A DNA stretch of 44,492 nt, taken from Occallatibacter sp. Lineage in GTDB: Bacteria > Acidobacteriota > Terriglobia > Terriglobales > Acidobacteriaceae. The notes below the pieces were generated by a model that made no database searches, was not told the origin of the DNA, and saw only the letters and a list, made by a program, of their open reading frames with translations. Both the position numbers and the translations under genes were made by a program. Each line of letters opens with the position of its first letter. Position 1 is the stretch's first letter. The stretch lies in contig JARLGE010000163.1 of NCBI GenBank assembly GCA_031296215.1, positions 1 to 44,492 of the forward strand, read 5' to 3'. Below, piece by piece: positions 1 to 44,492 of this stretch.

Positions 1-26
1 GTTCGCCCACAGAAAGGACAGGTCGA

Positions 27-1094
27 GTGACCGCAATCGACGGCAGGGAACTGCTGCAACAATTTGCCAGCGACAACTACGCGGGCATCTGCCCGGAAGC
101 TTGGAGCGCCATGGCCGCGGCCAACGAGGGGCACGTGACTTCGTATGGCGACGATCCGTGGACGGACCGGGCATCGAACGAATTCCGAGAGCTGTTCGAG
201 GCCGAGTGCGAGGTGTTCTTGGTCTTCAACGGGACGGCGGCCAACTCGCTGGCGCTGGCTTCGCTGTGCCAGTCGTACCACGGGGTGATCTGCGGCGAGT
301 CGGCGCACGTGGAGACGGATGAGTGCGGCGCGCCGGAGTTCTTTTCCAACGGCTCGAAGCTGCTGGTGGCGCACAGCGCGGACGGCAAGCTGACGCCCGC
401 GTCGATCCGGGAGCTGGCAACCAAGCGCCAGGACATTCACTACCCCAAGCCCCGCGTGGTGACGCTGACGCAATCGACGGAGATGGGGCGGGTGTATTCG
501 CTGGCCGAGCTGCGCGCGATTGCGGACGAGTGCAAGGCGCACGGACTTTATCTGCACATGGACGGGGCGCGCTTTGCCAATGCTGTGGCGAGCCTGGGCT
601 GCTCGCCGGCCGAAGTGAGCTGGAAGAGCGGCGTGGATGTGCTGTGCTTTGGGGGAACGAAGAACGGCATGGCAGTGGGCGAGGCGGTGTTGTTTTTTGA
701 CCGCAAGCTGGCGGCGGATTTCGACTACCGCTGCAAGCAGGCGGGGCAGCTGGCGTCGAAGATGCGCTTCCTGGCCGCGCCATGGGTGGGATTGCTGGAG
801 AGCGGGGCGTGGCTGCGGAATGCGACGCACGCGAATTTGTGTGCGCGGCATTTTGAAAAACAGATCGAGGGGATTGCCGGTGTTCAACTGGCGGGGCCGG
901 TGGAGGCCAACGCGGTGTTCCTGGCTGCCGCGGAGCCGGTTCTGGAGGCGCTGCGCAAGCGGGGATGGCGGTTCTACACCTTCATCGGCGGCGCGGCGCG
1001 GTTCATGTTCGCGTGGGACACGGATCTCGGGCGCGTCGACGAACTCTGCCGCGATTTGCGGGAGTGTGCGGAGCGGGATGGGCTTCCTGGGTGA
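27..1094 (+). CDS. Low-specificity L-threonine aldolase (beta-eliminating lyase family)
   Basis: PLP enzyme of fold type I that cleaves L-threonine or L-allo-threonine to glycine and acetaldehyde in the cytoplasm. The 355-residue length is normal for the family. The N-terminal FASDNYAG and the ALAS-CGESAH region match substrate and cofactor loops of threonine aldolases, HMDGARF near residue 180 carries the aspartate that contacts the PLP ring nitrogen, and GGTKNG at about 209-214 holds the Schiff-base lysine, Lys212. The start is GTG, chosen because AAGGA lies 8 bases upstream and the family N-terminus begins just after it. Its promoter lies outside the window. Stereospecificity (L, L-allo or low) cannot be read from the sequence. 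Confidence 0.9.
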   Translation: MTAIDGRELLQQFASDNYAGICPEAWSAMAAANEGHVTSYGDDPWTDRASNEFRELFEAECEVFLVFNGTAANSLALASLCQSYHGVICGESAHVETDECGAPEFFSNGSKLLVAHSADGKLTPASIRELATKRQDIHYPKPRVVTLTQSTEMGRVYSLAELRAIADECKAHGLYLHMDGARFANAVASLGCSPAEVSWKSGVDVLCFGGTKNGMAVGEAVLFFDRKLAADFDYRCKQAGQLASKMRFLAAPWVGLLESGAWLRNATHANLCARHFEKQIEGIAGVQLAGPVEANAVFLAAAEPVLEALRKRGWRFYTFIGGAARFMFAWDTDLGRVDELCRDLRECAERDGLPG

Positions 1095-1135
1095 GGTCTT
1101 GAGAGGGTTCTTCTTCTCGATTTCCCATTCCCTCG

Positions 1136-1191
1136 GGGCCTAAAGCCCAGTTCCCCAATTGCCCCTCGCGTGGCACGGCTGAAGCCGCGCC
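1136..1191. repeat. REP-like pair of small palindromes
   Basis: Two short hairpins lie in the gap after the threonine aldolase gene. The first pairs GGGC (1136-1139) with GCCC (1145-1148) around CTAAA. The second, GGCACGGCTGAAGCCGCGCC (1172-1191), forms an 8-bp stem with one A-C mismatch and a TGAA tetraloop. Palindromes of this look (a GGGGCTAAAGCCC-like unit next to a GGCACGGCTGAAGCCGTGCC-like unit) are familiar to me from intergenic regions of acidobacterial genomes, but repetition elsewhere in this genome cannot be tested here. They could also act as the terminator of the preceding gene, although only a short T run (CCCTTT) follows. Confidence 0.45.
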
Positions 1192-1293
1192 CTTTCAAAA
1201 CCGATAGATTCCTCGCATCGACGAGTTTTCATCCAGGCGCTCGAAAAGAAAACTGGAGACAGCGGCGCTAAAATCCGTTAAAACTTTGATTAA

Positions 1294-2886
1294 GTGACAA
1301 CTCCAGAGTTGAACCCAACTACCCATTCCACAAATCAGGCCAACGCGAGCCGGCCCGCCGCTTCCGGCATGGTTCAGAGCCTGGGCCTCTTTTCCTCGAC
1401 AGCGCTGGTGATCGGGTCGATGATCGGCTCGGGCATCTTTATCGTCGGGGCCGACATTGCCCGCGGAACCGATTCGCCGGCGCTCTACCTGGGCGCGTGG
1501 GTGGTGACCGCGGTGCTCACCATGATCGGCGCGCTCAGCTACGGCGAACTGGCGGCCATGATGCCGCGCGCCGGCGGGCAGTACGTTTACCTGCGCGAGG
1601 CGCTGGGACCGTTGTGGGGATTTCTTTACGGCTGGACGCTGTTCCTGGTGATCCAGACGGGAACCATCGCCGCCGTCTGCGTGGCCTTCGGCAAGTTTCT
1701 CGGCGTCTTCTTTCCCACCATCTCGACCACCCACTGGCTGCTGCACATTGCCCATGTGCCGCCGCTGCGGGTGGGGCCGATGGTGCTGGGCAACATGGAC
1801 ATCGGCGTCAACACGGCCAACCTGACCGGGATTCTGGTGGTCTTCTTTCTGGCCATCGTGAACGTTTTCGGGGTGAAACTGGGCGCGCTGATCCAGAACG
1901 TCTTCACGTCGGCCAAGGCGCTCTCTCTGGCCGGGCTGGTGGTGCTGGCCTTTACGGTGGGGCGCAACGGGACGGCCTGGGAAGCCAACTTCGGGTCAGG
2001 CTGGAGCCAGTTCTGGAAGAATGCCGGGTGGAGTTCGCTGCACCCCATTCAGGTGGGCATCGGCGGGCCGATTGTGCTGGTGAACCTGGCAGTGATTCTG
2101 GCGGCGGTGCAGGTGGGTTCGCTGTTTTCTTCGGACGCATGGAACAACATCACGTTCACGGCCGGCGAGGTAAAGAACCCCAAGAGAAATATTCCTCTGT
2201 CGCTGGTGCTGGGCACTGGGTTTGTGTCCGCCGTGTATTTTCTGGCGTCCTTCGGTTACCTGCTGGTGCTGCCAATGTACGGCGACCCGCACGGCGCGAC
2301 GGTGCTGGTGCGAGGCGTGCAATACGCGGCCGAGGATCGCGTAGGCACGGCGGCTCTGGAGCAGATCTTTCACTCCGGCGGCGCGTGGCTGATGGCCGGA
2401 GCGATTTTGATTTCGACCTTTGGCTGCGCCAATGGGCTGACGCTGGCCGGGGCGCGTGTCTACTACGCCATGAGCCGCGACGGGCTGTTCTTCAAGTCGG
2501 TGGGCAAATTGCATCCCAAGTTCAAGACGCCCGCGGCGGGGCTGATGGTTCAGGCCGTGTGGGCCACGCTGCTGTGCGTCTCCGGCTCCTATAGCCAGTT
2601 GCTGGACTACATCATCTTTGCCGCGCTGTTCTTTTACATTCTTACGATCGCGGGGCTGTTCGTGCTGCGCTACAAGCGGCCGGATGCGCCGCGGCCCTAC
2701 AAAGCGCTGGGCTATCCCTTTTTGCCCGCGCTTTATATCGTGCTGGCGGGTTGGATCTGTATCGTATTATTGCGGTACAAGCCCCAGTACACCTGGCCGG
2801 GCATGGTTCTGGTTCTGCTCGGCATTCCCGTTTATCTTTTCTGGTCGCGACGGCCGGCAGGTCAAACCGAAGACGAGTCTACTTAG
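1294..2886 (+). CDS. APC-superfamily amino acid permease
   Basis: Inner-membrane amino acid transporter of about 530 residues with roughly 12-13 hydrophobic segments. The first helix contains the unwound substrate motif MIGSGIF near residues 41-47, followed by GELAAMMPRAGGQYVYLREALGP, the loop typical of the amino acid/polyamine/cation (APC) superfamily, closest in feel to the serine/threonine exchanger and YkbA-like groups. The GTG start has no clear ribosome-binding site. An internal ATG at 1369 would keep every helix and remains possible, because the first 25 residues are polar and Ser/Thr/Asn-rich. It is followed after 29 bases by a second permease of another APC subfamily. The substrate is not determined. 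Confidence 0.82.
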   Translation: MTTPELNPTTHSTNQANASRPAASGMVQSLGLFSSTALVIGSMIGSGIFIVGADIARGTDSPALYLGAWVVTAVLTMIGALSYGELAAMMPRAGGQYVYLREALGPLWGFLYGWTLFLVIQTGTIAAVCVAFGKFLGVFFPTISTTHWLLHIAHVPPLRVGPMVLGNMDIGVNTANLTGILVVFFLAIVNVFGVKLGALIQNVFTSAKALSLAGLVVLAFTVGRNGTAWEANFGSGWSQFWKNAGWSSLHPIQVGIGGPIVLVNLAVILAAVQVGSLFSSDAWNNITFTAGEVKNPKRNIPLSLVLGTGFVSAVYFLASFGYLLVLPMYGDPHGATVLVRGVQYAAEDRVGTAALEQIFHSGGAWLMAGAILISTFGCANGLTLAGARVYYAMSRDGLFFKSVGKLHPKFKTPAAGLMVQAVWATLLCVSGSYSQLLDYIIFAALFFYILTIAGLFVLRYKRPDAPRPYKALGYPFLPALYIVLAGWICIVLLRYKPQYTWPGMVLVLLGIPVYLFWSRRPAGQTEDEST

Positions 2887-2915
2887 TCAACCGCGGAGGA
2901 GGGAGCCCCTCATTC

Positions 2916-4442
2916 ATGTCCAGTCTGCTTCGTATCAAACCGATGTCGTTGCTGAACCTAGAGGCCAGTGAAACGGGTGAACACACGCTCAAGCGGTCGC
3001 TGGGCGCGCTGAACCTGATCACGCTGGGCATCGGCGCCATCATCGGCGCGGGCATCTTTGTGCTGACCGGGACGGCTGCGGCCACGGCAGCGGGTCCAGC
3101 CGTGTCGTTGAGCTTTGTATTGGCCGGCATCACCTGCGCGTTTGCCGGGCTGTGCTATGCCGAGTTCGCCTCCATCATTCCCATCGCGGGTTCTGCTTAC
3201 ACCTACGGGTACGCGACCCTGGGCGAACTGGTGGCCTGGATCATCGGCTGGGACCTGGGGCTGGAGTACGGGTTTGGCGCGGCCACCGTGGCGTCGGGCT
3301 GGTCGGGATACTTCAACAGCCTGCTGGCGCAGATGGGTCTCCACATCCCACCGCAGTTGACGGCTACGCCGGGGACGGACCTGGTGTTTTATCAAAACGT
3401 CTGGATGCCGGTGACATCGCTTCCCATGGAAGTGTCGGGCACAGGCCTGCCGCACGCCACCGGGCTGTTCAACCTGGTGGCGATTCTGGTGATAGTGCTG
3501 ATCACCACGGTGCTGGTGATCGGCATCAAGGAGTCGGCCAATCTGAATACGGCGATCGTGATCGTCAAGCTCTCGGTGGTCGGGATATTCATTGCGCTGG
3601 GCGGCTACTTCCTGATCTTGCATCCGGACCTTGCGATGCGTAACTGGCATCCGTTCATCCCGCCGTCGGATGGGCATGGACACTTCGGGCTGAACGGCAT
3701 TGCGCTGGGCGCGGCCTCGGTCTTCTTCGCCTACATCGGGTTCGACGCGGTGTCGACCGCGGCCCAGGAGGCCAAGAATCCGCAGAAGGATATGCCCATC
3801 GGCATTCTGGGCTCCCTGGCAATCTGCACGGTGCTCTACATCATCGTCTCCACGATTCTGACCGGCCTGAAGAACTACAAGGAGCTGAACGTGGCCGCGC
3901 CGGTGGCGCTGGGAATCAAGGTAACCGGAATCGGCTGGGGCGAGCTGCTGGTGAACGTCGGCGCTGTCTTCGGGTTGGGAACCGTGATGCTGGTCATGCT
4001 GCTGGGCCAGTCGCGCGTGTTCTTCTCGATGTCCAAGGACGGGTTGCTGCCCAAGTGGGCGGCGGCCATCCATCCGCGCTTTCGCACTCCGTGGATTTCC
4101 ACCATCGCGGTGGGGGCCATTGTGGCGATCATGCCGGGCTTTATGCCCATCGACCAGCTCTCCAAGGTGGTGAATATCGGCACGCTGCTGGCCTTCACCA
4201 TCGTCTGCGCGGGGGTGTGGGTGCTGCGGGTGCGGCATCCCGACCTGCATCGGCCCTTCAAGACGCCTTTTGTGCCGGCGGTTCCGATTCTCGGCATCGT
4301 CTCAGCGTTCTACCTGATGTCGCGGCTTCCGGCGTTCACCTGGAAGGTGATGATCGGCTGGCTGCTGGTGGGGCTGGTGATTTACTTCGGCTACTCGGTG
4401 CGGCACAGCAAGGTGCAGAAGCTGCCGCTCGGGACAAAGTAG
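2916..4442 (+). CDS. Cationic amino acid transporter (CAT)-like APC permease
   Basis: A 508-residue inner-membrane permease of the CAT/YfnA group. After a soluble N-terminus (HTLKRSLGALNLITLGIGAIIGAGIFVLTG), the GAIIGAGIF motif marks helix 1, and PIAGSAYTYGYATLGE and AYIGFDAVSTAAQEAKNPQKDMP are hallmark CAT segments. I count 12-14 membrane helices. The reading frame stays open further upstream, but ATG at 2916 is chosen because GGAGGAGGG at 2895-2903 lies at good distance and the longer form would overlap the preceding permease. It is probably co-transcribed with that permease and ends just before a strong hairpin. Likely substrates are arginine, lysine or other amino acids, not resolvable from sequence. 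Confidence 0.87.
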   Translation: MSSLLRIKPMSLLNLEASETGEHTLKRSLGALNLITLGIGAIIGAGIFVLTGTAAATAAGPAVSLSFVLAGITCAFAGLCYAEFASIIPIAGSAYTYGYATLGELVAWIIGWDLGLEYGFGAATVASGWSGYFNSLLAQMGLHIPPQLTATPGTDLVFYQNVWMPVTSLPMEVSGTGLPHATGLFNLVAILVIVLITTVLVIGIKESANLNTAIVIVKLSVVGIFIALGGYFLILHPDLAMRNWHPFIPPSDGHGHFGLNGIALGAASVFFAYIGFDAVSTAAQEAKNPQKDMPIGILGSLAICTVLYIIVSTILTGLKNYKELNVAAPVALGIKVTGIGWGELLVNVGAVFGLGTVMLVMLLGQSRVFFSMSKDGLLPKWAAAIHPRFRTPWISTIAVGAIVAIMPGFMPIDQLSKVVNIGTLLAFTIVCAGVWVLRVRHPDLHRPFKTPFVPAVPILGIVSAFYLMSRLPAFTWKVMIGWLLVGLVIYFGYSVRHSKVQKLPLGTK

Positions 4443-4473
4443 GGAACTGAGTTCTCAACAGAACGGGCTAATG

Positions 4474-4505
4474 CAACACGGCCTCCCGCAAGGGAGGCCG
4501 TGTTG
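4474..4505. terminator. Bidirectional hairpin between convergent genes
   Basis: A perfect 14-bp stem (left arm 4474-4487, right arm 4492-4505, core ACGGCCTCCC/GGGAGGCCGT) closed by a GCAA tetraloop. It sits between the plus-strand permease operon and the minus-strand bacilliredoxin gene. There is no long T tract on either side (TGATT on the plus side), so it may rely on stem strength or serve as an mRNA 3' stabiliser. Confidence 0.75.
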
Positions 4506-4526
4506 ATTGCGCAAGCGGGTGCGCCC

Positions 4527-4958
4527 TTACTGGACAGTGGTCTTGGCGCAGAACTCGTCGAAGGCGCGGACCAGTTCGCCGGCGATTTGCGGGGCGGTGG
4601 ACTGCTCGATGATGTAGCGCTGCATCAGGTAGACCAGCTTGCCGTCGCGCAGGATGGCGATGGCCGGAGAGGTGGGCGGGTTCCCCTCGAAGTAGCCGCG
4701 GGCGCGCTCGGTGGCCTCGCGGTCCTGGCCTGCAAAGACGGTGATCTTGTGGTCGGGCAGGTTGGCGGCGTTGGCAATGGCCATGCGCACGCCAGGGCGC
4801 ATCTTGCCGGCCGCGCATCCGCAGATGGAGTTGACCACCAGCAGGGTGGTGCCGGGTGTGGCAATCGCCGCGTCCACGTCCTCGGCGGTGCGGGTTTCCT
4901 TGATTCCGGCGCGGGTGAGTTCCTCGCGCATGGGAATGACCATCAATTCTGGGTACAT
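4527..4958 (-). CDS. Bacilliredoxin (BrxA/BrxB, YphP/YqiW family)
   Basis: A 143-residue thioredoxin-fold disulfide oxidoreductase. In Firmicutes this family removes bacillithiol from mixed disulfides on proteins. The hallmark CGC redox motif is at residues 46-48 within VVNSICGCAAGKMRPG, and the preceding MYPELMVIPMREELTRAG is the typical family N-terminus. The start is fixed by GGAGG shortly upstream of ATG on the minus strand. The open frame runs much further upstream, but that part is antisense to murB and is not real. It diverges from murB with a gap of about 70 bp. Acidobacteria are among the lineages reported to carry bacillithiol-related genes, so the physiological thiol here is inferred. 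Confidence 0.9.
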   Translation of the reverse strand: MYPELMVIPMREELTRAGIKETRTAEDVDAAIATPGTTLLVVNSICGCAAGKMRPGVRMAIANAANLPDHKITVFAGQDREATERARGYFEGNPPTSPAIAILRDGKLVYLMQRYIIEQSTAPQIAGELVRAFDEFCAKTTVQ

Positions 4959-5030
4959 GTGTGCCTCCGGGGCGGGAAGTTGCCTCACAATCATTCTATC
5001 GTGAAACGCGTGTAGTGTAGGCTTGAACCG

Positions 5031-6110
5031 ATGTTCCTGGAAGAAAACAAGCCGCTTGCGCCTTTCACCACGTTTGGCATCGGGGGACCGGCGCGCTGGT
5101 TTGTGGAGGCGGCCCTCGAAGACGAGATTGTGGAAGCTACAGTTTGGGCGCGGGAGCGCGGGCTGAAACTGTTTGTTCTGGGCGGGGGAAGCAATCTGCT
5201 GGTAGCCGACGCGGGATTTGACGGGCTGGTGCTGCGGGTGGGGTTGCTGGGGATTGAGGCCCATGCGGATGGGCCAACCGGCGATGCGTTCGGGGAGTGG
5301 GTGTATCGCGTTGCGGCAGGCGAGGATTGGGAGCACTGCGTGCGGCGGACCATCGAAGACAATTGCGCGGGTTTGGAGTGCCTGGCAGGGATTCCGGGAA
5401 CGGTGGGTGGGACGCCGGTGCAGAATGTGGGCGCCTACGGGCAGGAGGTGGCCAACGTCGTCGACCGGGTGCGGGCGTTCGACCTGAAGGAACGAGCATT
5501 CGTGGAGTTGCCGGCGGCGGAGTGCGGGTTTGGCTACAGGCGGAGCCGGTTTAACACGACGGATCGCGGGCGTTTCCTGGTGACGCGCGTGGATTACCGG
5601 TTGAATTTGGGCGGCGCGCCGGCGCTGCGCTACGCGGAGTTGCAACGGGCGATCGAGGAGAGCGCGCGGGATGGCAGGCAGCCGGGCCTTGCCGAGGTCG
5701 CCGCGGTGGTGCGGCGGATTCGCAGCGCAAAGGGAATGCTGTTGGTTGAGGGCGATGCGGATTGCCGCAGCGCCGGCAGCTTCTTCAAGAATCCGGTGGT
5801 GAGCGAGGAGCAGGCGGCGCGGATTGCGGCGACGAGCGCGCAAGGACCGCCGCGGTTTCCTGCCGGACCGGGCGCAGAGAACGCAGGCCGGGTGAAGCTG
5901 GCGGCGGCGTGGCTGATCGAGCAAGCCGGCTTCGAGAAGGGCTACAGGCTGGGCGCTGCGGGGATCTCGTCGCGGCACACGCTGGCGCTGGTTAATTCAG
6001 GAGAGGCAAGTGCGGCGGACGTGCTGGCTCTGGCGGGGCAGATCGGCGATGCGGTTGAAGCGCGCTTCGGCGTCCGGCTGGAGATGGAGCCGGTGCTGGT
6101 GGGATTCTGA
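5031..6110 (+). CDS. murB: UDP-N-acetylenolpyruvoylglucosamine reductase
   Basis: Cytoplasmic flavoenzyme that reduces UDP-GlcNAc-enolpyruvate to UDP-MurNAc with NADPH, the second committed step of peptidoglycan synthesis. At 359 residues it is a type I (E. coli-like) MurB. The FAD-binding stretch KLFVLGGGSNLLVAD is at about 46-60, GIPGTVGGTPVQNVGAYGQE at about 123-142, the catalytic serine lies in SAGSFFKNP near residue 248, and the C-terminus ends LEMEPVLVGF with the usual glutamate. ATG at 5031 gives the standard N-terminus (PLAPFTTFGIGG). No Shine-Dalgarno sequence is visible, so translation may start on a very short or leaderless transcript. It is not within a dcw cluster. Confidence 0.95.
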   Translation: MFLEENKPLAPFTTFGIGGPARWFVEAALEDEIVEATVWARERGLKLFVLGGGSNLLVADAGFDGLVLRVGLLGIEAHADGPTGDAFGEWVYRVAAGEDWEHCVRRTIEDNCAGLECLAGIPGTVGGTPVQNVGAYGQEVANVVDRVRAFDLKERAFVELPAAECGFGYRRSRFNTTDRGRFLVTRVDYRLNLGGAPALRYAELQRAIEESARDGRQPGLAEVAAVVRRIRSAKGMLLVEGDADCRSAGSFFKNPVVSEEQAARIAATSAQGPPRFPAGPGAENAGRVKLAAAWLIEQAGFEKGYRLGAAGISSRHTLALVNSGEASAADVLALAGQIGDAVEARFGVRLEMEPVLVGF

Positions 6111-6139
6111 AACGGGAACTGCAACTGCAAGGAGCAAGC

Positions 6140-6724
6140 GTGAAGACAAGCCGTCTTGAGGCGTTCAGCGATGGGGTGATCGCGGTGATCATCACCATCA
6201 TGGTGCTGGAACTGAAGGTGCCGCACACGGCCGCTCCGGAGGCACTGCTGACGGTGGTTCCGTCGTTGCTGGTCTATGGGATGAGCTTCGCGGTGGTGGC
6301 CATCATGTGGGTGAATCATCACCACTTCCTTGAGAAGGCGCGGCACGCGAATGCGGCGCTGCTGTGGGCCAATAACAACCTGCTGTTCTGGATGTCACTG
6401 ATTCCGTTTGTGACGGCCTACCTGGGCGAGAACTGCCACGCGCCGCTGGCGGTCGCGGTCTACGGCGCGGTGATGGCCTTTGCCTCCCTGGCGTTCCTGT
6501 TGCTGCAGATCACGCTGGCGAAGCAGGACACGGCGGACGCGGCGCGGCAGCTTCTGTTCCGGCGGTTGAACCACAAGGCGCTTACCTCGATGGTCTTTTA
6601 CACCGGGTCGGTGGGCCTGGCGTTCGTCTCCGTGTATGCATCGTTCGCGATCTTCGTGATTTTTCCGCTGCTCTATTTCTGGCCGGAGCGCAAGGCGGGA
6701 CTGCAGAGGGCAGAGGTTAGCTGA
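6140..6724 (+). CDS. TMEM175-family potassium channel (DUF1211)
   Basis: A 194-residue membrane protein with six predicted helices. The first helix carries the family signature RxxxFSD (RLEAFSDGVIAVIITIMVLEL, residues about 5-25), whose following isoleucines form the selectivity constriction in characterised bacterial TMEM175 channels. The length fits the bacterial one-repeat form that assembles as a tetramer. The start is GTG, with AAGGAG 5-10 bases upstream, about 30 bases after murB, so it may be co-transcribed with it. The last 8 bases overlap the end of modC, which is on the opposite strand. Ion selectivity is inferred from the family only. Confidence 0.85.
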   Translation: MKTSRLEAFSDGVIAVIITIMVLELKVPHTAAPEALLTVVPSLLVYGMSFAVVAIMWVNHHHFLEKARHANAALLWANNNLLFWMSLIPFVTAYLGENCHAPLAVAVYGAVMAFASLAFLLLQITLAKQDTADAARQLLFRRLNHKALTSMVFYTGSVGLAFVSVYASFAIFVIFPLLYFWPERKAGLQRAEVS

Positions 6725-7430
6725 GGCGCTGAAGCAGACGGCCGCGCTCGGAGGCAAGTACCCCGGCGGCCGGCCCCAGGGCGGCCAGGCGCCCTTCGTG
6801 GAGTAAGGCGACCTCCGCGCCGGTGGCTAGGGCATCCGTTGCGTCGTGGGTGGCCAGGACAGTTTGGACCTTGTGCTCCTGAGCCCAGACCCGCAACCGG
6901 GCAAGGAGCGCATCGCTGGCGGCGCCGTCGAGGGCGGAGAACGGCTCGTCCAGCAGCAGCAGACGGGGCATCGGAGCGAGGGCGCGGGCCAGGGCCACTC
7001 GTTGCGCTTCGCCACCGGAAAGGTCGTGCGGGCGGCGGTCGATCAGCCTCAGCGCATCCACCAGCTCCAAAACTTGCTCGACCTGTGCGGCGCGATGGGT
7101 GCGGTCGAGCCCGCTGAGCCCGTAGGCAACGTTGGCGGCGACGCTGAGGTGAGGGAAGAGCGCGGATTGCTGCGCGACCATGGAGGTCTGCCGGTGGCCT
7201 GGCTTGACCCAGATGCCATGCTCGGATTCGGTGAGTTGGCGGCCGTCAAGAGCCACTCGCACCCGTTGCGGACGGACGGGGTCGGAGAGGTCAAGGCCGG
7301 CCAGCAGGCGCAGCAGCGTGGATTTGCCCGCGCCGGAGGGGCCGAAGACGACGGTCCAATCGGAGGCGAAGCGGCACTGGACCTGCAAATGGAAGCTGCC
7401 GCGGCGGGCATCGAGGGAGAGTTCAAGCAC
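6717..7430 (-). CDS. modC: Molybdate ABC transporter ATP-binding protein, short form
   Basis: ATPase subunit of the molybdate (or tungstate) importer. It has Walker A (FGPSGAGKSTLLRLLAG, about residues 29-45), Q-loop region (SMVAQQSALFPHLSV), ABC signature (LSGGEAQRVALARAL), Walker B (RLLLLDEPFSALDG) and the H-loop histidine (LATHDATDAL). The start is GTG at 7430, chosen because GGAGG precedes it and it overlaps the modB stop by 8 bases. The open frame upstream of this is antisense-like or modB-overlapping and is not coding. At 237 residues it lacks the C-terminal TOBE/MOP molybdate-binding domain of the ~350-residue ModC. Its substrate is inferred from modA and modB next to it. Confidence 0.88.
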   Translation of the reverse strand: MLELSLDARRGSFHLQVQCRFASDWTVVFGPSGAGKSTLLRLLAGLDLSDPVRPQRVRVALDGRQLTESEHGIWVKPGHRQTSMVAQQSALFPHLSVAANVAYGLSGLDRTHRAAQVEQVLELVDALRLIDRRPHDLSGGEAQRVALARALAPMPRLLLLDEPFSALDGAASDALLARLRVWAQEHKVQTVLATHDATDALATGAEVALLHEGRLAALGPAAGVLASERGRLLQRLS

Positions 7431-8091
7431 GGCGGCCTCCACGCGGGCGTCCGCCCAGGTAGATGGCGGCCAGGGCAGTGGCGCTAAGGGCGAGCAGGAT
7501 GGCCGCGGTGCGGTTGGCGGCGGCGTAGTCGAAGTTCTCCACCTGGTTGTAAAGCACGATGGAGAGGGTGCGGGTTGCGCCGGGAATGTCTCCGCCGAGC
7601 ATGAGCACCACGCCGAACTCGCCCATGGTGTGGAGGAAGCTGAGCACCGCTGCGGCAATGAGAGACCGGCGAGCAAGCGGCACCAGTAGTGTGCGGACCA
7701 GGCGCACAGGGCCAGCGCCAAGCAGGCGAGCTGCGTCTACGAGCGCCGGCTCAACTGCGGCGAAGCCCGCTACCAGCGGCTGCACGGCGAAGGGGAGGCT
7801 GTAGATGACCGAGCCGACGACAAGCCCGGAAAAAGAAAACGCGAGCGGATGGCCGAGCAGGGCAGTGATGCCGCGACCGAAAGCGGTGCGGGGGCCTAAA
7901 AGAACCAACAGAAAAAATCCGAGGACGGTGGGCGGCAGAACCAAAGGCAGGGCGGCGAGCGCTTCTACGGCGGCCAGCCAGCGTCCGCGGCCCAGCACCA
8001 GCCACGCGGCCAGGGGCACGGCCACGGCCAGCAGAATAGCCGTGGTGACCGTGGCCAGCTTGAGGGTGAGGGCGAGCGCTTGCCAGTCCAT
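7423..8091 (-). CDS. modB: Molybdate ABC transporter permease
   Basis: Inner-membrane permease of 222 residues with five to six helices. The EAA-type cytoplasmic loop that docks the ATPase is visible as VDAARLLGAGPVRLVRTLLVPLARRSLIAA, followed by SFLHTMGEFGVVLMLGGDIPG, a segment characteristic of ModB/CysT-type permeases. The early LPLVLPPTVLGFFLLVLLG is also typical of ModB. It starts 5 bases after modA and its stop overlaps the modC start, so the three genes form one operon. Confidence 0.93.
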   Translation of the reverse strand: MDWQALALTLKLATVTTAILLAVAVPLAAWLVLGRGRWLAAVEALAALPLVLPPTVLGFFLLVLLGPRTAFGRGITALLGHPLAFSFSGLVVGSVIYSLPFAVQPLVAGFAAVEPALVDAARLLGAGPVRLVRTLLVPLARRSLIAAAVLSFLHTMGEFGVVLMLGGDIPGATRTLSIVLYNQVENFDYAAANRTAAILLALSATALAAIYLGGRPRGGRRA

Positions 8092-8096
8092 GGTTC

Positions 8097-8885
8097 CTAG
8101 TGAACGGGGGTGAGGCCGCTTTTGGCAAGTTGCGCTTGCACCGGGGCGGAGAGCAGGTAGTCGAGCAACCGATGGACCTGTGCCCGTTGCTTCGTATTGC
8201 TGACGAGGACGGCGCCTTGCTCGATAGGCGGATAAAGCTCTCGCGGGATGACGAAGTAGCTTCCGTCAGCGGCAAGGCGTGGGGTGAGCGCGGAGGTAAG
8301 TGAAATGAGTCCGGCGTCGGCGTTGCCGCTGTCGACAAACTGGGCGGTCTGGGAGATGTTTTCCGCCGTGACCAGGCGGGGCTTGAGCGTGTCGTAGAGC
8401 TTGAGACTAGTGAGCGCGGCCACCGCGGCCCGGCCGTAGGGCGCGCGATCGGGATTGGCAACGGCCAGACGCTTGAGTGCGGGGCTGCGCAAGAGGTCAA
8501 GCGAAGGCGGATGAAGAGGCGAGTCCTTGCGCGCCCAAAGGACCAGCGTGCCGCGCGCGTAGACGATGGGCGTGGAGGAGTCGGCGGTTCCAGCGGCATC
8601 GGCCAGGCCGGCGTCGATCAGGCGCTTGGGGTAGCCCAAGTCGGCAGAGAGAAACAGGTCGAAGGGTGCGCCGTTCTGAATCTGAGTGGCCAGCATGGCC
8701 GAAGCCTGGAAGGTGGCTTCGGCGCGAATTCCGGCAGCCTGCTGAAATGCGGCGAGGATGGGCGGCAAGACCGGCTCGAGGTCAGCAGCCGCGGCCACGC
8801 GCAGCGGCGTTTGCGCGCTGAGAGACGCCAGAGCAGCCGTTCCAAACAGAAGGGCGAGAAGTCTTTTTGGAATCCGGTTTGGCAT
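8097..8885 (-). CDS. modA: Molybdate-binding periplasmic protein
   Basis: Solute receptor of the molybdate importer, 262 residues. A Sec signal peptide (KRLLALLFGTAALASLSAQ, residues about 7-25) precedes LRVAAAADLEPVLPPILAAFQQ, where the AAAADL segment is the oxyanion-binding loop of ModA; FQASAMLATQIQNGAPFDLFLSAD (about 58-81) is the second family hallmark. The VYARGTLVLWARKD stretch in the middle is also diagnostic. It is the first gene of the modABC operon and diverges from thrC with 65 bp between them. GGGAGG lies 13 bases upstream of the ATG, slightly far. I saw no obvious ModE box, and no molybdenum-cofactor riboswitch fits in the short gap. Confidence 0.93.
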   Translation of the reverse strand: MPNRIPKRLLALLFGTAALASLSAQTPLRVAAAADLEPVLPPILAAFQQAAGIRAEATFQASAMLATQIQNGAPFDLFLSADLGYPKRLIDAGLADAAGTADSSTPIVYARGTLVLWARKDSPLHPPSLDLLRSPALKRLAVANPDRAPYGRAAVAALTSLKLYDTLKPRLVTAENISQTAQFVDSGNADAGLISLTSALTPRLAADGSYFVIPRELYPPIEQGAVLVSNTKQRAQVHRLLDYLLSAPVQAQLAKSGLTPVH

Positions 8886-8950
8886 AAGGGGTTTTCAGCC
8901 TCCCATTCAGATCGAGATTCGGCCTATGCTCTGCTAGGCTAACACCAGGC

Positions 8951-10303
8951 ATGAACGACAACTTGCATCAACTCCGCTGTTTTGGATGCGGGACGCGCGT
9001 AGTCGGCACCGAAGCGCGGCCAGACTTCCGCTGCTCCGCGTGTGGAGACCTGTTCGAAGTGGAGTACCCCGGCTGGGGCCAGCGGCAAGGGCACGACCGG
9101 CCCAACGCCGGGGCGCTGAAGTGGCTTTGGCGCGAGCGGCGCTGCTCGTCCGAAGCCCTGGATCACTCGGGCGTGTGGCGCTTCCGCGAGTTGCTGCCCA
9201 TTCTGGAGAACTTCGGCAACGCCGTTACGCTGTGCGAAGGCAATACGCCGCTCTACCATCTGCCGCGCGCATCGAAGGCGCTGGGGATCGATCAGCTCTT
9301 TGCCAAGCACCAGGGCATGAACCCTACAGGCTCCTTCAAAGATACTGGCATGACCACGGCGCTGAGCGTGGCGCGCGAACGCGGCTTCGAGTGGGTGGCC
9401 TGCGCGTCCACCGGCAACACCTCCGCCGCCATGGCGGCGTATGCGGCACGCGCGGGGATGCGCAGCCTGGTGGTAATCCCCGAGGGAAAGATCGCCTGGG
9501 GAAAGCTGGCGCAGGCCATGGACTACGGGGCAGTCACGTGCCAGGTGAATACAGACTTCGACGGCTGTGTGCGGGTGCTGACGACGGTGGTGAAGGAAGC
9601 GAATATCTACCTGCTCAATTCGGTGAACCCCTACCGGCTGGAGGGGCAGAAGACGCCGGCCTTCGAGATTGCCGAGGCCTTCGACTGGAACGTGCCCGAC
9701 CACCTGATTGTGCCCGGCGGCAACCTGGCCAACAGTTCGGCGCTGGCCAAGGGCTTTCGCGAGATGAAGGAGCTGGGGCTGGTGGCGCGGCTGCCCAAGA
9801 TATCGGTCATCCAGGCCGAGGGCGCGAATCCTCTGGTGCGCAGCCTGGCCGCGAGCAACGGCGCAACGCTCGAGCCGGTGGTGGCCCACACACGCGCCAC
9901 GGCTATCCGCATCGGCAATCCGGCCTCGTGGCGCAAGGCGGCGCGGGCTATTCAGGAAACCGGCGGCTGGTGCCTGGATGTGAGCGAGGCGGAGATCGCC
10001 ATTGCCAAAGCCGAATTGGGCGCAGAAGGCCTGGGCTGCGAGCCGGCCTCTGCCGTGACGCTGGCCGGCCTGAAAAAGCTGCGCGCCCAGGGCAACGTCC
10101 GGAGCGGCGACACGGTGGTGCTGCTGCTGACCGGGCACACACTGAAGGACGCCGACTATACCATCGACTTCCATCGGGGAACGCTCTTGAAAGACGAGGA
10201 GAAAGCCGGCCTCGAAGAAAAGATCGAAGGCTTGCGGCGCAATGCGCAGGTGGTTGATGCGACGCCGGAGGCGGTGCTGGCGGCCGTGAAGGGCAAAGGT
10301 TGA
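8951..10303 (+). CDS. thrC: Threonine synthase with N-terminal zinc ribbon
   Basis: PLP enzyme (fold type II) that converts O-phospho-L-homoserine to threonine and phosphate, 450 residues. A four-cysteine zinc-ribbon-like segment is visible at the N-terminus (CFGCG at 10-14, CSAC at 28-31). EGNTPL at about 96-101 and NPTGSFKDTG at 124-133 carry the active site, with Lys130 as the Schiff-base lysine. CASTGNTSAAMAAYAARAG is the phosphate-binding loop. The order with homoserine kinase directly downstream, overlapping by one base, confirms the threonine pathway assignment. The C-terminal 50 residues are charged and extend past the catalytic core. Confidence 0.94.
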   Translation: MNDNLHQLRCFGCGTRVVGTEARPDFRCSACGDLFEVEYPGWGQRQGHDRPNAGALKWLWRERRCSSEALDHSGVWRFRELLPILENFGNAVTLCEGNTPLYHLPRASKALGIDQLFAKHQGMNPTGSFKDTGMTTALSVARERGFEWVACASTGNTSAAMAAYAARAGMRSLVVIPEGKIAWGKLAQAMDYGAVTCQVNTDFDGCVRVLTTVVKEANIYLLNSVNPYRLEGQKTPAFEIAEAFDWNVPDHLIVPGGNLANSSALAKGFREMKELGLVARLPKISVIQAEGANPLVRSLAASNGATLEPVVAHTRATAIRIGNPASWRKAARAIQETGGWCLDVSEAEIAIAKAELGAEGLGCEPASAVTLAGLKKLRAQGNVRSGDTVVLLLTGHTLKDADYTIDFHRGTLLKDEEKAGLEEKIEGLRRNAQVVDATPEAVLAAVKGKG

Positions 10304-11232
10304 TGAGCGGTGCATCGGTTGCCAAGCCGGGGCGCGTAAATCTGCGCCTGCCGGCCACTTCAGCCAACCTGGGCTCGGGCTTCGACGCCGCGGCCGTGGC
10401 CCTGGACTTTTTCCTCGACATCGACGCCGAGCCCGCGGCGGAGTTTTCAATTGCCGCTACCGGCCACGATGCGGTGCGCTGTGCGCGGCTTGAAGACAAT
10501 CTGATCATCGATGTCTACAAGGGATTGCTGCGCGGCAACGACAGGCGCATTGTGCCGCTGGCGATGCGCATGGCGAACGGCATTCCATTGGGGATGGGCT
10601 GCGGCTCGTCCGCTGCAGGGCGGCTGGCGGCGATCGCGCTGGCCAACCACTTCGGCCAACTGGGCTGGAGTTCCGAGCAGATTCTCGAAGAGGCCTGCGC
10701 GCTCGAAGGCCATCCCGACAACGCCGCTGCCTGCTGGCTGGGCGGGTTTGTGGCTGCGGCCCGCGAAGGCAGGCGGATTCACGTTGCGCGCGTGACGCCG
10801 CCGGCCGCGTGGAGGGGAATCGTTGTTCTGCCTTCAGAGCCGCTGGCGACCAGCAGCGCGCGCGCCGTGCTCCCCGATTCCTATACCCGCGCCGACGCGG
10901 TGGCCAACATCCAGTCCGCGGCGCTGTTGGGCCTGGCCTTTGCGCAGGGCCGCGGCGACCTGCTGCGGGTGGCCATGAACGACCGCATTCACCAGCCCTA
11001 CCGCGCGTCCCTCTGCCCGCTGCTTCCGCGCCTGCTGCCCTTAGCGGGGCAGCACGGCATTCTGGGCGCGGCACTGAGCGGAGCGGGTCCGGCGGTGCTG
11101 GCGATCATCGACAGCGAGGACTCTCTGGCCCAGGCTTCGGTTGCGATCCTTGAGGCAGTGGTTGGATTGCCGCAGCCCCAGTTGGCCGTCTCCCGGTTTG
11201 TTTCCGATGGCGCCAGCGTGGTTTCAGGCTGA
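10303..11232 (+). CDS. thrB: Homoserine kinase (GHMP family)
   Basis: Phosphorylates L-homoserine with ATP to make the substrate of the upstream threonine synthase. 309 residues. GHMP kinase motifs are present: RLPATSANLGSGFDAAAVAL near 16-35, the ATP-binding loop PLGMGCGSSAAG near 95-106, and GAALSGAGPAVLA in the C-terminal domain. The start is ATG at 10303, whose A is the last base of the thrC TGA stop (TGATGA), with AAAGG 5-8 bases upstream. This overlap points to translational coupling. A TTG one codon earlier is an alternative start. Confidence 0.94.
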   Translation: MSGASVAKPGRVNLRLPATSANLGSGFDAAAVALDFFLDIDAEPAAEFSIAATGHDAVRCARLEDNLIIDVYKGLLRGNDRRIVPLAMRMANGIPLGMGCGSSAAGRLAAIALANHFGQLGWSSEQILEEACALEGHPDNAAACWLGGFVAAAREGRRIHVARVTPPAAWRGIVVLPSEPLATSSARAVLPDSYTRADAVANIQSAALLGLAFAQGRGDLLRVAMNDRIHQPYRASLCPLLPRLLPLAGQHGILGAALSGAGPAVLAIIDSEDSLAQASVAILEAVVGLPQPQLAVSRFVSDGASVVSG

Positions 11233-11279
11233 ACTGTTTCTACCGCTGGGCATCTTTTCGGGCGAAGCGGCACAAATCA

Positions 11280-11490
11280 AGGAAAAAATGACCAGAAAGT
11301 CATAAGGTAATCCCCCCATGGTCACGCTAACTTCAGGCTGAATCAGCCGCTTTTGATTACCGATCTCCATTACCTAAGATTGCTTGCCTAATCCAGGTTA
11401 AACCCTTAGATTTCAAGCGTGGGCAGTTCTGGGGGAGGGCTGCTCTAGCGCCCGTGGTCCTTTTGGGATCCGGGCGCTTCTGTTTGCTTT
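11280..11490 (+). ncRNA. Candidate structured small RNA or long structured 3' leader, ending in a terminator
   Basis: A multi-hairpin block in the 457-bp gap between thrB and trxA. Read directly: ATGAC (11288-11292) pairs with GTCAT (11299-11303); GGTAATC (11306-11312) pairs with GATTACC (11355-11361) and encloses GGCTG-AAT-CAGCC (11336-11348); GCTTG (11382-11386) pairs with CAAGC (11414-11418) and encloses CTAA/TTAG. The block ends in a terminator hairpin at 11447-11478. No coding frame runs through it. The size (about 210 nt) would suit 6S-like or another regulatory RNA, but I do not recognise a family. It could instead be the 3' untranslated region of thrB. Confidence 0.35.
11447..11490 (+). 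terminator. Intrinsic terminator
   Basis: AGCGCCCG (11447-11454) pairs with CGGGCGCT (11471-11478); inside, GGTCC and GGATC extend the stem with one G-U pair around a TTTTG loop. TCTGTTTGCTTT follows as the U-rich tail. It lies 215 bases after thrB, so it ends either a long thrB transcript or a separate small RNA. Confidence 0.75.
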
Positions 11491-11689
11491 GAACCCCACC
11501 CTGAACACAACCGAAAAGAGGGGATTGGCCGGCTGGCCGCGGGACGAACCTCGCCCCGGCGGTTCACGCCAGGGTGTTCACCCCTGAGATTCGTATTGCG
11601 ACTTTACCTCGTGCTCGCGCATCCTATTTTTGCACGGCTCCCGATACACTGGATCAAGTTGGGGTTGCCGCAATCATTCGAGGAGGAAT
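11491..11689. other. Upstream region of thioredoxin gene, no clear element
   Basis: About 200 bases between the terminator and trxA. A weak promoter-like pair (TTTACC at 11603-11608 and TATTTT at 11625-11630, 16-bp spacing) could drive trxA. No open frame or convincing hairpin was found otherwise. Confidence 0.3.
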
Positions 11690-12022
11690 ATGGCAGGGTT
11701 GGGAGTCTTGGAAGTGAACGATGCGACATTTGACCAGGAGGTGCTCCAGAGCGAGCAGCCTGTGCTGGTGGATTTCTGGGCCGTCTGGTGTGGCCCGTGC
11801 AAGGCGATCGCGCCAATTGTGGACAGCGTGGCCGCGACTTATGCCGGCCGGCTGAAGGTCACCAAGGTCAACGTGGATCAGAACGGCGCAACGCCCTCGC
11901 GGTATGGCATTCGCGGCATTCCGGCGCTGCTGTTCTTCAAGGGCGGCAAGGTCGCCGACCAGATTGTGGGGTATGTGCCGCAGGATGTGATCGAAGAGAA
12001 GATCAACCGCCTGCTGGCTTAA
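11690..12022 (+). CDS. trxA: Thioredoxin
   Basis: Cytoplasmic protein-disulfide reductase of 110 residues. The redox centre WCGPC has cysteines at 34 and 37 in VLVDFWAVWCGPCKAIAP; the cis-proline loop is GIRGIPALLFFKGG. The start is ATG at 11690, placed by an excellent GAGGAGGAA about 5 bases upstream; an upstream in-frame ATG at 11630 would add 20 non-homologous residues and is rejected. It stands alone between two terminators. Whether this is the main thioredoxin of the cell cannot be told from the window. Confidence 0.96.
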   Translation: MAGLGVLEVNDATFDQEVLQSEQPVLVDFWAVWCGPCKAIAPIVDSVAATYAGRLKVTKVNVDQNGATPSRYGIRGIPALLFFKGGKVADQIVGYVPQDVIEEKINRLLA

Positions 12023-12056
12023 TTCGGCTGCGTCGATTCAGCGCAGGTACAGTGAG

Positions 12057-12081
12057 AAGGCCCGGCGGTGCGCCGGGCCTT
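12057..12081. terminator. Bidirectional terminator between trxA and deoC
   Basis: An 11-bp stem AAGGCCCGGCG / CGCCGGGCCTT with a 3-base GTG loop, followed by TTTCTCGCTT on the plus strand and preceded by AGTGAG. It lies between convergent trxA and deoC and probably serves both. Confidence 0.85.
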
Positions 12082-12089
12082 TTCTCGCT

Positions 12090-12824
12090 TCAGTAGCCAA
12101 CTGGGACTGTGGTTTGCGGAGCTTGCGCGATGGGATTGAGTCCGAGGCGTTTGCGGCAGTCCTCCAGCATGGATTCGGTGCGCGTGGCGCCGACGCGGCT
12201 GACGCCGAGGTCGCGCACGGCCAGCAGGGTATCCAGATCGCGAATGCCGCCGGCGGCCTTCACCTGCACATGCGGCGGCGAGTGCTTGCGCATCAGCTCC
12301 AGATCGGCGAGCGTAGCGCCGCTGGGCGCGTAGCCGGTCGATGTCTTCACCCAATCGGCGCCGATCTGGGCGGAGATCGCGCACAGGCGAATCTTGGCCG
12401 CGTCGTCGAGATAAGCATTCTCGAAGATGACCTTGAGCATTGCTCCGCCGGCGTGTGTTGTGCCGGCCAGCGCGGCAAGCTCATCGCTCACATACTGCCA
12501 GTCTCCGCTGCGGGCCTTGCCGATGTTGATCACGGCGTCCAGTTCCTGCCCGCCGTCTGCCAGGGCCTTGCGCGCTTCGGCGAGCTTGACGGCGGTGGTG
12601 TGGCCGCCGTGGGGAAAACCGATGGTGGTGCCGGCTTTGACTCCTGTCCCGGCCAGCAGCTCGGCGCAGCGGGGCAGTGCGTAAGGCAGAATGCAGACGC
12701 TGGCCACGTTGTAGCGGATGGCAAGTGCGCAGCCCTCTTCCAGCTCAGGCGTGGTGAGGGTTGGGTTGAGCAGGGAGTGGTCGATCATTTTGGCGATCGA
12801 CAGGTAGTCGAAGGGCTGCGTCAT
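12090..12824 (-). CDS. deoC: Deoxyribose-phosphate aldolase
   Basis: Cytoplasmic TIM-barrel class I aldolase that splits 2-deoxyribose-5-phosphate into glyceraldehyde-3-phosphate and acetaldehyde, in deoxynucleoside salvage. 244 residues. IDHSLLNP at 14-21 is the family N-terminus, GFPHGGH at 69-75 matches the barrel loop, the catalytic lysine is Lys160 in DWVKTSTGY, Asp96 in ELDAVINIG fits the proton-relay aspartate, and VKAAGGIR carries the second conserved lysine. It lies 33 bp downstream of lexA on the same strand with GGAGAAG before its ATG, so it is probably read through from the lexA promoter. No other deo genes are nearby. Confidence 0.95.
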   Translation of the reverse strand: MTQPFDYLSIAKMIDHSLLNPTLTTPELEEGCALAIRYNVASVCILPYALPRCAELLAGTGVKAGTTIGFPHGGHTTAVKLAEARKALADGGQELDAVINIGKARSGDWQYVSDELAALAGTTHAGGAMLKVIFENAYLDDAAKIRLCAISAQIGADWVKTSTGYAPSGATLADLELMRKHSPPHVQVKAAGGIRDLDTLLAVRDLGVSRVGATRTESMLEDCRKRLGLNPIAQAPQTTVPVGY

Positions 12825-12857
12825 GGGTCTTCTCCGGCCTCGCCAAGAGTCTGCGGC

Positions 12858-13463
12858 CTAGCGGTACTTGCGCAGCACGCCCAGCACACGGCCCTGGATA
12901 GAGACCTCAGTCGCCTTGACGTAGATAGGCTCCATCTCGATGTTGGCCGGCTGCAGGCGGATCTGGCTGCCCTCGCTGTAAAAGCGCTTGAGAGTGGTTT
13001 CGGCGCCGTGCACCAGGGCCACCACAATCTCTCCCTGGCGCGCCGTGCGGGTACGCTCCACCAGCACATAGTCGCCGCTGATGATGTGCTCGTCGCGCAT
13101 GGAGTCGCCGCGCACCTCGAGGGCAAAGACGTCGCGGTTGCCCACCACGTCGTGCAGCGAGATGGTCTCCGGGTTCTCGGTGGCCTCGACCGGCATGCCG
13201 GCGGCGATGCGCCCGGCCAGCGGCAGCCGGTCGCTGGTGCGGCTGCGCGTTCCCGGCGGCAACACGTCGATGGAGCGGCTGCGGTTGTGCACCCGGTCCA
13301 GCAGCCCCTTCTTCTCCAGGTTGGTGATGTGCTTGTGCACGGTGGCCAGGCTTTTCAGCCCCATTCCGCGGGCAATCTCCTCAAAGGACGGGGAGTAGCC
13401 ATTGCGGTTCACGAACGACTCGAGGAAGTCGAGAATCTCTTTTTGCCGACGAGTGACAGCCAT
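12858..13463 (-). CDS. lexA: LexA repressor
   Basis: SOS repressor and self-cleaving S24 serine protease, 201 residues. The winged helix-turn-helix is at about 1-65 (RQKEILDFL, SPSFEEIARGMGLKSLATVHKH). The cleavage site is Ala83-Gly84 in LPLAGRIAAG. The catalytic dyad is Ser121 (RGDSMRD) and Lys159 (ETTLKRFY). RecA bound to single-stranded DNA is expected to trigger cleavage. No ribosome-binding site precedes the ATG; a TAAAAT box placed 6 bases before the start suggests a leaderless mRNA. deoC follows in the same direction. Confidence 0.97.
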   Translation of the reverse strand: MAVTRRQKEILDFLESFVNRNGYSPSFEEIARGMGLKSLATVHKHITNLEKKGLLDRVHNRSRSIDVLPPGTRSRTSDRLPLAGRIAAGMPVEATENPETISLHDVVGNRDVFALEVRGDSMRDEHIISGDYVLVERTRTARQGEIVVALVHGAETTLKRFYSEGSQIRLQPANIEMEPIYVKATEVSIQGRVLGVLRKYR

Positions 13464-13521
13464 GCGCTCATTTTAGCGAATAAAAAGCGAACCGCGTCAA
13501 GTATTTTTTCGCTTGTTGTTC
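13463..13521 (-). promoter_or_regulatory. lexA promoter with two LexA-box candidates
   Basis: On the minus strand a TTGACG (13500-13495) and a TAAAAT (13475-13470) form a promoter with 19-bp spacing; shifting the -10 to CTAAAA or GCTAAA gives 18 or 17 bp. A GTTC-N7-ATTC box (13492-13478) lies between them. A second box, TTTC-N7-GTTC on the plus strand, is at 13507-13521. Both match the GTTC-N7-GTTC direct repeat known for alphaproteobacterial LexA at 7 of 8 positions. Binding to the first would block RNA polymerase, which is the usual autoregulation of lexA. Confidence 0.6.
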
Positions 13522-13770
13522 GCGGGGGTGTTTGATGTGCAAACTTTTGGAGAAACAGATTGGGGATACTGAATCCTTGTGGCAGAGGTACGCTCGCTCC
13601 GCGAGGGGCGCATGCGAACTTTCGGCGCTTGCACGGCGCGGCCGCGGGCACCGGCTGGAGCGCGTATGGGTTGTGGTGGGATCCGCGTGAAGAAAAGCAG
13701 AATTCCGCCGATATCCAGCAATGGCGGTCCGCGCGCCCTTTCGCTGCGCCGAAGACTGCTGTGAGGGCCT
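13522..13770. other. Gap upstream of the GGDEF gene
   Basis: With the lexA promoter this makes a 307-bp space between lexA and the diguanylate cyclase gene. It has a 61-codon plus-strand open frame starting with GTG at 13579 and ending at 13764, 6 bases before the next start. It has no ribosome-binding site and no recognisable family, so I do not call it a gene. No terminator was seen. Confidence 0.3.
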
Positions 13771-14949
13771 ATGATCTCGCTCAAAAAATACCTGGATTCG
13801 ACGATTGGCGCGCCGCAGCCGCCGGCTGGCCCGGATCTTCTCCGCGACCAGCACGAGCCGGGCTCAAGCCAGGCAAGCTGCGATCGGACGGAGCCCAGGC
13901 AAACGGGTCTGGCGCAGGCACGCGAGGCGCGCGGCGAGAAGGCCGAGCCCAACGCCCTGCCGCAGGCGATCGGCGCGTACCAGTCGGCGCTGCGGGAGAT
14001 AGGCAGCGCCAGCCTCGACGCCTGTCCGGCGCTGGGCCAGGGGCTGAAGCACAGCCTGGGACAGATTGCCGAGAAGCTGGCGCTGGACCGGAGCGCGGCC
14101 ACCATCGAGGGCGCCGAGCTCAGGGTGCGCGAGCAGGTGGGGGACTGGGGCAGGGCCACCGCCGGCCACTACCGGCTGAAGACCTCCGAAGTGAAGGAGC
14201 TCTTGATTCTGATGGCGCGCACGGCCGAGAGCGTGGGCGAGCGCGATCAGCGCTGCGCGGGGCAGATCAGCGAAGTGACGACGCGCCTGGAGAAGATCGC
14301 CTGCCTGGAAGACCTGACCGAGATCCGCTCCTCGATTGAGCTTAGCGCGGCGGACTTGAAGACCTCTCTGGACCGGATGGCCGAGGAAGGCTCGCAGGCC
14401 ATTGCGAAGCTGAAGGCCGAGGTCTCGTGCTACCAGGTGAAGCTGGAAGAGGCCGAGGAACTGGCCTCGCGCGACGGGCTGACCGGGCTGCGAAACCGCG
14501 CCTGGGTGGAGCAGCAGATCGAGCGCCGGGTTTCGGAGAGAGCCGCGTTCTCGGTGGCCATTGTGGACATTGACGAATTCAAACGCGTGAACGACAAGTA
14601 CGGCCACCTGGTGGGCGACGATGTCCTGAAGAAGTTCTCCACCGAGCTGAAGACGGCCAGCCGCTCGACCGACGTGATTGGGCGCTGGGGCGGGGACGAG
14701 TTCATCCTGGTGCTGGATTGCCCTCTGAGCGAGGCGGCCCCGCAGATCGAGCGGCTGAGCGCGTGGGTCTGCCAGGACTACGCGGTGAAGACGCGGACCG
14801 GACCGATGAAGCTGAACGTGAATGCGTCGATTGGCCTGGCTGAGTTCGCGCCGGGCGAGACCATGAAGGACCTGCTGGCGCGTGCCGACGCGGCGATGTA
14901 CGAGCGCAAGCCCGCGGCCTCGGCGCTTGCCGGGGGCTCGCGGCGCTAG
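13771..14949 (+). CDS. Diguanylate cyclase (GGDEF domain)
   Basis: Makes cyclic di-GMP from two GTP. 392 residues, no signal peptide or membrane helix. Residues 1-220 are charged and mostly helical with coiled-coil character and no family I can name. The GGDEF domain is at about 228-380 (RDGLTGLRNRAWVEQQIE onwards), with an intact GGDEF at 307-311 and the inhibitory I-site RxxD (RSTD, 298-301) exactly five residues before it, so product inhibition is expected. There is no EAL domain. GAGGG precedes the ATG. It stands upstream of the flagellar regulators and may set the motile/sessile choice; that link is inferred from position only. Confidence 0.88.
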   Translation: MISLKKYLDSTIGAPQPPAGPDLLRDQHEPGSSQASCDRTEPRQTGLAQAREARGEKAEPNALPQAIGAYQSALREIGSASLDACPALGQGLKHSLGQIAEKLALDRSAATIEGAELRVREQVGDWGRATAGHYRLKTSEVKELLILMARTAESVGERDQRCAGQISEVTTRLEKIACLEDLTEIRSSIELSAADLKTSLDRMAEEGSQAIAKLKAEVSCYQVKLEEAEELASRDGLTGLRNRAWVEQQIERRVSERAAFSVAIVDIDEFKRVNDKYGHLVGDDVLKKFSTELKTASRSTDVIGRWGGDEFILVLDCPLSEAAPQIERLSAWVCQDYAVKTRTGPMKLNVNASIGLAEFAPGETMKDLLARADAAMYERKPAASALAGGSRR

Positions 14950-15415
14950 AACGGGCTGGGGGTTCGCGTATTGAGCGAACGGGAGACCATGCGGAAGTGG
15001 AGAGCGGGCGGGCAAGGGGGCGCAATCGCTTGCCGTTCTGTGTGGCGCTGAAGTGGGAATGGAACCAAGAGGGGATCGATCGCGGCGCGGATTCCCGGGC
15101 CTGGAACCGCGCAGGCGAGCCGCGGCCCGATTGGTAGATTTGCCTCGGCGCCCTCGGCCGTTTTCGGCTCATCACCCGCCGCCGTTTTGGGACCCCACAC
15201 CCGCCCGTGCCGTTTCTGGAATGTTCCTTTCAGGATTCTCATACTAGTCTTGAGTTCCTTCTCCTCTCAAGGGAAGGTGGAAGAGCACACACATTAAGAG
15301 CGCACTCAATTAACAACCCCTTAGCAAATCCGCCGGCCAAGTAGCAGTTCAGTTGCAGGTTGGAGGCGCAGACAAAGGGCGCGGTTGGGGACGCTGCTCG
15401 ATCGGAAAGGCTGCC
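14950..15415. other. 466-bp gap upstream of the motility regulators
   Basis: No believable coding frame. A CTTGAG (15249-15254) / CTCAAG (15266-15271) hairpin and an overlapping alternative pairing CCTTC / GAAGG are present in the relatively AT-rich part (15235-15350), which is the likely promoter and leader region of the regulator and flagellar genes. I looked for sigma-54 (GG-N10-GC) and sigma-28-like sites here and found none convincing. Confidence 0.35.
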
Positions 15416-16189
15416 ATGAGGTTATTGATCGCCGAAGACGACAAGGCGCTGGGATTGTTTTTAAGCCGCGGCCTGGAGGCCGACGGCCACCGCGTACGGC
15501 TGGCCCTGGACGGGGGACAGGCGGTGGAGGCATTCCGCCAGGATCTGCCGGACTTGACCATTCTGGACCTGAACATGCCGGTCAAGGACGGTGAACAGGT
15601 GCTGAGCGAATTTCGCGCCCTGGACGCCGACCTGCCGGTGCTGGTGCTGACCGCCCGCCAGGAGGTGGACACACGGGTGCGCTGCCTGGACCTGGGCGCG
15701 GACGACCTGATGCTGAAGCCCTTCAGCCTGCATGAGCTGCGGGCCCGCTGCCGGGCGCTGCTGCGGCGCAGGCGGGAGGCCAAGCTGCAACTGCGGGCCG
15801 GGGACCTGGAGCTGGACCGGCTGGAACACACGGCGCGGCGGGGCTCGGAGTCGGTGCTTCTGACCAACAAGGAGTTTGCCCTGCTGGAGCATCTAATGCT
15901 GAACCGCGGGCAGTGCGTCTCGCGGGTGGAGTTGCTGGACGCGGTGTGGAACATGGAACCGGCGCAGACCACCAATATTGTGGATGTCTACGTCAACTAT
16001 CTGCGCCGCAAGCTGAAGGATCCGCCGCCGGGGCAGTTGATTCGCACCGTGCGGGGGCAGGGGTACGTGGTGCCGGCCGAAACTGCCATCCTGCCGCTCG
16101 GAGCCGATGCCTCGCTGGACCCGGAAGCAGCGCTGAGGCCGGCTTCGGTGCGCCCGGCCGCTGCCGGCACAATGTCCGGAGCAGCGTGA
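15416..16189 (+). CDS. OmpR/PhoB-family response regulator
   Basis: Two-component transcription factor of 257 residues. The receiver domain (1-115) has the acidic pair in LLIAEDD (residues 7-9), phospho-acceptor Asp51 in LTILDLNMP, Thr in LVLTARQ and the Lys in LMLKPFS. The C-terminal winged helix (about 127-222) ends in the typical TNIVDVYVNYLRRKL and TVRGQGYVV. About 30 further residues are Ala/Pro-rich and unique. ATG at 15416 is chosen because GGAAAGG lies close upstream and the family N-terminus starts there. No histidine kinase is adjacent, so it is an orphan in this window. It sits 70 bp before the sigma-54 activator and probably belongs to the same transcript. Confidence 0.88.
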   Translation: MRLLIAEDDKALGLFLSRGLEADGHRVRLALDGGQAVEAFRQDLPDLTILDLNMPVKDGEQVLSEFRALDADLPVLVLTARQEVDTRVRCLDLGADDLMLKPFSLHELRARCRALLRRRREAKLQLRAGDLELDRLEHTARRGSESVLLTNKEFALLEHLMLNRGQCVSRVELLDAVWNMEPAQTTNIVDVYVNYLRRKLKDPPPGQLIRTVRGQGYVVPAETAILPLGADASLDPEAALRPASVRPAAAGTMSGAA

Positions 16190-16259
16190 CGGATTGCCGC
16201 CGAACTCCTTTGACAAGAACACCGACTCGACCTCGACCCCGGATTTTAGGAGATTGCTC

Positions 16260-17615
16260 ATGCAGCCTGTACCCGTAGCCTTGCTTCATCCCGCCACGCA
16301 TGTGCGGCCACGCACGGCGCTGGTCGCCAGCGCCGACCGCAGCTTCCGCCAGCGGCTCACCGAAATTCTGACCGGCCTGCGCTGGCAGGTGCGCGAGGCC
16401 CAGGGCGGGGCCGAAGCCTGGGCGGAGGCCGAGGGCTCGACACCCGAGGCCATTATTGTCGATTCCTGGCTTCCCGATCTGGATTTGAGCGAGTTTCTGG
16501 CCGATTTCCGGGGCCGGTTTCCGCAGGTGGATGTGGTGAGCACCACGGGCGCAACCGCGCAGGAGAGCCCCCGCGGTCCCTATAGGCAGGAGCTGCTCTA
16601 CGCCCTGCGCCGCACCCAGGACACCGACACCGCGGCCTGGAACCTGGCGCCCGCACTGAAGACCCCCGCGCCCGCGCCGGTGGTGCTGCAGGCCGGCCCG
16701 CGGCCGTTCGCCCCGGCTCAGGCGGTCAACCCCGGGGCAGCGTTGCCGCTCGAAGCCGGATCGCCGATCACGCTGCCTCAGCCCGCACTGGTCCGGACGG
16801 TTCCCCTACGCAGCGGCCCGCCCCCCGGCGCAGGAGCGGAAAAGAAGTCCATCGACCGGCTGCCGGAACTGATCGGCAACGCCCCCTGCATGCTCGAGGT
16901 GAGCCGCCGCATCCGGCTGGTGGCCCCGCGCATGACCCCGGTGCTGATCGAGGGGCCGACCGGGTCGGGCAAGGAACTGGTGGCCGAGGCTCTGCACCGG
17001 CTTTCCTCAAGAAACCGCAAGCCGTTTGTCGCCATCAACTGCGCGGCCATTCCCGAAGCGCTGCTGGAGGCCGAGCTCTTCGGCCATACGCGCGGCGCCT
17101 TTACCGGCGCGGTGCAGGGCCGGGTGGGGCGCATCGAGTCGGCCGACGGGGGAACCCTGTTTCTGGACGAGATCGGAGAGATGCCACTGGCGCTGCAGTC
17201 CAAGCTGCTCCGGTTTGTGGAGAGCAGCGAGTTGCAGCGCGTGGGCGACAACGAGACGGTGAAGGTGGACGTGCGCATTGTGGCCGCGACCCACCGGCCG
17301 CTGGCCGAGCACACCCAGACGGGCATGTTTCGCGCCGACCTCTATTACCGGCTGGCGGTGTTTTTGATCCGCACCCCCGCGCTCTGCGAACACGGTGAGG
17401 ATCTGTCCCTTCTGGTGGAGCACTTCATGAACAAGATGGGCCGGGAGGCGCCCATGAAGCGCGTGGATCCCTCGGCCATGGGCAAGCTAACCGCCCACGA
17501 CTGGCCGGGCAATGTGCGGGAACTGGAGCACGTGCTGGAGCGGGCCGCGATTCTGGCCGGCGACGAGGCGGTGCTGACCGCGCAGGAGATCGACTTTGGA
17601 CTCACGGTGCACTGA
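16260..17615 (+). CDS. Sigma-54 activator (NtrC family) lacking the Fis-type DNA-binding domain; FlgR-like
   Basis: AAA+ enhancer-binding protein, 451 residues. Residues about 18-115 resemble a receiver domain with a possible phospho-acceptor Asp68 (IIVDSWLPD) but a reduced acidic pocket and no clear conserved lysine. A Pro/Ala-rich linker follows. The AAA+ domain has Walker A GPTGSGKE (about 231-238), the sigma-54 contact loop GAFTGA (about 279-284), Walker B GGTLFLDEIGE (about 297-307) and HDWPGNVRELEHV. The protein stops at LTAQEIDFGLTVH, where other NtrC proteins continue into a helix-turn-helix. Helicobacter and Campylobacter FlgR proteins have or tolerate the same loss. ATG at 16260 follows AGGAG. 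It lies 24 bp before flgB, so flagellar control is strongly suggested. Confidence 0.88.
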   Translation: MQPVPVALLHPATHVRPRTALVASADRSFRQRLTEILTGLRWQVREAQGGAEAWAEAEGSTPEAIIVDSWLPDLDLSEFLADFRGRFPQVDVVSTTGATAQESPRGPYRQELLYALRRTQDTDTAAWNLAPALKTPAPAPVVLQAGPRPFAPAQAVNPGAALPLEAGSPITLPQPALVRTVPLRSGPPPGAGAEKKSIDRLPELIGNAPCMLEVSRRIRLVAPRMTPVLIEGPTGSGKELVAEALHRLSSRNRKPFVAINCAAIPEALLEAELFGHTRGAFTGAVQGRVGRIESADGGTLFLDEIGEMPLALQSKLLRFVESSELQRVGDNETVKVDVRIVAATHRPLAEHTQTGMFRADLYYRLAVFLIRTPALCEHGEDLSLLVEHFMNKMGREAPMKRVDPSAMGKLTAHDWPGNVRELEHVLERAAILAGDEAVLTAQEIDFGLTVH

Positions 17616-17639
17616 GAAAGAAGAACCAGGGAGGCGACC

Positions 17640-17999
17640 ATGCAGATTGAAACCCGGCTGGCGGACCAGGTGGGCCGGTATCTGGACCTGGCCGCGGAGC
17701 AGATCAAGCTGAACGCGGCCAACATGGCCAATATCGATACGCCCGGCTACCGGACCATGGGGATGGACTTCGAGTCCGAGATGCGCGGGGCTCTGGCCGG
17801 CGTGGACCAGGGCGCGCCGGCGCAACCGGTGCGCACGCGCGAGGTCGACGGGCTGATTGCCCGGCCGGACGGCAACAATGTCTCGATGGACCACGAGAGC
17901 CTGGCTCTGGCCGAGGCGCAACTGAAGTTCAAGACCGGGGTGGCGGTTCTCAGAGAACAGAACCAGATGGTGATGGACGCGATCCACGCGGATAAGTAG
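17640..17999 (+). CDS. flgB: Flagellar proximal rod protein FlgB
   Basis: Axial protein of the rod, exported through the flagellar type III apparatus. 119 residues, close to the usual 130. The rod signature NAANMANIDTPGY is near residues 24-36, and the C-terminal helix (LALAEAQLKFKTGVAVLREQNQMVMDAI) would coil with the N-terminal helix. GGGAGG precedes the ATG. First structural gene of the cluster, followed after 29 bp by flgC. Confidence 0.94.
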   Translation: MQIETRLADQVGRYLDLAAEQIKLNAANMANIDTPGYRTMGMDFESEMRGALAGVDQGAPAQPVRTREVDGLIARPDGNNVSMDHESLALAEAQLKFKTGVAVLREQNQMVMDAIHADK

Positions 18000-18028
18000 C
18001 GGAGAGCTGCTGGGAAAGGAGCCAGGCG

Positions 18029-18532
18029 ATGAACCTGTTTGGAGCCATGGATACTTCCGGGGGGGCCATGCAGGCCGAGCGGATGCGGGCCGAGGTGGTG
18101 GCGGCCAACATGGCCAACGCCGAAACCACGCGCACCGCCTCGGGCGGGCCCTACCACCGTCAGCATGTAGTCTTTGCCGCCAATCAGCCCCAGACGGGGT
18201 TTCTGACCGCCATGAACACGGCTTCGGGCGGCCTGACAGCCAGCCCGCTGGCCGCGGCGGCCCTGCCCACTCTGGCGTTGCCCGGATCGGGCGCGGTGGC
18301 GCCGGGCGTGCACATCGCCCAGGTGGTCGAGGACCCCGCGCCGCCGCTGAAGCGCTACGACCCCGGTCATCCCGACGCGGGGCCGGACGGCTATGTCTCG
18401 TATCCGGACATTAATCCCCTCACAGAGATGGTGGACCTGATGGGGGCGACACGTGCATATGGTCTGAACAGCGCCGCCGTGCAGGCCGAGAAGGGCATGA
18501 TCGCGTCGGCGCTGGAGATTGCCAAGTCCTGA
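18029..18532 (+). CDS. flgC: Flagellar proximal rod protein FlgC
   Basis: Rod protein of 167 residues. The N-terminus MNLFGAMDTSGGAMQAERMRAEVVAANMANAETTRTASGGPYHRQHVVF matches the FlgC pattern, in which NMANAxTT replaces the more common NxANxxTxGY. VSYPDINPLTEMVDLMGATRAY at about 128-149 and the terminal EKGMIASALEIAKS are diagnostic. The middle is somewhat longer than in E. coli (134 aa), with an Ala/Gly-rich insertion. AAGGAGCC precedes the ATG. Confidence 0.93.
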   Translation: MNLFGAMDTSGGAMQAERMRAEVVAANMANAETTRTASGGPYHRQHVVFAANQPQTGFLTAMNTASGGLTASPLAAAALPTLALPGSGAVAPGVHIAQVVEDPAPPLKRYDPGHPDAGPDGYVSYPDINPLTEMVDLMGATRAYGLNSAAVQAEKGMIASALEIAKS

Positions 18533-18628
18533 TCGCCGTCGCTGGCGGTGCGGGATGGAGGCGCTCTCTGGTACCCCTCTGGGCCGCTCGTAACCCGTTG
18601 CGGAGGGTGAGAAGGAGCCGAGCAGACC

Positions 18629-18970
18629 ATGCAGCCGGTGATGAACGCAGTTACCTCCGCAGTTTCCGGATTGTCCAACCTGGCATCGAACCGGGCCGGC
18701 GCCGGGCCCGGCCCGCTGATTCCTGCGCCGGCCGGCGGGGCTGACCAGCCGGCGCCGTTCTCCGATCTGCTGACTGACGCAGTGGGCCAGGTGAACCAGT
18801 TGGAGGACCAGGCGCATACGGCCGTCACCGGGCTGATGACCGGCACGGGCGTCGATGTGCATGAGGCCATGATCGCCACCCAGAAGGCCAGCATGGCCTT
18901 CGAACTAGCGCTGGCGGTACGCAACAAGGCAGTTCAGGCTTATCAGTCGGTGATGGGCATGCAGTTTTAA
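18629..18970 (+). CDS. fliE: MS-ring/rod junction protein FliE
   Basis: Small export-apparatus adaptor that joins the MS ring to the rod. 113 residues, with the family core FSDLLTDAVGQVNQLEDQAHTAVTGLMTGTGVDVHEAMIATQKASMAFELALAVRNKAVQAYQSVMGMQF in the C-terminal 70 residues; the HEAMIATQKASMAFEL stretch is the best marker. The N-terminus is Ala/Gly/Pro-rich. GAAGGAGCC lies about 10 bases before the ATG. The 96-bp gap before it shows nothing notable. Confidence 0.93.
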   Translation: MQPVMNAVTSAVSGLSNLASNRAGAGPGPLIPAPAGGADQPAPFSDLLTDAVGQVNQLEDQAHTAVTGLMTGTGVDVHEAMIATQKASMAFELALAVRNKAVQAYQSVMGMQF

Positions 18971-18987
18971 CGGAACGGGCTGGCAGA

Positions 18988-19020
18988 TCAGTTGTCAGTG
19001 GTCAGTTGTCAGTGGTCAGT
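18988..19020 (+). repeat. Heptanucleotide tandem repeat (TCAGTTG/TCAGTGG)
   Basis: Alternating heptamers TCAGTTG, TCAGTGG, TCAGTTG, TCAGTGG and a partial TCAGT fill most of the fliE-fliF gap. The array resembles the short tandemly repeated repetitive (STRR) sequences of cyanobacteria. It is non-coding and lies outside the fliF ribosome-binding region. Confidence 0.8.
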
Positions 19021-19079
19021 AAGGAACGATGAGGCGAGCGACCGATCGCTGAAAACTGAGGGCGCGGGGTACGGAGACC

Positions 19080-20744
19080 ATGGCCACCGGAACAATGTTG
19101 GAAAGGAGTGCGCCCGCCGCGGCGGGGCAGCCGCAGTGGACGGACCGGCTGGCCGGACTGGCTGGCCGGGCGCGGGTTCGCTGGGCCGCCATGGAGTCCG
19201 CCGAGCGCCGCTGGACCCTGGTTGCCGCAGCGCTGCTGGCGGCTATGATCGGAGGCCTGCTGTGGTACGGGCTGCGCACCGACTGGCGGACCCTCTATGC
19301 CGATCTGGACGCGGAAGATCTGCGCCAGGCCGAACTGGCTCTCTCCCAGGCCCAGATCCCTTCCCAGACGGCCTCAAACGGCACCGCCATTCAGGTTCCG
19401 GCCGATCAACTGGACAAGGCGCGCCTGGCGACCGCGGCCAAGGGCGGGGTCAAGAGCGGGCGGCTGGGGTTTGAGATCTTCGACAAGCCCAACTGGGTGG
19501 GCTCGGAGTTCGACGAGCAGGTCAATTATCAGCGGGCTTTGGAAGGCGAACTCGAGCACACCGTCGGCACCCTGAGCGATGTCGAGTCGGCGCGGGTTCA
19601 CCTGGTGCTGCCGCACGACTCGCTGTTTCGCGAGCAGGAGCGGCCGGCCAAGGCTTCGGTGGTGCTCAAGCTGCGCCGCCGCACCTTGGCCGAAGGGGAG
19701 CCGGAGGCGATCCGCAACCTGGTCTCCTCGGCCGTCGACGGGCTGACTCCCGATCGGGTGGTGCTGGTGGATGCGGCCGGCCATCAGCCGCTGGGGCCGA
19801 AGACCGCCGAGGCCCTGCGGCTGACCGCCGAACAGGCTCTGGAAGAAAAGCTGGTCTCGACCCTCGAGCCGGTGACGGGCGCCAACAATGTGCGCGCCTC
19901 GGTCACTCTGGACTACGATCCGGCGGCCACCGAGGAGACCCAGGAAACCTACGATCCGGACCAGACGGTAACGCTCTCCATGCAGCGCACCGAGCAGACC
20001 GCGGGGCCCCAGCCGGTGGCCGCCGGGATTCCGGGCACGGCCTCGAATGCGCCCAACTCGTCCGCCGCCGGCGGACTTCCTGTTTACCCGCAACAGACCA
20101 CGCCGCCGCAGACAGCCAAGACCGAATCCGGGACCTACGGAGCCTCGAAGACCACCCGGCATGTGGTCGAGAATCCGGGGCGGGTTCGCAGGCTCACGGC
20201 TGCAATCGTTGTGAACGACCGGCTGACGCAAATAGCCACGCGGGCCAAGGCGGCGACATGGCAGCCGCGCTCGGCCCAGGAGCTAGGCAACCTGACCGCA
20301 CTGGCCCAGGCGGCGGTGGGCTTCGACGCCGCGCGCGGGGATATGGTCACGGTGCAGGATCTGGCCTTCGAGGACAATCGCACTCTGCCGCCGGCCTCGC
20401 TGCCCGGCCAGATGCTGGTCACGGCGGAGAACTCGCCGGTGCTGGTCAAGTACGCCGCACTTCTGATCGGCCTTCTGATCGTGCTGGCCCTGGGTGTGCG
20501 CCCGGCCCTGCGCCGGGCCAGGTCGGGGCCCGCGCTCGCCGCCAAGAGCGGCGCCAGAGAACTCGCCCCGGGGGCCGCGACAGAGGGTGCGGCCACGCGT
20601 CAGGCGCTCAAGCCGCCCGAGCCGGCCGATCTGGACCCGGACCGGGCGCGCGCCCAGGAGATTCTGGAGCAGGTCAGCGGGCATCTGAAGCGCGAACCCT
20701 CGCAGAGCTCCCGCCTGCTGCAGAGCTGGATTCACTCCGATTAG
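19080..20744 (+). CDS. fliF: Flagellar MS-ring protein FliF
   Basis: Inner-membrane ring protein that templates the basal body. 554 residues, as in E. coli (552). A first membrane helix is at about 45-62 (LVAAALLAAMIGGLLWYG) and a second at about 460-478. Ring-building motifs LDAEDLRQAELALSQAQIPS, FEIFDKPNWVGSEFDEQVNYQRALEGELEHTV and VESARVHLVLPHDSLF are typical, and the periplasmic variable region is Ala/Pro/Gly-rich (about 310-360). The C-terminal tail (RAQEILEQVSGHLKREPSQSSRLLQSWI) fits the FliG-binding segment. fliG follows after 46 bp. Confidence 0.96.
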   Translation: MATGTMLERSAPAAAGQPQWTDRLAGLAGRARVRWAAMESAERRWTLVAAALLAAMIGGLLWYGLRTDWRTLYADLDAEDLRQAELALSQAQIPSQTASNGTAIQVPADQLDKARLATAAKGGVKSGRLGFEIFDKPNWVGSEFDEQVNYQRALEGELEHTVGTLSDVESARVHLVLPHDSLFREQERPAKASVVLKLRRRTLAEGEPEAIRNLVSSAVDGLTPDRVVLVDAAGHQPLGPKTAEALRLTAEQALEEKLVSTLEPVTGANNVRASVTLDYDPAATEETQETYDPDQTVTLSMQRTEQTAGPQPVAAGIPGTASNAPNSSAAGGLPVYPQQTTPPQTAKTESGTYGASKTTRHVVENPGRVRRLTAAIVVNDRLTQIATRAKAATWQPRSAQELGNLTALAQAAVGFDAARGDMVTVQDLAFEDNRTLPPASLPGQMLVTAENSPVLVKYAALLIGLLIVLALGVRPALRRARSGPALAAKSGARELAPGAATEGAATRQALKPPEPADLDPDRARAQEILEQVSGHLKREPSQSSRLLQSWIHSD

Positions 20745-20790
20745 ACAAGGACCGAAAAGGCTCGATCGCGACCCAGGAAAGGACACGGGA

Positions 20791-21837
20791 TTGGCTGAGG
20801 GACAGAACAACGAGCAACGGCGCCGCCAGGCGGCCCAGCTCACCGGTTTGCGCAAGGCCGCCATTCTACTGGTGGCGGTGGGCGAGGAACTGGCCAGAGA
20901 GATTCTGCGCGCCCTGCCGGAAGCGGATGTGCAGCGGCTGACCGAGGAGCTGGCCGATCTGCGCGGCGTCTCGCCGGAGCTGTCGGCCGAGGTGATCGAG
21001 GAGTTCTGGGAGCTTTTGGAGACCCAGGGCTTCGTGCTGCACGGGGGCCTGGACTATGCCAGCCGGCTGCTGGTGGAGACCTTCGGCAAGCAGCGCGCCG
21101 ACGACCTGTTGATGCTGGTCAGGCGCTCGCAGGAAGCGGCGCAGGGCAACCTGGCCAAGCTGCAGCGCACCGACCCGCAGCAGCTTGGCAAGTTGCTGGA
21201 TTCGGAGCATCCGCAGACCATCGCCCTGGTGCTGGCCCATCTGGACCCGCGCCGGGCCTCTCTGGTGCTGGAGAGCCTCAGCGAAGAGCACAAGGTGGTC
21301 TCCATCCAGCGTCTGGCCGAGATGCGGCAGTTCTCCCCGGAGATGGCGCAGAAGGTGGCCCATATTCTGCACCGGCGCCTGGAGAGTGTGGGGGACACGG
21401 CGCGCAAGAGCTACTCCGGTTTCAAGGCGGTTGCCGATCTGCTCAACCGGCTGAACGCCGAAGAATCGAAAAAGATTCTGGAGAACATCGAGGACGGCCA
21501 GCCGGAGCTGGCCCTCGGCATTCGCAACCTGATGTTCACCTTTGAAGATCTGGTTACAGTGCCGCCGGGCACGATTCGCGAGATCGTCTCCGGGGTGGAC
21601 AAACGGCAGCTGGCCCTGGCGCTGCGCGGAGCCAAAGACGAGTTACGCGCCCAGATCTTCAAGTCGATGAGCTCCAGGGCCGTGGAGATGTTGAAGGAGG
21701 ATATGGAAGTGCTGGGCCCGGTGCGCTCGCGCGAGGTGGCCCAGGCGCAGCAGGAGATTCTCAACCTGGCCCGCCGCCTGGAGACCGAGGGCAAGGTGGT
21801 GCTGAAGCTGGAGACGGGCGACGAGATGCTGGCTTGA
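20791..21837 (+). CDS. fliG: Flagellar motor switch protein FliG
   Basis: Rotor component that receives torque from the stator and binds FliF and FliM. 348 residues in three domains; EHPQTIALVLAHLDP near 132-146 is the FliM-binding EHPQR-like region. The C-terminal torque residues are kept in register with E. coli R281, D288, D289 and R297: here Arg296, Glu303, Asp304 and Arg312 (SSRAVEMLKEDMEVLGPVR). The TTG start is chosen because AGGAAAGG lies just upstream and no ATG or GTG fits the family N-terminus. The first 15 residues are polar. Confidence 0.95.
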   Translation: MAEGQNNEQRRRQAAQLTGLRKAAILLVAVGEELAREILRALPEADVQRLTEELADLRGVSPELSAEVIEEFWELLETQGFVLHGGLDYASRLLVETFGKQRADDLLMLVRRSQEAAQGNLAKLQRTDPQQLGKLLDSEHPQTIALVLAHLDPRRASLVLESLSEEHKVVSIQRLAEMRQFSPEMAQKVAHILHRRLESVGDTARKSYSGFKAVADLLNRLNAEESKKILENIEDGQPELALGIRNLMFTFEDLVTVPPGTIREIVSGVDKRQLALALRGAKDELRAQIFKSMSSRAVEMLKEDMEVLGPVRSREVAQAQQEILNLARRLETEGKVVLKLETGDEMLA

Positions 21838-21845
21838 AGGTGGGG

Positions 21846-21973
21846 CAGATGACAGGTTACAGATGACAGATGACAGCTTCAGAGCAGTACTTGCGGCTTT
21901 CCATGCTGTGCGGCCAGTCCATTGCACACTGTTCACCATCGGTCTTGAACTGTCATCTGTAACCTGTCATCTG
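21846..21973. repeat. 24-nt perfect inverted repeat made of heptamers in the fliG-fliH gap
   Basis: Left arm 21846-21869 and right arm 21950-21973 are exact reverse complements, separated by 80 bases. The left arm runs on as AGATGAC, AGGTTAC, AGATGAC, AGATGAC units, so this is a heptamer tandem repeat arranged head-to-head. The spacer has no coding frame. It could be a miniature mobile element or an expanded STRR-type array; the transcript could fold into a long hairpin before fliH. Confidence 0.8.
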
Positions 21974-21993
21974 TCATCTGATTGGAGAAACTC

Positions 21994-22767
21994 TTGCAAC
22001 CGACAGGATCGGCAACCAAAAGCGGCGCATCCAGACAGATCGAGGTATTTCAGTACCCGGCTGGGCCCGATGCGCCCGCTTCGACGATGTGGCAGGGCTG
22101 GGGCGAGCCGGACAACGCCGACCAGTCGCGCGGCCAGACGGCCCAGGAGGGGGCTCGGCGCGTCGAGTTCGACAAGCGGCTGGCCGAGGAGACGCGCAGG
22201 GCGTTCGAAGGGGGACGGGAAAAGGGCCGCCAGGAGGGCCGCCAAGCCGAGCGTGAGGCGCAGGCCGGGGCCCAGGCCGAGGCGGCCCAGCAACGCACCC
22301 GCCAGGCCGCCGAGATGGTGGAGAGCTTTGCCCAGGAGCGCGACCGGTTTCTACGCTCGGTGGAGCACGAGGTAGTGGAGCTGGCGCTGGCCGTCTCGGC
22401 GCGCATCCTGCGCCGCGAGGCGCAGATGGACCCGCTGCTTCTGACCGGGGCGGTGCGGGTGGCGCTGGGGCAGCTCTCCGGCTCGACCCAGGTAAGGCTG
22501 CGTGTGCCTCCGGGCGAGCTCGATCTGTGGGCCGAGGCCATGGCTCTCGCGCCCAACCTGGCGCTCCGGCCCACGGTCCTGGCCGGGGAAGGTATGCGGC
22601 TGGGCGACTGCGTGGTGGAGACGGAGCTGGGCACGGTGGATTTGGGGATACGCTCGCAGCTGGGCGAGATTGAACGCGGCTTCTTTGACCGCGCCGGCGC
22701 ACAGCGGCCCGCGCCCGCCGATCGAGTAAGCGAGGCCGCCGGCGCCGGCCGGGAGGCAGCCTCTTGA
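21994..22767 (+). CDS. fliH: Flagellar export apparatus stator FliH
   Basis: Cytoplasmic regulator that holds the FliI ATPase at the export gate. 257 residues. The middle is a long Glu/Arg/Ala-rich helix with small-xxx-small steps (RRAFEGGREKGRQEGRQAEREAQAGAQAEAAQQR, about 62-95), typical of FliH, followed by the FliH/YscL globular domain (VVELALAVSARILRREAQMDPLLLTGAVRVAL, VVETELGTVDLGIRSQLGEIERGF). TTG at 21994 is preferred over TTG at 21982 because TTGGAGAAA sits properly upstream. Its stop overlaps the fliI start. Confidence 0.88.
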   Translation: MQPTGSATKSGASRQIEVFQYPAGPDAPASTMWQGWGEPDNADQSRGQTAQEGARRVEFDKRLAEETRRAFEGGREKGRQEGRQAEREAQAGAQAEAAQQRTRQAAEMVESFAQERDRFLRSVEHEVVELALAVSARILRREAQMDPLLLTGAVRVALGQLSGSTQVRLRVPPGELDLWAEAMALAPNLALRPTVLAGEGMRLGDCVVETELGTVDLGIRSQLGEIERGFFDRAGAQRPAPADRVSEAAGAGREAAS

Positions 22768-24101
22768 CGCCCCTTCTCGCCGCGCCGTCAAGACCGCTTC
22801 TGGGCCGCTACTTTGGCCAGCTGAAGCGCGGCCAGCCCTGGCGCTGGCGGGGGCAGGTGCTGGAGTCGGTGGGGCAGACGATCGAGTCCCTCGGCCCCCT
22901 GGCCTCGGTGGGCGAGTGCTGCGAGATACAGGACCAGTTCGGGCGGCCACACCTGGCCGAGGTGATCGGATTCAAAGGCTCCAATGTATTGTCGATGCCG
23001 GTCGAGACCACGGAAGGGATTCGCTACGGCGACCAGGTCTCGGCCCTGGGCGTGCATCCGGAGATCGAGGCTGGTCCAGGGCTGATGGGCAGGGTGCTGA
23101 ACGCGCTGGGCAAGCCCATCGACCAGGGCCGGCCTCTGGCCGCCGCCCAGGCGCTGCCCCTGGACGGGGTGGTGCGCTCGCCGCTGGACCGGGTATCGAT
23201 CCGCACCCCGCTCGGCACCGGCATCCGCGTGCTCGACGCCCTGCTGACCGTGGGCCGGGGCCAGCGGGTGGGCATCTTCGGCGGATCGGGCGTGGGCAAG
23301 AGCACGCTGATCGGCATGATGACCCGCAACACCGAGGCGGACGTGACGGTGGTCGGCCTGGTGGGCGAACGCGGCCGCGAGGTGGGTGAGTTCTTGGAGG
23401 ATTCCCTGGGCGAGGAGGGCCGCAAGAGGTCGGTGGTGGTGGTTTCAACTTCCGACCAGTCGCCGTTGATGCGGATGCGGGCGGGGCTGGCCGCGACCAC
23501 GGTGGCCGAGCACTTTGCCGGGCAGGGCAAGAACGTGCTGCTGGTGCTCGATTCGCTGACCCGCTTCGCCATGGCCGCCCGGGAGATCGGCCTGGCGGCG
23601 GGAGAGCCGCCCACGTCGAAGGGATATACGCCCTCGGTCTTCACCCGGCTGGCGCGCCTGGTGGAGCGGACGGGGCAGTTCCGCACCGGCTCGATCACGG
23701 CGTTCTATACGGTCCTGATGGAGGGGGACGATCAGCAGGACCCGCTGGTGGACGCGGTGCGCTCGCTTCTGGACGGCCATGTGGTGCTGTCACGGGCTTT
23801 GGCGGCCGAGGGCTGGTATCCGCCCATCGAGGTGCTGGACTCCATCAGCCGCCTGATGCCGGCGGTCACCCAGCCCGAGCACCGCGAGCAGGCGGCACTG
23901 CTGCGCAAGCTGATGGCCGTCTACGCCCGCTCCGAGGACCTGGTCCGGATCGGCGCTTACAAGGCCGGCTCGGACCCGGATCTGGATCGCGCCTTGCGCG
24001 CGCGGGCAGCCCTGCGGGCCTTCGTCACCCAGGAGGTCTACGAGCAGGTGCGCTTTGACGATTGCGTGCGCCGCCTGGCGGCCCTGGCCGCGGAACTATA
24101 G
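22764..24101 (+). CDS. fliI: Flagellum-specific ATPase FliI
   Basis: AAA-type hexameric ATPase related to F1-beta that powers unloading of export substrates. 445 residues. Walker A GGSGVGKST at 173-181, followed by VGLVGERGREVGEF; Walker B in NVLLVLDSLTRFAMAAREIGLAAGEPPTSKGYTPSVFTRLARLVERTG; and the family C-terminus VRIGAYKAGSDPDLDRAL. The TTG start shares bases with the fliH TGA stop (TTGA at 22764-22767), with GGGAGG upstream, a sign of translational coupling. Confidence 0.96.
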   Translation: MTPLLAAPSRPLLGRYFGQLKRGQPWRWRGQVLESVGQTIESLGPLASVGECCEIQDQFGRPHLAEVIGFKGSNVLSMPVETTEGIRYGDQVSALGVHPEIEAGPGLMGRVLNALGKPIDQGRPLAAAQALPLDGVVRSPLDRVSIRTPLGTGIRVLDALLTVGRGQRVGIFGGSGVGKSTLIGMMTRNTEADVTVVGLVGERGREVGEFLEDSLGEEGRKRSVVVVSTSDQSPLMRMRAGLAATTVAEHFAGQGKNVLLVLDSLTRFAMAAREIGLAAGEPPTSKGYTPSVFTRLARLVERTGQFRTGSITAFYTVLMEGDDQQDPLVDAVRSLLDGHVVLSRALAAEGWYPPIEVLDSISRLMPAVTQPEHREQAALLRKLMAVYARSEDLVRIGAYKAGSDPDLDRALRARAALRAFVTQEVYEQVRFDDCVRRLAALAAEL

Positions 24102-24104
24102 GTC

Positions 24105-24632
24105 ATGGCTGTCTCGCGCGCCATGCGCCGGCTGCTCAGGATCCGGGATCTGGAAGAAGAGCAGGCGCGCCTGGCCCTGGAGTCGGGGCTGGTGGAACTC
24201 AGCAGACTGGAACAGGCGCTGGCCGCCACGGCCGACCGGGACAGAGGCGGCCGGCGGCTGGTGACAGAGAGCGTCCGGACAGCAGAGTTGACGGACCGGC
24301 TGGCCGGCCTGGAGGAGACGCGCGCGGCCCATCGGCTGGCCGGGCTGCTGGAGCCGCGGATTGCGGACACCGAGCAGGGTGTGGCTCTTCTCAGGGAGCA
24401 GTACCTGGCCAGCAGGGTGGAGCGCCGCCAGGCCGAAACCCTCATCCAGGAGGCCGAGGCGCGAGACGGCCTGGATGAGGACAGGCGCAGCCAGCAGGCC
24501 CTCGACGACTGGTTCCGCAACCGCAAGCATCGGGCCGGCGAGCAAGCCGGAACTGCGGCGCCGGCTAATTCCCCAGGCGCCGTGGATCGGGCCGGGGAGG
24601 CCAACGATTCGGCCGAAGCCGGGGAAACTTGA
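24105..24632 (+). CDS. fliJ: Flagellar export chaperone FliJ (by position and coiled coil)
   Basis: 175 residues that are almost entirely charged helix with heptad pattern (RRLLRIRDLEEEQARLALESGLVELSRLEQAL onward), as in FliJ, the central stalk-like coiled coil of the FliI ATPase. Sequence signatures in this family are weak, so the call rests mainly on its place 3 bp after fliI and before fliK. The N-terminal basic/hydrophobic MAVSRAMRRLLRIRDLEE fits the FliJ start. The C-terminal 35 residues are low-complexity and probably disordered. A 118-bp gap with a sigma-54 promoter follows. Confidence 0.7.
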   Translation: MAVSRAMRRLLRIRDLEEEQARLALESGLVELSRLEQALAATADRDRGGRRLVTESVRTAELTDRLAGLEETRAAHRLAGLLEPRIADTEQGVALLREQYLASRVERRQAETLIQEAEARDGLDEDRRSQQALDDWFRNRKHRAGEQAGTAAPANSPGAVDRAGEANDSAEAGET

Positions 24633-24722
24633 GAGAAAATCCACACGAACACCGGATTTCGATCCTGAATTGGAATCCTCCTTCCCTTTCCTGACAAGGC
24701 TCTAACGCGACTCCCGACATCT

Positions 24723-24738
24723 TGGCACGGCATCTGCA
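24723..24738 (+). promoter_or_regulatory. Sigma-54 (RpoN) promoter before fliK
   Basis: TGGCACGGCATCTGCA matches the -24/-12 consensus TGGCACG-N4-TTGCA with one mismatch and exact GG-N10-GC spacing. A start of transcription about 12 bases after the GC would fall near 24749, just before the fliK ATG at 24751. It lies in the only sizeable gap between fliJ and fliK and would drive fliK-flgD-flgE. An activator of the NtrC family is encoded at the start of the same cluster. Confidence 0.75.
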
Positions 24739-24750
24739 TCCATCCAGCGC

Positions 24751-26790
24751 ATGACTGTTGCCCCGGCAATCGAGATGGGAACGGGTAGAGGTGCGGGGGC
24801 AGGTCCGGGCCCAGGGTCCGGAAGTGGTCTGGGTTTGCTTCAAGCCAGAACGTCTGTCGGTACTCCGTTGGCCGGTTTGGTTTCGGGATCAGCGAGGCTG
24901 CCTTCTTCGCTCCCTGCATCCGCCGCGGGGTCAGGCGCCGCGAGCTTCCGCTCTAACTGGCGGGCTCAACTGGCCTCTTTGGGCGGCGCAATCGAGGGCC
25001 TTTCCCCAGAATCCAGGGAGGGCGGGCCTGATGCGGCGGAAGCGTCCGGCGGGGAGGCGGCAGGGAACTGGGCCTCACCAACTGGGCCCCTTATCAGTAG
25101 CTTGGCGGCTCAAATCGAGCGGGCGAGTACGCAAACGGTTCATTCTGCTGTCCTTCCGGCGCTAACGGCCGGCAACTCGAGGGCTCCGTTCCTGGCCGGG
25201 CGGACGGGCGCTCCAGTGCAGGCCGATACTCCGGTCCTGCCAACGGCGGCGACGACCCCAAGCGGGGAAGCCAGCTCGTCGGCCGAAGCCGCAAACCCGG
25301 CGCACAAGACCAAGAGCACGGACGAGCAACCGCCGCCGAGGGCAGGTTCGCCCTTCGAGGCAATTTCGACTCCTCCGCCGGGGATTGTCGCAGCAGCAGT
25401 TCTGGCCTCTCAGTCGGCGACGCCGGTTGCGATGGACGGGAGCCCGGCATCCAGATTTGCCGTCGTCGCGGCCCAGGCCGCGCAAGCCGGAGACTCCTCG
25501 CCTGTGCCCATCCGGTCGGCCACCACCGGTGCCGGCGTTCGAGCAAGCGATTCCTCTCTCCCGACTCGCACCGCTCCAGGCTCCGGAACCGCGAGCGCGG
25601 CCTCAGGGCCAGAATCTTCGACAGAAGCTGCGGCATCTGCTGAGCCTGCCAACCTGGAAGGCCGCGGAACGCAACCATCAGGACCGGCGCCTGCCCTGGG
25701 GACAACTCCTTTCCCCGGACCAGAGACCCCCGAAGGCATGGGAGGTGTCCCCGATGCAAGAGAAGCCATCGGCCCGCAGGTGGGGGCAAGGAATGAGTTA
25801 GAGCAGCGACAGGCTGGAGCCAGACCGGCGGCCGACAGAATGACAGCCTCATTAACGGAGGGGGCGCAGGCAGGGGCACCTGGCCCCGGCGCGAGCTCTG
25901 AGCTTTCGGCTGGCCAAAGGACCGCCCGAGTCTTCCCCGACGTGGGCACCGCATCGCCAGCCCCTCTGCCGGTTGCGGGCCATGGGGCGGTTGGGCCGTC
26001 CAGGCTTGTCCCGGAAATAAAGGTGGGCGGGAATGAGCTGGGATTGGAGCACCCAGCGCGGAGCAGCGCCGGCGCGGTTTCCCTGCAAGGGGCACAGCGA
26101 ACCGCTCACGGCGCGGCCACGGACAACAAGAGCGAACACCGTCTCGTGTCGGCAGCGGCGCAAGCGGCTGGTGTTCAAGGGGATACATCCGGGCTGTTGC
26201 GCGATCCGGGCACCGCGCGGCTGCCCACCGGCTCATCGGATGAGGCCCGCGAAACGGCCTCCAGCGTGCCGCTGCGGGAGACGTTCGCGGCGCTCGATTC
26301 AGGCTCCGCGCCTGGTGCGCCCGCCTGGACCCATGCTGGGGCGCGGCAGGCCGAGGCAGGTTTCCAGGACCCCGCTCTGGGCTGGGTGGGGGTGCGGGCG
26401 GAGATGAGCGGAGGCGGGGTCCATGCGTCGCTGGTGCCGGGTTCGGCCGAAGCGGCACAGGAGCTGGGCAGGCAAATGGACGGGTTGCACACCTACCTGG
26501 CAGCGCAGCACACGCCGGTAGAGTCGCTGGGGCTGGCCACGCCGGGCGGGAGGGATGGGGGATTCCAAGGCAATGAGGGCGGGAACCAGCAGACGCAGCA
26601 GAACATGCAGCAGGGGGCGGGCCAGGGTTCAGGGCAGGGGACCTTCGCCGATGCGCAGCCGGGATCTTCGCAAGGCGGGATGGGGATCGATGGGCCGGTT
26701 GCAGCAGAGAGTTCCGCCGCGGCGATGGGCGGGGATCGAGGAGCCTTCATGGACGGGAGCGTGGGCAATCACATCTCGTTGATGGCCTGA
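24751..26790 (+). CDS. fliK: Flagellar hook-length control protein FliK
   Basis: Secreted molecular ruler that switches export from hook to filament. 679 residues, long for the family. Residues 1-530 are low-complexity, rich in Ala, Gly, Ser, Pro and Thr with almost no hydrophobic core, as expected of the ruler part. The C-terminal hook-control domain is recognisable near 540-600 (VGVRAEMSGGGVHASLVPGSAEAAQELGRQMDGLHTYLAAQHTPVESLGL), and the tail is Gln/Gly-rich (NEGGNQQTQQNMQQGAGQ). No ribosome-binding site precedes the ATG; with the sigma-54 start near 24749 the mRNA may be leaderless, or translation may begin at an internal ATG such as 24775. Confidence 0.85.
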   Translation: MTVAPAIEMGTGRGAGAGPGPGSGSGLGLLQARTSVGTPLAGLVSGSARLPSSLPASAAGSGAASFRSNWRAQLASLGGAIEGLSPESREGGPDAAEASGGEAAGNWASPTGPLISSLAAQIERASTQTVHSAVLPALTAGNSRAPFLAGRTGAPVQADTPVLPTAATTPSGEASSSAEAANPAHKTKSTDEQPPPRAGSPFEAISTPPPGIVAAAVLASQSATPVAMDGSPASRFAVVAAQAAQAGDSSPVPIRSATTGAGVRASDSSLPTRTAPGSGTASAASGPESSTEAAASAEPANLEGRGTQPSGPAPALGTTPFPGPETPEGMGGVPDAREAIGPQVGARNELEQRQAGARPAADRMTASLTEGAQAGAPGPGASSELSAGQRTARVFPDVGTASPAPLPVAGHGAVGPSRLVPEIKVGGNELGLEHPARSSAGAVSLQGAQRTAHGAATDNKSEHRLVSAAAQAAGVQGDTSGLLRDPGTARLPTGSSDEARETASSVPLRETFAALDSGSAPGAPAWTHAGARQAEAGFQDPALGWVGVRAEMSGGGVHASLVPGSAEAAQELGRQMDGLHTYLAAQHTPVESLGLATPGGRDGGFQGNEGGNQQTQQNMQQGAGQGSGQGTFADAQPGSSQGGMGIDGPVAAESSAAAMGGDRGAFMDGSVGNHISLMA

Positions 26791-26878
26791 AGGCACGTGT
26801 AGTACCGGGAAGGCTTAGGGGCGCGAATACCAGCCTTGGGAACCGAGGACTTCGCGTAGAAGGAGGGCAGGAGAGACC

Positions 26879-27523
26879 ATGGCAGCAATGGCAGGACTTT
26901 TGAATCAATCGCTTACAGCGGGAAGTGCGATGACTGGAACGGGTGCGGGCCCCATGGCAGCCGCGCCGGCCGCTGCCAGCGCCAACAGCAGCCCGGCAAG
27001 TACTGGAAGCTCTTCGGCCGGCATCTCGGCCAATGACTTTCTCACTTTGCTGGTGACAGAGATGCGGAACCAGGACCCGACGGCAAACACGGATCCCAAC
27101 GAGTACATCAACCAGTTGGTGCAGGTGAACAGCCTGGAGCAACTGATCTCGATCAACCAGAACCTTTCGACGGCGCTGGGCATGCCAACCGGCAAGGCGA
27201 GCGGCAGTTCCAGCTCCGGCCAGGCTGTTGCGGCCCAACCCGGCATTACTCCGGCTGCGGCCTCCCCTTCAAGCCGGGCCGGCGCCGGGCCGGCGGGCCA
27301 TTCCACGCCCGCAAATGCGGCCAACCGGACGGGAGCTACTCCAAAGGCAGGTTCAAACACCGCCGCGGCCATCGCCCAGTTTGCCCAGTCGGTTGGCGCC
27401 AAACATGCCCCCGGCAACCTGAGTGTTCCCGAGGCCAATGTGGCAGCCCACAGAGTAGCCCATGCCTTGGACGGGCAATCGCGCACCCCGGCAAACCGGG
27501 GCAAGCTATCCGGAGCGCAATAA
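26879..27523 (+). CDS. flgD: Hook-capping scaffold FlgD, short form
   Basis: Assembles at the hook tip and guides FlgE polymerisation. 214 residues. The conserved N-terminal domain is clear at about 45-105 (SANDFLTLLVTEMRNQDPTANTDPNEYINQLVQVNSLEQLISINQNL). Behind it there is only an Ala/Ser/Pro-rich stretch and a final helical piece (AAHRVAHALDGQSRT); the C-terminal Ig/Tudor-like domain of classical FlgD is not recognisable. GAAGGAGGG lies upstream of ATG at 26879. Confidence 0.9.
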   Translation: MAAMAGLLNQSLTAGSAMTGTGAGPMAAAPAAASANSSPASTGSSSAGISANDFLTLLVTEMRNQDPTANTDPNEYINQLVQVNSLEQLISINQNLSTALGMPTGKASGSSSSGQAVAAQPGITPAAASPSSRAGAGPAGHSTPANAANRTGATPKAGSNTAAAIAQFAQSVGAKHAPGNLSVPEANVAAHRVAHALDGQSRTPANRGKLSGAQ

Positions 27524-27582
27524 GTCTGTTTTTCCCACCGTTGGCCCGGAGGGCCGCGTTCATCTTCAAGAGGAGATACCCG

Positions 27583-29118
27583 ATGCCGAGTTTTTACATT
27601 CCACTCAGCGGTCTCGATGCCGATTCCACGGCGCTGAACACCATTGCCAACAACCTGGCCAACATGAACACGACGGGCTACAAGGCGCAGACGACGAACT
27701 TCTTCGACCTTTTTTATCAGCAGCTTGGCTCCAATGGGTCGGGCGACGAGATTCAGGGGGGCACGGGCGTGCGGGTATCGTCCAACAGCACGGATTTCTC
27801 TGCCGGCTCCATCTCTTCGACCGACGTTTCCACCGATGCGGCCATCAACGGGGCGGGGTTCTTTGTGCTGGACAGCGGTGCGGGCAGCCAGTTGTACACC
27901 CAGAACGGGACCTTTCAATTGAGCGCGAACGGAACGCTCGAGTCTGCCGACGGCCTGGCGGTGATGGGCTATCCGGCTGTAAACGGGGCGGTAAACACCA
28001 ACGGCGGGCTAGTGGACATCAACCTTCCCGTAGGGCAGGTGATGCAGCCGGCGGCGACCACCACCTTCGGCATGACCCAGAACCTGGATTCGGAGGCTGC
28101 GGCCGGATCCATTACCTCCGGCCAGGTGCAGGTCTTCGATTCGCTGGGCAAGTCCTACGAGGCCACCGTAACCTATACCAACCAGGGCAATAACACGTGG
28201 AACTACAGCGTCTCGCTGCCGGACACGCTGCAGGCCAACTCGGCCACCGCGCTGGGCGTGACCACGATCGACTATAGCTTCGGAGCCAGCGGCGCCGTGC
28301 TGGCCTCGGTGAATCCGGCGACGAATCTGACCATTACCGGCCCGACCGTCGCCGGAACGGCGACCATCGCTGCGCCGGCGGTCGTCCCTGGAGAAACGGT
28401 GGCCGCCTATGCGACGGCCCTGCAGGCGGCCGTAACCACGGCGGGGATCGTCGGAACCACGGTGACCTCGACTGCCGGCGGGCAGTTGAGCATCGTCGGA
28501 ACCGGGATCTCGACGACCGGCAGCGTGATTCAGGATCCGGTGGCGTCGGCCGCCGCGAACGGCGTTCTGACCTTCGATTCCAGCGGCAACCTGGTGATTC
28601 CAGCAACTAATGTACCCGGAATCAGCTTTGCCGGCCTTTCCGACGGGTCCGCAACGATGAACCTGACCTTCGACCTGTTTGGCGCCAACGGCTCCGGGAC
28701 TGTCAGCCAGGTCGCGGCTGCATCCACCACATCGTCCACCAACCAGAACGGCTTCCCGAGCGGTCAATATCAGAGCTTTGCGATCAATTCCAGCGGCGTG
28801 GTTGCGGCCACCTACTCAAATGGCCAGACGCAGACGGTGGGACAGTTGGCGGTAGCCACGGTGAACAATGAGCAAGGTTTGCTGGACCAGGGGTCCACCG
28901 AATACCAGACCACCACCGCCTCCGGCAACGCCGCGGTGGGGATTGCCGGCCTGGGTGGGCGGGGAACGATTAACGGAAGCTCGCTGGAGGCCTCGAACGT
29001 GAACATTTCACAGGAGTTCTCCGACTTGATTATCGCTCAGCGCGCTTTTGAAGCCAATTCCAAGGCAGTGACCACCTTCGACTCGGTAACCCAGGAAACG
29101 ATCAACATGATTCATTAG
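27583..29118 (+). CDS. flgE: Flagellar hook protein FlgE
   Basis: Structural subunit of the hook. 511 residues. The N-terminal rod/hook motif (LSGLDADSTALNTIANNLANMNTTGYKAQTTNFFDL) and the C-terminal coiled-coil segment (SLEASNVNISQEFSDLIIAQRAFEANSKAVTTFDSVTQETINMI) frame a Gly/Thr/Ser/Ala-rich surface region with FlgE D1/D2 hallmarks (DGLAVMGYPA, FDSLGKSYEATVTYTNQGNNTWNYSV). ATG at 27583 is chosen because AAGAGGAGAT precedes it; the 14 extra residues upstream are not FlgE-like. It is the last gene of the flagellar run here. Confidence 0.95.
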   Translation: MPSFYIPLSGLDADSTALNTIANNLANMNTTGYKAQTTNFFDLFYQQLGSNGSGDEIQGGTGVRVSSNSTDFSAGSISSTDVSTDAAINGAGFFVLDSGAGSQLYTQNGTFQLSANGTLESADGLAVMGYPAVNGAVNTNGGLVDINLPVGQVMQPAATTTFGMTQNLDSEAAAGSITSGQVQVFDSLGKSYEATVTYTNQGNNTWNYSVSLPDTLQANSATALGVTTIDYSFGASGAVLASVNPATNLTITGPTVAGTATIAAPAVVPGETVAAYATALQAAVTTAGIVGTTVTSTAGGQLSIVGTGISTTGSVIQDPVASAAANGVLTFDSSGNLVIPATNVPGISFAGLSDGSATMNLTFDLFGANGSGTVSQVAAASTTSSTNQNGFPSGQYQSFAINSSGVVAATYSNGQTQTVGQLAVATVNNEQGLLDQGSTEYQTTTASGNAAVGIAGLGGRGTINGSSLEASNVNISQEFSDLIIAQRAFEANSKAVTTFDSVTQETINMIH

Positions 29119-29123
29119 AAAGG

Positions 29124-29148
29124 GTGGGGGCGGCTCCGGCCGCCCCAC
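29124..29148 (+). terminator. Hairpin after flgE
   Basis: GGGGCGGC (29127-29134) pairs with GCCGCCCC (29139-29146) around TCCG, with a bulged G and two further pairs outside. No T tract follows, so termination strength is uncertain. It begins 5 bases after the flgE stop and marks the end of the cluster. Confidence 0.6.
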
Positions 29149-29204
29149 ACCAACCGCACAGGGAACTGTCGCTGGAAGGCTCAGCGTGGCTTGGCTAACG
29201 GAAA

Positions 29205-29497
29205 TTGTCTGTTATTTATCATCGAGTTATCATTATAATGCGCCAAATTACTTTAAGTATTGGCTTGCCATGGACGACCGAAGGCCCCTGCGACGGAATA
29301 GCCACCGACATGAGTCGTTGCGGGGGAAAACAGGTGGAAGACTTCCAAAATCGGCCCTCAGCCGGGCTTCGTGCAGGTCTGGTACCTGCGGGAGGTAATG
29401 ACCATTTTGTTGCATTGTGCCCGACGCAAAAGCATAGTTCAATGTTCTTGACTGCGCATGCCGGAGATCCGGAATTCCAAAAAGAGAACGAGGCCCC
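29205..29497 (+). promoter_or_regulatory. AT-rich promoter and long structured leader
   Basis: A perfect TATAAT (29234-29239) with a weak TTATTT (29212-29217) at 16-bp spacing stands in an unusually AT-rich patch. A start near 29246 would give a leader of about 250 nt before the ATG at 29498. Visible pairings include GGAAG/CTTCC around 29335-29345, GCAGGT-CTGGT-ACCTGC around 29373-29390, and CCCC..CGAC/GTCG..GGGG around 29288-29328. No known riboswitch consensus was recognised and no open frame is convincing. Confidence 0.45.
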
Positions 29498-30265
29498 ATG
29501 ACAACGGAGACATACCATAGAACCCTCAGTGAACAGACCACACAGGGATACAGGCCGCTAACTGGGGCCGGGCACGCCAGGGGCGCAGAACTGAAGACTT
29601 CCGTTTATGCCTGCATCGGCATCGCCCTTGGCATTGTCGCCGGCACCATGCTGGCGAGCGGGCCGTGGGGCAGAACGAACCCCAACCCATCGAGGCAAAC
29701 GGCTCAGGTGAGCGCCCCTGTGTCCGGACCGGCTCAGCCCACCACCGCCCAGGTTGCCGCGCCGAAGGGCAGCGACGGAACCTCAGGGTTGCCGCAGGTT
29801 GCCGCAGCCTCCTTACCACAGCTAGCGGCGGCTGCACTGCCGCGGCTCTCCTCGGCTGAAAAGCCAGCCGGAGTTGCAACGACCGTGGCTCTCACCGGCA
29901 CACTGGTCCACGAGCACAGGGCTGTGCGGCGGAGAGCTCTGGGCAGGCGGCATGGTCACTTGAGGCACCGGCTTCACCTGCCGCTGAAGCCGACGGTTAG
30001 GGCCGAGCAGGCAGCTGCCGACGTCCCCGAGAACTTCGTCTTCACGGTGGAAGGAAGCATGACCGTGTCCAGCTATGACAGCCCCGCAGCGACGATTGAA
30101 ACCTATGAGGGGGAAAGCTTTACGCTGGATAGGTCCGCCAGCGACACGACTTCGGTGTCGTGGCTCGAGTATCCATCCGATCTCCACTACCGGTGCGATC
30201 AGTCTGGCAGCTGTACCCTTCTCCATGCTGGCGCGGTGGTAAGCAATGCCAGGCGCACTAGATAG
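29498..30265 (+). CDS. Membrane-anchored protein of unknown function
   Basis: 255 residues, family not recognised. The N-terminus is cytoplasmic and polar (1-33), one membrane helix is at about 34-54 (TSVYACIGIALGIVAGTMLAS), then comes a Pro/Ala/Gln-rich spacer (60-120), a strongly basic Arg/His stretch (about 138-165: HEHRAVRRRALGRRHGHLRHRLH), and a compact beta-rich C-terminal part (about 175-250) with FVFTVEGSMTVSSYD, IETYEGESFTLD and a Cys pair in YRCDQSGSCTLLH. The C-terminal part would be outside the cytoplasm. ATG at 29498 is preceded by weak AAAGAGAACGAGG. It lies behind a long leader next to the motility cluster, but has no flagellar signature. Confidence 0.6.
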   Translation: MTTETYHRTLSEQTTQGYRPLTGAGHARGAELKTSVYACIGIALGIVAGTMLASGPWGRTNPNPSRQTAQVSAPVSGPAQPTTAQVAAPKGSDGTSGLPQVAAASLPQLAAAALPRLSSAEKPAGVATTVALTGTLVHEHRAVRRRALGRRHGHLRHRLHLPLKPTVRAEQAAADVPENFVFTVEGSMTVSSYDSPAATIETYEGESFTLDRSASDTTSVSWLEYPSDLHYRCDQSGSCTLLHAGAVVSNARRTR

Positions 30266-30382
30266 GAGTTTGTCGGTTGCGGGCGTTCTGAAGCCGGCTT
30301 TGGGCTGGCGGGGCACTCCTGCGAACGCTTGAAAACACCGCCGTCCGCTGGTTGAACGGGTGGAACTACCCCGGCTCTGACG

Positions 30383-30398
30383 GCAGGCGACAGCCTGC
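30383..30398. terminator. Hairpin between convergent genes
   Basis: GCAGGC-GACA-GCCTGC, a 6-bp perfect stem just at the end of the minus-strand thioesterase gene (its last base is inside the right arm) and 117 bases past the plus-strand unknown gene. No T run. It could be part of a wider repeat family of the form GGCAGGC..GCCTGC seen in acidobacteria; function uncertain. Confidence 0.4.
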
Positions 30399-30829
30399 TA
30401 CCGGGGCCGCACCTCGATGAACAAGCCCTTGCCCTGGGCCAGGAGCCGCCCTTCGCCGTCGAGAATCTTGGCCTCGGTCCAATGCCTGCGGCCCTCGTTG
30501 CGGGTGACGCGGCCTTCCAAACGCAACGGCGCCTCGGAGGGAACCGGCCGCAGATAGTCGACCTCCATGTGCCGCGTCATGGTGGTGAACCCGCGGGCCC
30601 GGACAGCCTTGCTCATGCTCTCGTCCAGCAACGTGGCGATGATGCCGCCGTGCAGATAACCGGGATGACCCTCGAAGGCACTCGAAACCACCGGCTGGCC
30701 AATTACCGAAAGGTCCTCGGCGAGCAGGAATTGGAGATGCAGACCGGTCGGGTTGGCTTGGCCGCAGCCGAAGCAGCGGTTGGAACCGTGCAGTTTAGCG
30801 TCCGGACGTGGTGGAAGGGGCTGTTCCAT
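30398..30829 (-). CDS. PaaI-type hotdog thioesterase
   Basis: 143-residue hotdog-fold acyl-CoA thioesterase. The substrate loop GHPGYLHGGIIATLLDESMSKAV (about 54-76) contains the His-Gly-Gly motif and the acidic residue in the central helix, and HMEVDYLRPVP is the following strand. The N-terminus has CFGCGQANPTGL, a cysteine pair common in a subgroup of these proteins. The substrate is unknown. It stands alone between the unknown protein and the S53 peptidase, and the next 60 bp on its promoter side contain nothing I can name. Confidence 0.87.
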   Translation of the reverse strand: MEQPLPPRPDAKLHGSNRCFGCGQANPTGLHLQFLLAEDLSVIGQPVVSSAFEGHPGYLHGGIIATLLDESMSKAVRARGFTTMTRHMEVDYLRPVPSEAPLRLEGRVTRNEGRRHWTEAKILDGEGRLLAQGKGLFIEVRPR

Positions 30830-30897
30830 AGGGTCAGTTTATCGTGCGCACGCCAGACGCTGCCCCGGCGTCCAAGCGCTGCGTGCAATCGGCTAAC

Positions 30898-33800
30898 CTA
30901 GTTGACGGTAACGGCGAAGGTGGTGGTGACGGCGGTGACGGCGGGGGTCCCGGTGCCGGTAACGGTGAAGGTGTAGGTGCCGGCGGTGGTTCCGGAGCCG
31001 CTGTTTCCCCCGGGGGCCTGCCAAAAGTCGCCGCAGCCGGACAGACTACCCAGGGCGGCAATGAGGAGAATCGCTCCCAGCATTGCCTGCCAACTGCGCC
31101 GCCGTGCCGGAATCCCCAGGAAGACCAGCAAGGCCAGCACCGCGCCGCCGCCCAACCAGCCTTTGCCGCGTCCGTCATGGGGCACAAACTGGCCGGTGGT
31201 GGCAGCGGTGGAGGCTACCGTAGCGGTGACATTCCCGGTGGAATTGGTGGAAAAGTCTACTGTGGTAGGCGAGAGGGAACAGGTGGGAGGATCGGTTACC
31301 GAGGACGGGCTGGATGAGGTGAGCGCGCAACTGAGCGTCGCGGTTCCGGTGTAGCCATTGGCGGCGGTGGCTGTAATGGTCGATGTGGCCGAGGTTCCGG
31401 GGGCGACGGCAGTCGTGGTGCTGGCCGACAGCGTAAAGGTTCCCGATCCGGCAGACGAGACCGTGACGCTGGCCGTGCCGGTGTTGGTGGCATAGTTCGA
31501 GTCGCCGCTGTAAGTGACTGTGAGCGTGTCGCTTCCTACGCTCAGGCTGTTGGCCGGAATGGTGAAGGTGACTGTTCCGGCCACAAGCGTCTGGGCAGTG
31601 GAGGTGTAGCCGCCGCCCGAGAGCGTGACGGTCCCGCCAGGCGTTGGGCCGCTTCCGGAAGCCGAAGCCACTTTGGCCGCGACATTCAGAGTGTTGGCGA
31701 CACTCAGGGTGGTCGCTGCCGGGGTTACGGTCACGGTGGCCGTCGCCAATGCCGCCGATACCGTGATGCTGGCGGAGGAGCCGCTGGCTGGGGTGTAGTT
31801 GGTGTCTCCGCTGTAGGAGACATTGAGGGCGTAGCTGCCTGCGGTCAGGCTGTTGGCGGGAACGGTAAAGGAGTAAGTCCCTCCGGCAAGCGTTTCAACT
31901 GGCGAGGTGTAACCGCCGCCCGACAGAGTCACTGTCCCGGTTGGAGTTGCGCTGCCGCCTGCCGGATCCTCCACGGTGGCCTGAACGCTGAGCGCTGCGT
32001 TCGAGCTGAGAATAGTCACACTGGGATGGACCGTCACGGTCGGCGTGGCGAGGGGTGCAGCTACGGCAACGGTGGCCGTGCCGGTGGTGGAGCCGTAGGT
32101 TGCATCGCCGCTGTAAGTGACTGTGAGTGTGTCACTTCCGGGGGTCAGGCTATTGGCAGGAAGATCAAAGGAGAATGTCCCTGCGATCAGTGTCTCGACT
32201 GCCGAGGAGTAGCCCCCGCCGGACAGCATGACGGTTCCTGTAGGGGTTGCGCCACCCTGGGTTGCCGCAGCCACGGTGACCGGCACGCTGAGCGCACTGC
32301 TGGAGCTCAGGGTCAACGAGTCCGGCGAAACCGTCACCGTTGCCGTACCGGCGCCCGCGCTCACCGGCCAGGCGTTCACCAGGTTGGCTACATTCAAAGA
32401 GCCAAGGCCAGTAGCCAGGTCGTATCCGGCCACGGCGTCGTAGCCGGAGAGGATGCCGATCAGGTCGTTGCTGTTGTTGACCGCGCAGTTGGGCGAGACG
32501 ATACCGCTTCCGGGTTGACCGCCCTCATCGCCGCCGTAATCGCAGGGCACGGCGATGGTTCCTTGGTCGATGTCGTTGAAAAGGCATCCGTTGGTGGTGG
32601 AACCTATCTCGGCACTGCAATTCGCATAGGTCTGCTGCGAGGCCAGGTTGTAGAGCTCAGCATTGGGGTTGCCCTGGGGCAAGCCGGCTCTCTGATTGAT
32701 CAGCGCCATCACGCCGGCCATGGCCGGAGAGGCGACCGAAGTGCCGCCGACCTCGAGCCCACCGGGCTCGCTGGTCGCGCTGTAGGTGCAGGCGGCGCGA
32801 GCGGAGACGCAGATCAGGTAAGCGCTCGAGGAGAGAAAGCCGTCAGAGGCGAAGAAGGAGACATCGGGAAGATCGCGCACGCCGTCCGTGGGAATGCCGG
32901 AGACGCCCGACTGCCAGCCGGGTTTTGGCCATCCGTCGTTGAACAGAGGAATGGAGCCGTTGCCTGCGCCGGTGGAGGTGGTGGTGGTGGAGCAACTTGA
33001 AACGTTGGCGCCGTCGTTGACAACGCAGCCGCTGGCCCCGCCGCCGCCGCCATAGGTATCGACGATATATTCCAGGCTTACGCCGGCATTGGCGTCAACC
33101 GTCGGATAGTAGTTGTATATGAAATTGCAGCCGCTTTCGGTGTCGGTTACGCCGCCGACGTTGCCCGCAGCCGAACTGGTGGCCCAACTCTCCAGGAATC
33201 CGACCGCGAGCGGGTTGGCGCAGGTGTCATTCCAGGGAACCTCGGGGATGTAACCGATGGCGCTGGAGCCGTTTGCGAGATTGTTGGTAGCGTTCCAATA
33301 GGGCGCAGGGGTGCATGTGGAGGTGAGGGAGCACCAGTTGAAATCGGTGCCACCGACGGCAGTGTTGAAGGGCGTTGAGGCCAGGCCGTTGACCGAAAGG
33401 CCATATTGCGCCGAATAGGGATTGCCGATGGCGTCTCCGCCTTGATCGCACATTGCAGAGCCGGCGTCTCCGGAGGCCACAAAGACGGCGATGCCTTCGG
33501 CATAGGCGGTCTGCCAGAGGTTGTAGTACTCGACGTTGCCGGCGGTGCCGATGCCAAGTTCGCATTCGCCGTAGCTGGAGTTCATGATGCTGGCCGTCTT
33601 ATGGTTGACGATGTAGCTTTCTGAATCGTAAAGGGGATCGTCCGTTTTCGAGCCGTCCGGATAGGAAGCCACCAGGACGATCTTGGCGCCTGGGGCGACG
33701 GCTCCTGCCCACTCGACGTCAAGCGAATTCTCGACCAAGTCGTTGATGCCGCAGATGGCAGAAGAGCTGGTGTCGGTGCAGACGGCGAGTGCGTGGCTGT

Positions 33801-34815
33801 TGCCGGAGACGGCGGTTGGCTGGTTGGACGCTTTGTAGGCAGGCAGGCCAAAGGAGCTGCGAAAGGCGGCCACGTCGTTGTTGTATCCGCCTTTGCCGTC
33901 GGAGCAATTGGCGTCGGTCTGGGCCAGGCAGATGTTGCTGGTTCCGGCGATGGCGATGGTCTGGCCGGATCCATCGATCGGCGTGTTCGCCTGCCACAGA
34001 GGAAGCACGTTGTAGATGGTGGCAAAGTCATAAGGGGAAACATCTTCGAGCAGGTTGCTGTTCGCGTCCACCGTGTTGAACTGGGGGCGTGGAGCCGCGG
34101 GCCGGGCTCCGACAGTTTCCGCGGGATCGGCCGGATCGGCGACGACGCGCCGCCACTTGCCTGTCGCCGGGTCGCGGGTGACGGGGCTGCCCAGCCGGTG
34201 TTGCGGACGGGGAAAAAAGTCGTGCAGCGATTTGACGCCCACGACCACCGGCGCCAGGGCCGAGGGAATCTGGGGGTCGGTCATGTTGCCGATGTGGGCA
34301 ACGCCCTTGACTTCGAGGTTGTGGATCTCGGTGTGAAAGGCGCTCTCGACCTGGGCAGCGGCGCCGCCGAAGCGGATCGACATCCGATTCGGGGCTACTT
34401 CGGCGATGGAGAAGCCGTGGCGGGTGAGCCAGTTAGAGATAGTGGCAATGTCGGCCGGAGAAGGACCGAAGTCAGCGCCCACTTCTTCCGGCGAGAGCCA
34501 ACGATGGAAGCGGGGCGATTTGGGGTCGTACTGGGCGGCGACAAACTTGTCGAAGGCCGCCTGCTGCTCCGGGCCGCGGCTCAGCACCATGATCAGATCG
34601 GTCATGGGCAGGTCCGGGCTGACCCGGCCGCGGTCGTTGCGGGCATTGGCAGCGGGGTGCGTATTGCCTTTCAGAGTGACCAGGCTGCTGTCATCGACTG
34701 GGTGCGCGATCCGAACCGAGGGGGCGACTACCTGGGAGCCCGCCGTCGAGGATGAAAGCAACGTGCCAGTCAAAATAAGGGCTGGAAGCAAGGGGAGGGA
34801 ACGCTTCGGTCGCAT
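30898..34815 (-). CDS. Secreted S53 (sedolisin/kumamolisin-type) peptidase with Ig-like repeats
   Basis: About 1305 residues. The signal peptide (KRSLPLLPALILTGTLLSSSTAG) is followed by a pro-kumamolisin activation domain (about 50-210; FHRWLSPEEVGADFGPSPADIATISNWL). The catalytic domain has Glu362 and Asp366 (ENSLDVEWA), the oxyanion Asp in VASGDAG, Ser693 (GGTSVASP), and the calcium site YDLATGLGSLN. Three Ig-like repeats of about 100 residues follow, then another beta-rich piece, a hydrophobic segment with RRR, a second hydrophobic segment ending GCG, and a last beta tail. Such enzymes are acid-active endopeptidases. ATG at 34815 is preferred over 34824 and 34878 because AAGGAT sits 7 bases upstream. 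Confidence 0.92.
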   Translation of the reverse strand: MRPKRSLPLLPALILTGTLLSSSTAGSQVVAPSVRIAHPVDDSSLVTLKGNTHPAANARNDRGRVSPDLPMTDLIMVLSRGPEQQAAFDKFVAAQYDPKSPRFHRWLSPEEVGADFGPSPADIATISNWLTRHGFSIAEVAPNRMSIRFGGAAAQVESAFHTEIHNLEVKGVAHIGNMTDPQIPSALAPVVVGVKSLHDFFPRPQHRLGSPVTRDPATGKWRRVVADPADPAETVGARPAAPRPQFNTVDANSNLLEDVSPYDFATIYNVLPLWQANTPIDGSGQTIAIAGTSNICLAQTDANCSDGKGGYNNDVAAFRSSFGLPAYKASNQPTAVSGNSHALAVCTDTSSSAICGINDLVENSLDVEWAGAVAPGAKIVLVASYPDGSKTDDPLYDSESYIVNHKTASIMNSSYGECELGIGTAGNVEYYNLWQTAYAEGIAVFVASGDAGSAMCDQGGDAIGNPYSAQYGLSVNGLASTPFNTAVGGTDFNWCSLTSTCTPAPYWNATNNLANGSSAIGYIPEVPWNDTCANPLAVGFLESWATSSAAGNVGGVTDTESGCNFIYNYYPTVDANAGVSLEYIVDTYGGGGGASGCVVNDGANVSSCSTTTTSTGAGNGSIPLFNDGWPKPGWQSGVSGIPTDGVRDLPDVSFFASDGFLSSSAYLICVSARAACTYSATSEPGGLEVGGTSVASPAMAGVMALINQRAGLPQGNPNAELYNLASQQTYANCSAEIGSTTNGCLFNDIDQGTIAVPCDYGGDEGGQPGSGIVSPNCAVNNSNDLIGILSGYDAVAGYDLATGLGSLNVANLVNAWPVSAGAGTATVTVSPDSLTLSSSSALSVPVTVAAATQGGATPTGTVMLSGGGYSSAVETLIAGTFSFDLPANSLTPGSDTLTVTYSGDATYGSTTGTATVAVAAPLATPTVTVHPSVTILSSNAALSVQATVEDPAGGSATPTGTVTLSGGGYTSPVETLAGGTYSFTVPANSLTAGSYALNVSYSGDTNYTPASGSSASITVSAALATATVTVTPAATTLSVANTLNVAAKVASASGSGPTPGGTVTLSGGGYTSTAQTLVAGTVTFTIPANSLSVGSDTLTVTYSGDSNYATNTGTASVTVSSAGSGTFTLSASTTTAVAPGTSATSTITATAANGYTGTATLSCALTSSSPSSVTDPPTCSLSPTTVDFSTNSTGNVTATVASTAATTGQFVPHDGRGKGWLGGGAVLALLVFLGIPARRRSWQAMLGAILLIAALGSLSGCGDFWQAPGGNSGSGTTAGTYTFTVTGTGTPAVTAVTTTFAVTVN
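31454..32340 (-). repeat. Three tandem ~300-bp units encoding Ig-like domains
   Basis: Within the S53 peptidase gene. Each unit encodes TPTGTVTLSGGGYTS, a PANSL turn and a VTYSGDxxY strand. The plus-strand CAGGCTGTTGGC-type segment recurs at 31543, 31846 and 32146, that is 303 and 300 bp apart. DNA similarity between units is high, so copy number could vary by recombination. Confidence 0.8.
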
Positions 34816-35070
34816 CGGATTCATCCTTAACTTGCGTGTAAATGCCTGAAGAACTGTCGCCGGGGGCGGCCAGCGCATGGGAGGATTGCCGGAAACTGAC
34901 CTCCAACCGATGGTCTACCGCGGCGCAACCCGGAGTCAAGAACCCGGCGGACAAATCTGGCGCGGCCTCGTGCCGGGAGAGCTCCCGCAAACTTGAGACG
35001 AGGCAGGGGTCCGGGCCGCTCTGGGCTGGCAACGTTGCGATTCCTGTCTGGCGCCACATTTCTCCGCCGG
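34816..35070. other. Gap upstream of the S53 peptidase gene
   Basis: 255 bp between the peptidase and the threonine dehydratase, both on the minus strand. It must hold the peptidase promoter. I saw no clear -10/-35 pair, no hairpin with a T run and no open frame of note. Confidence 0.3.
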
Positions 35071-36036
35071 TCAAAGCTCCGCGCCCAGGACGGCCTGGTA
35101 GGCTTCCCGGTCGACATTGCCGCCGGTCAGGACAACGCCGATGCGCCCGCCGCTCTTGAGCCGGCATTCCTGCAGGGCCCCTGCCAGTGCGGCGGCTCCA
35201 GCTCCCTCGGCCAGGTTGTGAGTGTCCTGGTAGTAGGCGCGCATGGCGGCGGCAATCTCCTGGTCGGAGACCTGGACGATGCGCGCGACATTCTCCCAGA
35301 TCACCTCCATGGCCTGCGGGTTGGGCGTTCGGCAGGCCAGGCCGTCGGCGATGGCGGTCAAGGACGGCGCCTCGACGATGGCGCGCTGGCTGAAGCTGAG
35401 CGCATAAGAAGGGGACTGAGCGGCAACCACCCCTAGAATCTTTGTCTTGAGCCCCAGCGCATTGCGCGCCGCGGAGACGCCGCAGATGGAGGAGCCGAGG
35501 CCGATAGGCACGTAGACGGTGTCGAGCGCCGGAGCGCCCTCAAAGAGCTCCAGCGCGTAGGTGGCCGTGCCCATCACCAGCCGCTCGTGAAAGGAGTCGA
35601 CCATCGGGAAGCCGAGGTCCACGGCCAGACTGCGGGCGAACTCGAGCGACTCCTGGAAGTCGTCGCCGTGCTCGACCAACTCGACGCCCTGGGCCAGCAT
35701 GGCGCGATTCTTCTCCTTGCTGTTGCCGTGGGGGACGACGATGACGGCGCGCAGCCCCGCGAGGCGGGCGGCCATGCCCACGCCCTGACCGTGATTGCCG
35801 CGGGTGGCCGCGACCACGCCGGCCAACTCGGGCCGAGACTGCTTCAGCCAGTCCATATAGACCAGCGCGCCGCGCAGCTTGAAGGCGCCAACCGGCGTGT
35901 GGTTCTCGTGCTTCACCCACGCCTCAGCCTGAAGCCGCTGGTTGAGCAGAGGCCACGTGTACTGCGGCGTGGGCGGCATGTGGCGATAGACGACCGCCTG
36001 GGCGTCGCGGATCTGGGGCAGGGAAGGAAGCTGCAT
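35071..36036 (-). CDS. Threonine/serine dehydratase (fold type II PLP enzyme)
   Basis: Deaminates threonine to 2-oxobutanoate and ammonia, or serine to pyruvate. 321 residues. The PLP lysine is Lys53 in TPVGAFKLRG; the phosphate loop is PIGLGSSICG (a GGxGxxxG-type loop), and ATRGNHGQGVGMAARLAG is the substrate-binding helix start. There is no C-terminal ACT domain, so feedback inhibition by isoleucine is not expected and a catabolic or serine-directed role is more likely. The start is ATG at 36036; the open frame upstream is non-homologous and overlaps the GNAT gene. No strong ribosome-binding site. It diverges from the GNAT gene with 72 bp between them. Confidence 0.9.
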   Translation of the reverse strand: MQLPSLPQIRDAQAVVYRHMPPTPQYTWPLLNQRLQAEAWVKHENHTPVGAFKLRGALVYMDWLKQSRPELAGVVAATRGNHGQGVGMAARLAGLRAVIVVPHGNSKEKNRAMLAQGVELVEHGDDFQESLEFARSLAVDLGFPMVDSFHERLVMGTATYALELFEGAPALDTVYVPIGLGSSICGVSAARNALGLKTKILGVVAAQSPSYALSFSQRAIVEAPSLTAIADGLACRTPNPQAMEVIWENVARIVQVSDQEIAAAMRAYYQDTHNLAEGAGAAALAGALQECRLKSGGRIGVVLTGGNVDREAYQAVLGAEL

Positions 36037-36108
36037 GGTTCCAGGATAGCGAATTCGATCGATGAGCATAAGATTCAGCCGCAGCCGAATCGTGGTAGAT
36101 TGGGGCTC

Positions 36109-36615
36109 ATGAATCTCAAGATTCGCAGGGCCGTTCCCGAGGATGCCCTGTCGATTGCGCTTGTCCAGGTTGAAAGCTGGCGGAAAACCTATGCCGGGAT
36201 CATCCCTGAGGCCTTCCTGGCCTCTCTGGATATCGAGGAACGCGCCGCAAGTTGGATGCAGAACCTTCAGGCTGGCAGGATGTTTATCTTTGTCGCCCAG
36301 GACGAGTGGGGCATCTTCGGATTCATCAGCGGGGGGGAACTCCGGGACCCAATGGACGGTTACGACTGCGAGCTCTACGCGATCTATCTTCTGCCCGCCA
36401 ACCAGCGCCGCGGCGTGGGCCAGGAACTGGCTCTCACTCTGCGCGAGTCGTTTCTTATGAATGGATTCAGCGGCATGGTGGTCTGGGTGCTTGAGCGGAA
36501 TCTTCCCGGCATCTCCTTCTACAAGCGTCTTGGCGGCATCCAGATTGCGCAGAGGATGATCGAGATTGGAGGAGCGGAGTTGCCGGAGCTGGCTTTTGGG
36601 TGGCCGGTTCTTTGA
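36109..36615 (+). CDS. GNAT-family N-acetyltransferase
   Basis: 168-residue acetyl-CoA-dependent acetyltransferase. LKIRRAVPEDALSIALVQVESWRKTYAGIIPEAFLASL is the usual GNAT start, and the acetyl-CoA loop is seen in LYAIYLLPANQRRGVGQELALTL (V/I-x-x-x-Q/R-x-x-G-x-G/A at RRGVGQ), followed by VVWVLERNLPGISFYKRLGG. The substrate (an amine of a small molecule, or a protein N-terminus as in RimI relatives) cannot be told. ATG at 36109 gives the expected N-terminus; the longer open frame upstream is antisense to the dehydratase. Confidence 0.87.
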   Translation: MNLKIRRAVPEDALSIALVQVESWRKTYAGIIPEAFLASLDIEERAASWMQNLQAGRMFIFVAQDEWGIFGFISGGELRDPMDGYDCELYAIYLLPANQRRGVGQELALTLRESFLMNGFSGMVVWVLERNLPGISFYKRLGGIQIAQRMIEIGGAELPELAFGWPVL

Positions 36616-36746
36616 ATCCCGCACGATAGTCGAGGGGCCTGGCATCGGTGGGGCTCAACCCTGAAGGGTCCAGTTGACGGCTTCGGCCTCGTTCGCGCAG
36701 CCTTTACCTACCCATAAGCATCGAACACAATGGAGGAATCTCGATC

Positions 36747-37484
36747 ATGATGGACCGGCGGACTGCAATCAAGCATCTTGGCGGCGCGGCAAGCGCGCTG
36801 CTTTTGACTGAATCCATGCGGGCGGGATCGCTGGCTGGGCAAACGCCCGCCGCGGCAACCGCAGCACCCCCAACCGGTGCATTTAGCCTGCCGGCCTTGC
36901 CCTATGCCTACGACGCGCTGGAACCCAACTTCGATGCCGTGACCATGCATCTGCATCACGACAAGCACCACCAGGCTTACATCAACAATCTCAACGTGGC
37001 CGTGGCTGCGCACCCGGAGCTGGCGGGGAAGGCCCTGGACGACTTGGTGACCAATTGGGCAACCCTGCCTGAGGCGGTGCGCACCGTGGTGCGCAACAAC
37101 GGCGGTGGCCACGCCAACCACAGCTTCTGGTGGCCAACGCTAGGCAAAGGGGGCGGTGCCCCAACGGGCGAGCTGGCCAAGGCCATCGACGCGAAGTTCA
37201 ACACCCTGGCCGGCTTCCAGGACAAGCTGACCGATGCAGCGATGCACGTCTTCGGCAGCGGCTGGGCCTGGCTGGTCAAGCTGCCGGACGGGACTGTCTC
37301 CATCGAGTCCACGCCCAACCAGGACAGCCCCCTCACCGCCGGGCACAGGCCGGTGCTGGGCATCGACGTCTGGGAGCACGCTTACTATCTGAAGTACCAG
37401 AACAGACGCGCCGATTACGTGAAGGCCTTCTTCCAGGTGGTCAACTGGGATTACGTCAGCGGGCAGTTCGCGCAGAAGGCGTAG
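36747..37484 (+). CDS. Exported Mn/Fe superoxide dismutase
   Basis: Converts superoxide to hydrogen peroxide and oxygen. 245 residues, about 40 longer than cytoplasmic enzymes because of an N-terminal signal with a twin-arginine pair ([22 protein letters not shown]), fitting Tat export of a folded metalloenzyme. Metal ligands are His70 (HHDKHHQAY), His125 (GGHANHS), Asp207 and His211 ([11 protein letters not shown]). Gly in GGHANHS and Gln192 in NQDSP point to the manganese or cambialistic type. GGAGG lies 10 bases before the first of two tandem ATGs. A lipoprotein cytochrome c follows 12 bp later. The gap before it has no clear promoter. Confidence 0.93.
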
Positions 37485-37496
37485 CCGATAAACAAA

Positions 37497-37871
37497 ATGG
37501 AATCAGTCTGTTTGCGCAGGGTTGGTGGCTGGGTTGCGGCGCTGGGATCGATGGCAGCCGGGCTGGGAATCGTCCTGGCAGGCTGCCGCTCGGAGCCGTT
37601 GATCACCCCGCAGCAAGCGGCAGGTAAGCACCTCTACGAGGTTCGCTGCGCCCATTGCCACGAGGAAAACGACCTGGCTCTGAAGAAGGTTCCGCCCGAT
37701 CTGCACGGGCTCTTCGACCGCGAGACGCTGCCCAGCGGCATTCCGGCGACGGACGCGGCGGTGGCCAGCAACGTGTTGACCGGCAAGGGGATGATGCCCG
37801 GATTTGCCGGCCGCTTCGACCACGAGCAGATGGCCGCGCTGCTGGCCTACCTGCACACGGGGCTGCGATAG
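37497..37871 (+). CDS. Lipoprotein class I cytochrome c
   Basis: 124 residues. A lipobox, VLAGC, has the lipidation cysteine at 30 after a hydrophobic leader, so the mature protein should be anchored to a membrane facing the periplasm. One haem site, CAHCH, is at 51-55; the sixth ligand is probably a Met of GKGMMPGF (near 98-104). The fold size (about 90 residues) fits a small electron carrier. It starts 12 bp after the superoxide dismutase stop, with no visible ribosome-binding site, so it may be translated by coupling. Redox partner unknown. Confidence 0.85.
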   Translation: MESVCLRRVGGWVAALGSMAAGLGIVLAGCRSEPLITPQQAAGKHLYEVRCAHCHEENDLALKKVPPDLHGLFDRETLPSGIPATDAAVASNVLTGKGMMPGFAGRFDHEQMAALLAYLHTGLR

Positions 37872-37898
37872 TCTCCGCCAACTGCGAGGCCCGGCCGA

Positions 37899-40349
37899 CT
37901 ACTCGTAGCGAATGGCAGTCATGGGGTCGACTTCGGCGGCACGGCGGGCCGGCATGGAGCAGGCCAACGCCGCTACCAGGATCAGCGTGGCGGCGGAGGC
38001 TGCCAGCAGCAAGGGATCGCGGGAACTGGCCTGGCTCTCCTGCGCCCAGTGCGCCATGACGCGGCTCAAGACAAGGCTGAGCGCCATCCCGGCGCCAATG
38101 CCGATACCCACGCTGGTTACTGTCGATGCAAAGACGATGCGCAGCAGGTGGGAGCGCGGAGCACCCAGGGCCATGCGAATGCCGAACTCGTTGGTCCGCT
38201 GCACCACAGTGTAGGAGACCACGCTGTAAAGTCCTACCGCGGCCAGCGCCAGAGCCAGCCCGGCAAAGCCGCCGAACAGCCAGGCCACCAGTTGGCCGCG
38301 CGCCCACTCCGGCTCCTCGCTGATCCAGTGCTCCAGGTCGCGGGGATTGCCATTGGTCTGCTGGTCGCGATCGACGGAGTTCACCTTGGCGCTGACGGCG
38401 TGAAGCAAGGCCAGCGGCGGACCCTGGGAGCGCACCAGAAGCTGCGTATACATGCCCATGGCCGCGGTGAAGGGAACAAAGGCCTCCGGCACAATGGGCT
38501 TCGAGAGGCCGTCGTCGAGCTTGTCTCCAACCACGCCGACAATCAGGAAGGGACCCTGGTCGGCGCCCGGAGCGGTCAACAGATAGGGTGGGCGCGCGGT
38601 CACCTCTGGTATTTTGAGCGCATGGCCGATAGCATCGCCGGCGGGGAAGTACTTGTGCGCCAGCGACTGATTGATCACCATCATCGCCGCGCCGCGGTGG
38701 CTCTCCGCCTGATCCCAGATGCGGCCTTGGAGGAGCGGAATGCGCAGCACGGGAAAGTACTCCAGACTCACCATGTTGAAGCGCAGGGTTTGGTCCTCGG
38801 AGGCCGGCTTGCCGAGAATCTCGAACTTGGTGTTGAACCCATTCGACGGGGGGGTGGCGTTGCTGGAGACGGCCACCATGGTGGCGCCGGGGACCTCGGC
38901 CGCCTTGGCCTGGAGCTGCTCGAAGTACGGCGCGCGCTCGGCCCAGGTCTTGTAGGTTCCGTCGTGAATGGGAATGCCGACCGACATAACGTTATGCGGG
39001 TCGTAGCCGAGGGGAGTGTGGGCTAGACGCACGAATCCTTCGATGGCCGCCCCGGCTCCAGCCAACATGAGCAGGGTGAGGGCGATCTGGCCTGCAATCA
39101 GCGCGTTATGGAGCCTGCGCCCGGCGACGCCGCGGGTGGTTTTGCGTGTGTTCGACTGCATGACCTGGCTCACCTCGGGCCGCGAGAGTTGCAGCGCCGG
39201 CCAAAGGCCGAAGAGGATTCCCGTCGCCACCGCGACCGCCATGCAGAAGAAAAGGACAGGGACATTGATATGGATCGCCGCTTCGTGCGGGAAGGAGAAC
39301 TGAGGCAGATTGGCCACAATGACAGCAACCAGTTTGTAAGCCAGTCCCAAGCCGAGCGCCGCGCCGGTGAGTGAGAGCAGAAGAGCCTCGGTGAGCAGTT
39401 GGCGAACGATCCGTCTGCGGCTGGCTCCTACCGCGGCGCGCACCGCGAACTCGTGATCCCTGGCCGTGGCCCGCGCCAGTTGCAGAATGGAGACGTTGCC
39501 GCAACCGATGGCCAGCAGCAGGGCTACGGCGCCAAACAGCAGGTAGAGCGTTCCACCCAACTGCTTGACGAAATCCTCGTTCAGCCCGACCACGTGCAGC
39601 TTCCAGTCGCCGGGAGGGAAATGCTTCGGCGTTTCCTTCGCGAACTGGGCAATCATCGGCTGGAGAGCGGCATCTGCCGCGGCGTGGCTCACGCCCGGCT
39701 TCAGGCGAATGCCTACGTAATAGCCGAGAGTCGGGTCCTGGGTGATCTTTTTCGGCAGATAGACGTCGCCGTCTCCCCATGCGAAACGCGCAGCGGCTAC
39801 GCCCACGATGGTGTAGTTTTTGCGCACCATCTGGATGGTCTTGCCGAGCACGGCGGGATCGGAGTTAAAGTGCCGCTGCCAAAACTTGTAGCCGAGCACA
39901 ACCACAGGCTGGGGGTCCTCGCCGTCGATGGCGTCGGAGGGTTGCAGGCCCCGGCCAAGGAGGGGTGGAACGCCGAAGAAGTTGAATGCGTTCGAGGTGA
40001 GGTAATCTGCGCTAACGTCCTCGGGCAGATCGCTTCCAGTAACGGTCAGGTTCCACTGGTCTTCAAGGAACGCGTCTTCGACCACCGGCGATTTGCGAAC
40101 GATCTGCCACTGTCCCATGGTCAGCCCGAAGCCGTTCAAGTCGCCCTTGGAGGTGAGCAGGCGCATGTGGATCATGCGGTCCGGCGCGGCGTATGGGTAG
40201 GGGTCCATCAGGATGGAGTAGACCACGCTGAAGACGGCCGTCGTGGCGCCGATGCCCAGGGCCAGGGAGAGCACGGCGGTGAGCGTGAACCCAGGCATCT
40301 TGACCAGTTGCCGCAGTCCATAACGGATATCTTGAAGAAGTGTCAGCAT
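37899..40349 (-). CDS. ADOP-family ABC permease (MacB/FtsX type)
   Basis: 816-residue inner-membrane permease of the acidobacterial duplicated orphan permease family, which has two MacB-like core units and FtsX domains in one chain. The start MLTLLQDIRYGLRQLVKMPGFTLTAVLSLALGIGATTAVFSVVY is diagnostic. FtsX helices are visible near 285-420 (LLFGAVALLLAIGCGNVSILQLARATARDHEFAVRAAVGASRRRI) and near 685-810 (FGIRMALGAPRSHLL, PARRAAEVDPMTAIRYE). No ATPase gene is adjacent, as the name implies. The ATG at 40349 follows GGGAG; a longer frame upstream is rejected. Substrate unknown; such proteins often act in efflux or cell-envelope transport. Confidence 0.9.
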   Translation of the reverse strand: MLTLLQDIRYGLRQLVKMPGFTLTAVLSLALGIGATTAVFSVVYSILMDPYPYAAPDRMIHMRLLTSKGDLNGFGLTMGQWQIVRKSPVVEDAFLEDQWNLTVTGSDLPEDVSADYLTSNAFNFFGVPPLLGRGLQPSDAIDGEDPQPVVVLGYKFWQRHFNSDPAVLGKTIQMVRKNYTIVGVAAARFAWGDGDVYLPKKITQDPTLGYYVGIRLKPGVSHAAADAALQPMIAQFAKETPKHFPPGDWKLHVVGLNEDFVKQLGGTLYLLFGAVALLLAIGCGNVSILQLARATARDHEFAVRAAVGASRRRIVRQLLTEALLLSLTGAALGLGLAYKLVAVIVANLPQFSFPHEAAIHINVPVLFFCMAVAVATGILFGLWPALQLSRPEVSQVMQSNTRKTTRGVAGRRLHNALIAGQIALTLLMLAGAGAAIEGFVRLAHTPLGYDPHNVMSVGIPIHDGTYKTWAERAPYFEQLQAKAAEVPGATMVAVSSNATPPSNGFNTKFEILGKPASEDQTLRFNMVSLEYFPVLRIPLLQGRIWDQAESHRGAAMMVINQSLAHKYFPAGDAIGHALKIPEVTARPPYLLTAPGADQGPFLIVGVVGDKLDDGLSKPIVPEAFVPFTAAMGMYTQLLVRSQGPPLALLHAVSAKVNSVDRDQQTNGNPRDLEHWISEEPEWARGQLVAWLFGGFAGLALALAAVGLYSVVSYTVVQRTNEFGIRMALGAPRSHLLRIVFASTVTSVGIGIGAGMALSLVLSRVMAHWAQESQASSRDPLLLAASAATLILVAALACSMPARRAAEVDPMTAIRYE

Positions 40350-40620
40350 AAGGCTCCCTTGTTGTTTTCTGGATGTACGGCGTTTGGGGCAGATCAGTTC
40401 CGGGGGATCCCCAACACGGACAATGCACGTGGGCGGCCAACAGGAACGGCTGTTAAATGATTGAATCGATTGGGAGATAATCCCAGAGCAGAAGGATGGC
40501 TGTCCGATTCCGGAGATGGTTGTCCGCAAATGAACATCTGGACGGCGAGGAACGTCGCGCTCCGTTGCGGGGGGCCGGAGCAGCCGGCGCAGCCCGAATC
40601 AGGCTATACTCAGGATTGCT
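40350..40620. promoter_or_regulatory. Divergent promoter region of the ADOP permease and miaB
   Basis: 270 bp between divergent genes. A TATACT (40605-40610) and AGGA (40612-40615) stand before the miaB ATG; if TATACT is a true -10 box the miaB mRNA would start within a few bases of the ATG. No second promoter or operator was recognised. Confidence 0.3.
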
Positions 40621-41940
40621 ATGGCAACCGAAAAAACCTTCTACCTTGAGACCTTCGGCTGCCAGATGAATGCCCATGACTCCGAAAAGGTGATTGGCAC
40701 ATTGCAGCAGGAGGGTTACCGGCAGGTTGACCAGGAAGAAGACGCCGGCCTGATCCTGTACAACACCTGCTCCATCCGCGACAAAGCCGAGCAAAAGGTC
40801 TTCAATCGCCTGAACGACTACAAAAAACTGCACAAAGCCGGCAAGCGCTTTGCCGTTCTCGGCTGCGTGGCACAGCAGGAGGGCGAGAAGATCTTCGAGC
40901 GGGCGCCGTATGTTTCGCTGGTCTCGGGATCGGCCTCCTATCGCAAGCTTCCCGCTATGCTGGCGCGCCTCGAAGCCGGCGAGACCCGCATCACCGGCCT
41001 GGACGACCGCCAGACCGATGAGACGTTTGAAACCGAGTTCACCGCCCGCCAGAACCCCTATCGCGGCTACATCACCATCATCGAGGGCTGCGACAAGTTC
41101 TGCGCCTACTGCGTGGTGCCGTACACCAGGGGCAAGGAGCGCAGCCGAGGTTCGAATTCGGTCTTGGCCGAGGCGCAGAAGATTTCCGACCTGGGTTACA
41201 GCGAAATTCAACTGCTGGGCCAGAATGTGAACAGCTACCGCGACCCGGAAGGGAAGCTGACGTTCGCCGAACTCCTTGCCGCGGTAGGCCAGGTGGGTGG
41301 GATTCGCCGGGTGCGGTTTACCACCAGCCACCCGCGCGACTTTACCCGCGACATCGTCGAGGCCATCGACGCGTATCCGACGCTGTGCGACCATGTGCAC
41401 CTGCCTGTGCAGTCGGGCTCGGCAAGGGTGCTGAAACAGATGGCGCGCGAGTACACCCCGGATTGGTACCTGGAACGGGTTAGCTGGATCAAGGCGGCGC
41501 GTCGGCCGATCTCCTTGTCGACCGACATCATTGTCGGTTTTCCGGGCGAGACGGCGGAGGATTTCATCGAGACCATGGACCTTCTTGCCCAAGTGGAATA
41601 CGATTGCGTCTTCGGATTCAAGTACTCGGGCAGGCCCAATACGCCGGCGCTCACCATGATCGATTCGATTCCGGATGTGGAAAAGGCGCAACGGCTTCAA
41701 GCGCTGCTTGACCGGCAGCGCGAGATTCAGAGGGTAAATTATGCCAAGCACTTGGGGCAAGTTATGGAAGTGATGGTTGAAGGCATGAATCCGGCGCGAG
41801 GGCAGGTCACTGGCCGCAGCAGCCAAAACAAGCCGGTCAACTTTACCTGCTCCCAGCCTATCGCCCCGGCGCCGGGAAGCTACGCGCAGGTGAGAATTAC
41901 GGCAACACACCCGAACAGTCTGGTGGGCGAAGCCGTCTAA
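40621..41940 (+). CDS. miaB: tRNA-2-methylthio-N6-dimethylallyladenosine synthase
   Basis: Radical-SAM methylthiotransferase that adds a methylthio group to i6A37 of tRNAs reading UNN codons. 439 residues. The N-terminal MTTase domain holds the cluster cysteines Cys14 (ETFGCQMN), Cys50 (YNTCSIR) and Cys82 (LGCVAQ); the radical-SAM CxxxCxxC is at 157, 161 and 164 (EGCDKFCAYC); the C-terminal TRAM domain (GQVMEVMVEGMN..GRSSQNKPVNF) ends the protein. The DFIETMDLLAQVEYDCVFGFKYSGRPNTPA stretch separates MiaB from MtaB and RimO. BFN-family and beta-lactamase genes follow in the same direction. Confidence 0.96.
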   Translation: MATEKTFYLETFGCQMNAHDSEKVIGTLQQEGYRQVDQEEDAGLILYNTCSIRDKAEQKVFNRLNDYKKLHKAGKRFAVLGCVAQQEGEKIFERAPYVSLVSGSASYRKLPAMLARLEAGETRITGLDDRQTDETFETEFTARQNPYRGYITIIEGCDKFCAYCVVPYTRGKERSRGSNSVLAEAQKISDLGYSEIQLLGQNVNSYRDPEGKLTFAELLAAVGQVGGIRRVRFTTSHPRDFTRDIVEAIDAYPTLCDHVHLPVQSGSARVLKQMAREYTPDWYLERVSWIKAARRPISLSTDIIVGFPGETAEDFIETMDLLAQVEYDCVFGFKYSGRPNTPALTMIDSIPDVEKAQRLQALLDRQREIQRVNYAKHLGQVMEVMVEGMNPARGQVTGRSSQNKPVNFTCSQPIAPAPGSYAQVRITATHPNSLVGEAV

Positions 41941-41969
41941 CAGGACGCAAGGCAGGAAAGAGTGAAGTC

Positions 41970-42458
41970 ATGGATGTCGAGGTGAGGATACGCGGCCTGA
42001 TGATGGACCCGGCCACCAACATGCCCATCGTTGTGCTCAAGGATGTGGACTCGGAGACGGTAATGCCGATCTGGGTGGGAATCTTCGAGGCGAACGCAAT
42101 CGCCATCGAGATTGAGAAGATGCAAGCTCCGCGACCGATGACCCACGACCTGACGAGGAATGTCATCCGTCACTTGAATGCTGAGCTGGAACGTGTAGTG
42201 ATTACAGAACTTAGGAACGACACGTTTTTAGCTGTTCTGTGGTTGAGGCAAGGGGAAGAGGCGGTGACGATTGACGCCCGGCCGTCGGATGCCATCGCGT
42301 TGGCATTGCGCGCGGATTGCCCCATCTACGTTTCCGAGCAAGTGCTACAGACGGCCAAGCTGAATACCTCCGGTCCTCCGGAGGGGCCGACCGCCGAACA
42401 ACTTCGCGGCTGGCTCGAAGGGCTGAACGACGAAGACCTGGGGCGCTACAAGATGTAG
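41970..42458 (+). CDS. Bifunctional nuclease (BFN/DUF151) family protein
   Basis: 162 residues with the BFN core (MDVEVRIRGLMMDPATNMPIVVLKDVDSETVMPIWVGIFEANAIAIEIE and VTIDARPSDAIALALRADCPIYVSEQVL), named after a plant protein with RNase and DNase activity; activity of most bacterial members is not established. The conserved PIWVG and DARPSDAIALA motifs are intact. It lies 29 bp after miaB with GAAAGAG upstream, so it is probably co-transcribed; the miaB-BFN pairing would suit a role in RNA metabolism, but that is inference. Confidence 0.88.
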   Translation: MDVEVRIRGLMMDPATNMPIVVLKDVDSETVMPIWVGIFEANAIAIEIEKMQAPRPMTHDLTRNVIRHLNAELERVVITELRNDTFLAVLWLRQGEEAVTIDARPSDAIALALRADCPIYVSEQVLQTAKLNTSGPPEGPTAEQLRGWLEGLNDEDLGRYKM

Positions 42459-42482
42459 TGCGCTGCTGGGAGATCGGTTTTC

Positions 42483-43364
42483 ATGGGCACCTTCGATCTG
42501 TCGCGTCGCGCCCTGCTGGAAGCTCTTGCACTTCTCGGCTTTAGCTTCTCTTCCTTTCCGGGTTTGTCGGCTCAACTCACGGCGGAAGAGCAGTTTACGG
42601 CCGTTGAGAAGGGAATTGGCGGACGCCTGGGAGTGGCCGCGGTGGACACCAGAACGGGCCGCCGGGTGAGCTACCGGTCCTCTGAGCTTTTCCCCATGTG
42701 CAGCACCTTCAAGTTCTTGCTGGCTGCCTGCATCCTACACCGGGTTGACGGCAGGGTTGAGCATCTGCTGAGACCTATCCCTTACACAGAGAAAGACTTG
42801 CTGGAGTATGCGCCGGTCACCACAGCGCATGTCCAACAGGGAGCAATGTCTGTCGGGGAGCTTTGCGCCGCATCCATTGAAGTGAGCGACAACACGGCGG
42901 CGAACCTGCTGCTGACCCAAATCGGCGGCCCAATCCGGCTCACGGAGTTCATCCGCACGCTGGGCAACGAGGTCACCCGGCTGGACCGGATTGAGCCGGA
43001 GTTGAACAGCGCCGTCCCGGGCGACCCGCGTGATACCACCAGCGCGGCAGCCATGCTTGATTCGATGGAGAAGCTCTTGACCGGAAATGCTTTGTCGGGA
43101 CAAAGTCGAGTTCAACTCACCACCTGGCTGAAGGGCTCAACCACCGGAAGCAAGCGGCTGCGGGCCGGGATGCCTGCCAACTGGCGCGCCGGCGATAAGA
43201 CTGGAACCGGTGAGCACGGCGCCATGGGCGACGTAGGCATCTTCTGGCCGCCGGGCAAGAAGCCTATTCTCATGGCCGTGTACCTGAAGGAGGGGCAGGC
43301 CGCTGCCGACATGCGGGAGCAGGCAATTGCCTCCGTTGGAAGGGTAGTTACCCAGGTGCTTTAA
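42483..43364 (+). CDS. Class A serine beta-lactamase, Tat-type signal
   Basis: Hydrolyses beta-lactams in the periplasm. 293 residues. All class A motifs are present: S-x-x-K at Ser74-Lys77 (CSTFK, Ambler 70-73), SDN at 135-137, the deacylation glutamate at Glu171 (EPELN, Ambler 166) and KTG at 239-241. Cys at 73 (Ambler 69) is free: the position equal to Ambler 238 carries no cysteine, so the KPC/SME-type disulfide is absent. The N-terminus has SRRALLEALALLGF, a twin-arginine match, so export folded is likely. It begins 24 bp after the BFN gene. Codon use resembles its neighbours; it looks resident rather than acquired. Spectrum unknown. Confidence 0.93.
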   Translation: MGTFDLSRRALLEALALLGFSFSSFPGLSAQLTAEEQFTAVEKGIGGRLGVAAVDTRTGRRVSYRSSELFPMCSTFKFLLAACILHRVDGRVEHLLRPIPYTEKDLLEYAPVTTAHVQQGAMSVGELCAASIEVSDNTAANLLLTQIGGPIRLTEFIRTLGNEVTRLDRIEPELNSAVPGDPRDTTSAAAMLDSMEKLLTGNALSGQSRVQLTTWLKGSTTGSKRLRAGMPANWRAGDKTGTGEHGAMGDVGIFWPPGKKPILMAVYLKEGQAAADMREQAIASVGRVVTQVL

Positions 43365-43441
43365 GTTGAGCCAGATTTCAGCCTTGCACTATACAGAATA
43401 TCCGTTATCAGACATGCTGGACATCAAAGAATGACAGGCCC

Positions 43442-44492
43442 TTAGTTGCGAATCCCGGCCAGCAAGGCCTCAATCTCATCCTTTTCAGCAGCCGTCGCTG
43501 GAAGCAAAGGCGCGCGGGCGCGGCCGCCGTAGTAGCCGTTGAAGTCGCAGGCGTGTTTGACGCCGCTGATGCCGAGTTCGCCGGTAATGCGCTGGCCGGG
43601 ACGCGCGATGCGCTGCTGTTTCTCCGCGGCAAGCTTCAGGTCGTGATCTTTCCAGGCCAGGTAGACCTCCTGGCAGGCCTGTGGCGCGCAGGCGGCGAAG
43701 CCCAGGATGGCTCCGGAGGCTCCGGCCTGCAGCGCTTCGAGCAGGATGGACGCCGAACCGGTCAGGACCTGGAAGCCGACTTCCTTCGTCCTTGTCTTCA
43801 TGGGCGCGACGGGCGGAGCGGTGGCAACGGCTGCGCCGCCAGCCAGGTCGCCGGCGTGGACAAAGGTGCTGCTCCCGGTCTCCAGCCTTCCGGAAAGCAT
43901 GCGCCCGGTGACTGCCTCGAAGATCGGGGTCACGGTCTCAGTACGCCGCGGAGCGTTGCGGGTGGCCTCGACGGTGGCTGGGATGCGCGGCAGGTTGCCG
44001 CTCGAGTCCTTGATGCCAATGATGTTCGGATGCTGGGCCAGTTCGGCGATCAGGTCGATGGGAATATCGTAGGGCGCGCAGCGCGGGATGTTGTAAAGCA
44101 GCACCGGCAGCGGAGACCGGTCGGCTACCGTGCGAAAGTAATGGAGAACGGCGGCCGGGGACATCTGGCTGGCGTAGTATGTGGGGGGGCGGACCAGGAC
44201 GGCGTCGTAGCGGAATTCGGCCGCGGCCGCGGCAAGTTCAACCGTGGTCTTGACGCTCTCGTGGCCCACGCCGGCGATGAGGACCTTCTCCGGCGCGGCG
44301 GCTTCGGCGGCCACGCGCAACACGTCGCGGGATTCAGCCTCGTCCAGGGCGACCGCCTCGCCGGTTGAACCCAGCAAGAGCAAACCGGAGAGCAGGCTGC
44401 GAGAGTAGCGCGCCACATTGGCTTCGAGCTTGCGAAAATAGATGCGCTCGTCCGGGTAGAACGGGGTGGGAACCGCGGCGAGAATGCCCTCA
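43442..44492 (-). CDS. Dihydrodipicolinate-synthase-family aldolase, 5' end outside window
   Basis: Class I aldolase of the DHDPS/N-acetylneuraminate lyase superfamily; the start is missing, with the visible part beginning EGILAAVPTPFYPDERIYF. GSTGEAVAL is the pyruvate-binding turn, YNIPRCAPYDIP carries the conserved Tyr, and IIGIKDSSGN the Schiff-base Lys. Between this lysine and the last barrel strands there is an insertion of roughly 50 residues (GRLETGSSTFVHAGDLAGGAAVATAPPVAPMKTR) compared with DapA, so it is probably not the lysine-pathway enzyme itself; a 4-hydroxy-2-oxoglutarate-aldolase-like or other 2-keto acid aldolase is possible. It converges on the beta-lactamase gene with 77 bp between them and no clear hairpin. 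Confidence 0.82.
   Translation of the reverse strand, partial: EGILAAVPTPFYPDERIYFRKLEANVARYSRSLLSGLLLLGSTGEAVALDEAESRDVLRVAAEAAAPEKVLIAGVGHESVKTTVELAAAAAEFRYDAVLVRPPTYYASQMSPAAVLHYFRTVADRSPLPVLLYNIPRCAPYDIPIDLIAELAQHPNIIGIKDSSGNLPRIPATVEATRNAPRRTETVTPIFEAVTGRMLSGRLETGSSTFVHAGDLAGGAAVATAPPVAPMKTRTKEVGFQVLTGSASILLEALQAGASGAILGFAACAPQACQEVYLAWKDHDLKLAAEKQQRIARPGQRITGELGISGVKHACDFNGYYGGRARAPLLPATAAEKDEIEALLAGIRN

Follow-up and report, generated by a model that had tools for sequence, protein, structure and literature searches.

Opening of a sigma-54 promoter requires ATP and a dedicated activator, and flagellar promoters of this kind are known from Campylobacter, Helicobacter and Caulobacter. 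The fliK promoter described here shares with them its consensus, its spacing, its flagellar target and a putative response-regulator activator, but differs in that its -12 box lies 12 bases from the start codon, with a predicted leader of only 0–2 bases. The latter feature recalls bacterial leaderless mRNAs, for which the sections of PMC3160421 and PMC3847290 compared here describe the same combination of an AUG, no Shine-Dalgarno sequence and a promoter abutting the start codon. The C. jejuni leaderless genes, however, have a sigma-70 -10 box upstream of them (PMC3847290), in contrast to the sigma-54 promoter of fliK. Led and leaderless forms interconvert between relatives (PMC3847290), as they do here. 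The 953-genome leaderless survey sought sigma-70-like boxes only, and boxes of the sigma-70 type are what large surveys of leaderless genes have searched for. A conserved sigma-54 leaderless gene was not found among titles and abstract openings, or in the main-text portions of PMC3847290, PMC5243855, PMC3616915, PMC12403871, PMC4287350, PMC3333780 and PMC3160421 used for comparison; supplementary tables may hold single cases. Sigma-54 promoters and leaderless starts are each known; a conserved combination of the two, shared by several gene families, appears to be new. If true, it would couple the bacterial promoter under the tightest on-off control with translation initiation in its simplest form.

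The locus lies in an Occallatibacter sp. genome of 4.17 Mb in 350 contigs, one of which (C251) is the window, i.e., the whole stretch of 44,492 nucleotides that was analysed. FliF relatives with named records belong to the Acidobacteriaceae, the nearest named cultured organism being Terracidiphilus gabretensis S55, and rpoN is encoded in the genome (193.8 bits). The flagellar cluster runs on the forward strand in the order activator gene, flgB (called by position and size only), flgC, fliE, fliF, fliG, fliH, fliI, fliJ, fliK, flgD and flgE, with 118 bases between fliJ and fliK. The features needed below are the following.

16260–17615 (+), sigma-54 activator gene, with a receiver-like domain and an AAA+ domain with GAFTGA, without a Fis-type DNA-binding domain
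24105–24632 (+), fliJ, from a weak FliJ match (0.0025, below the cut-off) and its position after fliI
24700–24706 (+), CTCTAAC element, about 20 bases 5′ of the -24 box
24723–24738 (+), sigma-54 -24/-12 promoter core, TGGCACG-N4-CTGCA, from motif match, matrix score and retention in relatives
24749–24751 (+), predicted transcription start region, from promoter spacing; 24751 is the A of the ATG
24751–26790 (+), fliK, with an ATG start without Shine-Dalgarno sequence, a Flg_hook match and coding periodicity in relatives
26879–27523 (+), flgD, with a strong Shine-Dalgarno sequence (-12.4 kcal/mol)
27583–29118 (+), flgE hook protein, with ATG 27583 after AGGAG; the listed open reading frame starts at TTG 27541

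The Flg_hook C-terminal domain match of fliK (4.3e-05, 23.7 bits) is under the Pfam cut-off of 29.8, and its identity is backed by synteny, i.e., its location between fliJ and flgD.

The first-pass annotation of this DNA had claimed a near-perfect sigma-54 promoter with strict GG-N10-GC spacing in front of fliK, and this was borne out. The sequence TGGCACGGCATCTGCA occupies 24723–24738 (+), leaving a gap of 12 bases to the fliK ATG at 24751, and its GG (24724–24725) and GC (24736–24737) are separated by exactly N10. It matches the sigma-54 consensus at 11 of 12 positions, one T of the -12 box being a C here. Counting the C of GC as -12 would place +1 at 24749, two bases 5′ of the ATG. With a scoring matrix built from 30 fliK sites, all from other loci, the site scores 24.9 bits versus 11.9 for the runner-up in the window (both strands), a value that none of 200 dinucleotide-preserving shuffles of the window reached (top shuffle, 22.0). 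The pattern TTGGCAYN5YTGCW occurs twice in the entire 4.17 Mb genome, once as the fliK site. A looser 16-mer pattern that tolerates two mismatches shows no enrichment in the window (22 occurrences vs. 23.2 expected), so the weight rests on the full match together with where it lies. In nine stretches of 15–20 kb from seven relative genomes, the matrix likewise returned the fliK site as the top match in all seven, and the highest score outside a fliK promoter was 17.4; one fliK site (L079, in G002) is weak at 14.1, though still the best in its genome. Elsewhere in the own genome, another strong sigma-54 site has a gap of 82 bases, and the flagellin genes have no sigma-54 site above 10.0 in the stretches scanned. 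Neither a sigma-70 promoter nor an intrinsic terminator was found in the fliJ–fliK interval.

The arrangement is, in our view, probably best explained by three features together: a true sigma-54 promoter with its -12 box fused onto the start codon of fliK, activation through the cluster's own activator, and leaderless translation. RpoN holoenzyme would be held at the fliK promoter until an AAA+ activator opens the DNA, the activator most likely being the response regulator without DNA-binding domain at the head of the cluster. The fliK transcript would then have its 5′ end 0–2 bases before the AUG, and ribosomes would initiate at this 5′-terminal AUG without a Shine-Dalgarno sequence, flgD and flgE using normal ones. 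Because the cluster contains no other strong sigma-54 site, the fliK promoter being the only one that the matrix scan detects in the window, it is plausible that fliK, flgD and flgE form a late class apart from the rod and rotor genes. More speculatively, since read-through from fliJ would bring in an AUG without initiation signal, the promoter may gate translation as well.

The C-terminus of the cluster activator lies past the AAA+ lid. In a Pfam comparison, the HTH_8 domain was absent from the activators of the window, L108 and L142 and scored 49.5 bits in L140, from a deeper lineage, and this split between lineages is also visible by eye in the activator C-termini. More broadly, the Fis-type domain is missing from the flagellar activator in Acidobacteriaceae and retained in deeper Terriglobia (L135–L137, L140). 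The Response_reg match (28.8 bits) falls below the Pfam cut-off of 30.2, with a VDSWLPD motif present. A make-up of receiver and AAA+ domain without HTH, which the window activator probably shares, is described, in the parts of PMC3162934 and PMC7175178 compared, for Helicobacter FlgR, listed there (PMC3162934) as being without a DNA-binding domain, and for Chlamydia CtcC; the window activator differs from both in belonging to an independent lineage, in the HTH still being present in deeper Terriglobia and in its receiver match below the cut-off. Its lack of an HTH and its likeness to FlgR suggest that activation of the fliK promoter by this protein involves no enhancer farther upstream.

A reading that departs from this one in the activator only, and that we consider rather unlikely, is that promoter and leaderless start are real and another enhancer-binding protein acts on them, perhaps through the CTAAY element, which is conserved roughly 20 bases 5′ of the -24 box. 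Within this element (CTCTAAC in the window), the A at -19 is found in 27 of 28 genus loci. Enhancers are, however, usually located farther upstream than some 20 bases from the -24 box, and synteny is conserved for the activator of the cluster itself. The element was out of register at the hlyD, kinase and second fliK promoters treated below. CTAAY is conserved in the genus (L033–L058 and others), CTAAT-like sequences can be seen by eye in most sister genera, and in Terracidiphilus CTGACAAT precedes CTAAY.

The distance between promoter and start was then compared over 92 distinct fliI–fliK loci (fliI identity of at least 58%, with enough sequence 3′ of fliI). In 77 of them a start was called and a site reached a score of 9 or more; the other 15 (score below 9 or no start) were dropped. 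With upstream TTG or GTG picks swapped for an ATG at 11–15 wherever one existed, the gap separating the 16-mer and the fliK start was 11–15 bases in 54 loci (11 in one, 12 in 44, 13 in six, 14 in one and 15 in two), 25–40 bases in 22 and 8 bases in one (a GTG pick), with gaps of 16–24 bases in none; the 54 include L170 (gap 15, where the site is probably spurious and internal to fliK) and L060 (gap 14, Shine-Dalgarno sequence present). The absent class is that of leaders too long for leaderless and too short for Shine-Dalgarno initiation. Mean Shine-Dalgarno energy is -1.9 kcal/mol in the near class vs. -7.3 kcal/mol in the far class (Mann-Whitney p of 5.6e-10, which is too small because the rows are related).

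The site lies 11–13 bases from the fliK start in 46 of 47 labelled loci of the Terracidiphilus clade, and the cultured T. gabretensis S55 (L108) has a gap of 12, as in the window. In sister genera the distance is 25–40 bases and a Shine-Dalgarno sequence is present. Of the 48 rows that form the Terracidiphilus clade on a FliI tree, 46 are leaderless, one is led and one carries no label. A Terriglobus clade apart from it is leaderless throughout (four of four), with led genera in between; this requires four changes between the states, at least three of them forced by well-supported branches. Three labels on this tree were set by hand, i.e., L047 as leaderless (second site, gap 13), L161 as led (ATG at gap 26) and L060 as unlabelled (Shine-Dalgarno sequence). 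Exceptions to the common pattern are L055 (in G002; weak site, in-frame ATG at gap 34), L047 (weak site, gap 13) and L093 (GTG, gap 13), and no site was found at the fliK position in L059 and L061, from a sister family, or in several class-level loci. One gap-12 match (L071, G022:C144) has a Shine-Dalgarno sequence and was taken as chance. As judged from these comparisons, members of the Terracidiphilus lineage have inherited the arrangement, which is not a chance match. The led and leaderless states of the same gene under the same kind of promoter in sister genera offer a natural experiment on leaderless origin and reversion, and the contrast could test whether a 5′-terminal AUG silences a gene in read-through mRNA.

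Several observations bear on whether the ATG at 24751 is the true start. Across 38 gap-12 loci of the Terracidiphilus type, pairwise identity in codons 2–8 is 0.57, 0.52 and 0.36 at the first, second and third positions, respectively, and that of the 12-base spacer is 0.38, i.e., about that of third codon positions. A pyrimidine stands immediately 5′ of the ATG in 37 of these 38 loci, which is what one would predict were the A of the ATG able to act as +1, and 45 of the 46 genus-type loci with a gap of 11–13 begin fliK with ATG. Moreover, clear Shine-Dalgarno sequences precede flgB, flgC, fliE, fliF and flgD and none precedes fliK, whose energy in the window is 0 kcal/mol against -6.6 to -12.4 kcal/mol at the measured neighbouring starts (-3.7 at fliJ). 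The claims that fliK starts without a Shine-Dalgarno sequence and that the promoter is placed to give a leaderless mRNA are thus supported, the former directly and the latter through the genus-conserved spacing, the bimodal distance that swaps with the Shine-Dalgarno sequence and the periodicity from codon 2. Comparison across relatives turns what was a guess into a strong inference, and a leaderless fliK mRNA is very likely.

The internal start that had been offered as the alternative is disfavoured. It is improbable that fliK is translated from a downstream codon, the promoter-proximal bases being a normal leader of a real sigma-54 promoter: an in-frame ATG does exist at 24775 in the window, and several relatives have two close ATGs, but the second ATG has a Shine-Dalgarno energy of only -1.8 kcal/mol, some relatives have no further in-frame start for 129–186 bases, codons 2–8 are conserved as coding, and where sister genera have leaders the start is at gap 25–40 with a Shine-Dalgarno sequence. 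Least probable is that the 16-mer represents a relic or matches by chance and that fliK is expressed by read-through of the upstream operon, its AUG being used without a Shine-Dalgarno sequence, since, despite the same-strand upstream genes and the lack of a detected terminator between fliJ and fliK, almost all genus members retain the site while the spacer diverges, 0 of 200 shuffles match its score and the AUG would have no initiation signal.

Sites close to a start codon were also found at other genes. HlyD-type adaptor loci (L176–L205) have their start in view in 27 of 30 cases, 23 of which, including that of the own genome (L197, G000:C46:20618-21883), carry a site that agrees at 10 or more of 12 positions and lies 12–14 bases 5′ of the ATG; the remaining four have a weaker site at the equivalent place, as judged by eye. 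These hlyD starts are less clean, some having Shine-Dalgarno energies of about -6 to -7 kcal/mol. In many of the adaptor loci, a GTG immediately precedes the ATG. For a PAS histidine kinase (L258–L265), which shares a contig with a second fliI in G030, G007 and G013, the site lies 13–14 bases 5′ of the ATG in eight of nine loci. Of 30 loci of a STAS-domain gene (L228–L257), 5 have the site 11–12 bases before the point at which the match begins and 25 have it 28–37 bases before that point. Among fliK genes of second clusters, that of L208 has a clear site at gap 12, those of L219 and L222 have weak sites with a GTG at gap 12, and that of L218 has no site.

A genus-wide rule, by which all sigma-54 sites would lie 12–14 bases from an ATG, was rejected: in two gap histograms, each among the 150 matches listed, no clear spike was seen outside fliK and hlyD, and some of the gap-13 matches look like a single conserved coding stretch. 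Because there is no clear excess at gaps 12–14 beyond these two genes, start fusion is not universal for RpoN promoters. We propose only tentatively, and with some doubt, that start-fused sigma-54 promoters are a recurrent class here (fliK, the second-cluster fliK and kinase, the HlyD-type adaptor and some STAS genes), in which the coding region, lacking a Shine-Dalgarno sequence, would stay silent on read-through mRNA and be translated only from the transcript begun at the activator-dependent promoter itself. The promoter would then control both transcription and translation, and a gain or loss of about 15–25 bases would move a lineage between this state and a led state with a Shine-Dalgarno sequence.

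Finally, the window contains short repeats in the fliE–fliF gap (TTGTCAGTGGTCAG, 18971–19079) and 5′ of fliH (GTCATCTG, 21952–21981), and a 1326-aa protein encoded on the minus strand at 30898–34878 combines a pro-kumamolisin activation domain with bacterial Ig-like repeats.
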